Part shown: piece by piece, positions 1 to 64,000 of the stretch
How positions within the stretch are numbered: the stretch's first letter is position 1
Layout: every line of letters begins with the position of its first letter
Origin: Mayamaea pseudoterrestris
Lineage: Eukaryota; Bacillariophyta; Bacillariophyceae; Sellaphorales; Sellaphoraceae
NCBI GenBank assembly: GCA_027923505.1
Contig: BROI01000005.1
Coordinates: 558,001-622,000, forward strand
DNA length: 64,000 nucleotides
Direction of reading: 5' to 3'
Notes under the pieces: model-generated
What the model was told of the DNA's origin: nothing
Seen by the model: the letters and a program-made list of their open reading frames with translations, nothing else
Database searches by the model: none
Program-made: the position numbers and the translations under genes

Positions 1-518
1 TGCCCACGCCGCGCGGCAAGGCGGTGCGAATGTCAACGTTCGAAGATGCGAACCTGTACCACGATTACACGACGGGACGGGCAGCGATGGGCATGCTACA
101 CATGTTGAATGGAACAGTCGTTGATTGGTTTTCGAAACGCCAAGCGACGGTCGAGACGGCGACGTACGGCTCGGAGTTTGTAGCAGCGAGAGTGAGCACG
201 GAGCAGATCATGGATCTTCGCTTCACGCTACGCATGTTGGGAGTTCCGCTCGACGGACCTTCATGGATGTTTGGAGACAACAAGTCGGTAACGCAAAGCA
301 GCAACTTACCGCACTCTAGTCTGACGAAGCGACACAATGCACTGGCATTTCACCGTGTACGCGAAGCGATTGCGGCGGGAATTATTAATTTCAACCACAT
401 CATGGGAACGACAAACCCGGCGGATGTACTTACCAAGTTTCTTCCACGGGCTACGGCAAGCAAGCACTTAAAGAACCTGCTCTTCAAGGAATCGAACTAT
501 TAGGTATGACTTGAGGGG
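1..518 (+). mobile_element. 3' end of a Ty1/copia element (RNase H), runs off the left edge
   Basis: The coding part at 24-503 is the Ty1/copia RNase H domain. The family signatures WFSKRQATVETATYGSEF, GDNKSV and LTKRHNALAFHRVREAI are visible, as is the closing NPADVLTKFLP motif. A purine-rich tract (TTGAGGGGAG, around 508-518) follows the stop and is a plausible polypurine tract, so an LTR probably begins near 519. No second LTR copy lies in the window to prove this. The rest of the element lies to the left of the window. It is a remnant as seen here, older than the element at 24169. Confidence 0.85.
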
Positions 519-769
519 AGTTACAGGATGCGAACGAAAACAGCGAAAATCGGGCAAGTCACACCGAATGTCCGATAGGGTGACACAGCGGCACTCACGG
601 CTCACCACAGCCTCACGATCGCGTGATGCGTGGCAGCGACGGCTTCGAAACGATTCAACGAGTATATTGCTGAAACTAGTGCGATATAGAGTAGAAACAA
701 GCAGACTTACTAAGCTTGAAGAGTTAAGAAAGCGATTTATTCGTCTCTCGTATTGTAGCAACTGCAAGC
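519..769. other. Probable LTR or junction DNA between two copia remnants
   Basis: This stretch lies between the RNase H end of the left element and the start of the next element's integrase region. By position after a polypurine tract it could be the left element's 3' LTR. No matching repeat occurs in the window, so the call rests on position only. Open frames across it look accidental. Confidence 0.3.
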
Positions 770-3700
770 TTGGATTGGCCATCCAAGGACAGCTACAAGC
801 GAAAGGTGCAACGATTTGATTTACAAGTTACAACAGCCTTGACAGCGGAGTTTGCCAATGCACCACACTGGCTTACTGATCAAGATGTGTTGGAAGAGGA
901 TCTACTGGCTCAAGAGACCTTTACACATGAGGATATGATAAGGATCCAGTCTGCAGTTCGAACCAGGAAAAGAGAAGGAGTTGTGACAGCCGAGAAACTC
1001 CAGCAGAGGTGGAACATTGGCCTGGAGACGGCACGGAATACTCTCAAGGTTGTCACGCAGAAGGGCGTTCGTCGCTTCGCTGGCGATAGACCTTTGAAGA
1101 GGATGTGGTCGCGCGCGGAAGCGCTGCGCTTCCGGCAGTTAAACTGCGAGATGTTCACCGATACAATGCAGGGTCCTTGCAAATCAAGGAAAGGCTACAA
1201 GTACCTTCAAGTCTACACGACAGAAGCAAGGCTTCACAACAGTATCCCCCATGAAAAAGAAGAGCGAAGCCCCGGAGACACTGGACTTATTACACAGGGA
1301 ATTTGGTGTACCAAGTGTTCTGGTGCCGGACAACGCTCCAGAGCTTGTTGCAGGCGACTTTTTAAAGAAGGCTCGCGCTGCAGGCTCACATATCCACTCG
1401 ATTGAACCCTACACACCCAACCATCAGCGTGCAGAATCCACCAACAATGTGCTAAAGCAAATGTACAGGCGGGCTATGCGCAAGTCAAACTCGCCGGCGG
1501 TATTTTGGGCTGATTGCTTTGTGCTGCAAGCTGCTATTTACAGTCGCATTGCGCATGACAGAGTAGTACTCGATGGAGACACTCCGTATAAGCATTTAAT
1601 GGGAGACTCGGCTGATATTTCGCATCTGGCAGAATTCAGCTGGTATGAGTATGTGTGGTTCTGGAATCAAGATGGAGACGATAATTACGCTCTGGGGAGA
1701 TACTTGGGGCCATCTCGCGACGTTGGTCAGGCCATGACGTCGCAGATCCTCACTGAGAAAGGCACGGTTGTGCATCGCTCGTCGACATTTCCATTGACGG
1801 ACAAAGACCTTCGTAGCGAACCGCTGAAGGCCCGGATGAAAGCTTTTGATGAAGCAATCCAGGAGCGATATGGAGCTGGATATAATGATGATCCACAGCT
1901 TGTGGAAACGCCAGAATATCCTGAGTTTGAACCTCCTACCTACGAGCCCTACGAGGACGAGGAAAGGAAAGAGGAAGAGGTTCCGGATGCAGATGACATT
2001 GATCACGATGCAGTTGACAAGTATCTGACGACGGAAGTGCTCTTACCTGACGGCAACGGTACGGCGATTGGCACCGTGGTTGGCCGCAAAAGAGACGTTC
2101 ACGGTAACCCCGTGGGACGGTCAAACATTAATCCACTCCTTGATACGGCGATCTACAGTGTCGCTTTCCCGGATGGGCGAATCAAGGAGTACTCTGCTAA
2201 CGTAATTGCAGAGCACATCTACTCCAGTGTCGATGACGCAGGGCACAGACACATGCACCTGAGGGAACTCATTGATCACAAGAGTGATGCTACAGCAGTC
2301 TCGCAAGAAGACAAGTACGTTCGCAACACAGACGGCAGTCTCTTCCAAGGCCGAGAGCAGCTGCGCAAAACAACCAAGGGTTGGTGGCTATTGGTCAAAT
2401 GGAGTGATGAGACTGAGTCGTGGGAGCGATTGGCTGACCTGAAGGAATCATTTCCAATCCAGGTAGCAGAGTATGCAGTTGGGAACCGCATCTCAATGGA
2501 GCCTGCTTTTGAGTGGTGGGTTCCGCAGTTTCTCAAGGACAGAGACCGGATAATCAAACTCGTCAAGGCCAGAGTTGCCAAGAAGACGCATAAGTTTGGC
2601 GTCGAAGTACCGCGCAGTGTCAAGCACGCAATTGAAATTGACGAGGCTACCAAAACGACGTTTTGGACGGACGCTATTAATCTGGAGATGACTAATGTGA
2701 GTCCAGCGTTTAAAATCCTGGAGAAGGATGCGCCAACTCCGATTGGGCATCAACACATTCGGTGTCATATGATCTTTGATGTCAAGGGGACTCTGCAGCG
2801 CAAGGCACGGTTCGTCGCAGGAGGGCACGTCACAGACCGCCGGCTATGACTTCCGATGTCCTTTCGCGTCAGGAGCAGAGCGCTAGAATTGCGTTTCCGA
2901 TCGCAGCTCTAAATGCCTGCGATTTCTCGCTCCCTGTCCAGCAACGATCGACACGACCAGTGCGCAGCGCGCGGATTCTGACCAGAAAGGGCTTCAAGGC
3001 TGTTATAGTCAGGGCATTGTACGGTTTGAAGTCGGCTGCAAGAGCTTTTGGCTCGTTTCTTGCGGAGAAACTGCAGGACTTAGGCTGGATGCCATGTCGT
3101 GGGGAGTCAGATGTGCGGATGAGGTCACGAACCAAGGAAAATGGGGAGAAGATTTGGGAGTATCTCCTGGTCTACACAGATGACCTGTTGTGCGTGGCGG
3201 TAGACCCGACAGCAGCGATTAAAGAAATTAATGAACATTTCACCCTCAAGAAGACTTCCATCGGTGAGCCTACATCATATCTTGGGAGTACCATCTCCAA
3301 GTACAGTCACGCGCATGACCCGACGAAAGAATACTGGGCAATGGGCTCAGAGAAATACGTGCGAGAGGCTATTAAAGTCGTCGAGATGCACTTGGAAAAG
3401 GACAATTTAATATTGCGGAAGAATCCGACAGTTCCTTTACCACCAGGCTATGCACCAGAGATGGACGTCTCGCCGGAGCTGGAGGACGATGAAGCAACAT
3501 TCTTCATGTCGCAAGTCAGCGTACTGCGATGGGCTGTTGAGCTTGGAAGGATAGACATTGCTGTCGAAGTCTCTATGCTGGCGTCGCATATGGCTTTGCC
3601 AAGGCGAGGGCACCTGGACGCAGTGTATCACATTTTCGCATATCTAAAGAAGCATGATCGCTCTAAGATTGTCTTTGACTCGAGATACATGGAACTTGAA

Positions 3701-4260
3701 ACTCGAGAGTCACCTCAAGAATGGTCGGAATTCTATCAGGGAGCTGAAGAGAAGATTCCAACCGACATGCCCGAACCACGGGGCAAGCCAGTGCAAATGA
3801 TTGTTTTCGTTGATGCGAGTCATGCATGTGATAAGCTGACGAGAAGATCGCGAACGGGGGTTCTAATGTACTTGAACCGGGCACCGATCGCATGGTTATC
3901 CAAGAAGCAAAGCACTATCGAGACGAGTAGTTTTGGATCGGAATTCACAGCTATGAAAGTCGCTGCTGAAATGATTCTTGCTCTACGGTTTAAGCTGCGC
4001 ATGATGGGTATACCGCTGGATGGCGCAGCGCACGTTCGCTGTGACAATGAGGCTGTAGTGAAGAACACTTCAATTCCGGAGTCAACATTACAGAAGAAGC
4101 ACAATGCGGTGAATTATCACTTTGCGCGAGAGCGAGTAGCTGAGGGTACGATGCAGGTCTTCAAGGAGGACGGCAATACCAATCTCGCGGATATGCTCAC
4201 GAAATGTCAACCTGGACCGAAGCGTCAGGAGATGGCAAGCCATGTTTTGAAGTAGACATG
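770..4260 (+). mobile_element. Degraded Ty1/copia element (integrase, chromo-like, RT, RNase H)
   Basis: Recognisable parts in order are the integrase N-terminal region and core (about 770-1800, with MKKKSEA and the EPYTPNHQRAE stretch typical of diatom and oomycete copia); a short chromo-like module (about 2390-2470, WWLLVKWSDETESWERL); reverse transcriptase (about 2640-3400, with YTDDLL); and RNase H (about 3790-4255, with VDASHA and STIETSSFGSEF). LTRs were not identified. The element is broken, with about two or three breaks, and is clearly older than the two LTR-bounded elements further right. Confidence 0.85.
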
Positions 4261-7200
4261 GAGATTACAGGGTTTGGAGGTTTTTCCCTTGATTCGATGC
4301 ACTGAATCAGAAGTCACGCTAATGTACCTGCTGGCACCTTACAACCAAGTTGGACAACTTGGACCAATGAGTAAAGATTAAAGGAGACACTATTCATCGA
4401 GAGATGTGGAGCATGAATGGCTTACAGGTGAAATTGATTGATCTCAGTAACTGCTTGAGGCGGCAGGAATGAGATGCAGATCAATTCCAGGGGAGCAATT
4501 TGGGTGCGCCATAGTCGACCGAAATATCGTGTAAGACTCGGATTGGAATATCGAGTCTGGTACACGAAGAGTCTTGCGAGCGGCAGGCTCGGATGTCGAG
4601 TAGTGTAATAGTCTCACAATTTGGCTCGGATCTCTACGAGATCGAGTGTTGTCACACAATACAAATATACCGTATTCTCGTACACTACGACGTATATTTA
4701 TTGGTTCTTGCAATCAACATTTGCACATTACTTTACAGCTGACTACTAGCATCTTGTCTATAATATGTAAAAGGCATGTACATGTTATGGATGGGACAAA
4801 CAAGACAGTGCATTTTTGGGTGTTTTCAAATACGCCTCTTATTTTCACTCGATGAAACTGGATGAACTATTCGCTGAGCCGGCCCTCGTGTTTGCCTTTT
4901 GGATTAAGTGCGTCCTTTTCACGCAGGCGTTGTTGGAGATGCTGGAATTTTTGGGCTTTTTTCGCAATGCTTTGCACCGCACAATAATTGGGTGGATTGC
5001 GCAACGTACTGTTGCATTTGGCCGTTCACGAACTGTCTCACAGTGCCTTGGAGCATTGACTTTGTTGTGCCATTCAATTTTGGGTGCAGGCAATGGAATT
5101 TGCAACGTATTGGTTGGTGATTGGTGCGATGCACAGAGGATGCCGCTGGTCATTGGCGTTAATGCGCCACGCCATACAGGCGATTGCAATCTGGACTTTG
5201 GACAATATAAAAGATGCAGAGATGGAAGAAGCGCCACAGCTTGCTGCGATTAAGTTGCGGAAAGTTGCAGGCGATTGTCGTCTGCGAATCGTGGGAGATT
5301 GTACTTTACGATCCTGATCAGTACAATGTCTTGGCTTTCAGTAAATGCTTCAATAAAAAATGAGTTGATGGGCCTTTGAAATACAGATCGTGTTCAAGAT
5401 GCGCATTGGCCGACTTCTACAAATAACATGCTTGTGCTGGGTAAATGTGGTACGTCAATACACAAATAAATGAATATTTAACAACAAAATTACTTGCACT
5501 GCCAGTACCTACTTTTTAAATCGTTAGCCGGCAAACCTCTGCTGGTTCCTTGGTTGTATTAAATTGTCCTAGATGCTCAGTACAGTAGCTTGATTGTCAG
5601 CAAGATAATTGCGCTTCAAGTGTGTTGGATTCAATGATCTCCTTTACGCTTGGATGCTCGAATATCGCGAATACAAACAAATTAATTACCTTCCTCCTCA
5701 TCGAGGTGGAATTGGACCTTGCTCTTGGTGGCAGCAGGAGCAGATTATTGGACTGGTGTGGCCTGCGCCTGTCGTTTGCGACGCAAGTGCCCCCTCGGCT
5801 GGCAATGTGTCGACAGCTCGAGGCATGATATCGCCCATTGTAGTTGTAGTATTATAAGTCAAGTTTTTGTGTCGTCGCTTGTAAATCAAGGTGGCTTTTC
5901 CCGCAAACGGTAAAAGACTCCTGGTGGTCAATGACTTGTTTTAGGATGGTAACACTTTGGCGCTTGTCAGTTGGATTGAAAATGGCCCGGCCGGCCTGCG
6001 TCATTCAAATTGAATTGTCAATGGAGTCCTTGATGCCCATGTCAAACAAGGCCCGACCATGATCATCCAAACCAAATCGTTTAACTCTATGTTTGCTCTA
6101 TAACTGCTTGAGTAGCAATGGAGCGGAGCATGTGTAGTTCTCTTCAAGCCAATGATAACTTTGCAAATCTATTGACTCAAAATGTAGCACACGATTCCTT
6201 GGACTATCGAGCTCTTTAAGTGACGACAGTGTTGAGCTACTTCAACCACAATCAAGGTCACTTCAATAACATCATCTTTAAACGGTCACCAGAGCAAAAG
6301 CAAAACATTCTTCTTTCCAATAGTCACACCGGTAAGTGCATCGGGGTCGATAGGTAATGGTCAACAGATTATGTACGGCAGAGAGAAGCTCTCCATGCAT
6401 GACCGCAATGCAGCGGAAACCACCTGATGGTAATGATTGGTTTTGCAGGAAAAGCGGTGTTTGGGACTGCGTGAAGTGCACGTGACACATTTCTAACTTT
6501 GCTCCGGCAAACGCTTGACAAACATTTTGAAAGCAAGACGCGGGCAAATCGTGCTGGAAATGGGGGCAGTGTCAAGTCGGGAATCAACCAATGGTTCATT
6601 TTGTCCTGGTATTGTGCAAAGATTTCAAACTTGGAATGGCGTGTAATGCAGGGAGAATAGTGTCGTGAAGGCAAGAAGGGAGCAAACGTCGCTTTGCATG
6701 GAAATTGCCGCCGTCGAGGAAAAATGCCAGCTCTTTGCGTATATCATTGCCATTATGATACGCTCACCATTCACTCTTGATTTTGAGATGTAGCAAACGA
6801 GGCAAATCGCAAAGAGCCATCAAACAAAAACGTGCCTTCCCAAATTAACACTGGCCTTGTGAATGGGAGTCAAAGCAAGGCATGCATCCAACCCATCAAT
6901 CCAAGATGTCAACGGTGTCAACACATGCTGCCAAGGACAAGGCGTTCATCGATTTTGCTTTCCACTATGCTGCAGCGCTGCTGTTTGCCAGTGCATATTC
7001 AAGGTGGAAGACGTCGATGCGTGGCTCTTCTGCGAACGTGCTTGGCTCCCATGATGTTGTTCGCAGCAACTTTTAGCTACCCACTATTTGGATCTTTGTA
7101 ACATTATAGGAAGTACCCATTTCAAAGATGCTTATTATCGTGCTATCTATACATTCACGTAAATAGGTTGTATACATAACAATTCCACGCTGGAGTCTTG

Positions 7201-7394
7201 TTGTGACTTTTTCATTTTCTGGCTTACAAGAGTTAGCTAATCAATGGCATGAAGTCAATGTGTAGAGTTTTGATTGGTTGGTTTATAAATGTGACCGTCA
7301 TTGCACGCGCGCCGCGCCAAGCCTCGCTTTCGCGGCTAGGCAACGACCATTTCAAAAAACCTGACCTGCAGCAAAGTGAACTTGCCAACATGCC
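4261..7394. other. About 3.1 kb without a supportable gene
   Basis: Only short accidental open frames are seen (for example 4816-5253, 5609-5857 and 6832-7101), with no recognisable domain or splice structure. The start may hold the 3' end of the copia remnant. Positions 5698-5931 on the minus strand resemble the 5' part of the decayed gene at 16882-19255 and are listed separately. Confidence 0.5.
5698..5931 (-). pseudogene. Fragment related to the hypothetical gene at 16882-19255
   Basis: The minus-strand reading contains RRHKNLTYNTTTTMGDIMP, close to RHRNKDLINNTTTMDAIPD at the start of the gene ending at 19255. The DNA around 5836-5875 and 19205-19245 also matches over about 35 bases with a few gaps (shared GTAGTATTA and TCAAGT blocks). 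Nothing downstream continues the similarity, so this is a 5' fragment of the same repeated family. The similarity was read by eye and is short. Confidence 0.4.
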
Positions 7395-7460
7395 TTGCCT
7401 ACTCCCTGCACTCGTCTTGTATCACATCCTCCTCATCAAACTACTGCATTCACCTTCATC

Positions 7461-8434
7461 ATGGCTGATGTTGTCACGACCAAGCTGGCGTTCCTCACGC
7501 CTGAAGCGCATGCAAAACATCAAGCCACTGGACATTCCATGGACAAAAGCAACGACAAGACAAGCTTGAACACAAGTTGTCTGGGAATGAAGAAGGTCAT
7601 TGACGGCAATGATAGTATCATCAGTGCAGTCAAGAGAATGTCATTGACAATCACTACACCTTGCGCAAAAGTCTTGTTTGATCCATTCTCCAAGACGGCA
7701 CCATCATCGCCATCCTCCTTGAGACGCTTGAAACGATGGATGATTATGGGACCCAAGTCAGTCACGGATGGCGCGTCGCCAAGACGGGTGGTGATCCGCA
7801 AAATCTGCCAACTCTGATCAACAAGTTTGGTTTCGAGGTGTATCTCCTTGGAAAGAATGGTGACCTTGAACTCATTGATTTGTACGACAGCTGGACCACG
7901 CAGAATGCCTTGTCAACAGCTTTGCCACAGAAAGATGGGCTCTTCCATGTCATTTTGCAAGTTGTTCCACTCAAGGAAAACCTTTCGAATGAAGCCGTCA
8001 GCACCAGCAATCATTTTAAGTACAAGCCGCATGCGTCAAAGATTTGTTTGGATATGAGCACGACTGCTCCCAGCGCTGCTTCCAACACCGTTGACATTGG
8101 TGCTATTCCCAAGCAAGCTTGTGGCAGTGACTCCGTTGTCAATCCCAGTATTGGTAACAGTGCCAGCAAGTCTCTCAAGCGCACAAGCATGCCACAGAAA
8201 GGCAGCCGCAAGCAGCCAGCCAAGGTCAAGATGGACAGCGAGCAGGAGGCTTTTGACTCCAAGGAACTTGAATCCAATGCGTCTGGCGATGGAGACAGCT
8301 CTACAATGGACAAGTCTGCTTTGACAGTTAACGCAACCAAGCTTCGCGCAAAAATTCGCTTGCAGGAAAGTTGTCGCAAGCAAGGCACGCAGGTCTTTGA
8401 TTCTAGCAAGGCTAGTGCAAATGAATGGCGCTGA
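7461..8434 (+). pseudogene. Left part of a decayed hypothetical gene, cut by a copia element
   Basis: An ATG at 7461 opens a frame reading MADVVTTKLAFLTPEAHAK. Coherent coding then moves to another frame from about 7690 (LQDGTIIAILLETLETMDDY, then a Ser/Lys-rich tail) and ends at 8434. The frame change and an in-frame stop near 7679 mean the gene is decayed or has an unrecognised intron. The LTR element at 8438 begins immediately after, and Ser/Gln-rich coding resumes at its far side (15527), so the insertion probably split one gene. I do not recognise the product. No membrane segment or signal peptide is seen. Confidence 0.45.
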
Positions 8435-8437
8435 CGT

Positions 8438-8838
8438 TGTCACAATGACGATCTAGTCCAGTCGCTTGACGCGAACCTAGACGTCGCCGGGGGCGAACGA
8501 GCATAGTACTCGAACCTCTGTTGCGGTACCAGAAAAGACATCTACTCACAACTACGTCATTGAAATATTGCATGTGTGCCAGCCGCAGGCACGATTAAAC
8601 AAGATTAGTATTCACTATCGTGAATGGTCTTGAAAGAGCCATCTGATCAATTGCTCTTTCTCGACCGATCGTAAATCAACTCACTTTCTAGAGAACTGCT
8701 TAATCAACTAGCGTTTTGTAGGATAAGACCCCTGTAGGATAAACCAAGGTAAAGGACTGATCATCCCGCTCACTTGGAAACCGACTACAGAGGGTGAGGA
8801 ATCGTTGCAGCCGTACGAACTGGAACTGCATTGTGTCA
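8438..8838 (+). repeat. 5' LTR of the 8438-15521 copia element
   Basis: This 401-bp direct repeat pairs with 15121-15521. It begins TGTCACAATG and ends GTGTCA. The four differences seen against the 3' LTR are all T here and C there, and three of them fall in CpG. The primer-binding region that should follow at 8839 does not start with TGG, and I could not assign a primer tRNA. Confidence 0.95.
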
Positions 8839-9087
8839 GATCACACAGTCTTGGTCTTTACAATCAACTCTCTCGGGCGCTGGTGACGACCACTCCCGTC
8901 GTTTCGTTGCACACTACATTGGCAGCGGACATCCCTCGTTCATTTCCTGTCCGAGGCTTCAATCTACACTAGTCCGGCAGACGGAGGGATTGAAGACCGA
9001 GTCGAATTGCAAGCATCGCTCGGATAGAATCGACTTCCTCAATTATTCTCGCGGTATATATTCATCCCGTACCAATCAATCAACAAC

Positions 9088-10485
9088 ATGACCGTCGTCG
9101 AAGATGATCCTCCCGACGGACCCAATGTCACGCAAGATGACGCGGAAGACAACTCGCTCGCCGTCGGATTGAAAAGCATTTACAAGCTGAAGACCGTCAA
9201 CAACGACAAGTTCATGAAGCTTCCAGTCATCGTCGCCATCAAGTCACTCCTCCCGGACGGACGCCTACTCACGGAGCCATTCCTAATGCTGACCATCAAG
9301 GACATCGAGTCGGTACTGAAGGAATCCAAAACGCACATCACGGTTATTCGAACCATTACCCGCCTTCGTCAATGGGCATCGGAAGAGCACGAACTCAAGG
9401 AATGGGCGACGCTCACATTCGCAGCACTCATCAAAGCGACCGAATCGCCCGAAGAGTCTCTATTCCAAAGCGACATGAGTCGGATTCAACGAGTCAGCTC
9501 GACGGACGTTCCAGAGAAGTCCGAGGCCGAGAAGTACAAAGCTCGCGTCCGAGTCGACACCAAAGCATACACAGAGTTCAAAGACGAGTACAAATTCCGT
9601 CAATGGTGGCTCAAGACGTTCGCAACGGCCAAGAACCAAGGCATCGAGCGAGTCTTTGATCCGGATTTCAACCCGACAACGCTTTCGCCCGAAGATCTCG
9701 AGGTATTCAAAGCGCAAGAAGCCACAGCATTCGACATCATCACTTCATACTGCAAAGTCGCCAACTGCATCCCGATCATTCGTCGCCACAAGGACGGGTC
9801 GGCCCACGAGTGCTTCAAGGAAATGCACAAGATGTACTTGACGGGCAAGAACGCCGAACGCGCAGCGCAGCGAGCCGAGTCGAGAGTTCGCGACATGAAA
9901 CTGACGAACAACCACGGCAGCACGTACACTGCGTGGTTCACTCAATGGGAGAATGCCTTGCTCGATTACGAAGATTATACCGGCGAAACAGTCCCCGACG
10001 CGACGCGCAAGAAGTGGTTGTCCGAATCGGTTCGCTGGAACGACGCCTTTCGCCAAGAAATCAGTTCGGCGAGTCGTATCCTCAACGCGCAAGGTCAAGA
10101 TCAAAGCTTCGAAGACTGGTACAAGCAGCTCATCGAGTTCGCTCGCGATACCGACGACGTCAAAGCGGCACGCAAACGCCAAATGAAGATCCACCAATCC
10201 ATCCAACAAGCGAGTACTCCACCGACCGGAGGCACTCCACCGACTAGCGGCAACACTCCAAGCAGCAGCCAAGGCGGAAACGGTCGTGGAAATGGCAGCG
10301 GACGCGGAACCGGTCGCAGTTCTGGACGCGGCGGTGGACGTGGCGGCCGAGGTAACTTCGGACGAGGTGGTGGACGTGGACAGTGCACCAATCCTTCTGC
10401 GGCATCGAACCGTCGAGTCGAGCTGGATGTATGGTTCTCTTGGACGGAGGAGCAACGCGAAGCTCACAAGGCAGAAACTCGCTGA
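9088..10485 (+). mobile_element. Gag region of the 8438 copia element
   Basis: This 465-codon open frame follows the 5' LTR by about 250 bp. It has the predominantly helical, charged make-up of Gag and a C-terminal glycine/arginine-rich tail (about residues 390-440, RGG-like repeats) in the place where nucleic-acid binding is expected. It is a fossil part, described by family only. Confidence 0.8.
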
Positions 10486-10892
10486 ATCCGAGAAGCGGAA
10501 TGTGCGCGCCTGCAGCTGAACGCAAGCCAAGCCAGCACGAACAACACTAATACACCACCAACTCCACAAATTCAGCTTCCACCGGCGAATACGACGGCGA
10601 TGTCAACTATGTCAGCGATTACTCAGCCTACAGTCGGAACTACACCAGCACGTGGAACCGCCATGCGCGCGTTTCAGTCTCAGCAACAAGGCTCGATCGC
10701 TCAAGGAAGCCAGCCATCTACTCCACCAGTGTATCAAGCACGAGTCGGCGACGTTACATACAACATGTATCGTGCCAACGCAACCAACGTCACGCGTCGT
10801 TCTACAAACCATGTCGCTACACATAATGCCACGCAGAGCGCTTATGGGTATACTCGACAAACTCATATGTACCGTGCAATGGACTCCGTCTG

Positions 10893-13800
10893 ATGTTCGC
10901 GACACTCTTGCTGAGACGTCGACATGACTCATCCGACTTCCGCCAATATGATGCAAGGACCTTGCATTCGAAACGATTCCAATTCGGATTCCCCCGGCAG
11001 GGGCACCGGAACGACAGAGAACGGAAGTTGGCGGAGCATTGTCCATTCACGGTCCAGAACGGTTTGGTCCATTTGAAGATGCATCATTTCACCGACGCTG
11101 AGTTCGACACGTTGCCGCACGTTGTCATGACAGCAGACACGCCTTGGGATCCGTCAAAGTACGATGGAGACCTTAATGACGATTCAATCCAAGCGGAAAT
11201 TGAAGCCGCGACGGACGATCACGAAGCGCCAACACTACTAGTCAACAACACCCAAGTCAACGGAAACGCGCAAGACGAATATCCCGAAGACCTTTCAGTC
11301 GAAACACTCAACGTCGTCTCATGGAATGGACTCGAAACCCACGAGTGGGAGCACTTCAGCGACGAGTCGGACCCTATGCAGGTCGAAACCGAGGGTCCAT
11401 CCGAGCGCATTGCCGACATTGTACCCGACGACGCTTCTTACAACACGAACCCACAACAGGATGACATTTCACTACCCTCACTAGTCTCACGCGGAACCAT
11501 ATCAACATCCGGATCAAGCCATGCTCAGAACCCCAACGACGCAACGTTCGAGTACGAAGACACTGCCGGGGAAATGTACGATCCGTACGAGCTGCAGGTC
11601 AATGCCGCAATTGTAGAAGCTGGAGGCAATCCATATTCTGGACTAGCCGGCCGACCGGCACGCACTGTGATTCCTACACGACCAGATTACCAAATGCTTC
11701 GTCCCAACTTCGGATTTCTACCCACCGATCGTATCAAGGAGACTCTCAAGAACACTACCCAATTCTACCGCGCCGAGCAACGTTTCCCTCAGCGACGCCA
11801 TTTGCGTACTCATTTCCCGGGTGCGAATGTTTGTCGACTACCTGAAGAAGTTGCCATGGACACACTATTCTCCGACACACCCGCACTCAACGATGGTATT
11901 CCTGGACACGCCGGATGCCAAGCAGCGCAACTCTACGTCTGCATGCAGAGCCGATTGATTCGCGTCTACCCGATGGCGAACAAGGGACAAGTTCCGTCGA
12001 CGCTCATGCAGTTTATCAACGATTGCGGTGCTCCACTCGGTCTAATCTCAGACGGAGCCAAGGAAGAAAACAGCCTAGCGATTCGAGAAATCGAACGCCA
12101 GTTTATGATCCGTAAGCACTGGGTCAGCGAACCGGAAAACCAACAGCAGAATCCAGCGGAACGCGTTATCGGCGACGTCGAGCGCACTGTCAATGTCAAC
12201 ATGGATCGGACCGGATCGCCTGCACCAACCTGGTTGCTATGCACTCTACACATCGTAGCTCTACTCGCCCTCATGTCCCAGTCACGTCTCGGTGGCATGA
12301 CCCCATATCAAAAGGTATACAACGAAGTACCCGATATCTCTGCCTACCTCAACTACCACTGGTGGCAGCCCGTTCGATACAGCGCAAACTCTACATCGCT
12401 CAACCAAACCAATGAGCGCGCTGGACGTTTCGTCGGGGTAGCTGATAACGTCGGTGATGCTCTAACGTACTGGGTCTTGGACGAGGAAACACATCAAGTT
12501 GTCGCCCGAAGCATTGTAACGGCTCGTCGAGACGATCTTAATCCAAACATCCGTCTTGATTTACCACAAGTCGAAGCTTCTCCCGAAGGCGACATGTTCG
12601 TATACACCGAAGGTGGACTCCAAGAGAGCTTCCAACTCGGCAACCAAAGCTCCGAAGAAGAGGGGCTACCCACTGATGAACCCGTTCCTACTGAAACGGC
12701 CGACGACGGACCCGAGTTCTACTTCGGAGATGAACCATTCGTCGGAAGCAGTCCCTACCAGCGGCCGCCATCAGCCCGTCCTCAAGCGCATCCACGCGGA
12801 CAAATCGATTTACTACCTGCATTCTCACCTGAAGAACTTGTCAATCAAACGTTTACTTGGCATACTCAGGATGGGGAGCCCATGCGAGCCGAAATCGTTC
12901 GCAAGCTCGAAACCATGGACGCAGCCAACCATCATAACATCAAGTTCCTACTCAAAATCGGCGAAAACGAAGCTGAAGAAGTCATCGACTACATCCGACT
13001 CTGCGAATTGTTCGAGAAGGACCAAGCAGCAAAGGTAAACGATCCTGAACACAACTGGACGTTTAAAGCAATCCTATCGCACGAAGGGCCACTCACAAAG
13101 CAATCCGACGGATGGAAAGGCTCCATGTACAACATCAAAGTCGTGTGGGAAGACAACTCAACGACTTGGGAGCCATTGAACGCTTTAGCACGCGACGACA
13201 TCATTTCCTGCGCTCGCTACGCCGAGGCGAACGGACTACTCAATAAGAAAGGCTGGAAGTTCCTACGCGACGCAGCCCGACGCGCACGTATCGCCCGTCG
13301 AACCGTAAACCAAGCCAAGCAACGACGCAGCATTCGACACAAGTTCGGCGTCAAGGTACCTCGCGATCCAAAGGAAGCTCGAAAGTTCCAAGAAGAACTC
13401 CGGCACACCAAATGGACCGACGCGGAGAAGGTAGAGCTGTCAAGCCTGTTCGAATACGACACCTTCATTGATCTCGGATTGAATGCCGCGCCTCCCGAAG
13501 GCTATCAAAAGATTCGCACTATCTGGGTCTACGACTGCAAGCAAGACTTTCGTCACAAGGCTCGGATGGTTGCTGGTGGACACCTTACTGACCCTGTCGA
13601 CGATTCATACTCGAGCGTCGTTTCACTCGAATCGCTGCGCCTAGCGCTGGCGATAGGGGAGTTGAATGGACTCACTCCCATGGTAGGCGACATCGGAAAT
13701 GCTTACCTCGAAGCCAAAACCAAAGAAAAGATTTACTTCATCGCTGGGCCTGAGTTCGGCGACTTGGAAGGCCACACACTCATCATCTACAAAGCACTTT

Positions 13801-14165
13801 ACGGCCTACGCACAAGCGGAGCACGATTCCACGAGCGGCTCGCGGACGCGCTACGAGCGGAAGGCTTCAAAGCCTCGTACGCCGATCCAGACGTTTGGAT
13901 TCGCGATGCTGGCCATTGTTACGAATACATCTGCACTTACGTCGACGACCTTATGGCAATCATGATTGACCCGGGCGCATTCTACGACATTCTTCGCAAC
14001 AAGTACAAGTTCAAGCTCAAGGGCGTCGGATGCCCAGAGTACCATCTAGGCGGCGACTTCGGACGCGACCCTGACGGAACACTATTCTGGGGCACCAAGA
14101 CCTACATCACCAAGCTTCTAGCCAACTACGAGCGTACATTCAACGGACCACCACAGACAGCGTAA
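10893..14165 (+). mobile_element. Pol region of the 8438 copia element (integrase, chromo-like, RT)
   Basis: In order, it shows the pre-integrase block (VQNGLVHLKM, then LPHVVMTADTPWDP); an integrase core with ISDGAKEENS and the ENQQQNPAERVI stretch; the LGGMTPYQKVY region; a chromo-like module around 13110-13200 (KVVWEDNSTTWEPL); and reverse transcriptase with HKARMVAGGHLTDP and the catalytic YVDDLM box near 13938. The layout matches the copia remnant at 770-4260. Confidence 0.85.
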
Positions 14166-14244
14166 AGCTCTCCACTCGACTCTCACGACCACCCGAACTC
14201 GACCAGACGTCCCTGTTAGGGCGGACTCAAGATCTACCAATCGT

Positions 14245-15189
14245 TTGTCGGAGCCCTTCAGTGGGCGATCACCCTTGGCCGTTCGATATCTGCAGTGCCA
14301 CCGCCCCTGCCTGTCACGCGGACAGCCTCGCATTGGACACCTCGACCGAGTCAAGCGTGTATGCGGCTACCTTCGCAAGTTTCCCGAGGCAGCCATCCGC
14401 TTTCGCACCCAGTGGCCGCAGAACGAAATCATCTTCGGCGACTCACCAACCTATGACTGGCAACAAACCGTCTACGACAACCCCAAGGAAGAGGTCCTTT
14501 CACTCTGGCCAAAACCAAAGGGCAAGACAGTTCGCCTTACTACCCTCAAAGATGCCAACCTGATGCATTGCAAAGTCACCGGCAAAGCATGCACTGGAAT
14601 CCTTCACTTCATTCAGCAGACTCCGTTCAAGTGGTTTGCCAAACTTCAAGATACCGTCGAACACGCGACCTTTGGCTCTGAACTCATGAGCGGGCGCGTT
14701 GCAACCGACCATATCCTAGGCATACGCGCGTCACTCATGGCAATGGGTGTTCCCATCGAGTCCTCTTCATGGCTACTCGGTGATAACCAATCAGTCATCA
14801 CGCAGTGTACAGTGCCTACATCCACACTCACCAAGCGCCACAATGCCCTCGCATATCACCGTATCCGATGGTGTGTAGCAGCCGGAATTATCAAGTTCGT
14901 CAAGATTGCCGGCAAGGAAAACGCTTCCGACGCGCTTACCAAGTACCTACCCTACATCGACGCATGGCCCCTACTCAAACCATTACTGTTCTGGCGTGGC
15001 GAAACCTTGGATCCTGGAGAACTCGAATTCTACCTTATGGACCCGTCACTGCCTCAAGGGGAGCCGACTCCAGGGGAGCTCATTGAGCTTACACCTGTCC
15101 TGGCACACCTACAAGGGGAGTGTCACAATGACGATCTAGTCCAGTCGCTTGACGCGAACCTAGACGTCGCCGGGGGCGAACGAGCATAG
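14245..15189 (+). mobile_element. RNase H region of the 8438 copia element
   Basis: This is the Ty1/copia RNase H domain, with FGSELMSGRVATDHI, GDNQSV, LTKRHNALAYHRI and DALTKYLP. It resembles the fragment at 24-503. A purine-rich ACAAGGGGAG tract lies directly before the 3' LTR at 15121 and serves as the polypurine tract. Confidence 0.85.
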
Positions 15190-15521
15190 TACTCGAACCT
15201 CCGTTGCGGTACCAGAAAAGACATCTACTCACAACTACGTCATTGAAATATTGCATGTGTGCCAGCCGCAGGCACGATTAAACAAGATTAGTATTCACTA
15301 TCGTGAATGGTCTTGAAAGAGCCATCTGATCAATCGCTCTTTCTCGACCGATCGTAAATCAACTCACTTTCTAGAGAACTGCTTAATCAACTAGCGTTTT
15401 GTAGGATAAGACCCCTGTAGGATAAACCAAGGTAAAGGACTGATCACCCCGCTCACTTGGAAACCGACTACAGAGGGTGAGGAATCGTTGCAGCCGTACG
15501 AACTGGAACTGCATCGTGTCA
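15121..15521 (+). repeat. 3' LTR of the 8438-15521 copia element
   Basis: Direct repeat of 8438-8838, 401 bp, TG...CA ends, followed by the GACGT target duplication at 15522-15526. Confidence 0.95.
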
Positions 15522-15526
15522 GACGT

Positions 15527-16353
15527 TGACGGGTATGACAGCAGCAGCAGCAGCAGCAGCAGCAACTCTTCCAGCTTCTCCTACAAGGAGTCAAATGGAA
15601 ATGATCAAGGAACCGGTTACCAACATTGTCGTCGGAAGCGTCAAACTTCGCTCATGCATGAAGACCCACCTCAAGTATTCTGGGCAGTCAGTCACCAACT
15701 CCATGGCAAATGGAGGCTGCAATGGTGCTTCCAGTGGTTTGCAGGCTAGCACTCCCATTGATGACATGCAAGCGAAAAGCCACATCCACCAGGTCAACAC
15801 CAAAGAAAGTGCCAAGGAGTCCGAGGAACTTGATTCCTACCAATTTGATTCCTCTCAAGCGCCCATTGACAATGGCATTCCTTATCCAGCTCTGGGTCCT
15901 TTGGTTGAACCGTCGCAAGCTACCAATATCAAGCCCAAGACGGTAACATTCGGAGGGCAAGATGTGCGATGATTTGTACAAGTTGCTGGTGAATTTATTG
16001 CTTTCAAACACTTGGAAAAGTACCAGGAAAAGTACCGGTATTTTGTTGAGAAGGGCATGCATAAGAATGCCTTGTCACAAAACCTTGTAGCTTACAGCGG
16101 AGGCGTCCGGTACGTACAATACATCAACGAAAACAGCCATTTGTATGTTATGGCATGCCAAAAGGACAAGAAACCTTTTGCAGAGAAGATTTACAACAAT
16201 TTGGTGAACTTTGGTTTTGTGTTCATCAAGCAAATCGATTCTGATTATGAATTCCTTGTTAACACTGATGGTATTATTGTGGTTATGGCGCATCTACGCC
16301 AGTACGAGCATGTGCAGATTGCGGAGGACAATAGTAACAGTAAGCAAGATTAA
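15527..16353 (+). pseudogene. Right part of the decayed hypothetical gene
   Basis: Coding resumes right after the copia element's target duplication. It begins with a CAG/AGC microsatellite (15539-15562) encoding Ala or Ser runs depending on frame. A coherent frame continues to an in-frame TGA at 15970 and on to 16353. The last 115 codons (VAGEFIAFKHLEKYQEKYRYF, VYYINEN-like and DGIIVVMAHL segments) look like a folded alpha/beta domain that I do not recognise. One in-frame stop or a missed short intron separates the halves. It probably belonged with 7461-8434 before the insertion. Confidence 0.4.
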
Positions 16354-16881
16354 ACTATGAGTGGAAGTTGGAGGTTGGGTGGGTACATGATTGTTTTGAT
16401 TTGCAGTGGGTCTACCAAACCATTCTTTGCCGCAAACAGAGTAAAGTATTACACGAGAATAGTGAGCACCTGGAATCACATAGCAATAGTTTATTTGTGT
16501 CTTTATATGAAGTACAGTAGCTGCTTGAATTGGTGAAGAGCTGCAACTCATCGAGGACGAGAAGCTGCTGCCGTAGTACATAATCTGACCATGTCAACGT
16601 TGGTAATGGCAAGACAGGAGAACAATGTGGTGCGCCTACCACAGAACGAGCATAATATTATTATGTAATACATATTCCATCATGTACACTTCCAAGCTCA
16701 CTTGCTATAATCATGCAGAATGGGAAATTGCATCCACTCAAGCTTGTGGTTACGATGCAAGCAGCAATACGTACTATGATATTCATCTACTGTTTGATCT
16801 ACTCGTTAAGGAATGTAAGGGAATAAGAACAATCAATGCCATCGACTACAGATAGACCAAACCAACCTGCTGCACTGCACA
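16354..16881. other. Intergenic, nothing recognised
   Basis: AT-rich DNA between the decayed gene ending at 16353 and the converging minus-strand gene ending at 16882. No domain, repeat or RNA structure was recognised. Confidence 0.5.
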
Positions 16882-17708
16882 TCATGGTTGTGCGCTAATG
16901 AGCTGATTGCGGTGAGGTTTGCAGCAGCCTATGATCGTCCAATCATCATCATTCCGGGCTGGCAGGGTATAGCACTTGGCACACAGATCCTTGTCTCCCC
17001 TTGCTGCAATTGGCCAATTCTGTTTGATGCATTTGGGCACCTGCAAATTACGAACAAAGGCGAAGGTGGTAGTGCTATTGTGGGGTTGGCACGGTATAAA
17101 CTGCCATGTCTTAGAAGAAATTTTGCATTTGCGGCAAGTCCTCTCGCAATCATTCTTGTCTTTTACAACTGGAGACTCAAGTTCAATCAACATCAGATTC
17201 TGCTCCTGCTCTCCCTGAGGGTGCGGCTGGGCTTGCTGCATGCCTGGCGCGCTTAATTTATGGGCACCATGCTGATTGCCTGATCTAGCTGCTGGCCTGG
17301 CCACTTGAAAAGTCTGCCCAGAGCAATGAGCAGTCCTGTCCATCGCTCCAGTTGCATTGGGAGCAGGCGCGGGTCCATTCAAGCCATTGACGTTTCTCCA
17401 GGCGCGCCATTGGTTGATGTACTTGAGACGTTTTGCTGTTTCTTTGCCAGGCAAACCATCGTCATTGACAGAATTGTCGTTTTCTGAGCATTCATCCCAG
17501 TTGATGGTAGAATCACTAATGTGGCCACTCGAATCATCCCAGTTGTTGGTGGAATCACCATCCTTGTCCTCCGAAGTGTTGTCATCATCGTCACTATCGT
17601 TATTGAAAACGGCGGCAGGTTTGTGAACCAACAACTGACCATCCGGCATGAACAACTGAGCATTTTTCCCAGCGAGAAAGGCAACATCAGTAGCAATTCC
17701 AGCTTCTG

Positions 17709-17892
17709 TGTCACGATGTAATGGTACAGCGTGGTGTTTGTACTCTAAGAGCCATACTAGTGACTGAAACAGTACTTATATACATGCAGTGGCAGTGTAT
17801 GGGCAACGTGAATGGTTCGCCGGTGCTCTGGTTCGATTCCGGGGTGCGTTAGCTTTTGCCTTTCTGCATGCGAGTACTGCTACGTCGTGTTA
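17709..17892 (+). repeat. 5' LTR of the TRIM at 17709
   Basis: 184-bp direct repeat of 18108-18290. It carries the tRNA-like unit at 17805-17851. Confidence 0.92.
17805..17851 (+). ncRNA. tRNA-like top half (acceptor plus T arm) in the TRIM LTR
   Basis: AACGTG (17805-17810) pairs with the segment GCGTT before 17851. A T arm of five pairs (TCTGG/CCGGG) closes a canonical seven-base TTCGATT loop. The B box GGTTCGATTCC (17830-17840) fits the Pol III consensus exactly, and TTTT follows at 17854-17857. D and anticodon arms are missing or collapsed, so it is not a working tRNA gene. If it ended at A17851 plus an added CCA, its 3' end would match the primer-binding site at 17893. A second copy is at 18204-18250. 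Confidence 0.55.
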
Positions 17893-17906
17893 TGGTAACG
17901 TCACCC
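17893..17906 (+). promoter_or_regulatory. Primer-binding site of the TRIM at 17709
   Basis: TGGTAACGTCACCC directly follows the 5' LTR. Its first eight bases are the complement of CGTTACCA, the predicted 3' end of the element's own LTR tRNA-like unit with CCA added. The next bases (CACC) also match if one T is bulged. Confidence 0.65.
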
Positions 17907-17940
17907 GTCCAATGTCGGACCTGGTGTGATTGTGGTTCGA

Positions 17941-17965
17941 GTCTCGAAAAAGCAAAAATCGAGAC
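17941..17965 (+). repeat. Hairpin in the TRIM interior
   Basis: Perfect 7-bp arms GTCTCGA and TCGAGAC flank an 11-base A-rich loop that contains the AAAAGCAAAAA block also found in the other TRIM. A near B box (GGTTCGAGTCT, 17934-17944) overlaps its start. It could be an RNA packaging or dimerisation structure; this is inference. Confidence 0.4.
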
Positions 17966-18107
17966 CGCGTTGACTGGCAGCTGAGGTGTGTCCCTGCAAT
18001 GTCGCAGGGAACGTGTCATCGTTTGGGAGTAATGACTCCGGCGATAAGTGTCACACCGAAGCACGTAAACCCAGGGCGCGAGAGCATGACTCATAGAGTA
18101 AGGGGGA

Positions 18108-18290
18108 TGTCACGATGTAATGGTACAGCGTGGTGTTTGTACTCTAAGAGCCATACTAGTGACTGAAACAGTACTTATATACATGCAGTGGCAGTGTATG
18201 GGCAACGTGAATGGTTCGCCGGTGCTCTGGTTCGATTCCGGGGTGCGTTAGCTTTTGCCCTTTGCATGCGAGTACTGCTACGTCGTGTTA
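18108..18290 (+). repeat. 3' LTR of the TRIM at 17709
   Basis: 183-bp repeat of 17709-17892. It carries the second tRNA-like unit at 18204-18250 with the B box at 18229-18239. Confidence 0.92.
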
Positions 18291-19324
18291 TTCTGCGAGC
18301 TGCCCTACAACATTGTTCAATAGTCGACGCTGGTTGTCCAAATTCTTGTCGCCTGGACTAGGAGCCTCGATGACTCCCCTATCCCCCAGTAGGTCACGCT
18401 GGCTAGCCAGCTGGAAAAGTGGGAGCATGTCAAAACCTGCTTTGTAGAATGTCAGCATAGCTTGAAGAATGCCTTCGATCTCAGCAAAATACTTCTTGCG
18501 CTCATCATCTTCCTCAGCAGCAATGGCTATCCATCACCACAACTCTCGCTTATACGGCGGCGTCATTCCAAGAAGCAGCCATTGGTACACAAAGAATAGC
18601 TGTCATCTTCTTCGACAGCTGTAGTGCGACGAGACTCGCAATCGCGGCACGACTGTTTCCATTGGTCATCATGTCCCAAAACATTCAAGACGTCTTCATC
18701 AATGTCCAAATACTCCTCGTAAGAGCTGTTGGAGTTGTCACCACCTTTTACTGGTACATGGACCGTACTTGTGGGGAATCTGTTCTCGAATGTGTTGGTG
18801 GTAGCTCCAGCCGCCAAAGTGGTTCCAGCAGCAGCTTCAATATTTTGAGCTCCAGCAGCAACATTGTCTGCAGCTGCTTTCTCAGCGTGAAGATGCCGCA
18901 ATTTTTTGATCCCATGTTCCTCCGCGTGGGGTGGAACTTCCGTCTGACCGCCAGCGTAATCCTCCTCCTCCTCTTCTTCGTCTTTGTCTTCTTCTTCTTC
19001 GTCTTCTTCTTCTTCGTTGTCATCATCTTCTTCTTCCTCCACAGTGGCAGGAAGGAAAGCAGTAGGAGCATTGCTGTTAGCGCGAGCTGCAGCTGGCACC
19101 GTTGTGCTGGCGCGAGCTTCTGCAGATGCTGTCGCGTCGGCGCGAGCTGCAGCTGGCACTAGAGAACTGTCGGGAGGCATAGGAGACTCATCAGGGATGG
19201 CATCCATGGTAGTAGTATTATTAATCAAGTCTTTGTTACGGTGTCGGGTCGTCATGGTGAAGTAGTAACAGTAACTAGGCGCATGTGGTGTGCGGTGACT
19301 CATGGCGAAGTGTGGAAGCGACAA

Positions 19325-19809
19325 GTTGGGTGGACGCCGCCCGGGTACCGGTACAAGTACCGAGCGTCAGTCATTGCAATTTGACGATCGAATATTATCA
19401 ATATAGGATACCTTTTGAGAATCACCCAACGTCAAGAATTCAATCGTGAAGGATGGCTTTCGTGACTCAATGGTTTTCGATCACAGTGCGCCTTTTGAGT
19501 CGACCAGCATGTTGTATTATTTTCGTCCGTGACGAGGAAAATTCAACACGTCGCTTTAGCCGTTGCCTTTACCATTTAGAGTGACCATCTACGTGGTTCC
19601 CCTGCATTAATTTTGGGTGTCACAACCCTTAAATAGTGTATGGTAGCATTCACAATGATGCAATGACAAGATGAAGAGCGACATGAGGAGAAATACAAGC
19701 CAGCGCAGTGCATGTTGCCACAAATATTGCCCACTATTAAGCTTATACGTTAATGATCACAATTCCTTTCACTTGCGAGCATGCGCCACCCACTACGGCT
19801 CCTTTCCTC
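19325..19809. other. Intergenic, nothing recognised
   Basis: This stretch lies between the start region of the gene ending at 19255 and the 3' end of the gene at 19810. It presumably holds the promoter of the former. No clear motif was seen. Confidence 0.5.
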
Positions 19810-21349
19810 TCAACCAACAACGCTGCTGCAGGAAGCATCCTTCATGATTTCAAAGCACCCGTTACACAATGCATGCAAGCATGCACTCACAGTGTCAGCA
19901 GCATCTTTGCAGACATGAACTGGTGCTCCTTGCTTCATCGTCATAAAAAGCAATGAAGTACATTTTGCGCATGACCTTGCTGCTCCGGGTGTTTTAGCAA
20001 GCCAACCAGGATTAAAGTGTGTAATATCAGTCTCCAATTTATAACAATCAGGGTCTTTATGACCACAGTCATTCTGTTCAGGGCTAGTAGGCCCTTCAAT
20101 GAACATGTCTTGGGACTTGTGCTTGGGAGCAGATGTGGGTGCTGTGGCAGCTTGGTGTTCTAGTTGGACTGGTGTGACCGCACCAGCAGCTACTTGATTT
20201 GGTGATGGTGTTGTCAAAGCTTCCAAATGGTTGTGGCCTCAAAAGTTTAGCAAGATGAAGCACATGTTAGTACTTGGAAATCTCGTAAATGCATTGTCAA
20301 TGCACACATAACGTTACATACCTGTCTGGTCCCTCTCCAATCTTGACGTAGTATTCACTGCTGGATCTAGCAGGTGGGGGGAATGGTGAGAGCTGCAGAG
20401 CCATAATTTTTTTGGAAGGTAATGGTGCCAAAAACTTACGCATGGCTTGCAGCGCTGACTCACTAATAAAGCCATGCTCCACAAAACCTTGGAAAAATCC
20501 ATAGGAGATTTCGCCTCTCTGCAGCCCCTCAAGAACATATTCCTCCAAACGAGCAGACACCGCAGCAGTAATTCCTGGCCTTACAGCGCTTGGTTCTACT
20601 GGTCCATTAGCGACTTTCCTTTTCTTTGACTCAAGCTTTGCTGCTGCCTTTTCTTCTGTCAAAGTTACAAGGACACCTTTAACTGAGCGACTGCCATCAT
20701 TAAAAGATATTTTTGTGTAGCTTTGACCCACGACAGTGCGCGTATTGCTGCCAATAAAACATGCGTGATGTTTTGAAGAAATCACCTGCAATTCCTTCAC
20801 CAACTCAGCTCGCTTAGCGCTAACTTTCATTTTAATACTTTCTCCGGGATGATTGCGAAACTTGGCTGCCAGTCGCTCATTGAGTTTCCCTTCGGTTGGC
20901 GACATGTACTCAGCATGGAAATGGTCCAGAATCTTCCGCTCAACCTTCAAGTCCCATGTCTTCGCATTCTCCCCTTCAAAAGGTGAATGCTGAATGAACA
21001 GCATGGCTTTTTGTGTTTCCTCGCAGTACATTGGAGACTTGTTGGCATAAATAGTTTTGATGTCAATCCAATCGACTGGAAAGTGGCCGTTGCGCAGCAT
21101 TGATGGGTGCCTCCTAGCCTCTGTCACCACGACTCGCACAAACTCATTGCGAGTAATTTCGTAAATTGTCTTGACCATGTCTTCTAGCTCCTTTTTATAT
21201 GCTTGAATAATTTCATCAGTAGGATGAATGTTGTTGCGCGGTGGAGCACCTTGTTGGAACTCAAAGACCAGCCTGGCATGTTCTAAGGTCACCTTGCCTT
21301 TTGGAAAGAAGGGTCCAGGTATCTTCCAAATTGGTTGTTCTGACATCAT
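19810..21349 (-). CDS. Hypothetical protein with a C-terminal Cys-rich region
   Basis: ATG at 21349 opens a 340-codon frame (MMSEQPIWKIPGPFFPKGKV) that ends at a good donor (GTATGT, 20321). An acceptor at about 20238 would give an intron of about 84 bp. The longest downstream frame (to 19810) is Thr/Pro-rich and then Cys-rich (SCAKCTSLLF, then CKDAAD and CNGCFE), suggesting zinc binding. That frame does not join the first exon cleanly with this acceptor, so the 3' structure is uncertain or the gene has decayed. The first exon is lysine-rich and soluble. I do not recognise it. It lies in the same accessory block and orientation as the TRIM-split gene, with which it shares the CAKC region. Confidence 0.5.
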
Positions 21350-21715
21350 AGGCTTCCCTCTTAGATTGTAGTAAATGGGTTTTTTATGTGGTTTTTACTG
21401 GAAGAGACTGCGCGTACATGCGATGGATGGCACGAGCAATGCGACGATCGATCGATTCGATCGATCGATTGACGCCTCGTAAAGTAACGCGTGTGGTGTT
21501 GTCGCAACATCCGAGTCAGCACGCTAGTGAAAAGGTGACCGGCGCGCAATGAACCATCATCTGTTGTCGCAGTGGCTGCATGCCATCAATGTCGTCAAAC
21601 ATGTCGTGATCTACGGTATCCTACCACCATGATGCATGATACCGTACTCGCAGCTTGTAAACGTCCCGTGTACCTAGCGGTATGCAGAAGATTGAGGCTG
21701 CTACGGAAAATTAAA
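21350..21715. other. Intergenic with a CGAT-repeat palindrome
   Basis: The region lies between the start of the gene at 21349 and the end of Tim44. It contains a perfect inverted repeat at 21445-21467: 11-bp arms made of CGAT repeats around one T. This is simple-sequence DNA that could form a cruciform. Nothing else was recognised. Confidence 0.6.
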
Positions 21716-22965
21716 CTATAAATATGCAATCGCTCCATTGAACCGAAAATCCACGATCTTCCAATTAAGCTCCCCACGCTCGGCATTGTACTCGCGCTGA
21801 AAGGCAGCCACATATGAATTGGCACGAACGTCGTCCTCGGCGCCTTCGATTATTTCTCCATCTTTTTTGCGTCGGGTACAGTTAATTTGCTGGCACATGA
21901 AATGCAGAATGATAATTGGCGACCCCTTTTCGACTTCATCGGGCTGTGTAAATGGGTGGGTGGGTGAGTGTTAGCAAAATCATCGTCTTGATAAACACAG
22001 ACATCCAATTCTAAGCCGATTACCTCGCAAGCCAAAATTTCAGAGTTCATAATACCCAGTACATGCGTATCAACTTCCACTCCCTCCTTTTCCCGCGCCT
22101 TGATTTCTGCAGCTATACGCTTAAAGACCCCCTCACCGAGCCAAGGTTTGAGCTGATTGATGCGACCTTCGAGCAACCACTTCATCACGTTTGGTAGCGT
22201 ATGCTCCACGACATCTTCTCGCCAGTCTTCCAACGTAAATTCAGGATCAAGCTTTCGCAGTTCCTTGACTGCCAAACTCTCTGGAGTTTCCGCCGTTAGT
22301 GTATCATAGACACTGCTCACGCGATACACCCATGGATTTTGACTCGTTTCCCACGCCTCCTTGGCGTCTTCCTTAATATCATCGAGTCGCTCCTTGGCTT
22401 TCCGAGCACCGGATGTTTCATAGACTCTTTCCGTTCGTTGTAAAACTTGCGCAATGATTGGCGCGTCCGTCAAACGCTTTTGCATGCGCTCCCAAGCAGT
22501 CAAGTGTTCCGACGGGTCAATCACCATCAGTTCGCCAACTGGACCAGTGTACGGAGCATCACCTTCCGCGGTAGCGACTGGATGAATCTTCTTGTTAATG
22601 TCCTTTCGTTTGCCACTGTTCAATAGGTCTGTCCAAGCGAGACTGACTTCGGCCTTGAAAGCGTCGAAATATTGAGCAAGTTGGGGAAGTAAATTGTCAA
22701 ACTGAATGCTGGAATTGCTAGATGATGCACCAGAACTCGCGGCTGACTCCTCTTCCTTTTTGTCTTGCTGTATGCGGTTCACAGTATCCTTGAGTGACTT
22801 TTTCGTGGCAGGTTCGTCGGAGCTGGTGTTGCTACCGGTAGTCGAATGCCATCGAAAGGATGAAGCTGCAGCTAAATGAGACTCTTGATAAGCTCGCCGC
22901 CATGTACCACTCCTTTGCACAGTTCGCACATGACTAATTCCTTGCAAAGTTATTGCTCGCATCAT
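21716..22965 (-). CDS. TIM44: Mitochondrial import motor subunit Tim44
   Basis: The product (389 residues) tethers mtHsp70 to the TIM23 channel on the matrix face of the inner membrane. The N terminus from MMRAITLQG is basic and Ser/Arg-rich, as for a matrix presequence (to about residue 45). A charged helical segment follows. The C-terminal half has the Tim44-like domain (LDPEFTLEDWREDV, MKWLLEGRINQLKPWLGEG, DTHVLGIMNSEILACE). An 80-bp intron (21944-22023, GTAATC to CAG) separates the exons; the second exon restores the domain end (PIIILHFMCQQINCTR to WKIVDFRFNGAIAYL). I chose the ATG at 22965 because the longer upstream frame reads into the divergent neighbour and lacks a presequence. Confidence 0.88.
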
Positions 22966-23242
22966 ATTGTCGTACACAACGAATAAACAATGAATGAAGA
23001 GTTGCTTGCAAGCCTTGCTTCGGTCGTTCTTGGTGCGCGTTTCGATGGATGGCGCGCGTCCGTTTGTCTCGCAAAAGCACTTACGGTTCAGGATGACGGT
23101 ACGATATGCGTTCTCGATCCGAACCCTTCGCCATTGTGAGAAGGCAACGTTGCAAGCAATCTCGTTGCGAAGCCCGGCCATGTATCACTTGTATCATATC
23201 ATAAAAGCAAAAACGACCATCGCTTCGATAAAATCAAGCACC

Positions 23243-23707
23243 ATGCTTTCTCATATGAGCATTGCCGTCAAACACAGCCAGCGAACGCTACTGCCGTACA
23301 CTAGGACGCTGCCCAAGGCTGCTTTCTATTCGCCGACGCCCAAAGAGTTCGTCCCCGAGGAGGGCTACTACCATGGCCACTTGATTACGGAAAACCTTGA
23401 GTACTTGAACGACGTGATTGACAAGAGCGTTGAGCTTCAAGAAACTGTGCGTACAGTGAAGGACTCGCATGCGGCTGCAGTGGAATCAAACAAGACGCTC
23501 AAAGCGGAAGATGTGAGGCGCCTCTTGGCCCTGGCGCGCAAACGTAACGATGAAATTGCAACGCAGATCGGAATTCTGCAAAACATTTTGGACGACAACA
23601 GAACCTTTGCAGTAGATGCTCCCGATGGTATACCGGACTGGTATGTCATTGAAGAGTTGGAAAAGGTGCAAGAGATTCTCAAGAGTAATGACGGTACGGT
23701 CAAGTAA
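23243..23707 (+). CDS. Small probable mitochondrial protein, unknown function
   Basis: 154 residues, single exon. The N terminus (MLSHMSIAVKHSQRTLL) is basic and hydroxylated without acidic residues, like a matrix presequence. The rest is helical and charged, with a likely coiled coil around residues 50-110 (IDKSVELQETVRTVKDS, LALARKRNDEIATQ). It has no membrane segment. It is divergent from Tim44 with about 280 bp between the starts, so the two mitochondrial genes may share a promoter region. I do not recognise the family. An upstream extension of the frame to 22994 overlaps the Tim44 leader and is unlikely. Confidence 0.65.
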   Translation: MLSHMSIAVKHSQRTLLPYTRTLPKAAFYSPTPKEFVPEEGYYHGHLITENLEYLNDVIDKSVELQETVRTVKDSHAAAVESNKTLKAEDVRRLLALARKRNDEIATQIGILQNILDDNRTFAVDAPDGIPDWYVIEELEKVQEILKSNDGTVK

Positions 23708-24163
23708 GCCTGCTGATAGTTCTGCTACATTAAACGAAACGATTAATATTGACTGTATCTATTCATATGGACGCTCCATCTACTTTTAGTTTACGTCGTC
23801 ATAATGATACAGTTCGCAGATATGTTTTTAGATTCGGCAAATTTCTTGTCTGATAGCCGAAAATGCGCACCTGGTCCACACCCGAAAGCATTTAAGATAG
23901 AGTCTATGGGACCCATGCTTTCTTCCGAGCGTCCTTCCTTCCGTATTTCTAGCAATTTTTGAAGCTGCTTTTGCATCTAGGTAACGGTCTTCTATTGGCG
24001 CGTGATTGACTCCAAACAGAGGCAAGTACGTCGTAGCTAAACTCAACGGCGGGTCTTGTTTCGGTCACGCTTGCGACCGGCTGGCTCGCAGGGCGGTCAC
24101 ACTTTTTGTTCACTGATCCAAAATTTGCTGCCGAATGAATGCCGAGTGACGACGAAGATCTCG
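23708..24163. other. Intergenic, nothing recognised
   Basis: Holds the 3' UTR of the small mitochondrial gene and the left flank of the copia insertion at 24169. Without the insertion this DNA would be the far upstream region of the propeller gene at 32085. Confidence 0.5.
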
Positions 24164-24168
24164 ACCCG

Positions 24169-24402
24169 TAAAAGAAACCTGCTAGCTGAAGTGCAAGTTA
24201 GGTGTCAATCAAGCTCGCCAGGGAGTAGACGCTGGAGAGTCCTTTAGTTGTAGCAATAAGCTCACAATTTTAGATTTGAGTTGCTTTCAAACAAGTTGTC
24301 GTCGAGCGTAAGTGCGGGACTTTGATTCCAAGAGTCATAGGCTGCCGCCAGGGGACTAAACTAAAGTCCTCGGGTAGCTCGTCACCAGATAGACTTCTTT
24401 GA
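24169..24402 (+). repeat. 5' LTR of the 24169 copia element
   Basis: 234 bp, identical by eye to 31727-31960. Confidence 0.95.
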
Positions 24403-24414
24403 GGTTATGAGCCC
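24403..24414 (+). promoter_or_regulatory. Primer-binding site for the initiator tRNA-Met anticodon arm
   Basis: GGTTATGAGCCC directly follows the LTR. It is the complement of GGGCTCATAACC, the anticodon stem-loop of eukaryotic initiator tRNA-Met, not of a tRNA 3' end. Drosophila copia is known to prime from a 5' half of this tRNA, and the same mode is implied here. Confidence 0.75.
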
Positions 24415-24909
24415 AAACAGCTATCGCGAACCTTGACAAAACCTGATTGTCAAGCTTAACAAGAGAAGATGCATTCCATACGAAGAAGCAACCGGGCGTA
24501 ACAAGAACTTTCGCGAATTTTTGTCACCATCCGATCGTCTGGATTAAGCCCCTCGCCAAGGGTAATATGGCCCGTGTCAAGCGTCACTGATCCTGTACAG
24601 TCTAACAGACAGTACCAAGCAAGCAGTCGCGTCAACACTTTGATTACTGAGCGAGTCCCTTAAGTGGAAACTTTCGCCAAAAGTGTCAATGCCTCCCAAT
24701 TATTGCAAGTTGGTCATTTAAGAAGGCTGCCTAAAATAGGCTTAAATAAGAAATTTCGAGTATCCAACGGAAGAAAATTCCTGGCGTGCTCGCCCACGGT
24801 TTGTCGAGTTGCCACCATGAGGCAAACGAAACCAAAACAAGCAAGCAAACAGCAAGCGTTTTAACCAAGTTAACAAGCAGCAATCAACCACCCTACCGTT
24901 ACCATCAAG
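24415..24909 (+). other. Leader of the 24169 copia element
   Basis: Untranslated stretch between the primer-binding site and the first Gag ATG at 24910. No separate gene was seen. Confidence 0.6.
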
Positions 24910-25629
24910 ATGTCCAAGTCCACCGAAGCGTTGGAGAGGGAGCTCAAGGAGCTAGCGAAGCTTGTAGCGCAGCTACAGAAGGAGAAGGAGGACGGCGCCT
25001 CAACGGCAATGACTTACCAGGAGCTCAAGCAGTTGGCCCGCAGCAAGGCGCAAGAGTTGGCGAAGGACTGGAATCTTACTAGTCGCACTGGAGCTGCATT
25101 CCAAGCCAGTACACCTGGAGAGACGCAGTTTCGCCTCGGCAATAACCAAGGCCGAGGAGGCGGCAATGGAAACCGGAGCAATGCTAATAACCATCCTGCA
25201 CCGGCAGAAGGCGGATCCGAGCGGCAGACCTTTGCCGGAACAGAGAAGCTTTACTGTCGACGATGCCGACGCTGGTTGCCTGTGTCCAGTAACAAGGCAC
25301 ATGTAACGGCCGATCACCGCAGCAATCCAAACAACGGTGGCGGCAATAGCAGCAACAATGGCAATGGCTCTGGTGGATCCAGTCGCGGCCGCTCCCAGTC
25401 GCGCGAGCGGAATAACAGCGGCAATGCCAATGGTGGCGGGGGCGGTAACAACAACGGAAACAGTAACGGCGGCAGAGGCAATGGAGGCAGAAGGCGCCGC
25501 AACAGGAACAATGGTGGGCGCGGTGGCCAGGGCGGCAATAATCAAAGCGCCCAGCAACCGACCCAGTCGACAACCACGTCGAGCGGTTACCTCTCTAGCT
25601 TCTCCATGAATCTGTTCCCCGAAATGTGA
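24910..25629 (+). mobile_element. Gag-like region of the 24169 copia element
   Basis: 239 codons: a helical N terminus (MSKSTEALERELKELAKLV), then a short Cys/His unit (YCRRCRRWLP, then HVTADHR) spaced like a C2H2 finger rather than the usual CCHC knuckle, then a long Gly/Asn/Arg-rich tail likely to bind RNA. It is short for a Gag. Confidence 0.7.
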
Positions 25630-25647
25630 AGGTGTTGGACGCTACTC

Positions 25648-26268
25648 ATGTTCTTTATTATGGTATTGAATCTGAGTGCGTCGGGTTTAAGATTTGCAAG
25701 TCTCACAAGTGTTCCAGCTCCTTACCAGGCAGCAGGCCAAGCTTTCGAGGCAGTTCTTCTTGGAGCCGGTCGATTTATCCTTGCTTTGGCAGCTCTTCTG
25801 AGCCAGTCCCCATGGTTGCAGTGTTTCTATCAAGTTGTTGCAAGTTTCAACCGCAATGGCTTGCTCCTGCTCCAGTGGATTGCCCATTGGACGAGTTGGA
25901 TGGCGTTTTACTTCATACGTCTCCTCGATTCAGCGCAAGTGGAAACCGCGTTCCTCGGTGTCCTTTCCAAGCTCCAAGAACCTTGTTACTATGTTCTCCA
26001 AGCACTGTGGTTCGTTCTCAAAATGAATCCGGTGTCCCAAATTCTAGGCAAGCTCCTCGAGTGGTTAGCTAAACCGTTCAGGATGCGAGCCGATGTGTCC
26101 CAGTGGACATCTCCACGCGTCTTTCCAAAGCGCTGGATGGTCCTCGATGCCGTCATGCTCTCTAATCATGCGGCCATGGAAGTGTCACAAAGATTGGTGC
26201 GCTACACACGATTCGTGCACCTATTCTGTCGATATCAAGTCCGTCTGTCCACATGCGTCTCTTCCTGA
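25648..26268 (+). mobile_element. Hydrophobic open frame between Gag and protease
   Basis: About 206 codons with several hydrophobic stretches (VLLGAGRFILALAALL, LLLLQWIAHWTSWMAFYFI, YYVLQALWFVL). This is not a usual Ty1/copia part. It may be an extra protein or a chance frame in an untranslated spacer. Confidence 0.35.
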
Positions 26269-26435
26269 GTGCAAGGCGCAAGAAATGGAAGAAGGCGCAA
26301 GTTGCTATTCGAGAGGAAGCCAAGCTAGTCGGCGAGCAGCTTTAACGCAGCCAAGCAGATGCATGCTCGAGTTGCGCCAAAAGCCATGGAATTTGACGGC
26401 TAACATGCTTTGATCACCAAGATTTACCAAGTCTT

Positions 26436-27848
26436 TTGGAAGCGCAAGCGCAATGGTTAGCAATGCTCCCACCAGTGCCAAGCAAAGTCGGCGGACAACA
26501 GAAGCAAGATGAGGAAGCTGCACTAGACCCTCTCCAAGTCTGTTTCTTTGTGCCTGCCGAGCAAGAGTCTCTACCCCAGGAAGCTTTCTTTGATGCTGTT
26601 GGCGATATAACAGACATTGAAGACGTCTTCTTCGAGGTTGAGCAAATTCCCAGTCCTGTACCCAGTGATGATCCGTCCCCGCTCGCGTCCCTGACCGAGT
26701 CCAAGACCAAGATCAAGACCAAGGCCCTGCTCGTGTCCCTGACCGAGTCCAAGACCAAGTCCAAGTCCAAGGCCCCGCTCGTGTCCCTGACCGAGTGCAA
26801 GACCAAGTCCCAGTCCAAGTCCTATTCCCAATGCCAGGCTCTTATGCCGGCGCCAAGCAAGCTTCTCGAGGAGGTTCTCCACGGCCATGAAGGCGCATCA
26901 ACGATAGCTCAAGCTCTTCTCTCCACGGTTGATGAGTCCTTTAACTTGTCGCCGCCCTATCCAGGGAGCCTGTCGCCGCCTCTTCAATTGCGGTCATCAA
27001 GCTTGGGCAAGGAAGACTATAGCAATGCATTCAATGCTCACGTCTTTGACCCAGACTTTGTCATGGCGTTGCATTCGAGGCCAAGTGTTCAGGGCGGTCA
27101 GGAGGAGCTAATCTCCGTCGTCCTAGATACTGGTTGCTCCGTTGCTCTGACGTTTTGTGAGGATGATTTTGTTGAGTTGTCAAGGACCAAAGGCTTTATC
27201 AATACCGCTAATGGCAAGTCTGCTATCACGGGGCACGGCAAAGTGCGTTGGATGTTTATCACGGAGCAAGGCGAGAATGTGGAGGTCATTGTACCAGCGC
27301 ATTTGTGTCCTGCCTCCAACCAACGCCTGCTGTCGCCTCAAGGCTATGCTCTATACCACGGTTTAAGCCAAGATGAGATCCAATATGGCGGTTCACATTC
27401 ATTCTTCTTCATGAACCTGAAGGACCAAGATGGCAAGTTTCACAAGTTCCGTTGTCCCATTCATCCGCGCTCGAACCTTCCACTAGCGGTTGCCCGCTCA
27501 AGCGAGTCCTGCACGTGTGCCGAAGCCAATTGCACAAGTTGCTTCAGCCATGGCTACATTACTGTGGCTGAGGAGACAAACCAGAATCTAACTGGCAGTC
27601 AACGTGAGCTCCTACTGTGGCATCAGCGTCTCGCGCACCGAGCAATGAACTATGTTCAAGACTTGTTTATTCCGAAGGTCGAGCCCAGCTCCTTGCCTCC
27701 TGCTGAGCCACCGCCGGGTCCGTGTATCAAACCGACTCACAGCGGTGCTCGCACATGTCCTGCTCCTAAGTGTGCTGCCTGCCTACTAGCCAAGCAGCGG
27801 CGCAGGCGAGAGCTCAAGGAGTGCGCAATCTTGTTGATGGCGCTCTGA
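26436..27848 (+). mobile_element. Protease and pre-integrase region of the 24169 copia element
   Basis: The aspartic protease signature VLDTGCSVALTF lies near 27120 and the pre-integrase motif LLLWHQRLAHRAMNYV near 27610. A 48-bp unit is repeated three times in the N-terminal linker (26682-26825). Confidence 0.85.
26682..26825 (+). repeat. Three tandem 48-bp coding repeats
   Basis: Three copies of a 48-bp unit encode a 16-residue Ser/Thr/Lys-rich repeat starting LVSLTESKTK. Copies differ at a few bases. They lie in the linker before the protease domain. Confidence 0.85.
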
Positions 27849-27978
27849 TGGTGGATGATTTGCAGCCAGGTGACCCGTCTCTGTTGATCATCAGTCGTCA
27901 GTCTCGGTAGACGCCCGACGTCTCGAGGGCGGGAATCCACAGGAATGAAATTTTGCGGCGGTACCATTTACGTGACCA

Positions 27979-28760
27979 TTGTTCCAGAGCTATCTTCTGT
28001 ATCCACCAAGTCAGTTTTGCGACGGCGATACCATCAAGGGCAAGCGGCTAGTTGAAAAATACTTTGACGAAGCCCTGCCTGGACTAAAGATCAAAGCCTT
28101 CCATGGCGACAATGGCATTTTCAACTCAGCCGAGTTTGAGGCCGACTTGTTGCGCCAAGGGCAGACGATTAAGTTCAGCGGTGTCGGTGCACATCATCAA
28201 AACGGTGTTGCAGAACGTTCCATTCAGATTGTGGTAGAGATGGCGAGAACGATGATGCAGCATGCTTCAATGCACTGGCCGTCGGAATTCGAGGAAAGTT
28301 TGTGGCCCTTCGCCATGGACTATGCCTGCTGGTTGTGGAACAACATGCCGTCCCGAGGAGGTTTAACACCTTTGGAAGTGATGTCCGGTGTCTCCGGTGG
28401 AGGTGCAAACCTTAGCCGTGCAAGAGTTTGGGGTTGTCCAACCTTCGTGTTAGATCCAAAGCTACAAGACAAAAAGAAGATCCCGAAATGGCGCCCACGC
28501 TCCAGGCGAGGCCAGTTTCTGGGCATGTCTACAGCTCATTCATCAACCGTTGGTCTCATCCGGAATCTGGTTACTCAGCACGTGTCGCCACAATTCCATG
28601 TGGTGTATGATGAGCTGTTCCAGACGGTGGCAAACCCTGGCTTTGACGACGCAGACCCACTATGGATCCGCCTGTTTCGGTCAAACCGAGAGCTTTACCT
28701 CGACATGGAGGAGCTCAAGGCAGACTTGTATCCAGCGCAGTTAAGAGAGGACTACTGGAC
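27979..28760 (+). mobile_element. Integrase region of the 24169 copia element
   Basis: Integrase core with FHGDNGIFNSAEF and GVGAHHQNGVAERSIQ (Asp and Glu of the DDE triad visible), then WPFAMDYACWLWN and GGLTPLEVMSG. The TRIM follows. Confidence 0.85.
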
Positions 28761-28769
28761 TGAGGAAGA

Positions 28770-28975
28770 TAGCAGGTTGCACACGAAAAACAGCAACCAG
28801 AGCGATACCTTTACTTGTCATAGTGCATGGTGCCTTGTATGCAGCATATAGTACACTAGCAGACGGAAAAGTAGCAGCGTGTTTAGAGGTGATATAGCCG
28901 GTTATCCTTGGTTCGATTCCGAGGTGCGCTACTTTTAACGGCATAGTGATACTACTTTCTGTTGCATACCTGCTA
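28770..28975 (+). repeat. 5' LTR of the nested TRIM
   Basis: 206 bp, identical by eye to 29240-29445. Confidence 0.93.
28876..28931 (+). ncRNA. tRNA-like top half in the nested TRIM LTR
   Basis: AGCGTGT (28876-28882) pairs over seven positions, some G-U, with GTGCGCT (28924-28930). The T arm CTTGG/CCGAG closes the canonical TTCGATT loop. The B box GGTTCGATTCC is at 28910-28920, and TTTT follows at 28933-28936. The middle (24 bases) can form only a short GATA/TATC stem, so D and anticodon arms are not both present. Compared with the unit at 17805-17851, acceptor pair 2-71 is G-C here and A-U there. A second copy is at 29346-29401. Confidence 0.6.
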
Positions 28976-28987
28976 TGGTAGCGTCCC
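28976..28987 (+). promoter_or_regulatory. Primer-binding site of the nested TRIM
   Basis: TGGTAGCGTCCC follows the 5' LTR. The first eight bases are the complement of CGCTACCA, the predicted end of the LTR tRNA-like unit with CCA added. The base differing from the other TRIM (G for A at position 6) matches the change in its own tRNA-like unit. Confidence 0.65.
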
Positions 28988-29239
28988 TATCGAGAGATCT
29001 GGACTGAGGCTGCTGGTTCGAGTTGCGATCGAATCAAGCGAAGAAAAAGCAAAAATTCACTGGTTGCACGGGTTTGTCACGAACGAACGATGGGGAGTCG
29101 CGGACCCTGGGGAGTGCACAAAGATGCGCCGAGCCCGAAACGCCGCAGGAAAAACTGAAAAGTGACATTCCCCCGCGAGACGAAAATGCCAGCTGAAACG
29201 GAAGACGAGTTAGCACTATGACGCGCAAAGCTAGGGGAG

Positions 29240-29445
29240 TAGCAGGTTGCACACGAAAAACAGCAACCAGAGCGATACCTTTACTTGTCATAGTGCATGG
29301 TGCCTTGTATGCAGCATATAGTACACTAGCAGACGGAAAAGTAGCAGCGTGTTTAGAGGTGATATAGCCGGTTATCCTTGGTTCGATTCCGAGGTGCGCT
29401 ACTTTTAACGGCATAGTGATACTACTTTCTGTTGCATACCTGCTA
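29240..29445 (+). repeat. 3' LTR of the nested TRIM
   Basis: 206-bp copy of 28770-28975, with the second tRNA-like unit at 29346-29401. Confidence 0.93.
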
Positions 29446-29501
29446 AAGAAGCTGAGTTTCACCGCAGAGACAAGAGCACAAGTGCAGAAGCTACCGACGA
29501 G

Positions 29502-31700
29502 TTGTATACCGACGTTGACGTTGTGCCGAGCCAAGAGCCAGCCCCAGAGGGCGGCCAGCCAACTGAAGCACCAACTGATGCGCCAGCTCACGGTTTAGCT
29601 AATGTACAAGCTCCTATTGCCGTTGACTTCGTCCCTGACGAGGAAGTTGACGAAGAACCCGAGCAAGAGGACGAGTCTGCAGAGGCTCCTTCCTTGCAAC
29701 CAAGTGCCGATCCACAGTCTGACGAAGAGACTGTCCTAGCCAACAACCAGTCACTGCACCGCCGTTCCAAGAGGAAGACCAAAGGTCAGCGCAAACAATT
29801 GCGGTTTGACGAAGAGTTCCATCTTGCAGAGCGCGCCGTCTTGACGGAAGAAGGTTGGGTGATCCGAGCCAAGAACTCCAAAAGGGTTGGTGCGATTGTG
29901 TATCCCATAGAGAAGGACGATATTATAGGCCAACGCATGGATTGGACTGCCTCAGCAAGTTCTGGTTCATTAGCGGCGCTCTTCACTGAATATGAGCGAC
30001 TGTACACCGATCCTTACTCAATGGAGATTGACGATTCACATCCGTTCTCGTATGCCGCCAAGGTCGCCGACGCAGATTCTCCTACTTACCGGGACATTTG
30101 CCGAGCAGACGAGGAAAGCCAAGCCAAGTGGATGACTGCTATGCAGGGCGAAATGGACGCGCTCTTTAGCAAAGGAACGTTTGAGTGGATTCACAAATCA
30201 AAAGTTCCCAAGGGCAAGCAAGTCATTCCAACAACCTGGGTCTTCAAAGTGAAGCGAGCCGTCGACATGAGTATTCGCAAGTTCAAAGCGAGATTCTGTG
30301 TCAGAGGCGACCGCCAAGATCTTAAAGATGAAGATGGCGCTGAGCCAAGCGTTTACGCTCCCGTTGTCCAATGGTCCACCATAAGACTGATGTTTAACCT
30401 GATGATTGCTCACAAGCTCAAGTCGACCCAGATTGATTTCCGCAATGCTTTCGTTCAGTCTGATTTGCCAGAGCCGATTTACATCCAAGCTCCAGCGGGT
30501 TTGAATGACCCTAGCAAGAAGGATCACGTTCTTAAGGTCTTGAAGAGTTTGTATGGCGACAGGCGCGCACCCCAGTTATGGTTCAAGCATTTGTGCAAAG
30601 GATTGGAGATGCAAGGATTCAAGCCGTCTCAGCACGATCCGTGTCTCTTTATCCGCCACGATTGCGTCTTCTTTGTTCATGTTGATGACGGTTGCTTTGT
30701 CTCCAAGTCGCAGAAAGTGATTGACAAGTGCATCGAACAACTGATCAAGGATGGCTATGATTTGGATCCCGAGCGCGGCGATTTAGCTGGTTTTCTAGGC
30801 ATCAAGATTGAGGAGGAGAAGGACAGCCAAGGCAAAAGCAATGGCAACCTCGTCCTTACTCAAAACTCACTCATTGAGCGCATCCTTAAAGTGCTCAAGC
30901 TTTCTGATTCTAAAAAGACCAAGCTCATCCCCGCAGCCGAAGCCTTAAAGGCATGCAAGGAGTGTCCGGCCCACGACGAAGATTGGAATTACAGATCCGT
31001 CGAAGGCATGATGCTCTATCTAGCGCAGAATACAAGACCAGACATTGCAATGGCGGTTCACCAAGCGGCACGATTTGCTAACGATCCACGCGACGTGCAT
31101 TCCAAGGCTCTCTTCTACATTGGTCAGTACCTACTAGCTACACGAACCAAGGGAATGATCCTGCGCCCGAACCGTAATTCAATGCATTTGGACATGTATT
31201 GTGACGCCGACTTTTCCGGTCTATTCAAAGTGGAAGACCGTGACGACCCAAGAAGCGCCCGCTCTCGAACTGGTTACATTATCACGTTAGGAGGAGCGCC
31301 AGTGCTCTGGGCAAGCAAGCTCCAGACGGAGATTGCGACTTCTACCTGCGAGGCCGAGTACATTGCGTTATCTACAGGAATGCGATCACTGCTACCAGCC
31401 CGCTGGATTTTACAAGAAGTTACTAGCATGTTGCAGTTGCCGTCAAAGCAGCGCTCTGTCATTTCAACCGTTTGGGAAGACAATGATGCAGCTTTGATTC
31501 TGGCCACAACAGACCCACCCAAGATCTCGTCACGAACCAAGCATTTCAATGTGAAATATCACTGGTTTAGGAGTCACCTTAAGAAGGGACAGATTGAGTG
31601 CAAGCGAGTCGATACCAAGGAGCAGTGGGCAGACATTATGACGAAGCCACTGGACCGTATCCGACTGGAAGCAATCCGTAAGAAGATCATGGGATGGTAA
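29502..31700 (+). mobile_element. Reverse transcriptase and RNase H of the 24169 copia element
   Basis: Reverse transcriptase with TTWVFKVKRAVDMSIRKFKA, QIDFRNAFVQSDL and the catalytic FVHVDDGCFV box near 30675. RNase H has CDADFSG, SRTGYIITLGGAPVLWASK and STCEAEYIALS, and ends at 31700. This is the standard Ty1/copia order. No chromo-like module was noticed here, unlike the other two elements. Confidence 0.9.
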
Positions 31701-31726
31701 GACCTTGTTGCTCACTTGAGGAGGAG

Positions 31727-31960
31727 TAAAAGAAACCTGCTAGCTGAAGTGCAAGTTAGGTGTCAATCAAGCTCGCCAGGGAGTAGACGCTGGAGAGTCC
31801 TTTAGTTGTAGCAATAAGCTCACAATTTTAGATTTGAGTTGCTTTCAAACAAGTTGTCGTCGAGCGTAAGTGCGGGACTTTGATTCCAAGAGTCATAGGC
31901 TGCCGCCAGGGGACTAAACTAAAGTCCTCGGGTAGCTCGTCACCAGATAGACTTCTTTGA
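31727..31960 (+). repeat. 3' LTR of the 24169 copia element
   Basis: 234 bp, identical to the 5' LTR and preceded by the purine tract TTGAGGAGGAG. It ends about 124 bp upstream of the start codon of the propeller gene. Confidence 0.95.
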
Positions 31961-32084
31961 ACCCGTTGCTCTCTTGCATCACTTTTTCCGAGCTCGGGCG
32001 GCTATCAAGCACCTCCATTCCTTGTTACAATCCAGTTTTCGAGTTAACGAATCGGTTCCCTCTTCACCTCTATCCATTTGCACG

Positions 32085-33820
32085 ATGAAGATTTCTACAA
32101 TCCTTCTCCTTGCCACCCTCCTCGGCAGCTCGGCCGCTCAGCGCGAGTACTTGAACCCAGCAACTGAAGCTTGGACGACGGTCGGTGGAGAAGTCAAGCC
32201 TGGCAATGGCTTGTTTGCGGACCCATCCGGAGATACCTTGGTGGGAAGCTTCTTCGACGGAAGTCTCATCATGTTCAACGCCGAGACAGGAGAAAAGCTC
32301 GCCACATACACGCCATCCGTTTCTAGTGGAGCCACCATCCGTGGCTTTGGAGGTGTGACGTTTTCCTACGCGGGAGCGACGCCCTATGTGACCTATGCGA
32401 TTACGGTGAATCCGTTTGACGATGCGAAAACGTAAGTAGCTATGCACTTGGTTGCGAATGACGAATGAATGGAAGAACACGACTCATTTCTCGCACTTCA
32501 TTTCTTTCGACAGGCGCGTGATTGCCGTTTCGCCATCGGGTGATCAGATTCTTGAAACTGTTGGCGTACCAGGAGTCCAGTCAGGCACTCCATTGACTAC
32601 CTACGATGGTCGCTACATTTTGATGAACTCCAACTTGGACGACCAGGGCTACTTTTCCGTATTTGATACCAACGGCGACACATCGAATCCGATTGAACCG
32701 GTCTATCAGTTTACTGGTAATTCGACGGCACCTTTTGCACCTCTTGGAGGCTTTTTGCAGCCAGCCGAAGGATACTATGATGGTGGAGAAGCCAATCGCA
32801 ACGATATTTTTGCCTGGGGTGTCTCCGTTCCAGAGAATGCCACTGCTGCTGGCATGGGTCAGTTGTACGCCTTTCAAATGCCCATGGACGGGAGTGCCAT
32901 GAAAGCATTTGCTCTAGGTGGCGAGCAAGCCTTCCAAATGTCAACTGCTCCAGTCTTTGGCAACAAGGGACGCAACTTGTACCTGGCCACGACACGCGCC
33001 GAAGAACGCTGCTGGGTAGGAGAAGCTGGCTTTGATCGCAGTCGATTCAATCGCGGACGCACTGAAACGATCGGTTTGACGCGTGGAAGTCCGCAGTATA
33101 TTTCGGCCGCTGCGCCGCCAAGTCTTGGAGGAGATCCAGAGTTTCCGACAGTCTATGGACCAGGTACGTGTTGAGACGGACATGTATACTGTTTTACGAT
33201 TTGATAGTAATTGACTGATAACTTACCTCGTTTACGCTACAGGTGCCGCCGCTGAAGTCTGGGCTGCTACTTACAATTTCTCCATGTACGTGGCCGTCCC
33301 AACCACTGCCGTCGTTACGAGTAAGGTGCAGGTGTCGCCCGACAATGTCATGGTTTATTATGGCACACAGGATGGGTTCCTCGTCCAGGCCGACGCTGCC
33401 TCATTGACGCCGGTCTGGTCCAAAACATTTGGTGTATCTTTGGAGGGAGAGATTGCCCTTAACAAACAGGGCACCATGGTTTACGCGTGCGACTCGTCGG
33501 GAGTGGTCAAGGCTTACACTGTATCGACGCCGGATTCCACTACCACTGCTCCCACGGCCACTGCCGCACCAACCGGACCAACCATTGCGCCAACGATCAC
33601 GCCGCAACCCACCATTACTCCTCGTCCGACAACATTTGCTCCCACCAAAGCACCAGCGGCGGCGGCGACGGATTCGCCTACCAAGACGCCGACGAGGGAT
33701 GATGCACCAACAGGATCGCAACCTTCTGGTGGTTCCGTGGAACCTTTGGAGAACTCGTCCGCGACGCGTGCGATGGGTGTGGTTGTTCCCTTGGCACTTC
33801 TCCTTGGTCTCCTGTTGTAA
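32085..33820 (+). CDS. Secreted, probably GPI-anchored beta-propeller-like protein
   Basis: Three exons (32085-32431, 32514-33163, 33243-33820; introns of 82 and 79 bp) encode 524 residues. An N-terminal signal peptide (MKISTILLLATLLGSSAAQ) is followed by repeating beta-rich units typical of PQQ/WD-like propellers (VSPSGDQILETVGVPG, TYDGRYILMNSN, YYGTQDGFLVQADAASL, VYACDSSGVVKAY). Next comes a Thr/Pro-rich mucin-like stalk (about residues 420-490) and a C-terminal hydrophobic tail (VVVPLALLLGLLL) after a small-residue region, as for GPI attachment. It probably acts at the cell surface. The precise family is not recognised. The young copia LTR lies about 124 bp upstream and may now sit in its promoter or 5' UTR. 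Confidence 0.75.
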
Positions 33821-34041
33821 AGTGCTGCTATGACTGCAGTCATATCTGTGAAATAGATTATGCGACATTGCTGTGTGTGTGTAAAGTGTTACAACTCTTT
33901 CAAGTGACTATAAATGATATAAGCTGACGTTGCAGTAAAGTTATTCTCTATCTTTGTTTGTAACAAGTAGAGACAATGCTGTGCATTGTGATTACCGCGT
34001 CACATCCAAACGCCAAAAGTACCTCCATATAGCATTCGCTC

Positions 34042-35886
34042 CTATGCCTTCATCTCCGCTCTATACCAACTGTTGTTGCCAAGCCCCCGAACATTCCAAG
34101 TCCCATCCGACGACTCTGGCTGTACATTAAAAGCCAAGTCTACCGCCTTGGAAGCTATACGAATCGTTCCATTCTCATTCACAATCGCCTCGGGCACTTC
34201 GCACTCCCAAAAGGTCCAGGCCCACGCTCGACCAAACTTTTGATCCCTTCCCTGCAGTAACTGTGCCGTGTTCCACGTCTTGCCATCATCACCCGTCACA
34301 TCGACCCGCACAATGTTGCGGCCACCGCCGGCCCACGCCCATCCTTGCACCTTGACCTTGACGCGATCACCAGGCTTTGGTTGCTCGTCGGTCAATCGCT
34401 CCATTTTGGTAATGCCAGAAAATACACTAACCTCCATCATGGATGGCATTTCCTTCAAGTCAATACCTTTGGCATCAGTAACATTGGGTGGAAGCGTCTT
34501 GTAGTTGAGTCCCCGCTGCCATGGACCCTCCGCTTCCTGCTTGGCCAGTTCAATTTTTTCCACCCACTTGACGTTTCGAACCGCCGCATACCCCGGCACC
34601 AGTATGCGTACTGGAAACCCATGCTCCCGCGGCAATGGTTCTCCATTCATTTCGTAGCAAACCAAAACGTCGCCGTAGGGATTGCATGCCTTTTCAATGC
34701 CAATGGATGCCGACATGCCATCGAGCGAGTGAAAGCGCACATGCTCCAAATGCAAATCTTCCTCCGCCGCAATGCAGTCGTCAACACCAGCCAGCTTCAA
34801 AACGTCGCGCAGTAACACACCTGTAAAGGTGGCCGTCGAAACAGCGCCCTGCCCCCAGGGCGTTCCGGATGTGCGCTGGAAAATGTTGAAGCCGCTCCGG
34901 CGGTTGCCGGAACATTGCAGCGTGGCCGTCACCGTTTTGGACGGTAGTTGCTTGAGTTCGTCCAACGACAGTTCCAACACTTTACCACCAGGTGCATAGG
35001 CACTGCAGTTCACTTTGAGTTTGTAATCTTTGACTTGATTGGCATTCAAAAATGGCACTGGATGATGGTGTCGAATGTAAAATAGCGCCGTCGGCGTCAA
35101 GTAGCTTTGCGTCAACAAATTGGTTGGCACTTCGGCGTTCATGGGAGTGTCGGAATGAACAATCAGACTGCGATGCCTTGACGGCTCCTTGCCGTAGGGA
35201 TCGTCTTGACTGAGTTGCTCGAGTGATTCGTCAATTTCTGCTTGATCCTGCTCGCGCAGTCGACCAATCGCCATGCGCTCCATGAGTTTGAGTGGAAGCT
35301 CACTGGCAAAGTGCTGTCTGTATAGATGCCAGTATGGTTCAATGGCACCTCCAGCCGCCTGACTAATCTTTTCACTGCCACCAGGATGGTTCGGTATGAA
35401 GTTGGTAACGTCGTAAACGGTTCCTCCATAAGTCATCCACATGGGTGTGCCGTCTTGGCCATTGTTTTCGGAAACTTGCTCGCTCGTGTAGACTGGAAGT
35501 GACGCATAGTAGGCGTCTTCCTCGTCACTGTCGTCGCGCTCGTCGTTGGCAACGTACGCTGGACTCAAGTTGGAGCGAGTCTTGCGGCGATTCTTTGTCT
35601 CCTTGTCGTTGGATGGGGCTTGCTCGCAATTAGTCGTCGTCGTCGTCGTAAAGGAATACGCTGATGCTGCTGATGCTGCCAAGACTGCAGCCACGGCAAG
35701 TACATGAAATTCGCTATGCTCGTTGGCCTGGTCGTTCAAAACGCTCACTGCTGCAGCTTGATGGTACCTGAATGAAGACCCATGCGTGAGTCGTGCAGCA
35801 AGTGGCTTGTTCAAAGCGAGGCGGTTCGCGGTGAGAAGCCGCGACTTGCTCGCGCTGCTAAACGAATTATATACAAGTCGCATCAT
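34042..35886 (-). CDS. SUOX: Sulfite oxidase (cytochrome b5 and molybdopterin domains)
   Basis: 614 residues, single exon. It oxidises sulfite to sulfate, passing electrons via heme b5 to cytochrome c in the mitochondrial intermembrane space. The N terminus is a basic presequence followed by a hydrophobic stretch (about 61-80), fitting bipartite sorting. The cytochrome b5 domain (about 133-212) has the heme-ligand motif HPGG at 167-170 and a second candidate His at 187 or 192. The molybdopterin domain (about 240-450) has the LQCSGNRR motif with the Mo-ligating Cys at 325, and the Mo-cofactor dimerisation domain follows (VKVQGWAWAGGGRNIVRVDV, WAWTFWECEVP). The order matches animal-type SUOX rather than the plant enzyme, which lacks the heme domain. 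It is convergent with the propeller gene. Confidence 0.93.
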   Translation of the reverse strand: MMRLVYNSFSSASKSRLLTANRLALNKPLAARLTHGSSFRYHQAAAVSVLNDQANEHSEFHVLAVAAVLAASAASAYSFTTTTTTNCEQAPSNDKETKNRRKTRSNLSPAYVANDERDDSDEEDAYYASLPVYTSEQVSENNGQDGTPMWMTYGGTVYDVTNFIPNHPGGSEKISQAAGGAIEPYWHLYRQHFASELPLKLMERMAIGRLREQDQAEIDESLEQLSQDDPYGKEPSRHRSLIVHSDTPMNAEVPTNLLTQSYLTPTALFYIRHHHPVPFLNANQVKDYKLKVNCSAYAPGGKVLELSLDELKQLPSKTVTATLQCSGNRRSGFNIFQRTSGTPWGQGAVSTATFTGVLLRDVLKLAGVDDCIAAEEDLHLEHVRFHSLDGMSASIGIEKACNPYGDVLVCYEMNGEPLPREHGFPVRILVPGYAAVRNVKWVEKIELAKQEAEGPWQRGLNYKTLPPNVTDAKGIDLKEMPSMMEVSVFSGITKMERLTDEQPKPGDRVKVKVQGWAWAGGGRNIVRVDVTGDDGKTWNTAQLLQGRDQKFGRAWAWTFWECEVPEAIVNENGTIRIASKAVDLAFNVQPESSDGTWNVRGLGNNSWYRAEMKA

Positions 35887-36217
35887 TGTCTTGCTAATTG
35901 CCGTGTTTATACAAATGAAGTAGCAGCAATATATAGAGCTTCTCGTTGTTGTTGCTGCCTTGATCGCGGAGTATCTGGCCGTTGCTTTGATGGACGAAAG
36001 GATCGCTCGAGTCGTACATCAAGTCGTAGCGGTAGTCGTACTGGTACTTGAATGCGTCATCACTGCACGACGAAAAAGGATCTCGTGGTCGCGCGACGAT
36101 GATCGAAAGTAGATCATCTTCCAATTCACCCATCAATAATATCCAAGTTTGCACCTTCCGATTGAGCAAGCTGTGTCAAGGAGCTCCTGAGAGTCGGACG
36201 CGACAATCATTCGAAGT
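35887..36217. other. Divergent promoter region, sulfite oxidase / S2P protease
   Basis: 331 bp between two divergent start codons. No specific motif can be supported. Confidence 0.5.
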
Positions 36218-38764
36218 ATGTCCAAGCGACTATCAGCAGCCATCGTTGCGCTACTGTACTGCACCGCTGCCGTCGACGCGTTTACGTTTCCATTGGCAGC
36301 ACGATGCCGACAGACTTGTCACATTGGATTTCCAAAAAATCATGCGGCATCGTATCGACTAACGAGTCGCATTCGCGTGACGCCGTCGTCCGACGAAAAA
36401 GGCAGCAGCAGAGGTGCAGCTTCGACGGACGATGGAACGAATGACGCAACTACGACGCAGCGCACGCCATTCTTGGCTCGCATCAAGGAAGTCTTTCAAC
36501 GAAACAAGAATAACAATGATGAAAACGAAGAAGCAAATGAAAAAGGAGAAATTACAACGTCTTTGCAAGCTGCTGCTACGTCGACAGCATCTTCTTCGTC
36601 TGCATCATCATTGTCTGCTTCATCATCGGCGACACCTCCAATCAACGAATCTCCATCGGATCAAGCCAGTCGCTTTCGAGCGCAGGCCGACAAGATGAGA
36701 CTCGAGGCGGATCGCTTGGACGCGGAACTGACGCTGCGCAAGATTGACAAGTTGGAGCGCGACATTGTGGCGGCTCAAAAGCTTAGCGGCGAAGAAGACG
36801 GCAAGACCAAGCAAAAACTCGAGCAGCTGGTTGCGGAAATGGACATGCTGCAGCGCAAACTACTGGGTGAGCCACAATCCGTTGCTTCGACCAAATCGCC
36901 AGCTGCAGCGTCGAATCAGTCAAGGAAGAGCACGCCATTAACGAAACCTGCAACTACCGAAAGCAATATCAGCAAAAAAAGCAAAATTTCGTTTGAACCA
37001 ATGGTCAAGGTTGCTTTTCCAAACCCGGAAGGCATGGACATTGACACAATTGCGGAGGAACTTGAGAAAATTCCCGGCTTTGCCCTCAAGAGCATGGCAT
37101 CCTTTGTCGACTTGGACTACGACTCGGCCGAAGATATTGACAAGCGCGAACTGGCCAAGCGCATGGATCAAATGCGACGAAACGACTTTTCCTTCATCGA
37201 CAAGCCACCTCCACCGCCGTTTTCGAGTCGACAGATTGAGGAGCGCGCGAAGGAAATACGAGAGGGAAGCATGGAGGCAAAGTTGTATCCGTGGGACATG
37301 ATGGTGAGCAGTCTTGAAATTGACGAAACAGCAAACGGTGTACAGCGCAACGAGACGGAACTAGCCATTCAGTCGCTCCAGTATGAATACTACATTGGTG
37401 ATCAAAACATTGACATTGATAAAATTATTAGTGACGAGGAGTGGCTGCAACCAGTTATTGCTGCATTGAACAAGACGGCGATTGACGCGGCGCTGGAAAC
37501 CTTGTATCCAGTCTGCACGCGCAAGCCCGACAATATTCCGACGGACGCTCAAATACAGCAACTTGCGAGTGCAGTCTTGCCCAAGGCAGGCTTTGCGAGT
37601 ACATCGAAACCGGAGCGAGTATCCGGTGGATTCATTATTCGAGGCAAGAGCAAGTTGGAGAATGGTAACAAGCTGATTGATGCCATTGACGCGGAAATGG
37701 CTAAAACGTCGCTTGCCAACAAGCTGACGGTTGTTTATACACCAGATCACTCTGCCTTTGTCGATGACGAGGCAATGGAACAAATGATGAGTACTGATGA
37801 AATACCAAGCATTTTGTATGTGCTGGGACCTGATATAGTGCGTGAACAAAGGCGCGTCGCGCTGTCGACAACGTCTGCGCTCGGTCTTGCGACTGCTTGG
37901 TACCTGTCGATATATCCGTATTTGCTGAATACTGGACTCTCCAAGCGCATTGAAGAAGACTTGGCACTAGTCGATTCCGGCATGTCGCCGGATCTTGCGT
38001 GGTTGACCGACCTTTCAATTCCACTGTTTGCAATATTTTTTGGCATACAAGTGCTGCATGAGCTTGGTCATCGCGCCGCTGCTGCCGCTAATGGAGTCAA
38101 GCTAACTTTTCCAGCCTTTGTGCCGTCCATCATTACGGGCATAACAAGTACTGTTACATCGTTCAAGTCTCCACCAAAGAACAAGGATGCCATGTTTGAC
38201 GTTGCGGTGGCTGGTCCTTTGACTGGAATGATTGCTTCAATAGCGGCCATTGCACTTGGAGCATCTCTGACACTGAGCAGCGATCCATCGCTACTACCAG
38301 CGCTGCCACTTCAGATATTACGACAAAGCACATTAGGAGGCGGCCTCATCGAATCAGTTCTCGGTGCAGGTGTATTGGCAGTACCGAGCGGAGCTGAAAA
38401 TTCAGCACAAATCGCTGCTATTACAATTCCTCTTCACCCACTGGCTGTTGCAGGATATATTTCACTCATTGTAAATGCCTTGTCGCTCGTGCCGGTTGGT
38501 ACAACAGATGGTGGTCGAGTCGCGCTTACACTTTTTGGACGTGGTGCGAAGCTTCTGATAGGAAATGTTTTCTTAACGGCATTATTCTGCATAGGCGCTT
38601 CAGGCAGCGACCTATTCCTGTTTTATTTTGGCTTTGTCCTCGCCTTCCAAACCGGGAACGAGATACCGTCGAGAAACGAAGTCGACCCACTCAGCTTTGA
38701 GCGGGTGCTAGTTGCAACAGCAGGGATTGTTTTGATGCTTCTTACGCTGATCCCGTTCCAATAA
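36218..38764 (+). CDS. Plastid EGY-type site-2 metalloprotease (copy A)
   Basis: 848 residues, single exon. Site-2 proteases cut within membrane helices; EGY members act in plastids. A signal peptide (MSKRLSAAIVALLYCTAAV) ends at DAF-TFP, the A-F cleavage motif of secondary plastids, followed by a Ser/Arg-rich transit region. A Ser-rich linker and a coiled coil (about 147-217) precede a conserved region (GFASTSKPERVSGGFIIRG) and the membrane-embedded protease. The zinc motif is HELGH (His 614), followed by KLTFPAFVPS and the FKSPPKNKDAMFDVAVAGP block typical of EGY. The second metal-site motif is TTDGG (Asp about 764). Several helices surround these motifs. It is tail-to-tail with copy B, 57 bp between stops. 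Confidence 0.9.
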   Translation: MSKRLSAAIVALLYCTAAVDAFTFPLAARCRQTCHIGFPKNHAASYRLTSRIRVTPSSDEKGSSRGAASTDDGTNDATTTQRTPFLARIKEVFQRNKNNNDENEEANEKGEITTSLQAAATSTASSSSASSLSASSSATPPINESPSDQASRFRAQADKMRLEADRLDAELTLRKIDKLERDIVAAQKLSGEEDGKTKQKLEQLVAEMDMLQRKLLGEPQSVASTKSPAAASNQSRKSTPLTKPATTESNISKKSKISFEPMVKVAFPNPEGMDIDTIAEELEKIPGFALKSMASFVDLDYDSAEDIDKRELAKRMDQMRRNDFSFIDKPPPPPFSSRQIEERAKEIREGSMEAKLYPWDMMVSSLEIDETANGVQRNETELAIQSLQYEYYIGDQNIDIDKIISDEEWLQPVIAALNKTAIDAALETLYPVCTRKPDNIPTDAQIQQLASAVLPKAGFASTSKPERVSGGFIIRGKSKLENGNKLIDAIDAEMAKTSLANKLTVVYTPDHSAFVDDEAMEQMMSTDEIPSILYVLGPDIVREQRRVALSTTSALGLATAWYLSIYPYLLNTGLSKRIEEDLALVDSGMSPDLAWLTDLSIPLFAIFFGIQVLHELGHRAAAAANGVKLTFPAFVPSIITGITSTVTSFKSPPKNKDAMFDVAVAGPLTGMIASIAAIALGASLTLSSDPSLLPALPLQILRQSTLGGGLIESVLGAGVLAVPSGAENSAQIAAITIPLHPLAVAGYISLIVNALSLVPVGTTDGGRVALTLFGRGAKLLIGNVFLTALFCIGASGSDLFLFYFGFVLAFQTGNEIPSRNEVDPLSFERVLVATAGIVLMLLTLIPFQ

Positions 38765-38821
38765 TGCCCGAAGAACATAGAGTGTGTAAATAACAATAGA
38801 ATTGGTATTGCTAGCTCGTGT

Positions 38822-41569
38822 CTAGGCAGGTAGAGGAGCAAGCGCTAGCACGACCACCAAACCAGTTGCAAGAGCCAATCCAGATCGAACGAGATCAACC
38901 TCCTGGACTTCATTCTTCACAGGACCTTCAAGTTCCCTTTGCCAAATGACACAAAATAAAGAGTACAGTAAAAGCGAATCCGACCCATCGGCACCCAGCA
39001 GACCAGCAACGCACAACATTACCAAAGTAAATGCGTTGATGACGAACGCGATATGCCGTCCGAAAATAGATACACTGATGCGTCCGCCGTCTGTATCTGT
39101 TCGTTGGCGGGAGCGATGCAGCTGAGTAAACATTGAGCAAAAGGCACACGTAGCGCATGTCAACGTCTACTTACTTCCAAGTGGCAGAAGAGCCAAAGCA
39201 TTCGAAAACATGCCCACAAAACCAGCAATGGCCGTCGAGTGCAGCGGAACAAATGTGTCTGCGCCTGTCGTTTCGTGAAGAGCACCTTTCCCAAGCAAAA
39301 ATTCGATCAAACCTCCACCCAATGCACTTGATCGAAGTAATGAAGTCGGTAGAGCTGGTAGCAGGGCAATATTCTCTGGACTCAGTGATGCCGTAACATT
39401 AAGCCCGTAAACTAGAAGGGCAATGGAGGCCGCCAAGCCAGCCAGCGGACCAGCCAGCGAGAAATCAAAAAGCGATCTCAAACTTGGAGGCGGCGATTCA
39501 ATCGGCGTGATTGCTCCTAACATACCGAGGTTAACGGATGGGACTAGGGAAGGTAGTCCCACAGCAAAGTCGTCTCGAAAAGCTACGGCCCTATGCGCAG
39601 CTTCGTGTAAAATCTGGATGGCGAGCAATGATCCAATAACGGAAAAGGCTGGGCCTGCGAGCAAAGTTATGTCGTCCCCGATCTGGTCATGAACTGCTGG
39701 TTGAAACTCGGAAGCGACGACACTAAAAGCAACCACCGCTGCAATCCCTAAACTTGTAACAAGCACCTTTTTGACCACTCCACCATGATCGTAAAAAGTA
39801 GTTGGGTCTTTGGCGGTAACAAGGAACAGTTGTTCGTCTTCATAACCCATTTCAATGAGCTCGTCCGCCATGGGTGATGGATTCTCAATGTAGAAGTACT
39901 CCAACTGATTCTTTAAATCAGCGTCCAACATTTTTTCAACCTTTGCCATAAGCTTGACTCCTTCGGGATCATCTGATATTTGGTTTTCGCCCTTGACGTA
40001 CCATCCACCCAGCACTCGCTCCGGTTTGCTGGTCACCATGAATGTTCGTCGACCGAGTTTGGCCGCAAAGGCGTTCACTAGTTCAAGACTCGGATGCTGT
40101 CCCTCCATGCGCGCAACGTGTGGGTATAGCTCCTCAATATAACGGCTTCGATCAACAAAGTCAATATCGCTATACTCTGGCAAATCAGGGAGACTGCTGC
40201 CCGTCGCACTCTCAAAGATTGCACTCTGCAGCTTGGACCAGGCGGCATCGCTTCCATCAAACCCTTTTCCCAAAGCTTTCACAATCGTGTCCACAGAGCA
40301 GTCTTCCTTCAAATTCATTTTGTTTGCCAAGTAGTTGCGAAGTATTGTCGGTAATGTTTCTACAGCTGCTCTCGTTTCATCTACCATTTCCTTCTTCATC
40401 GGTGCATACTCTGCAACCTGCTCCAGAAGTTGCATCTGCTGCTCATAATAATCAAGCATGATTGCTAGCTCTAACGAATCATCTGCATTTGCATTCTGAG
40501 CTCGTTTGTAGAGAGCCTGTAGTGTCAATGGAAGGCTGCCAACAGCCTCGAGTCGAGCCTGGAGTTCATCGTCCGTCATGGGCGCAAGGTTGAGACAAAC
40601 ATTGTCGCTATATGTATAAACGCCTTCCTCATTTATTGTCTTTTCTGTCTGATCAATTTCGCGCTTCAATTGCGTCTTTTCCACCGAGCTCGAACTGGCG
40701 AGGTACTGCTTCTTCAAGTCATCGAGTCGCTGAATATCCTCCATTGGCTCGACGACTGCTTGGCGAATCTTGTTTTCAAAGTGTGCTCGAAGGACGGGAT
40801 CAGCTCGAAAGGCGGCTAGCTTGTCGTCAATTGTTGCGTTTGGCATTTTCTGTTCAATGTTTTGAGCAATGGGCAAGTACATTTTCAAATCTTCTTCGTC
40901 AAAGCCATAGAGTGGAGTCTTCTCCTTTAGCTGAGGTGCAGCTCCGGTTCGTGGGTTTCGAGGTATACTCTCTGATACCACTAATTCTTCTTCATCCACC
41001 AACTTATTCTCAGCAAACGATTGCTTTGATGTTGTACTAAAGTATACTGGTTTTGATGGATCATTTGCTGGCTCGACTGCCTTTTGCAAAAGTTGCTCTT
41101 TAACAGGCGCTGGGTCCTCAATTGGTTGCTGCAACTTCAGTTGGAGCGCTTCGAGTTGTCGCTCCAACTTTTCTCGCTCGTCAGGCTTGTCTTCCAATTT
41201 CTTGGACTTGCTGCTGCTCAGTTTTCGTTCAATAGCCTCAATTTTGCTCAAAGTCAAAGCCATGTCAAGCTGGGCCGCTTCAAGACGAATGCGTTCTGCA
41301 TCCTGCTTCCATCGGGCCACTTGATCCGACAATTCAGTCGTCGTTGTAATTTTCGAAGTCTCTTCTTCAATAGCCAGCGATGCATCTATTACCATGTAGC
41401 GAGTTACATCATTCAAAGTAGAAAGAATTCGAATTACACCTCTCCGTTTTGTAGCCCTCGCCATCTCATCGTGCCGATTGAATGAGTGCCGAGGATTGAA
41501 TGCCCCAACAGGTGCGACACTGCTCGTCACAGCCACCAGAATTAGCAGTAATCTCTCTGATAGACTCAT
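38822..41569 (-). CDS. Plastid EGY-type site-2 metalloprotease (copy B)
   Basis: 889 residues in two exons (intron 39097-39174, 78 bp). A signal peptide (MSLSERLLLILVAVTSSVA) leads to GAF-NP, an A-F plastid cleavage motif. A coiled coil (AERIRLEAAQLDMALTLSKI) matches that of copy A (ADKMRLEADRLDAELTLRKI), and SKPERVLGGWYVKGENQ matches SKPERVSGGFIIRGKSK. The protease core keeps HExxH as HEAAH (His about 655), then SLVPSVNLGMLGAITPIESP. The splice joins LPLG to NTDGG, giving the second metal motif. It is longer in the middle than copy A and diverged, so the duplication is old. Confidence 0.88.
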
Positions 41570-41786
41570 CGTCCTCCTGCTGAGTAATGTCTACAATTTT
41601 GTTATGAAATTCGAATGTGATTCACAGTCAATTGCTGATCTTTGAAGATGATGGATCGCGACGAGATGTCGCACTAGTAACGCTACGATATTTCCTATCC
41701 ATTATTTTGACATTGCAAGGATGCTATAGGAATGTTAACAAGTAAGTAAAGTACAGCGATTATAGCGGCCTTTACCTTGTCAAGTG

Positions 41787-43440
41787 TCACCTCTTCTTGC
41801 AGTTTGTCTCGTTAAACGGCGACCATTCGGTCACAAACCGAACGCCATTTCGCTTCACGGCTCGATAAATGGCAAGATTGACTTGCTGCAAGTCCTCCCA
41901 ATACTTTTTTCCAATTGGCTTGCCGTAGTGATGTGTATCAACCACAATCTCCAAGTGCGTCGCGCGAAAATGTCTCCAGGTGGCGCGAAACTACAAATTA
42001 AAGGAAATGAGAGGGTTAGTGAACGATAGCAAGTCCTTCCGCAGCTATCAAGATCCGGCCATTACACACTCACCGGCTTGCTACCGTCTGTAATCACGTC
42101 CTTGCAGCTGAGTTTTATCTCCTGCATTATATCGTCAAGACATTGCGGTAGCTTCTCCGCATCGTCGTAATGAAAGCGAAGCGTTTGCTGAATCTGACAA
42201 ACTGTACACCGCGACACGTTTCGCACTCGCTGCATGCCAAGCTCATTGTTTGGAACAACTTCTAGCAGATTGTCATAGTTTCGAATCGTTGTTTGCATCC
42301 ATCCGATCTTATGCACGGCGCCAACCGTTCCATCACCAAACTTGACATGCTCGCCCTGCACAAAGCGATTCGTCGTGCTCAAGGCTAGTCCATTGACCAG
42401 CATGGAAGCCAAGTCTCGTGATGCTAAACCAATTATGAGTGTGCCGGCCTGTCAAAAGTAGTAAAATGCGACATGGTTGGCTATGAATGATCAATCGCTC
42501 ATGCGAGCCCCGCATCTTTACTTACACTTCCAAACGCAAACATGCTAGTCACGCCAACTCCCATTTCAACGTCCAAAATATCCAGCAAAAGCATAATGGT
42601 GCACAAGAAAATGATTCCGTCCAGCAATCGATCCACGACGCTCGTCTGTCCGCGCAGCAACAATGGCTGCTGCTGCAACGATGCTTGCCCCGCTGGTGGC
42701 AACGGTCGGTTCATCTTGACGCTGCCATTCGTTGGCTCGTCACTACTCATCATCACGACTTGATTCAGCACGTAGCGCTTCAGCACGGCCAATCGCTGGG
42801 CGGCCCAGGCAATGTACAAAATCTTGGCAAAGCCAAAGGATAAATTCTCCATGTTTCGACAAAAACCCAAGCCAACCAGTATTTTGAACAGCAAATCGGT
42901 GCAAAAGACCATTGAGGACAGTCGCGCCACTTGTGAAACGTGATCAACGAGTTGAAAAAGATAAGAGTCTTCAAAGATCCAAGCAGGTGTCGTAGTATTA
43001 GACGTCGTCTTGTAACTCTTGCTAGTGCTACTGCAGTCATTCATGTATTCGTCGTCGTCAGATTCACACGCATCTCGCAAATCATGCCGCCGATACCGAC
43101 ACTTGACAGCGGCGCACTGCTTGTACAAGCTTCTACAGGCTGGTACCATCACCCATCCCGCTAGAAACAGTAACAAGCAGTCGCGCAAGCGAATCGTTTC
43201 CATCAACACTTTGATCATGACCACTATATCGGACAGTGATGGAGACAATGCAAGTGTTGTTATTGTCACGCGAGGATACAACACGTAGGGAGTCTTGTGA
43301 CTATTCGTCAAGCTGCTCGCGTCTGGCAGCCAGGATGCTCGGGGGTTTCGTTGATTTCTACTGCACGTCTTGTATAGCAAAGTTGGCACCGATTCGAGGA
43401 GAAGCGTTCGAAGGCGAGCAAATGTAGAATTCATAGTCAT
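41787..43440 (-). CDS. MscS-family mechanosensitive channel
   Basis: Three exons (43440-42526, 42448-42074, 41990-41787; introns of 77 and 83 bp) encode 497 residues. The N-terminal half has several hydrophobic helices separated by a polar, acidic loop. The pore helix and beta domain carry the MscS signature: GTLIIGLASRDLASMLVNGL, then RFVQGEHVKFGDGTVGAV, then TTIRNYDNLLEVVPNNEL. The C-terminal alpha/beta region ends at FNETNCKKR. Such channels release ions under membrane tension. No clear plastid signal is seen; the N terminus lacks a clean signal peptide, so the membrane (plasma, ER or organelle) is unknown. It converges with S2P copy B. Confidence 0.85.
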
Positions 43441-43629
43441 GATGGTGCTAATGCTGCTAGCTTCATAAAGAGACTGTAGTCACAATTAGCTCTAGTACAA
43501 TTGATTTGCTTCCTCTAACACAACAATACGACCAAGACCTCACTACTGTAACATATTCATGCCAGATTCTGCGAGGCAGATTCGCAAACCGATCGAGTTT
43601 GTGACTTGCAAAACCTCCAAGTGTCGACA

Positions 43630-45870
43630 ATGTCGCATAGGGACTTAATCCGTGCCAAGACTAAAATATCAATGATAATTCAGGATGCAAAAACATATGC
43701 CCCAACCGTTTTCAATTTTCTGGATTCCACTCGTGGCTTGCGCGATCTTGTCGGCCATGGAGATGCGAGCGAGCACTTCATGGCGAACGGAGCTCAATAC
43801 ACCATCGTTGCGCCAACTGATACCATGACGCTACCCAATGACAAATTTATCATAAATCAAGACTCCAAGCGAGAGGCGGGAAATAATGATTCCGAGCAAC
43901 CGGAAACGTCGTTTACTTTTCGTCAAAAAGATTCAGGAGCTGCTGCTGCTGACGATGACAATTTTAACGATGACATGAAGAATCAGCCTGCTACTATTGA
44001 TCATTCAGAACCACTACAATCAAGTTATGGATCGTCCTCGCGCCGCCGCATGCTGCAGAATCACTTCATGCCGCTCTTTACGCATCCGCAGCAGCGGCAA
44101 CGATGGGGCGACAGTCAGCTACATCCCCATAAAAATTGGGGTGACGTCTTTTTCGATCTATTCTATGTGGCAGCGTGAGTAGTGAATTTGATAATGATAA
44201 AAAGTGACTGTAATGGAGCGGAACGCGACTTTTATCATTGCTAAATTTTTGCTGCTCATCATCATGCGCTTCCGTCGCTGCTCTCACCCTGCTCGTACAT
44301 TTTCCAATCAGCGCCTACAATCTCGGACACTTGCTCAAAGCCGATCCAGCACCAAGAGGTCTCCTTTACCTCATTGGCTGCTTCCTACCCATTATGGGTT
44401 TATGGGCTACCAAAATGTTGTATGACTGCCGCTTCTTTGTCGGCAATGACCTTTGGCACCGCCTTTTGGAAATTTGTAAGCTCGTTTGCCTAGCGACGGC
44501 GGTATGGAGCATTCGCGACGTTGCAATCATGTCGCATCCATCCGACTACCCCGACATGTTTCACTACTGCGCCGGCGTGACGGGGGCGTTGGTGGTGGTG
44601 CAGATTCGATTCTGGGAAATCATCGTTTGTCAGCTTTTGAACAAAAAAGGCTTATTTCCAGAAGCTTTCTACGTGGCGCGGCGAGACTTGATTTGGACGG
44701 GAGTGCAACTTGCCTTTTATTTTGCGGCGACGGTGTACGCTGGTTCCATGTACTTTGGGAATGGGGCGGACAGTAGTGATTACGAAGGCGCGGCGTCGCA
44801 TGCAACGAATTCAAACGCGACGTTGGACGCATCCACTGACGACCACCACCGAAGTTTGGCTTCTGAAATACTTTCAACGAGTGCGAGCGCCATTGATGAC
44901 ACTCCCATTATTCTTTGCATCGTCGGAACTATGCTCGGACAGGTTTTGTTTTCCTTCATTGTCGGTGTATTCCTGTCGCCGCAAATTCGAAAGATTCCAA
45001 TTGAAAGGTAGGTGCTAGTGCTCTACAGAAACGTCGCTTGTCTTGTGACTCACGCAAGCATTCTTATGGTATGTTTAAAGTATCACCGTCCCCATGCACG
45101 TTGAGTACGCGATCCATCGCTACGGCGAGTGGACCATGCTGATGCTCGGTGAGTCAATCTTGTCGCTACTCATTGTCAACGTGGTTGACAGCGAAGACTA
45201 CTATGGAGTCTTTTTCGCGGGTGTCATTGCCATTATCTTTCTGCAGTATGTGCACTTTCGATCGCAGCCAAGCGACCCTGCCGAGCACGCCATGCGTCGG
45301 AGCAGGCTATCGGGCATGCTGGTCAATTATACCTACCAGATATACTCGGCATCGCTAATTATATTGGGATGCACTTATAAAATGTTTCTGTACGAAGTTG
45401 TCGAGGCTACGCAAACAAGCCACGGCCGATTCCGAGTGCTTGGCAAAGTGTTTGACAGGTGGCTCGCTGAAGAAGAAAGTAGCTTGCCGACGGAAGTGCG
45501 CCAACAGAATATTGCAAACCTGTTCAGTGGCTCCATGGCCTGCGTATGGTTGTGTCAAGATATCATGCTACTGGCGCACAAGGGTTTGCACGCAAACTAT
45601 CATCGAGGAGTCGAATGCTCGATTGCCAAGCGAGCAATTTCCGTGTCATTCGTCTTGGTACGAGTCGGCTTGATTGTATTCTTTGCCACGCTCAGCCAGT
45701 ACGAAACGGATCCGGCGCGCCTTGCAGCGATTGGATGCGCCGGAGTGGTCATGCAGTTTTTGTCGCGCGCCGTCGGTACCATGGTCTTTACCGGCAAGGT
45801 CAATAAGCAAGATCGACCCGAAGTGTTTCATCTAAAAGCAAACGATGGATTGTGCTCGGCTCTGGAATAG
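43630..45870 (+). CDS. LtrA-family (low temperature requirement A) membrane protein
   Basis: Three exons (43630-44174, 44312-45007, 45081-45870; introns of 137 and 73 bp) encode 676 residues. The first exon is a soluble polar head ending in the family hallmark DVFFDLFYVAA; the splice continues it as AYNL, as in bacterial LtrA. Multiple hydrophobic helices follow. The third exon holds a second hallmark, VEYAIHRYGEWTMLMLGESI, and then FRSQPSDPAEHAMRRSRLSG. The biochemical role of LtrA proteins is not established, and members are common in diatoms and fungi. I chose the ATG at 43630; the frame extends further upstream only from a TTG. It is head-to-head with the MscS gene, about 190 bp between starts. 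Confidence 0.85.
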
Positions 45871-46252
45871 TAATATGAGCGTTTATGTTTTTGATTTGAT
45901 TCTTGTGATTGATGCATCAAGACTGGTAACTTACTTACTTGCTCTTCAAAGGCTTTCGCAAGCGTCACTGCCACTTCGGTATCATGCCAACATTGTGTTT
46001 GTTTGACCATTGGAGTAAGCCTTGCTCATGCAATGACAATCGACTTCTCTACGGAACTTGTGTCATTTAGCAACCAACGGCTTGTTCTCGAGCGAAAGTC
46101 AGTGAGGGAGAGGTAGTCGATGTCGCACCAGTTCTCCTCGAACTCACTCATTCGACACGACATCACAATCGTCGTCACACTTTTTGCGACTGCATCAGCA
46201 CACCCAAGTCGACCGACAGCGCAACCTTTGACATTATCAAGCATTGAACACA
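45871..46252. other. Intergenic, nothing recognised
   Basis: 3' flank of the LtrA gene and promoter region of the MsrB gene. No domain or RNA was recognised. Confidence 0.5.
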
Positions 46253-46991
46253 ATGAAATTCTATCAGAGTTTCCTATGCTTGGTGGCAGTCCAAAGATCT
46301 TTTGCCTTGATCCAGCAAAAGGCATCGCGACGAGCCTTTTTCCAAGCAAGCTCTTCTGCAGCTTTGGCTGCTGTAATTAGTGCCGCGCAACCTTCGCTTG
46401 CCAAAGGAAATTCCAACGCCATTGTGTACGGCGACGAAAGCATCATGAGTCCCAAATCACATGGCACCACGGACCAAAAGGTGCAAGCCGATTTACTCTA
46501 CCAAGTTCCCAATCAATTGGCCGATCGCATCAGCAGCTACACGCGCCACTTGGCCGAGCCGGCTGGCTTCTTTCAGCAAACCAACTTTGAGGAAACGGTG
46601 CTGCAAGCCAAGGGCACGCCAGTGACGTTTTACGACTCGGTGACGGGCAAGGCGCTCTTTCAAGCTCCCATTGGACGCTCCCCGGAGGACTTTATCAGAG
46701 AGAGTCGCGTGCATGGCTGGCCCTCCTTTCGGGAGCAGGAAGTTGTCTGGGACAATGTGCGAGTCTTACGAAACGGCGAGACTGTGGTAAGTGAACGTAC
46801 ATGCAATGTGTGATTGATGGATCATTCGTATGTCTGTCTTGTTGAGCTGTGACTGACTTGCGTTTGCATCAACATCAACATGACAGAGCGTCGACGGCAC
46901 CCATTTGGGTCACAATTTGCCAGATAGAAGCGGAAATCGTTTCTGCATTGATCTTGTATCGATCGCTGGACGTCCGGTCAATGGAGTTTAG
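46253..46991 (+). CDS. Methionine-R-sulfoxide reductase B, probable thylakoid-lumen form
   Basis: Two exons (46253-46786, 46887-46991; intron 100 bp) encode 212 residues. MsrB reduces methionine-R-sulfoxide in proteins. The domain runs from about 82, with the GWPSF motif in exon 1 and VDGTHLGH, then RFCID with the catalytic Cys, in exon 2. The usual zinc CxxC pairs are not seen. The leader is tripartite: a signal peptide (MKFYQSFLCLVAVQRSFA), a basic stretch, and a twin-Arg segment (RRAFFQASSSAALAAVI, ending near SLAKG) like a Tat thylakoid-transfer signal. Lumenal placement is inferred from this leader. The ATG at 46253 is the first in frame; further upstream only TTG is available. Confidence 0.82.
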
Positions 46992-47158
46992 ACTACTTCT
47001 GAACTAATGGTGGAAATGTTTGACAAGCACAGTCACGATTCGCTTATTGCAGAGAACAATTTTACATCAATGTATACCAGTAACAGCCTGCTCAACACAC
47101 AGTAGTTTACAAAGACAGGGCTTGTATAATGATATCTAGGGCTGCAGTCCATTAGCAT

Positions 47159-48727
47159 CTACGCTGATTCGCTCGAGGTACTACTAGCACTTGTCCTTTG
47201 AAAGTATCGTATTAGCCAATAGACGGCTATCGGTAGCAACACTTGCAAAACAGTCTGCCTCAATTGTAATTTCCAATTTGGTACATCGTACACTAAATTT
47301 TCGTTGGCGATTATTGAGTCTTTCAGCTCCTTGAGCCTGTCGAGTGTTGCGTCCAAGTCGTTAGAGTCAGCCTCTTCGGTGGCAGCATTTTCATCCTGCG
47401 TGTCAAAGTTCTCTGTTGTCTGCTCGAGCTTGATACTATCACGATTTACGCCATCACCACTGTTGCTATCACCAGCCACCGCACCATTCCTTAAAGCCTT
47501 ACTCATTTTCGATGCCATTGCCTTGCTCTTTTGCTTGTATTCTCGCTTCTTCCGTTCCAATTCGACCCGAACCGATTGCAAATCCTTTCGCAGCAAATCT
47601 TGTTCGCCGTCAGCACTGGCACTCGTACCGTCAGTCAATACTTCATGCGCCGCGTCAATTGCCGCCTCTACTTCCACAAAGTCACTGGCTGGATCGTGCA
47701 GACTCGCCTTGGCGACGCGGACGAGCGCCTTGGCATTGTTGGGAGCCTTGCTCAGTACGCGAATCGCAGTCGCCTTGGCTTGCTTGTAGTCCTTCGTCCG
47801 CAAGTGGACCGCTGTCATGTTGTTCAGACAATCAGTGTATGCGACAATGGCTTTTTGGCGCAATGCTAACGTCGACTCATCCATGTCGTCCTCGTTCATG
47901 TCAGTGTCATCGTCTTCTCCCTCCTGGCTGTTGCCGGCACGCGATAAAATTTGGTCGCAGTAGGTCAAGGCACGACTATACAAGTACAAGCACCTGCTTT
48001 TGGTAGACGCAAGTCCGTCAACACTCGCCGTGGACCATACTTCATTGGCATAAACATCATTCGCAATCAGCTTCTTTGCCATTGCCGCCTGGTAGGCAAA
48101 CGCGGGCGCCTCCCGCTCGTCACTCGCCACCACCGACTGCACAAACACTTGATAGCACACGTTGGCGTGCGGCGGCAAGACAAAATCGCCATGTTGGCGC
48201 TGCGATGCTCCGTAGGCAAACTTGCTGCGGCTCCAGACCAACGCCATTTCTCCCACGCTCATGAACCGAACCGCCAGCTCCAGGCACGGCGAAACATCCT
48301 TTTCGGCAACGACAACGAGCCAGTCTTGCGCTTGATGGAAAATTGGTCCGTCAAATGCCGACGCCTCTAGCAACGAATCTGCTAGACGACCGACAAAGCT
48401 AACGCGGACAGCATCGTGGGGCTGGACCTCCATCGGAGACGCTGCCACGTCGTTCGACGTTTCTTTGGATGACGATGAAATGATCTGATAAGAATGAGCG
48501 AGAAGAAGATGCCATGAGATGCAATCAAATAACCCGAAATCCGATTCGAGCACTCATCGTCTTAAACCACATACCTTGAGCATGATGTCAGATCCCATGA
48601 GCTCCGTCCATCCCTCGGTCGCTGGCTGATTGCTGGCCGTGAAGTCATCGTTGTCACCAAATCGCTCTACTTCCGAAAGCTCTTCTTTAGCTACATCACT
48701 TGTCAAGTTTATATTCTTCATTGTCAT
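47159..48727 (-). CDS. FKBP8-like TPR protein with a C-terminal membrane anchor
   Basis: Two exons (48727-48575, 48484-47159; 90-bp intron) encode 492 residues. An FKBP-like domain (about 45-150) includes AVRFMSVGEMALVWSRSKFAYG, matching the FKBP8/FKBP38 region around VPLMDVGETAMV. Canonical prolyl-isomerase residues are not evident. TPR helices follow (about 165-320: ALTYCDQILSRAG, TDCLNNMTAVHLRTKDYKQA, VLSKAPNNAKALVRVAKA), then a charged coiled segment. The C terminus has one hydrophobic anchor (VLQVLLPIAVYWLIRYF) with a short polar end, typical of tail-anchored outer-membrane or ER proteins. FKBP8 binds Hsp90 through its TPRs; that partnership here is inference. The start is the first ATG of the exon 1 frame. 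Confidence 0.75.
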
Positions 48728-49376
48728 TCTTTTAGGTACTCTTTCAAGCAAGATGAATGAAACGATAGCGTGAGCGTGAGCCAATGGTAAAAGCAGTTGC
48801 AACAACCATCAAAACATTTCTACATTGTCATTCAGATAAATCCATTTTCATTTGTATATTTCCCATTAAAAGGTCGACACAATTCTTCTCTTCATAATGA
48901 CTGCTTGATGGAGGCGCTGCTTTTATAACAAAAGTTGCGATCCGAGCGAGAATCTATTTGTTCTTTGGCGCATCCAGCGCAACGTCGTCGATAATTCAAC
49001 AACTTACTCTATCCAATTCAGCTGCGCACAAGAATGAACAGCAAGTTACACTATGGATGAACTTGTTTTAGCTACCGCAGCATTGTGAGAGAAAGTTAGC
49101 TGCCATCGACATGATGGTTGATGGTGGGTTTTTTGTTCGCGCATGTTCCATGGCGCCCCACAAATTGATGTCGCACCGCTACCGCATCGTTTAAGGCGAG
49201 AGAAAAGAAACCTTTTCTAGCCATTCTGAAGATGCAAATATATACTCCAGTAGCTGCTATCAAGTTACAAGAACGACTTAAATTCAAGAATAGATAACAA
49301 GTATTTAGGGTAGCAAGCTATGAAGTCTGGTTGCGACTTCTCAAGCGCTTAGCGAACGAAACAATTTGTGTGCGAC
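48728..49376. other. Intergenic, nothing recognised
   Basis: 649 bp covering the promoter of the FKBP8-like gene and the 3' end of the Mpv17 gene. The frame at 49096-49287 has no supportable features. Confidence 0.5.
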
Positions 49377-50099
49377 TTAACCCAAGCGCTCAGCATCTTC
49401 CGACTCGACGGAGCCACGGGTAAAGCTGACATAGGCGGTCCAAAAGAAGGAAACAATATGTCGGAAAGGCATGCGAATGTGCACCGGGAGAACAAACTGA
49501 ATACAGTCGGATGGCACCCATAGCTTGACCATTGCCGCCAAGTCATCCTTGGCATTGTTCTTGTATTTCGTTACTCCATCTTGGATCCAATCTAATGGAT
49601 TCCATGTTTCGCCGACGACAAATTCCTTCACTGCATAGTAGGTTGGAAAGTACATTAACGGTAAATGCACAAAGATATCAAACACTACCATTTTTCCAGC
49701 GTCCAGCATTCCAGCCGTATCCTTTAGCTTGTCTGCAAGCTTCAAATTAGCGAACCGACCCATGGTCGGAAACCATTGTCCAAATTTCGTCACCATGAGC
49801 CAGTATTGAAAACATCCAAGGTAGGCGAAACCAAATACGACAAAGATTCCATTGCGTCGCCAGTCCACTTGTGTAAAGTCTTTGCCTTCGGCGACTACTT
49901 GGACTATCAAATCGGCGCCTGCAGTCTTTCCGGTAGCGACGCCGAGTTGAAACAGAAAGGGATTGCGTTTGGCAAAGGACTCCGTGGCGGCAGCGGATTG
50001 ATCAACCTTGGTTGATTTATAGAGTCGGATTGATTGTTGAAATGTCCTTTGATTCACGGCTCGACATGTAATTGGGGTAGCTCGAGTTAGCGCGTACAT
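49377..50099 (-). CDS. Mpv17/PMP22-family inner-membrane protein
   Basis: 240 residues, single exon from ATG at 50099. The N terminus (MYALTRATPITCRAVNQRTFQQSIRLY) is a likely mitochondrial presequence. The four-helix Mpv17/PMP22 domain spans about 45-235, with DWRRNGIFVVFGFAYLGCFQY, then LMYFPTYYAVKEFV, and the C-terminal family signature WVPSDCIQFVLPVHIRMPFRHIV followed by WTAYVSF. The family usually has Pro-x-x-Gln-x-x-Asn-Phe at this position; here the motif is degenerate (VPSDCIQFVLPV). Members form channels in mitochondrial or peroxisomal membranes; the substrate is unknown. Confidence 0.85.
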   Translation of the reverse strand: MYALTRATPITCRAVNQRTFQQSIRLYKSTKVDQSAAATESFAKRNPFLFQLGVATGKTAGADLIVQVVAEGKDFTQVDWRRNGIFVVFGFAYLGCFQYWLMVTKFGQWFPTMGRFANLKLADKLKDTAGMLDAGKMVVFDIFVHLPLMYFPTYYAVKEFVVGETWNPLDWIQDGVTKYKNNAKDDLAAMVKLWVPSDCIQFVLPVHIRMPFRHIVSFFWTAYVSFTRGSVESEDAERLG

Positions 50100-50490
50100 T
50101 TGTTACGTGTATTGCTTTTGCAATCCTAGATACTAGTTTATCAAAAAGTTAGGATGCAGCAGTCGCTTGTTGGAGTAAAGTATGTTTAGCGACTGCGATA
50201 GAGACGGCCATCGTCGCCGTTCCCGTCGATCCGGAAAAGCCGGCTGCCGCAAGGACAGGCGGATACGATGACGCACGATATCTCAAATCCTTAACTCTCT
50301 ACTTTTTCGCGTGTCGGCGCGTGCGCTGTTGAACTTGCGGATCGCGAACGACGTGCGTTATCATGAAGATCCGTCCTCAACTTGCAGGGCCGCACGCCTC
50401 GTCACACGACGAAACCATCAAAACGGACCTGCATCTTGCCTTGTCTATTGGATATCGCATTCCACTCTATACGCAACCATCAAGATCATC
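50100..50490. other. Divergent promoter region, Mpv17 / bilin reductase
   Basis: 391 bp between divergent starts. The upstream frame extension of the bilin reductase (from a GTG near 50311) is not accepted as coding. No motif is supported. Confidence 0.5.
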
Positions 50491-51597
50491 ATGTCGCCAT
50501 TAAGATGTATAGCAGTATTGTGTGCCTTGTCTGCCTCGGCGCAAGCCTTGTCGAGCAGTAGTTTCGTTGGCCGTCGAGTGCCCACTGCATTCGCCAGTCA
50601 AGCGCCTATGAAAATGGATTCGGAAAGATTCGACCTTCAAATCAAAGTGAATTTGGATCAGATCATTCAAGAGAACGCTCGGCCGCGAATGACTCTTGAC
50701 CAAGCCGAAGCTGTCCACAATATGCCGTGGAAAACATCCATTGATCCCTCAGCTTTTCAAGGAGAAGACTTGTTATACATGCCATTCTGGCAGTGGCAAA
50801 TCAATTTTATGAAGGAGCAGCTGACAGATCTTCGTGTCGTTTCATGTCAACACGAAAACAACAACTTTAGTTTCAATGAAAATCTTGACAAGAAGGCTCG
50901 CATTGTAAACCTTTGCGCCACCAGCAAAGAATATCGCAAAATCCGACTAACATACTACGATGCAGGCGACAACTGCCAAGTTTTCAACGCAGTCATTTAT
51001 CCGGATCCAAAGTACAATCTACCAATTCTTGGCATTGATTTGCTCTCTTTCAACCGCAAAAAGTACTTGGCGATCGTTGACTTTCAACCAATCCATCAGG
51101 AGGAATCAAAGCACAGCAGCAAGTTTGAGCATCTCCTCGAGCCGATCAAGGCCAAGTACAACTCTTTAAAGGGTCAAATGTCGTCCAAGTTCTACGACGA
51201 GACTCAATTCTTCTCACAGCAAATGCTCTTTAGTCGGTTCGAAGACGAAAAGATTATCAGCAAGGAACTATTTCCTGCCTTTACGCAATATGTCGAGACA
51301 CATCTGCAACTGATTCGAAACACACCCGCAGACATTGACGGTGTCGACCACGTCATGGAGCGACAGCAAGCCTACGACACCTACTCGGCCGAGCGCGATC
51401 CTGCTGCTGGTTTGTTTTGCGCCATGTTTGGTGCCGAGTGGGCCGACGACTACATTCACAACTTTTTGTTCAGCCTCGCCGAGCGCAAGGAAGGCAAGAC
51501 ACCACCCGCCGCCGCCATGCCAGTCATGGGCGGACCACCGCAAAAGGCTGGCCGCCCGCAGCCGCAGCAACGAGAAGTTGCCATGGCGCAACGGTAA
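50491..51597 (+). CDS. PebA-like ferredoxin-dependent bilin reductase (copy A)
   Basis: 368 residues from the ATG at 50491. Ferredoxin-dependent bilin reductases reduce biliverdin to phytobilins in the plastid. A signal peptide (MSPLRCIAVLCALSASAQA) is followed by a Ser/Arg-rich transit region. The mature part resembles PebA (15,16-dihydrobiliverdin forming) more than PebB or PcyA: LYMPFWQWQINFMKEQL, GIDLLSF with the conserved active-site Asp (about 183), AIVDFQPI, AYDTYSAERDPAAGLF, and EWADDYIHNFLF. The C terminus carries an Ala/Pro/Gln-rich extension. In a stramenopile without phycobiliproteins the bilin would serve phytochrome or regulation; that is inference, and the regiospecificity is not proven. 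It is tail-to-tail with copy B. Confidence 0.88.
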   Translation: MSPLRCIAVLCALSASAQALSSSSFVGRRVPTAFASQAPMKMDSERFDLQIKVNLDQIIQENARPRMTLDQAEAVHNMPWKTSIDPSAFQGEDLLYMPFWQWQINFMKEQLTDLRVVSCQHENNNFSFNENLDKKARIVNLCATSKEYRKIRLTYYDAGDNCQVFNAVIYPDPKYNLPILGIDLLSFNRKKYLAIVDFQPIHQEESKHSSKFEHLLEPIKAKYNSLKGQMSSKFYDETQFFSQQMLFSRFEDEKIISKELFPAFTQYVETHLQLIRNTPADIDGVDHVMERQQAYDTYSAERDPAAGLFCAMFGAEWADDYIHNFLFSLAERKEGKTPPAAAMPVMGGPPQKAGRPQPQQREVAMAQR

Positions 51598-51826
51598 TTC
51601 CTTGGCTATGCTGCTACCGTTTGTACCTTTTAGCTTACTTTATGCACAAGCGCTTGTGCTTTCTGACTGACTTAATTCTACACTTAATATACATGCTAAA
51701 GACTTTCATTTTGTTTTTATTTTACTATCTTTTATTAAACTACTTGATGCTTATGCATCTTTAATCTGTAAGTTACAAGGTTGCTCGTCATCGCGTCGAC
51801 CCGAGTCGACACAACCTACTCTAACT

Positions 51827-52939
51827 TTACCGCATCGACCGCTTGGCATTTGGAAACAATACATCGTACAGAAAATCATCGGCCCACTCTTGGCCAAACA
51901 TTTTGCCTAGCATTGCATGCGCTGGATCTCTCGCCGCCGAATACGTGTCATAGTCCGCTTGACCTTGTTGCGCAAACGTCGCATCAGCGAGAGATGTTGT
52001 CGCTTGCAATGTCAATGCCAAGTGTGCCAGCAAACATTCCTGAAAGGCTGGCATTACTTGAGTCCAGACCATGTCGTATCCCTCGTCTCTTGATGGAGCT
52101 CGTCCAAGTAACGTGTTGCAGGAAAAGTGTTGGGAATCAACGTAAAACCGATTCGTCATTTTCTCCTGCAACAGAGGATACTTGAGTCGTATGGCACCGA
52201 GTAAGTCTTCATAGCGGCACGCATGATCCTCTTCCTTGGCATGGATTGGCTGAAAGTCCATGACGCAAAGGTGCTTGCAGTCGTTGAATTGCAACAAGTC
52301 AATGCCAAAGACTGGCAAGTTGGCGCGTGGGTAAAAGAGCGAGGAAAAGACCTGTGTATTGTAACCGGCATCTAGAATAGTCATGCGAATGCGAGAGTAT
52401 TCGTCACTTTCAAATGCACATGTATGAATGCGCGCCTTATCGTTGGCAGCGACAGCGTAGCTCATATCAATCCCCTCTGACGATACGACCGGGATGGAGC
52501 GTAGATTTGTCAAATGATGCTTCATGAATGCAAGCTGATGATTCCAAAATGGCATGTAGAATGGTATTTTGCTTGTCGTGTCATTGTATGAATGCAAGTA
52601 GAGTGGATTAATGGAAGTAGTCCAAGGCATTCCATGCGAATGCGAGCCCAACACATGGCCATTTCGTGCGACTGCATCTATAGGGACATGATGTGTAGAT
52701 GACGATGCTGACTCGTACCTCTTTGACGATAATTGGAATCGATTGGATGCTCGGAACGAGTCAAAATCTTCCGTGTCCATCGTAATTCTCGACATATGAA
52801 AATCATGTTGTCGCCTCGCCGGTCTGCTGTTTGCCAAAGGCCTGCCATGAAACGCCAAGCAGCCTCGACTTCTCTCCATGCAAAGGAGAAGCAATACTGA
52901 GCTTTCTCGTAGAATGACTGACCTTCTTAAGCGGCACAT
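51827..52939 (-). CDS. PebA-like ferredoxin-dependent bilin reductase (copy B)
   Basis: 370 residues from the ATG at 52939, single exon. The leader (MCRLRRSVILRESSVLLLLC, ending at CLAF-HGRP) has an A-F plastid cleavage motif. The mature protein parallels copy A: MPWTTSINP, FYMPFWNHQLAFMKHHL, GIDLLQF with the active-site Asp, CVMDFQPIH, DYDTYSAARDPAHAMLG, and EWADDFLYDVLFP. Identity looks moderate by eye, so the duplication is old or the two have different substrates. Stops of the two copies are about 230 bp apart. A PebA/PebB-type division of labour is possible but not shown. Confidence 0.86.
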   Translation of the reverse strand: MCRLRRSVILRESSVLLLLCMERSRGCLAFHGRPLANSRPARRQHDFHMSRITMDTEDFDSFRASNRFQLSSKRYESASSSTHHVPIDAVARNGHVLGSHSHGMPWTTSINPLYLHSYNDTTSKIPFYMPFWNHQLAFMKHHLTNLRSIPVVSSEGIDMSYAVAANDKARIHTCAFESDEYSRIRMTILDAGYNTQVFSSLFYPRANLPVFGIDLLQFNDCKHLCVMDFQPIHAKEEDHACRYEDLLGAIRLKYPLLQEKMTNRFYVDSQHFSCNTLLGRAPSRDEGYDMVWTQVMPAFQECLLAHLALTLQATTSLADATFAQQGQADYDTYSAARDPAHAMLGKMFGQEWADDFLYDVLFPNAKRSMR

Positions 52940-53384
52940 ATTGGATGACTATCAGAACCGACAAGAGCACAGTCGAGCTTGTCAAAGGTCAAAGGTCGCA
53001 AAATATGCGCGATGCGTTCGCGTTCGGCTATGCTAAAGTTTCCTTTACAGTATAAAGAAAAAATCAGTTGGACAAGAACACAAATGTCGTCTCTTTTCGA
53101 TCGACTACAGTAGTTGCATGCTCCTTCTTGCCAGGTTTGACTTGGTCGTGTTGCTGATTGCGATTCGATGGGTGATGATGTGCGATGTGCAATGACGCGA
53201 AACGCGAAGAGACCTTCGGAACCTCGTTAGGTTCGTTTTCAAGGCTGTGAGGTTCGCATTTTTCGCATTCGATTGACCGCTGCGACGGACCGTTCATTCG
53301 AGCGCGGCCATGGAGAGAGGATCGGGATGAGGCGGGACGAACCAATCTCAAATTCAATGCAAAAGAGTGATCGTGAACTAAAAC
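52940..53384. other. Intergenic, divergent promoter region
   Basis: 445 bp between the starts of bilin reductase copy B and LSM8. The minus-strand frame at 53064-53471 overlaps LSM8 exon 1 and has no domain, so it is not annotated. Confidence 0.5.
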
Positions 53385-53770
53385 ATGGCAGCAACTTTGA
53401 AAGAGCTGCATGACAGTACGTAATGTCTTGAGATATAATAACTTCTTTAGCCATGTCCTCTCATTCCTCACTCACGCTTTCTCTCACTTTTACCTTACTC
53501 TATACTCCAGAATCCGTCCTGGTGTTGACGAGCGACGCCCGCGTCATTGTCGGAACCTTTGTAGGACACGACCAAGTGCAGAACTTGATTATGAATGACG
53601 CCCATGAGCGAGTTTACAGTGAGGACGAAGACGTTGAAGTGGTGCCGCTGGGCCTCTATGTCATTCGAGGTGATAATGTATGTTTGATTGGAGATTACGA
53701 AGCAACCAAACTACTCGACAATCAACGAATAACAGTTCCACTGCCAGAGATACGGCAGCAGCAGTATTAA
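53385..53770 (+). CDS. LSM8: U6 snRNA-associated Sm-like protein LSM8
   Basis: Two exons (53385-53415, 53511-53770; 95-bp intron) encode 96 residues, the usual LSM8 length. LSM8 completes the nuclear LSM2-8 ring that binds the U6 snRNA 3' tail. The start is MAATLKELHDKSVLVLTSD after splicing. The Sm1 motif is DARVIVGTFVGHDQVQNLIM, and Sm2 is GLYVIRGDNVCLIG with the RNA-binding Arg-Gly. The HERVYSEDEDVEVV stretch between the motifs is typical of LSM8. The intron after codon 10 is easily missed because exon 2 also opens upstream. Confidence 0.92.
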
Positions 53771-53898
53771 TGTTATACTTGATAAAAATGCTGCTATGAT
53801 ATTATAGATGATGTTTCGGTTGCGGTTGCGTAAACTATGTCAATTAGGTCGAGGAATACGATTAGCGATTAGGAGATGACATATGACATATTGTCAAT

Positions 53899-54459
53899 TC
53901 AAATCAGCTTGATGGCAATATAAAGCAATACAATCACAATCAGGATTCGTGCCGCAATATGCAGCCCATTAAATCCATCATTGACATCCTTGACAAAGGT
54001 CATGAAATAGTTCAGCATGCTGTAGTGACCACCCTCGCCACTTCCATGTTGCGACTGCTGCGATGGAGGCAGTAGTAGGCTGCTATCCAAATCGTCGTCA
54101 TGCTGCATTTGCTGCAGCGACGCCATGCCAGTCTCCATGGTGGAGTGAATGTTGGACCACGCGTTGGAGAAAAAGTTGTCGCTGGAACCGAGCGAATTGC
54201 CATTAGATTCCCATGAAAAGTAGGGACTATTGTTCTCGTTATTATTATTCGATTCAGTCATGTTTGGATGATACTGCGGAACCTGAATCGATGTTGCAGG
54301 CGCTGTTTGCTGCTGCTGCTTGGCTGCTTCACGCTCGCGCTGCAGGCGAATCCGTTCCAGCAAGGATGCGCCGGATCGCTGGGACGACTGGGAGCCACCG
54401 GCGGCACTATCGTCATCATTGTTGGAATTGTAGTTGCTACTGCTGCTATGGTCGTTCAT
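53899..54459 (-). CDS. Tail-anchored small protein, unknown
   Basis: 186 residues from the ATG at 54459 (MNDHSSSSNYNSNNDDD). The N-terminal two thirds are Ser/Asn/Gln-rich and probably disordered, apart from a short basic helix (SLLERIRLQREREAAK). The last 21 residues are hydrophobic (AARILIVIVLLYIAIKLI), so it should be a tail-anchored membrane protein facing the cytosol. The helix followed by disorder and an anchor is reminiscent of vesicle-traffic adaptors, but I cannot assign a family. It is divergent from the small gene to the right. Confidence 0.6.
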   Translation of the reverse strand: MNDHSSSSNYNSNNDDDSAAGGSQSSQRSGASLLERIRLQREREAAKQQQQTAPATSIQVPQYHPNMTESNNNNENNSPYFSWESNGNSLGSSDNFFSNAWSNIHSTMETGMASLQQMQHDDDLDSSLLLPPSQQSQHGSGEGGHYSMLNYFMTFVKDVNDGFNGLHIAARILIVIVLLYIAIKLI

Positions 54460-54819
54460 GATAATAGGACTTGCTTCAATAAAGGATGGACAAGGCGAAT
54501 GCTTCCGCTCCACTCACGGCAACGGCGAAGCCGTCAACGAATGAGCGACTCCGATCATGCGGGAGTGAAAACCATCCTTGACTCAAAGTCGCACCAGGAC
54601 GCGACGTCGGCCAGACGTTGCATCGCGTCATCGTCGGCGCAGCAGCCGATCAGGCGAAGAAGGCAGGCAGCTTGATCGACGGGATCTACTCGCAGCTTCT
54701 TGATCTATATTCCAAGTATGTCTTTCTTATGAGTCTTGCAATTTGAGAAAGCTAAGCTGAATTTGACTAACGATCTGTTTTTCCCTTCTTATAAAACAGA
54801 AATTAATTACATCACCACC

Positions 54820-55074
54820 ATGCACTGGGACGGCCACGAAGTCTCGGTAATTACCACCATGGGAGGCGCCGCCCTGGTACTAAATAGAACGCTGCCGAAA
54901 CATTGGGTCCGCAGTCTCATTCACCGGCAACCAGTCGTCGCCATGTCCTGCTTGTGGGTAGTCGTAGGCGTGAGCCTTCCGCTCGTGGTGCCGCGCGTTC
55001 GACGCATGATGGGAGCTCCAACGAACCAATACGACGCGCATCATCCAAACGTCAAGTTTCCAGTGTATAACTAA
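54820..55074 (+). CDS. Small membrane protein, possibly complex I NDUFA3/B9-like
   Basis: 84 residues from an ATG in good context (54820, CACCACCATG). One hydrophobic helix (PVVAMSCLWVVVGVSLPLVVP) is followed by RVRRMMGAPTNQYDAHHPN. The pattern of a Pro-Val before the helix, Leu-Pro inside it and an Ala-Pro/Tyr after it weakly resembles the NDUFA3 (B9) subunit of mitochondrial complex I; this is tentative. A donor (GTATGT, 54716) and acceptor (AACAG, 54799) suggest an intron in the 5' UTR. Upstream frames (54486 and 54541 starts) do not join cleanly, so an N-terminal extension is possible. Confidence 0.45.
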   Translation: MHWDGHEVSVITTMGGAALVLNRTLPKHWVRSLIHRQPVVAMSCLWVVVGVSLPLVVPRVRRMMGAPTNQYDAHHPNVKFPVYN

Positions 55075-55131
55075 ACATCGAAAGTGATATATAAATGCAA
55101 GAGCTAATTTTAGGCAATCGGTGTTATGTTT

Positions 55132-55620
55132 CTACAATTCAGTTTGTCGAAATTGATTCGTCGTTTCAATCACCTTTCGCAGCGGCAGTTGCACCAGTTT
55201 GCTCAGCAGTTGAATCGTTCGATCAAACAAAGGAACATGCGTCAATATTCGTCCCCATAGTACATAGGCTACGACGCACCAAAAGAAGAAAACGGATGCC
55301 ATTAAAATACGTTGCTCCTTTTGTTGCTCGCGCTCGAGCGCCGTCAATGCCTTTTTGGCTTGCTTGACGTTCATGGTTTGATGCTGAGTCATAGTTTTAT
55401 CCAAGACTTTGCCGTCCTGCTCAATCGCACTGGCGACGTGGGAGACTCGCTCCAGTTCCTGCGAAAGCAGTTTCTGCGTGCGAGCGAGTGATTGCTGCAG
55501 ACTGGCGGCATCATTGGCAATGGATGATTTAGATGACGAGGAAGTAGGAGTAGCAAAGAGGCGAGCTCGTTCCTCTTGGAAGGTTGTTCGTCGACTAGTG
55601 TTTCGTTCAAAAGTTTTCAT
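55132..55620 (-). CDS. SEC20: Sec20/BNIP1-type SNARE
   Basis: 162 residues. Sec20 acts with Ufe1 (syntaxin 18), Use1 and Sec22 in Golgi-to-ER retrograde fusion. The SNARE-like helix (about 38-100) begins AASLQQSLARTQKLLSQELERVS, as in Sec20 (RTRxLLxxELERV), and ends VKQAKKALTALEREQQKEQ. The membrane anchor is at about 105-125 (ILMASVFFFWCVVAYVLWGRI). A 37-residue tail follows the anchor, on the lumenal side. The N-terminal helical domain of larger Sec20 proteins is absent, so this is a short form. It is divergent from the SET gene. Confidence 0.82.
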   Translation of the reverse strand: MKTFERNTSRRTTFQEERARLFATPTSSSSKSSIANDAASLQQSLARTQKLLSQELERVSHVASAIEQDGKVLDKTMTQHQTMNVKQAKKALTALEREQQKEQRILMASVFFFWCVVAYVLWGRILTHVPLFDRTIQLLSKLVQLPLRKVIETTNQFRQTEL

Positions 55621-55902
55621 GGTGAGTGAGAGAAGAGAGCGTCACGCCATGGTGGTGAGTGGATGCCGCGAGCGATTCCAACCAACCCGTTTACTGTTAC
55701 GGTCTGACCATGAACCACTGCGACATTTTTGATCGATTCTTTCGCACCAAAGTCGATCTCGCATCGCCAAATTCTAGAACAGGCACATCCAATGCGCTCC
55801 ATGCGAGCACACGCCTCGAGAATTCTCCGACAAAGCACGAAAGCAGCCATGAAGAGTACGGCTTGTATATGCGGTGGTGAGGAATGAAGGAGGAGGAGAA
55901 TC

Positions 55903-58008
55903 ATGAGTATCCGCAAAGTCAAGACACAGCAGCAGCTTTCGAAGCTTTTTGCCGATGATGCGTATGTCCATGACAATGACGATGTCAACGAAGGCACAAA
56001 ACTTCGCACCGTTTGGGGTCAGACTTTCAAACGGATTGTATTCTTCACCGTCGCATGTGTCAGCTTTGCAGTTATAATGGTGGCGCTCAAGCTTATTCAG
56101 CCGCGTCACACTGATTTCATGACTGCATCCTCCAAAACATCATTCACAACAACGAAGCTTCGCAAGGCACTCACTGAAACACAGACACAATGCACCGTTT
56201 GGATTGCACCCTCCTCGCTAAAGGGCGTGAATGGCTATGGAACCTTTACCACCCGCGACTTGCACGAAGGCGAGCGAATATTGCCGTCGCATGATGGGCT
56301 TGGCGTTCCGATTGAAAGTTACCTGTACGATGATGACAACGTTCCGTTTGCCAAGGCACGAAGCAATTGGATTAGAGTTTGGAAGAATTACTGGTGGGCG
56401 CGCGGAGTGCCCGATCACGTTGCCTATGAGGGAGCGCTGGATGCAGTCGACTACCAGATTGGCTTTGGAGCCTTGCCCAACCATCACTGTCTGCTGAATT
56501 CTTTGAGTGTTCGGTATCCAGTCAATGCGTATGACGATTCCATGGTGGATCGCTACCGTGATCCGACGACGGGCTCGTTTTCGTACAATATGGGACGAGA
56601 GTTTTACGTGTTCAAATCTTTGAATGCGGTGAGTGAGTGTGAAATGACGCAGCAAGCTTGGCGTTTTACTTACTCGTGTTTCTTTGCTTCCATTTGTATG
56701 CAGGGAGATGAGATCTTTCTCAACTATGGCTACTGTGATCGCGAGTCATATATGCCATCGTGGACAGCCAACATTTACATGCCAGAAGACTTTGACGCTG
56801 CTGCATCGTTGGTAAAGGCACATCAGCGACGGGCAGATAAGTCGTTTGTGTATGACGCATCTGGTCGGTTGCAGGTTGTGGACGAGTCGAAAATTACTCC
56901 ACTAGTCAAGGAGCTGCTACCACAAACGCAGCGAAGATTTGACGAGCTGGTTGACGAAGAAGTCGATCGGAGTGAACTTACTCAACGAATTGCCCATAAT
57001 TCACTCAACAAGCGGTCACCCGACTGGATCCGTCGACACGGCATGTGCATGGAAAGTATTGTGCCTAAATCAAGCACAATTCCACATGCTGGCCAAGGCG
57101 CCTTTGCTAATTTCAACTTGGTCAAGGGTGAGTTCATTTCGCCAGCCCCATTGATGCAGATTGTCAACAAGAGCGCATTGTTTAAATACTCGGCGGATGG
57201 TACGCGAAATGGCACACAGCTTCTAATGAACTACTGTTTCGGGCACAAAGAAAGCACCCTGTTGCTCTGCCCAAATACGAACGCTCTCTTGATAAATCAC
57301 TGCAGCGTCCGCACCAACGACTGTGGACCAAATGGGCCCAATGCGCGTTATCTGTGGTCGTATGGTTGGGATCCGGCTTCGGACCAATGGCGACAAATGA
57401 CGCTTGAACGGCTCTCGCAGCAAAGCGGACGTGGACTTGCCTTTGAAATTGTTGCGACCCGCAACATTCGCAAAGGGGAAGAAATATTTTTCGACTATGG
57501 TCCTGAATGGGAACGAGCATGGCATGATCACGTTGCCACATGGCAGCCTCCCCCGCGAGATGAGCTGTTCATAACTGTCAAGGAGGCAAATGAGCGACAG
57601 GAGCCCATTTTCGACTCGCTCGTGTCGGGTGATCTTCGCAAATCTGTCGACAATAGTCCGCACATGTTTACTGCGTGTGTCTACGAAGCGACACGGGATG
57701 ATGACCACGAGGTGTACCACCAAGATACGGACTGGAAGCAGCTCAGCGACGAAGAAATCATGGCTGAATACGCCTCGGATGGCTCGCAGTTTCGCTACCC
57801 AAGCAACTTTGGCAACCCTGGCGACTACCGAAAGCATGGTGATAAGTTACATTGGCCATGCTCGGTGATTCGCCGCCACGCCCGAAACAACAGCACTTAT
57901 GTTGTGCGAATCCACCAGTCTCCATATACACGACGGACGGGCGAAATGCCATGGTTCCGTCACAAGCTTCCTCGCATCCTATACAACTATCCACGGGAGT
58001 CCATTTGA
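55903..58008 (+). CDS. Membrane-anchored protein with two SET-type domains
   Basis: A 75-bp intron (56629-56703, GTGAGT to TGCAG) lies in frame; removing it gives 676 residues and restores the motif NAGDEIFLNYGYC. A single hydrophobic segment (about 45-65, IVFFTVACVSFAVIMVALKLI) after a polar N terminus predicts a signal anchor. SET domain 1 (about 105-270) has GYGTFTTRDLHEGERI and GDEIFLNYG. SET domain 2 (about 365-535) has GQGAFANFNLVKGEFI, INHC near LLINHCSVRT, and RNIRKGEEIFFDYGPEW. SET domains transfer methyl groups to lysine. With this topology the domains may face the lumen, unlike histone methyltransferases. The substrate is unknown, and the pre- and post-SET Cys clusters are not seen. 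Confidence 0.8.
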   Translation: MSIRKVKTQQQLSKLFADDAYVHDNDDVNEGTKLRTVWGQTFKRIVFFTVACVSFAVIMVALKLIQPRHTDFMTASSKTSFTTTKLRKALTETQTQCTVWIAPSSLKGVNGYGTFTTRDLHEGERILPSHDGLGVPIESYLYDDDNVPFAKARSNWIRVWKNYWWARGVPDHVAYEGALDAVDYQIGFGALPNHHCLLNSLSVRYPVNAYDDSMVDRYRDPTTGSFSYNMGREFYVFKSLNAVSECEMTQQAWRFTYSCFFASICMQGDEIFLNYGYCDRESYMPSWTANIYMPEDFDAAASLVKAHQRRADKSFVYDASGRLQVVDESKITPLVKELLPQTQRRFDELVDEEVDRSELTQRIAHNSLNKRSPDWIRRHGMCMESIVPKSSTIPHAGQGAFANFNLVKGEFISPAPLMQIVNKSALFKYSADGTRNGTQLLMNYCFGHKESTLLLCPNTNALLINHCSVRTNDCGPNGPNARYLWSYGWDPASDQWRQMTLERLSQQSGRGLAFEIVATRNIRKGEEIFFDYGPEWERAWHDHVATWQPPPRDELFITVKEANERQEPIFDSLVSGDLRKSVDNSPHMFTACVYEATRDDDHEVYHQDTDWKQLSDEEIMAEYASDGSQFRYPSNFGNPGDYRKHGDKLHWPCSVIRRHARNNSTYVVRIHQSPYTRRTGEMPWFRHKLPRILYNYPRESI

Positions 58009-58541
58009 TACTTCAAACTGCCCTTTACGAGCGACCAGCATTTGCCGGGAGTATTTCGTCAGCCGATTGGAATTCGCGATGATTTGTTTCCCGAGCAGTG
58101 GCGCAACCTTGCTCCCCGTTAACAATGATGCAGATCATCGAAAATCACATGTGTTTACAGTCACTTTTATATACCTTCAATCCGATTTATACTCCTACCT
58201 AATCGTAAGGCAAATATTTATTTTGGATTCGTGTCTTACAGCAAGCCATTTCTAGCAAAGAGCCTCTCATTAGTTACGCATTCAATACCCAACCTATTAA
58301 ATGGCCTTGCCACTTACTCTCATCACTGACAGATGCAGCCCATATGTCATAATGGTGACTTGGATGATGAGACGATGTTGATGCGGGAGCTTTTTGAGTT
58401 TCGGTTCATTCACTGTCAGTCGTGCATTGGGTTGTGGTGCGACACACACCGTTTCACTTCTTTTCTTTGCCGCTCGTCGTCACATCATCTCTCGCATAAG
58501 TTCCCTAGACGCTTCATAGTTCATAAAGTTATTCAAAAAGC
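58009..58541. other. Intergenic, nothing recognised
   Basis: 533 bp between the SET gene stop and the bestrophin start. No domain or RNA was recognised. Confidence 0.5.
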
Positions 58542-59864
58542 ATGACGTCGAATAATGGTGCAAGCAATGTTGTTAATAATGGAGGTGAAATTGGCAAGGA
58601 GCTTCCCGCGTCGATTTGGGATCGTCTCTTGCTCGGCGATACACGATCACCTTTGCTGCATCTTTCGACAGCAAGTCGACAATCAGTCGCTTCCAGCAAT
58701 GTCGACAAACTGAACAATCAACAGTATCAAACATACAATAATTTTGCGCTCGTCAAATCCATGCTTTTGTACGAGTCGGTTCGCGTTGCCGCGCTGCGCG
58801 TGGAAGGAAGGGCGCAGCACGAGTACCCCAACTCCAACCAAGGATGGTACGCGACGCTGTTCATGATTCGCGGCCGCGCCTTGGATCGAGTGGTTGTGCC
58901 ATGGGGAATCGTGTCGCTGCATGCAATCATCTATACAGTCATTCAAGAAACAGTCTATGGAGGATCGATCAACGGAGATAACATGTCGCTGCTACAGAGT
59001 TGGGAAGTGTTCTTTAGCTTTGTCCTCAATTCGACACTGGCCTTTTTGCTAGTCTTTCGCCTTCAGCGCGCCTCGGATCGATACTGGACGGCACGATACT
59101 ACTGGGGCGATATTGTTGCCAAGGCTCGGACATTGGTGAGTGGACTGGTTGTTCACGGCCAGGGCGAAAACAAGGATCATGCCATTCGATGGCTTGTTGC
59201 GTATTCAGTTGCCATTATGGAACTGTTGCGTGGTAGACGGTTGTATGATGGCAGCATTTTTGCTGGTGTTCTTGTTCGGTCAGAGCTTGACAAGCTGGAG
59301 ACTAGCTTGCATCCTCCACTCTATGCCATGACCAAGATTCGATACCATTTGCGCAAAGCTTTTGGCAACACACCCGACACGCCAATGGCAATGGCGGTGG
59401 AGCGTACGCAAACTCTTCATCGTCTGGAGCTCCAACTGAACATTATTCAAGACTGCTGCGGAGGAATGGAGCGCATCAAGGCAACGCCGCTGCCCATTGT
59501 TTATGTGTCGCACTTGCGGACCTTTTTGATTGTCGCCTTGCTGTAAGTGCCATATTGTGCGCGCCGGACTGCTTATACGAATAAATGCATCTGACAACTG
59601 TCATTATTCTCCATGTTCAGACTTTTCCCATATGTTTATGGTCCGAGCTGGCGATGGACCACTATTCCGCTCGTCGTCCTCGCCGGCTTTGCTTGGCTCG
59701 GCATTGACTGCGCAGCCGAGGAATGCGAGAGTCCCTTTGATGCCAAGTCGGTCAATGCGTTAGATATGGACGCGTACTGTATAGGATTAATGCAAACTAC
59801 ACTGCAGGAGATTCGGGATTCTGCAGACGAGGAATTAGAGAGGCAGGCTGGGCCAACCAAGTGA
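58542..59864 (+). CDS. Bestrophin-family anion channel
   Basis: Two exons (58542-59542, 59621-59864; 78-bp intron) encode 414 residues. Bestrophins are chloride or bicarbonate channels; in microalgae members sit in thylakoids and aid carbon concentration. The family core starts near residue 100 (GRALDRVVVPWGIVSLHAII), then LNSTLAFLLVFRLQRASDRYW and ARYYWGDIVAKARTLV, then the charged middle, and IKATPLPIVYVSHLRTFLIV, with the splice leading into FPYVYGPSWRWTTIPLVVL. The C-terminal DAYCIGLMQTTLQEI region is typical. The N terminus lacks a clear plastid signal peptide (MTSNNGASNVVNNGGEIG), so location is open. Confidence 0.85.
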
Positions 59865-60189
59865 GAGTTGGACTACGGTGGATGGATAATTTTTAAAAGC
59901 GGATCGCCGCTTTGGAATGACAAAAACATGTTTCCGATAATTCGCCTCTCGGGCTTACTAATGTTTGTGACGGCTGGCGAACCTCCTTCTGCAATATGTT
60001 GTGCCGTCACATGTTGAACCTTCGCTTAAATGCGGTTTTTCTATATAAGATACTAAAGACAGCTAAGTAAAGTCGAGATCATATGTTTAGCTTGTACAGC
60101 TTTCGCATGATATATCCGTCAACTTTTGTTTGGATATGACTATTACATGTCATCGCGAGAACCAGACCATTCTCAAGCTCCAACACTTT
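59865..60189. other. Intergenic between convergent genes
   Basis: 325 bp between the stops of bestrophin and MenA. Nothing was recognised. Confidence 0.5.
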
Positions 60190-61167
60190 CTAACGCGATA
60201 ACAAAATACCAGAGGCAAGCAGCAAGCAAAAGAGTAGTTGCACTTTTGCTGCGCCGCCAACATGCTTGTTGAGTGCAGCCCCGTCGCTATGGTAGACTGC
60301 CTTGGCTTCCTGTACTGCCAATGGAAAGCTCAGCAGCGGCAGTAGACTTGTCAATGACTGCGTACGATTCACAAATTCCACCAAGACGAGCGCGTAACTT
60401 GTCAGCATGCATACTCGATACTCGAGCAGCGAAAAGGCTCGGCCAAACCGAACCGACGTGGTTCGCTTGTCGACGCGAGCATCCGAGTGCCGATCGCGTA
60501 AGTTGTTGACAACAATTATATTTGTTGCAAGCAGCCCAACCTGAGTAGCATACAGTATTTGCCATACCCAGTCTATTTTCAGCGACTTTTGTAGCGACAT
60601 GGCGTAGGGAATTGTCAAAGTTGCGGCAAGTCCAAAGTATAGCATGACAAACACTTCTCCAAGCCCAGCGTATGCAATGCTCCAATTGCCAAGCAGCCAT
60701 CCCAACGGATATGGTCCTCCAGTGTATGCAATGGCACAAAAGATGCTAGACAAATTGATCATCCATAGCGTCAAGTCGCTCAATGATCCAGTCGCAAGAA
60801 GCATCAAGATTATTCCACAAACCAACGTGACACTCAACGTGCCCATTGCCGCCAGCATGGTGGTTTGCGGCGAGATCCATCCTTGCGCCGTCGCTCTAGC
60901 TTGTCCAACCCGCTGCTTTGGGTCATCGGCTCCCTGCCAAAAGTCGGCGTAGTCGTTGTGTAAGTTTGTTCCAATTTGAATCGAAAGACAAAAGAGCGTC
61001 CAAGCTAGTTGGATCGACCATGGTGGGCGATTGGCGGCGTATGCGACAATGCATGGAGCGAGTGATGCAGTAAGTGTATGTGGACGAGCAGCAGTCACCC
61101 AAATGTCAAGCGTTGAAGGTCGAGGAGATGCTTGAGCAGACGAGATGGTGGATGTTGCCGCCGCCAT
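60190..61167 (-). CDS. menA: 1,4-dihydroxy-2-naphthoate prenyl/phytyltransferase (MenA)
   Basis: 325 residues from the first ATG (61167). MenA attaches the isoprenoid or phytyl tail to dihydroxynaphthoate in phylloquinone or menaquinone synthesis. It is a UbiA-type membrane enzyme of about nine helices. The first Asp-rich motif is NDYADFWQGADD (71-82), and the second is NNLRDRHSD (221-229). A TAARPHTLTASLAP entry motif and GGPYPLG (about 150) also fit MenA. Photosystem I needs phylloquinone, so a plastid site is expected, yet the N terminus (MAAATSTISSAQASPRPS) has no signal peptide. The frame upstream stays open without an ATG, so a missed 5' exon is possible. Confidence 0.87.
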   Translation of the reverse strand: MAAATSTISSAQASPRPSTLDIWVTAARPHTLTASLAPCIVAYAANRPPWSIQLAWTLFCLSIQIGTNLHNDYADFWQGADDPKQRVGQARATAQGWISPQTTMLAAMGTLSVTLVCGIILMLLATGSLSDLTLWMINLSSIFCAIAYTGGPYPLGWLLGNWSIAYAGLGEVFVMLYFGLAATLTIPYAMSLQKSLKIDWVWQILYATQVGLLATNIIVVNNLRDRHSDARVDKRTTSVRFGRAFSLLEYRVCMLTSYALVLVEFVNRTQSLTSLLPLLSFPLAVQEAKAVYHSDGAALNKHVGGAAKVQLLFCLLLASGILLSR

Positions 61168-61447
61168 GGTGAATAAGTGTGTGACGGCGCAAACGGATGA
61201 TATTCCGCCGCGCCGATGACGTCGCAGCGAGTACCGGACGACATAAGAACCACTCCGACACGATCTTTGATGGGGAAATTCCTTCGCGGCGCGCCCAATG
61301 ATGGGAGTCGCAACTGGCGCGTGAAAGCATGAATCCAAACAACACTTCCACGTTTCCACGTTGCCGTGGATATAAAAACCTTTTGATCACTAGTGGTGCC
61401 TGCAAGGTTTGACTCTATCGATCACTCTCCATTAGCAGTGTAGCATC

Positions 61448-62998
61448 ATGTTTGTCTACCAAGTCACGCCAGTCTCACGGTTCAAAAAACTGCTGCGACG
61501 TGCCGTCTTTAAAAGGAAGGAGAAAGCGCAGGCTCCTGCGGCTCAGCCTCATGCCTTCTCCGATCCTACACTCCAAGCTACTCTTCAGCAGCCGATTGAT
61601 GCGGCTGCTGCTAATGCGGCTGCTGCCGCGAATGATGATACAGCAGCTACAGGCGACGATGTTGACGTTCTCGTTGACTTGGCGCAAGCGGATGAAGTTC
61701 GCCTCATCATCAATGAGCAGTTGGAGAGTCAAATGATGGATACCAAGCAAGGAAAGGCAGTCAAGTTTGTCCAGGCCGTCTTGGATCTTCACGAGTCGCT
61801 CAAGGCGACGGATCCGATTGCTGCGTCTGAGATTCATGCAGTCGCCAAGGACGAAATGGTTTGGTTCGTCGAGCGCATGCTACTCAAGCGAGACGAGTTT
61901 CAAGCGGCTGGTATGAGTACAGCTTTGGATTGCGGATACCATTGGACCCGAGCCGAGAATTTGGAAAAGATTCAAACGGACGGCTTGTTGAGCAAGAAGG
62001 AACGGACCGAGCGGAAGATTGAGTCTCATTACAATGGATCGCAGTATGGCGATGGTATCTACACCTGCGACGATGGGCTTTCGTACCGCAACACGTACGG
62101 ACCGGTATGCTTGCTCGTTGCGCGACTCAAGGGAGCCACTGACACTGTCGTTTCAAACGCTACCTATGCGGCGGGAAGGCTCGTTGTGTTGCGCACGTGC
62201 GAGCAATGTGTTCCGATTCTACAGTTTACGCTGGAGCCGAATGCCCTCATTCACAAGTATCACGACGATATTCAAGCTTTGATTGACCAGTTTTTCAACG
62301 TTGACTGTGTTGCGGCGCCTGTCGCTGTTTCGCGTAACAAGACTTTATATTACACTGCGCCGGACGTGTTTGACGCTGGCGCCTTGGCAAAGATTACGAG
62401 CATTTCGGCCAAGAAAATCTGCGCGACGGACGATTGCTGCGTCATTTGCCATGAGCTGCTCGAGTCCCAACAAGTTGGTCAGCTCCAGGGATGTGGACAT
62501 TGCCAGTTCCACTATGAGTGCATTGTCGAGGCAGTTGGCCACTCGAGCCGCTGTCCCTTGTGCTCCAAGAACCTTGTGGAACCCCAAGGCACAATGCCAA
62601 CGGGAGAGATGCGTATCACGATTCAGTCTACTTTGACCTGCGGAGGATATGCTCTTGGTACTATCCAGATTGATTACATTTTGGAAAGTGGCGTCCAAAA
62701 GGTATATCACGCCAGCCCAGGAGTTGCGTTTGAAGGAACGCGACGCACAGCCTTTTTGCCTGACAATATTGAAGGCCAGCTCTTGTTGAAGCGTCTCGAA
62801 TATGCGTTTCTCCATGGACTCACGTTTACGGTCGGCACTTCACTGACGACGGGCAAGACGAACAGCATTGTTTGGGCTTCGATTCATCACAAGACGGCAC
62901 CCCTGGGCGGTTCTTTTGGCTTTCCCGACCCGAACTATTTCTGGAACTGCAACGAAGAGCTTGATCACTTGGGTGTGCCTTCCGCTCTGTATTTGTAG
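61448..62998 (+). CDS. PARP-like ADP-ribosyltransferase fused to a Deltex RING-DTC ligase
   Basis: 516 residues, single exon. Residues about 158-265 resemble the PARP catalytic fold: YHWTRAENLEKIQTDGL (His 165) for the HGT-N-I-GL motif, then YGDGIYTCDDGLSYRNTYG (Tyr 205) for the GKGIYF motif. The third PARP catalytic position seems to be Arg 244 instead of Glu. A RING (C331, C334, C349, H351, H355, C358, C369, C372) and a Deltex C-terminal domain (386-510: GEMRITIQSTLTCGG, TAFLPDNIEGQLLLKRLEYA, FTVGTSLTTGKTN, IHHKT, GFPDPNYFWN) follow. Deltex proteins are ubiquitin E3 ligases that bind ADP-ribose. The fusion suggests crosstalk of ADP-ribosylation and ubiquitin in one chain. A paralogue lies 372 bp downstream. 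Confidence 0.85.
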   Translation: MFVYQVTPVSRFKKLLRRAVFKRKEKAQAPAAQPHAFSDPTLQATLQQPIDAAAANAAAAANDDTAATGDDVDVLVDLAQADEVRLIINEQLESQMMDTKQGKAVKFVQAVLDLHESLKATDPIAASEIHAVAKDEMVWFVERMLLKRDEFQAAGMSTALDCGYHWTRAENLEKIQTDGLLSKKERTERKIESHYNGSQYGDGIYTCDDGLSYRNTYGPVCLLVARLKGATDTVVSNATYAAGRLVVLRTCEQCVPILQFTLEPNALIHKYHDDIQALIDQFFNVDCVAAPVAVSRNKTLYYTAPDVFDAGALAKITSISAKKICATDDCCVICHELLESQQVGQLQGCGHCQFHYECIVEAVGHSSRCPLCSKNLVEPQGTMPTGEMRITIQSTLTCGGYALGTIQIDYILESGVQKVYHASPGVAFEGTRRTAFLPDNIEGQLLLKRLEYAFLHGLTFTVGTSLTTGKTNSIVWASIHHKTAPLGGSFGFPDPNYFWNCNEELDHLGVPSALYL

Positions 62999-63370
62999 AC
63001 TTGCTGCAAATCTTTCGTGCTGAATGCGGATAGTACAGTTTATTGCTGCCTGAAATTGTGTATTTTGATAGCGTCGACAAATGTTGCATTCTTATAGAAT
63101 CAGACTTTCGATACAACTAAATTGCCTATGCCACGAACTATAGCATCATTAATCTTGGATACCATATTCCCATATATATTGTCGTTTGCATAGGCGAGAT
63201 TCGTTTAAGGATTTGGCGAGCGTTTCATTTAGCTACGTGCAACTCGTCTAGCCTGAACCTTAACGATCACGGTTTCCCGCAAAAATTTGAGCGAGCGAAA
63301 CCGACCTGCTTGCTTTCGCCATGGTTCACGACCGGACGCACATTCTGCGTTTGTCCGTTCACACTCCACC
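62999..63370. other. Intergenic between tandem paralogues
   Basis: 372 bp containing the 3' UTR of the first ART-RING-DTC gene and the promoter of the second. No motif is supported. Confidence 0.5.
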
Positions 63371-64000
63371 ATGATGCAGCATCTACAGGACTGTGTAGCG
63401 TCTTTCATTGACAGTGTGGAGCATCTGTTTGCGGAGACGCTCTACGTTGGATTTGTCATGTTTGTCGCGTGGAAACAGCTCCTTCGTCTTGGATTGTTCG
63501 TATTGAACCGTTTGCGAGACATGAGTGATACGACTGTTCCCAACGATCATGGCGATGGTAAACAGAACGTAAATAGTGATGAAGACAATGAAGAGCAGGA
63601 AGTAGATGAAAGAGACCGCGAAGCAGAAGTAGCGCAGCAACTGGAGGATGACCGCTTATTTGCCGAATCCTTGCAAGCAAAATTCGAGAACGAGAGCAAG
63701 ATGGAAGCGGAAAAACTAATGTTTTGCTCACCAAAGGGAAAGGCATGGAAATTTGTGGATGCTGTTATTCAGCTGCACAATTCATGTGAGCAGTACAATC
63801 TTCAACAGACTTCTGGTGTTCCCACGGGTGTCACGACTGTTGCTATCGACGACTTGGTATTTCTTGTCGTGCGAATGCTTGCCAAGCAGAAGGAGTTCAA
63901 GTCTTTGAGTATTTGCAGCCATGTGGACATTGGTTTCCATTGGACTAGGCACGAAAACATGAAGCGCATAAGAACCGACGGGCTTTTGACTTTCAAGGAA
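63371..64000 (+). CDS. Second ART-Deltex-like paralogue, partial (cut by the window edge)
   Basis: The open frame runs from the ATG at 63371 to the window end (210 codons) with no stop. The N terminus has a hydrophobic segment (about residues 27-47, LYVGFVMFVAWKQLLRLGLFV) absent from the first copy, then an acidic Glu/Asp-rich linker. From about residue 120 it follows the first copy: PKGKAWKFVDAVIQLHNS, FLVVRMLAKQKEF, and GFHWTRHENMKRIRTDGLL. The PARP-like His motif is present; the rest lies outside the window, so the RING and DTC domains cannot be confirmed. A membrane anchor would place this copy on a membrane, unlike its neighbour. Confidence 0.75.
   Translation, partial: MMQHLQDCVASFIDSVEHLFAETLYVGFVMFVAWKQLLRLGLFVLNRLRDMSDTTVPNDHGDGKQNVNSDEDNEEQEVDERDREAEVAQQLEDDRLFAESLQAKFENESKMEAEKLMFCSPKGKAWKFVDAVIQLHNSCEQYNLQQTSGVPTGVTTVAIDDLVFLVVRMLAKQKEFKSLSICSHVDIGFHWTRHENMKRIRTDGLLTFKE

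Follow-up and report, generated by a model that had tools for sequence, protein, structure and literature searches.

A tRNA-like unit in the LTRs of two TRIM families of the diatom Mayamaea pseudoterrestris is complementary to the adjoining primer-binding site and may encode a primer

LTR retrotransposons of the Tf1 type self-prime from the 5' end of their own transcript. Ty1 is not known to inherit the sequence of its primer tRNA. We know of no LTR element that encodes a tRNA-type primer for its own use. The closest described elements are Helenus/TRIMp3 (Kojima 2024, PMC10886601), which are TRIMs with a tRNA-like box B stretch in the LTR. According to the cited sections of that paper, complementarity between this unit and the primer-binding site (PBS) was sought in Helenus and not found; the idea of self-priming was therefore set aside, and the unit is stated not to contribute to priming. 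The hosts named in those sections are fungi, animals and plants only.

The window is the whole stretch of 64,000 nucleotides that was analyzed, C5:558001-622000 (contig BROI01000005.1), and positions are those of the window except where a contig is given. The assembly searched comprises 30.6 Mb in 41 contigs. Two elements of less than 1000 bp with two LTRs lie in the window, TRIM A (17709-18290, 582 bp) and TRIM B (28770-29445, 676 bp). Both have a PBS and a polypurine tract adjoining their LTRs, as is characteristic of TRIMs, and in a search limited to open reading frames of at least 250 amino acids none was contained in either element. One reading frame of this size enters TRIM B from upstream. 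A sulfite-oxidase-like gene with cytochrome b5, molybdopterin and dimerisation domains lies elsewhere in the window (34042-35886, reverse strand). The LTRs and polypurine tracts, read from the sequence, are as follows.

17709 to 17892, forward strand: 5' LTR of TRIM A, 99% identical to 18108-18290
18108 to 18290, forward strand: 3' LTR of TRIM A, 99% identical to the 5' LTR
18100 to 18107, forward strand: polypurine tract of TRIM A, AAGGGGGA
28770 to 28975, forward strand: 5' LTR of TRIM B, 206 bp, same sequence as 29240-29445, with TSD AAGA
29240 to 29445, forward strand: 3' LTR of TRIM B, 206 bp, identical to the 5' LTR
29233 to 29239, forward strand: polypurine tract of TRIM B, AGGGGAG, common to the copia element P

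TRIM B is abundant, with at least 44 LTR matches in the genome, partial ones included, when the best 40 of 58 candidates were scored. We compared the 19 best-matching loci with two LTRs, a selection that is biased to young copies. LTR pairs, PBS and units are identical in all 19, and 13 have a perfect 4-bp TSD, two of these 13 having shared flanks. Decayed copies are also found (L001, L098, L100, L102 and L155), and in two of them (L102 and L155) TGGTAGCG is retained after the LTR. At one locus (L026, C3:747537-750743) two oppositely oriented TRIM B copies lie within about 1.6 kb, with identical sequence outside both. TRIM A is represented by the copy in the window; its two relatives elsewhere (C11:840511 and C1:2554276) are diverged single LTRs lacking a PBS, and no clean TSD was recognized for TRIM A by eye. 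On comparison by BLAST, the best conserved stretch between the two families is the 3' half of the tRNA-like unit (83% over 41 positions, E = 2e-6); they also share an internal motif of 14 nt and show weak similarity in the PBS and in a 10-mer. Internally, GGTTCGAGT followed by AAAAGCAAAAAT is kept in both TRIMs (17930-17970 and 29017-29062), and in TRIM A this motif resembles a hairpin loop. We tentatively describe TRIMs A and B as two related families of Helenus-like TRIMs that may be moved in trans by host copia elements.

The sequence-only reading from which this analysis started had claimed that the LTR of both TRIMs holds an acceptor/T-arm structure with a perfect box B and TTTT. Both units are indeed present.

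17805 to 17851, forward strand: tRNA-like unit A, 47 nt, from sequence and pairing; second copy at 18204-18250
17830 to 17840, forward strand: box B of unit A, GGTTCGATTCC, by sequence match (C5:575830-575840)
17854 to 17857, forward strand: TTTT, 2 nt past unit A
17777 to 17782, forward strand: TATATA, 28 nt before unit A
28876 to 28931, forward strand: tRNA-like unit B, acceptor and T arm, 56 nt, from sequence and pairing; second copy at 29346-29401
28910 to 28920, forward strand: box B of unit B, GGTTCGATTCC, by sequence match (C5:586910-586920)
28933 to 28936, forward strand: TTTT, 1 nt past unit B
28847 to 28850, forward strand: TATA, 29 nt before unit B, to be compared with host tRNA genes

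Each unit can form a 6-bp acceptor stem and a 6-bp T stem with the loop TTCGATT, followed by a discriminator A. In both families each of the 12 pairs is standard, two of those in the acceptor stem being G-U; a comparison of the families shows two pairs with both bases changed and one with a single base changed. The box B GGTTCGATTCC is present in every A and B LTR of the window. D and anticodon arms are absent from both units, no tRNA was called at the units by ARAGORN or Rfam, and inspection by eye revealed no clear canonical box A (TRGCY ... YGG) at the right spacing. Unit A has a minimum-energy fold (−14.7) other than the acceptor/T-arm form (−8.0), and the folding stability of the units is unexceptional against mononucleotide shuffles (z = −0.98 and −0.74). 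Descent from a particular host tRNA was sought for unit A, and the matches listed extend to at most 13 nt, around box B only.

Judged from its sequence, the unit is laid out as a compact host tRNA gene: a TATA some 28 nt upstream is followed by the acceptor and T arm with box B, and by a T-run. In 45 flanks of host tRNA genes (L043-L089), TATA occurs 18 times within 60 nt upstream; 16 of these 18 occurrences lie between −36 and −27, most often at −28. The TATA near −30 and the T-run are features of the Helenus/TRIMp3 type, present here as they are in the tRNA genes of this host. From the TATA spacing, the box B and the T-run it appears that the unit occupies the place of the mature tRNA behind a host tRNA promoter. 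In each element the only sense-strand TTTT follows the units. This was considered as evidence and dropped, because shuffled sequences often have no other TTTT either (P = 0.89 and 0.57).

The unit is complementary to the PBS of its own element. The PBS directly adjoins the LTR in both TRIMs, its first base being 17893 in A and 28976 in B.

17893 to 17906, forward strand: PBS of TRIM A, TGGTAACGTCACCC, 8 of 8 with unit A plus CCA, 13 pairs with one bulge
28976 to 28987, forward strand: PBS of TRIM B, TGGTAGCGTCCC, 8 of 8 with unit B plus CCA, unchanged in all 19 copies compared

A site starting at the base after the LTR and complementary over eight bases to the 3' end of the unit plus CCA had been proposed from the sequence, and we find just this, with an extension to 13 (A) or 12 (B) pairs. 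The eight Watson-Crick pairs are followed by one G-U pair in both families. The extended duplex of 13 pairs with a bulge in A has an energy of −20.3 kcal/mol, and that of 12 pairs with one mismatch in B −19.5 kcal/mol; on 18-nt sites the values are −21.9 and −19.8 kcal/mol for A and B respectively. Shuffled unit ends reach the energy of the own duplex with P = 0.0005 (A) and 0.002 (B). When the TGG of the PBS was fixed and the other letters shuffled, a run of eight was obtained in 0 of 1500 sequences for A and 1 of 1500 for B. It is unlikely that chance alone is the cause of the match in both families. Both the unit anatomy and its complementarity to the PBS are a property of TRIM A and TRIM B alike.

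The two families differ jointly at three places. In A the second acceptor pair is A-U and base 6 of the PBS is A; in B the pair is G-C and the base is G, so that acceptor positions 2 and 71 change together with the PBS. The claim that three places co-vary therefore stands as to the joint difference; since there are only two related families, it amounts to a single covarying difference. In cross-pairing, PBS A with unit B gives a run of 5, and PBS B with unit A a run of 5, or of 9 with two G-U pairs. The energy of the latter duplex is −19.0 compared with −19.5 for the own unit of B. PBS B is almost as well paired by unit A, and energy thus discriminates only for A (−20.3 versus −13.7).

Such a complementarity might be selected for a structural role in cis, without the unit being a primer. 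The 3' strand of the unit could pair with the PBS within the genomic RNA, or the unit could serve near the PBS as a decoy for proteins that handle tRNA, for which the tRNA-like element of HIV-1 is a comparison. When the CCA is left out, the unit end of either family still forms five Watson-Crick pairs and one G-U pair with the PBS, and the two stem pairs changed on both sides are also consistent with such a role. However, it has no need for the TGG of a PBS adjoining the LTR, for a discriminator directly before the T-run or for TATA at the spacing of tRNA genes. We regard a role of this kind as unlikely.

If the unit were a Pol III promoter only, as in an ordinary Helenus/TRIMp3 element, the primer would be a host tRNA, namely tRNA-Gln(UUG) in TRIM A and the initiator tRNA-Met (iMet) in TRIM B. 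The complementarity to the own unit would then be a matter of chance. We compared each PBS with 43 distinct host tRNA sequences, taken from 48 returned among the best 63 of 802 candidates. The set is without Trp, Tyr, Cys, Gly-GCC, Arg-ACG, Leu-CAA, Ile-UAU and organelle tRNAs, and the seven nuclear types among these are covered solely by a genome search with a T-loop plus CGYTA pattern. The longest 3'-anchored Watson-Crick run among the 43 is 5 for PBS A (five tRNAs) and 7 for PBS B (iMet). A host tRNA whose 3' end matches better than the unit had been named as the outcome that would speak against self-priming, and none of the 43 has a longer 3'-anchored run. Among host 3' ends, that of iMet fits PBS B best, with 7 Watson-Crick pairs, or 10 pairs including two G-U, and −15.6 kcal/mol; this fit is at chance level (P = 0.31). 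A search inside whole tRNAs gives −18.8 for Val(CAC) with PBS B. For PBS A the best host 3' end is that of tRNA-Gln(UUG), with −21.0 kcal/mol on the 18-nt site. It agrees at 12 of 15 positions, the same as the own unit without gaps, and as the best of 43 this has a chance probability of 0.019-0.023. By sequence, tRNA-Gln(UUG) is the strongest host rival for PBS A. The first four nucleotides at the 3' end of the primer would be paired, followed by a block of four positions with three mismatches. On this incomplete list of tRNAs, and with Gln(UUG) close for A, the own unit surpasses the host 3' ends in run length and energy in both families.

The T-loop plus CGYTA pattern occurs at 66 places in the genome, against 28 in the control. 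Of the 66, 49 are in B, 2 in A and 2 in decayed B copies, which leaves 13 others. A check for host tRNA genes with 3' ends like those of the units had been suggested, and ARAGORN finds no tRNA gene among the 13 non-TRIM places. Sites elsewhere in the genome that resemble a PBS for the Gln 3' end number 2, below the control of 14, and for the iMet 3' end 53, below the control of 69; all have two mismatches. Priming by host tRNAs draws support from the pairing of iMet with PBS B and of Gln(UUG) with PBS A, and from the absence of a unit-PBS match in other Helenus elements, as given in the cited sections of PMC10886601. Yet Gln would pair over only four nucleotides before the mismatch block, the fit of iMet is no better than chance, and genomic sites for both ends fall below control. 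Moreover, two different primers would be required, and the joint change between A and B is not predicted. We therefore consider host priming somewhat unlikely.

The genome is rich in copia reverse transcriptases, with at least 150 matches when the best 150 of 305 candidates were scored. One copia element, P, has an LTR of 313 nt with at least 43 matches (best 40 of 112 candidates scored). Its polypurine tract, AGGGGAG, is that of TRIM B, and its LTR begins much as the LTR of TRIM B does (27 of 32). Five P elements could be read on both flanks; a 4-bp TSD is found in two (C3:1166217 and C22:340857) and not in those at C3:741091, C13:224752 and C16:252233. The P LTR is followed by GATTAACA, which matches the anticodon region of tRNA-Asn over 8 nt. 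Two further copia elements lie in the window, named CoDi1 and CoDi2 in this analysis. CoDi1 (8438-15522) has RVT_2 and LTRs of about 400 bp from 8438 and 15121. Its start is TGTCACAATG, closely resembling TRIM A, and the site after its 5' LTR has a 9-nt match to tRNA-Asn and one of 8 to Phe. CoDi2 (24168-31960, LTRs at 24168 and 31726) is split by TRIM B, and in its PBS 14 nt match the anticodon half of iMet exactly. The flanks of CoDi2 resemble a 5-bp TSD, ACCCG. From the matches of P, CoDi1 and CoDi2 it appears that the presumed helpers have half-tRNA sites, and the TRIMs a 3'-end type of PBS of their own.

PBS B may nevertheless have a history beyond selection for the unit, since it lies in a region of homology to pol. 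A 15-mer of the LTR-PBS junction of TRIM B has 73 exact occurrences in the genome, and 98 with up to one mismatch compared with 86 for the control. The sites retrieved from outside TRIMs, four exact (L106-L109) and four with one mismatch (L110, L111, L113 and L114), belong to one recurring sequence. It is antisense to P pol and lies about 836 nt ahead of the reverse transcriptase domain. TRIM B 28951-29003, comprising the LTR end, the PBS and the start of the internal region, is homologous to this antisense pol over 53 nt (87%; L137, C3:743400-746000). The A-type sequence TGGTAACG occurs in the antisense pol of two P relatives (L110 and L111) in the absence of any unit, with the same G/A difference as between the PBSs of A and B. 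BLAST finds no match of TRIM A to copia pol, and P may thus equally have captured a B-like fragment; by sequence, either P captured the piece from B or B from P. Three loci (L092, L156 and L157) join antisense P pol to TRIM B sequence close to the stretch of homology, an arrangement that looks like the product of recombination or template switching.

The complementarity could then be a fossil, inherited and unused: a single ancestral primer tRNA may have given rise to both unit and PBS, or the PBS may stem from copia pol. The homology of the B region and the presence of TGGTAACG in the two P relatives are in keeping with this. But our searches gave no host tRNA ending in this way, TRIM A has no pol match, and inheritance does not predict that the two acceptor strands and the PBS change jointly. 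Such a fossil match is distinctly improbable.

Further families were sought in the genome by two patterns. Box B followed by TGGTA at 45-75 nt gives 41 hits against 43 in the control, of which 21 are B junctions, 1 is A, 1 is a B LTR that continues into its flank and 18 are others; no third family was recognized by this pattern. The shared internal motif gives 28 hits against 1 in the control, namely 1 A and 27 of B type including two variants, and again no third family. In other collections, viral contigs gave 0 hits and prokaryote genomes 1 hit, which is without a tRNA gene (ARAGORN) and is read as chance.

Self-priming of TRIMs A and B by the LTR unit is the best single reading of these sequences, and we place its probability at roughly 0.43. 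That the elements encode their own Pol III primer had been put forward from the sequence. The pairing of 8 of 8 and the TATA at host tRNA spacing bear it out in part, while the possible use of Gln(UUG) or iMet and the pol homology of PBS B hold it back. In the proposed mechanism Pol III would transcribe a short RNA from the LTR, stopping at TTTT. The trailer of this RNA would be trimmed and CCA added as on a tRNA, and the CCA-tailed RNA would then anneal to the PBS and prime minus-strand synthesis with the enzymes of a helper. Read-through to the second T-run would generate a genomic RNA in which the unit itself is the terminal repeat. It is possible, though on balance we lean slightly against it, that the LTR carries a gene for its own CCA-tailed tRNA-like primer, that unit and PBS co-evolve, and that the element has thereby been freed from the primer of helper or host. 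If self-priming is true, this would be the first tRNA-type primer known to us whose gene lies in the very element it primes. It would explain the retention of a tRNA-like unit in a TRIM, and provide a route by which an LTR element escapes its dependence on host tRNA.

No report of an LTR unit-PBS match of this kind was found in titles and abstracts of the open-access literature. The P and window copia elements resemble the CoDi copia elements of diatoms described in the cited part of Maumus 2009 (PMC2806351), and the TSD TTCC given there for Blackbeard has a length of 4 bp, the length also found for TRIM B and for two of the five P elements. Unlike the TRIMs, the CoDi copia elements are autonomous, and such elements in this genome have half-tRNA sites. 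The main text of PMC2806351 makes no mention of TRIM, tRNA or primer binding, nor that of PMC8147415 of TRIM or primer binding site. TRIMs A and B are like Cassandra in having a piece of a Pol III gene in the LTR, but that of Cassandra is 5S rRNA and not tRNA-like, according to the cited sections of PMC10886601. A tRNA-like element is also located near the PBS of HIV-1; in the part of the literature drawn on here it concerns the protein carrying the host primer, whereas here the end of the unit itself matches the PBS. Tf1 likewise primes from its own RNA, but by the 5' end of the transcript, where for TRIMs A and B we propose the 3' end of a tRNA-like unit plus CCA.

The nearest relatives are the Helenus elements, as described in the cited sections of PMC10886601. 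TRIMs A and B share with them the two LTRs, the PBS, the polypurine tract, the tRNA-like box B stretch, in TRIM B a TSD of 4 or 5 bp, and a presumed copia or gypsy helper in the host. They differ in three respects. Most Helenus units have boxes A and B, whereas no clear box A is seen by eye in units A and B. Helenus has the primer type of autonomous elements and a PBS similar to theirs, while the likely helpers of TRIMs A and B have anticodon-half sites instead. Finally, TRIMs A and B have a unit-PBS complementarity of 8 out of 8, where those sections report none for Helenus. Given that the complementarity is present here, the question of self-priming raised for Helenus becomes directly testable in a single genome.
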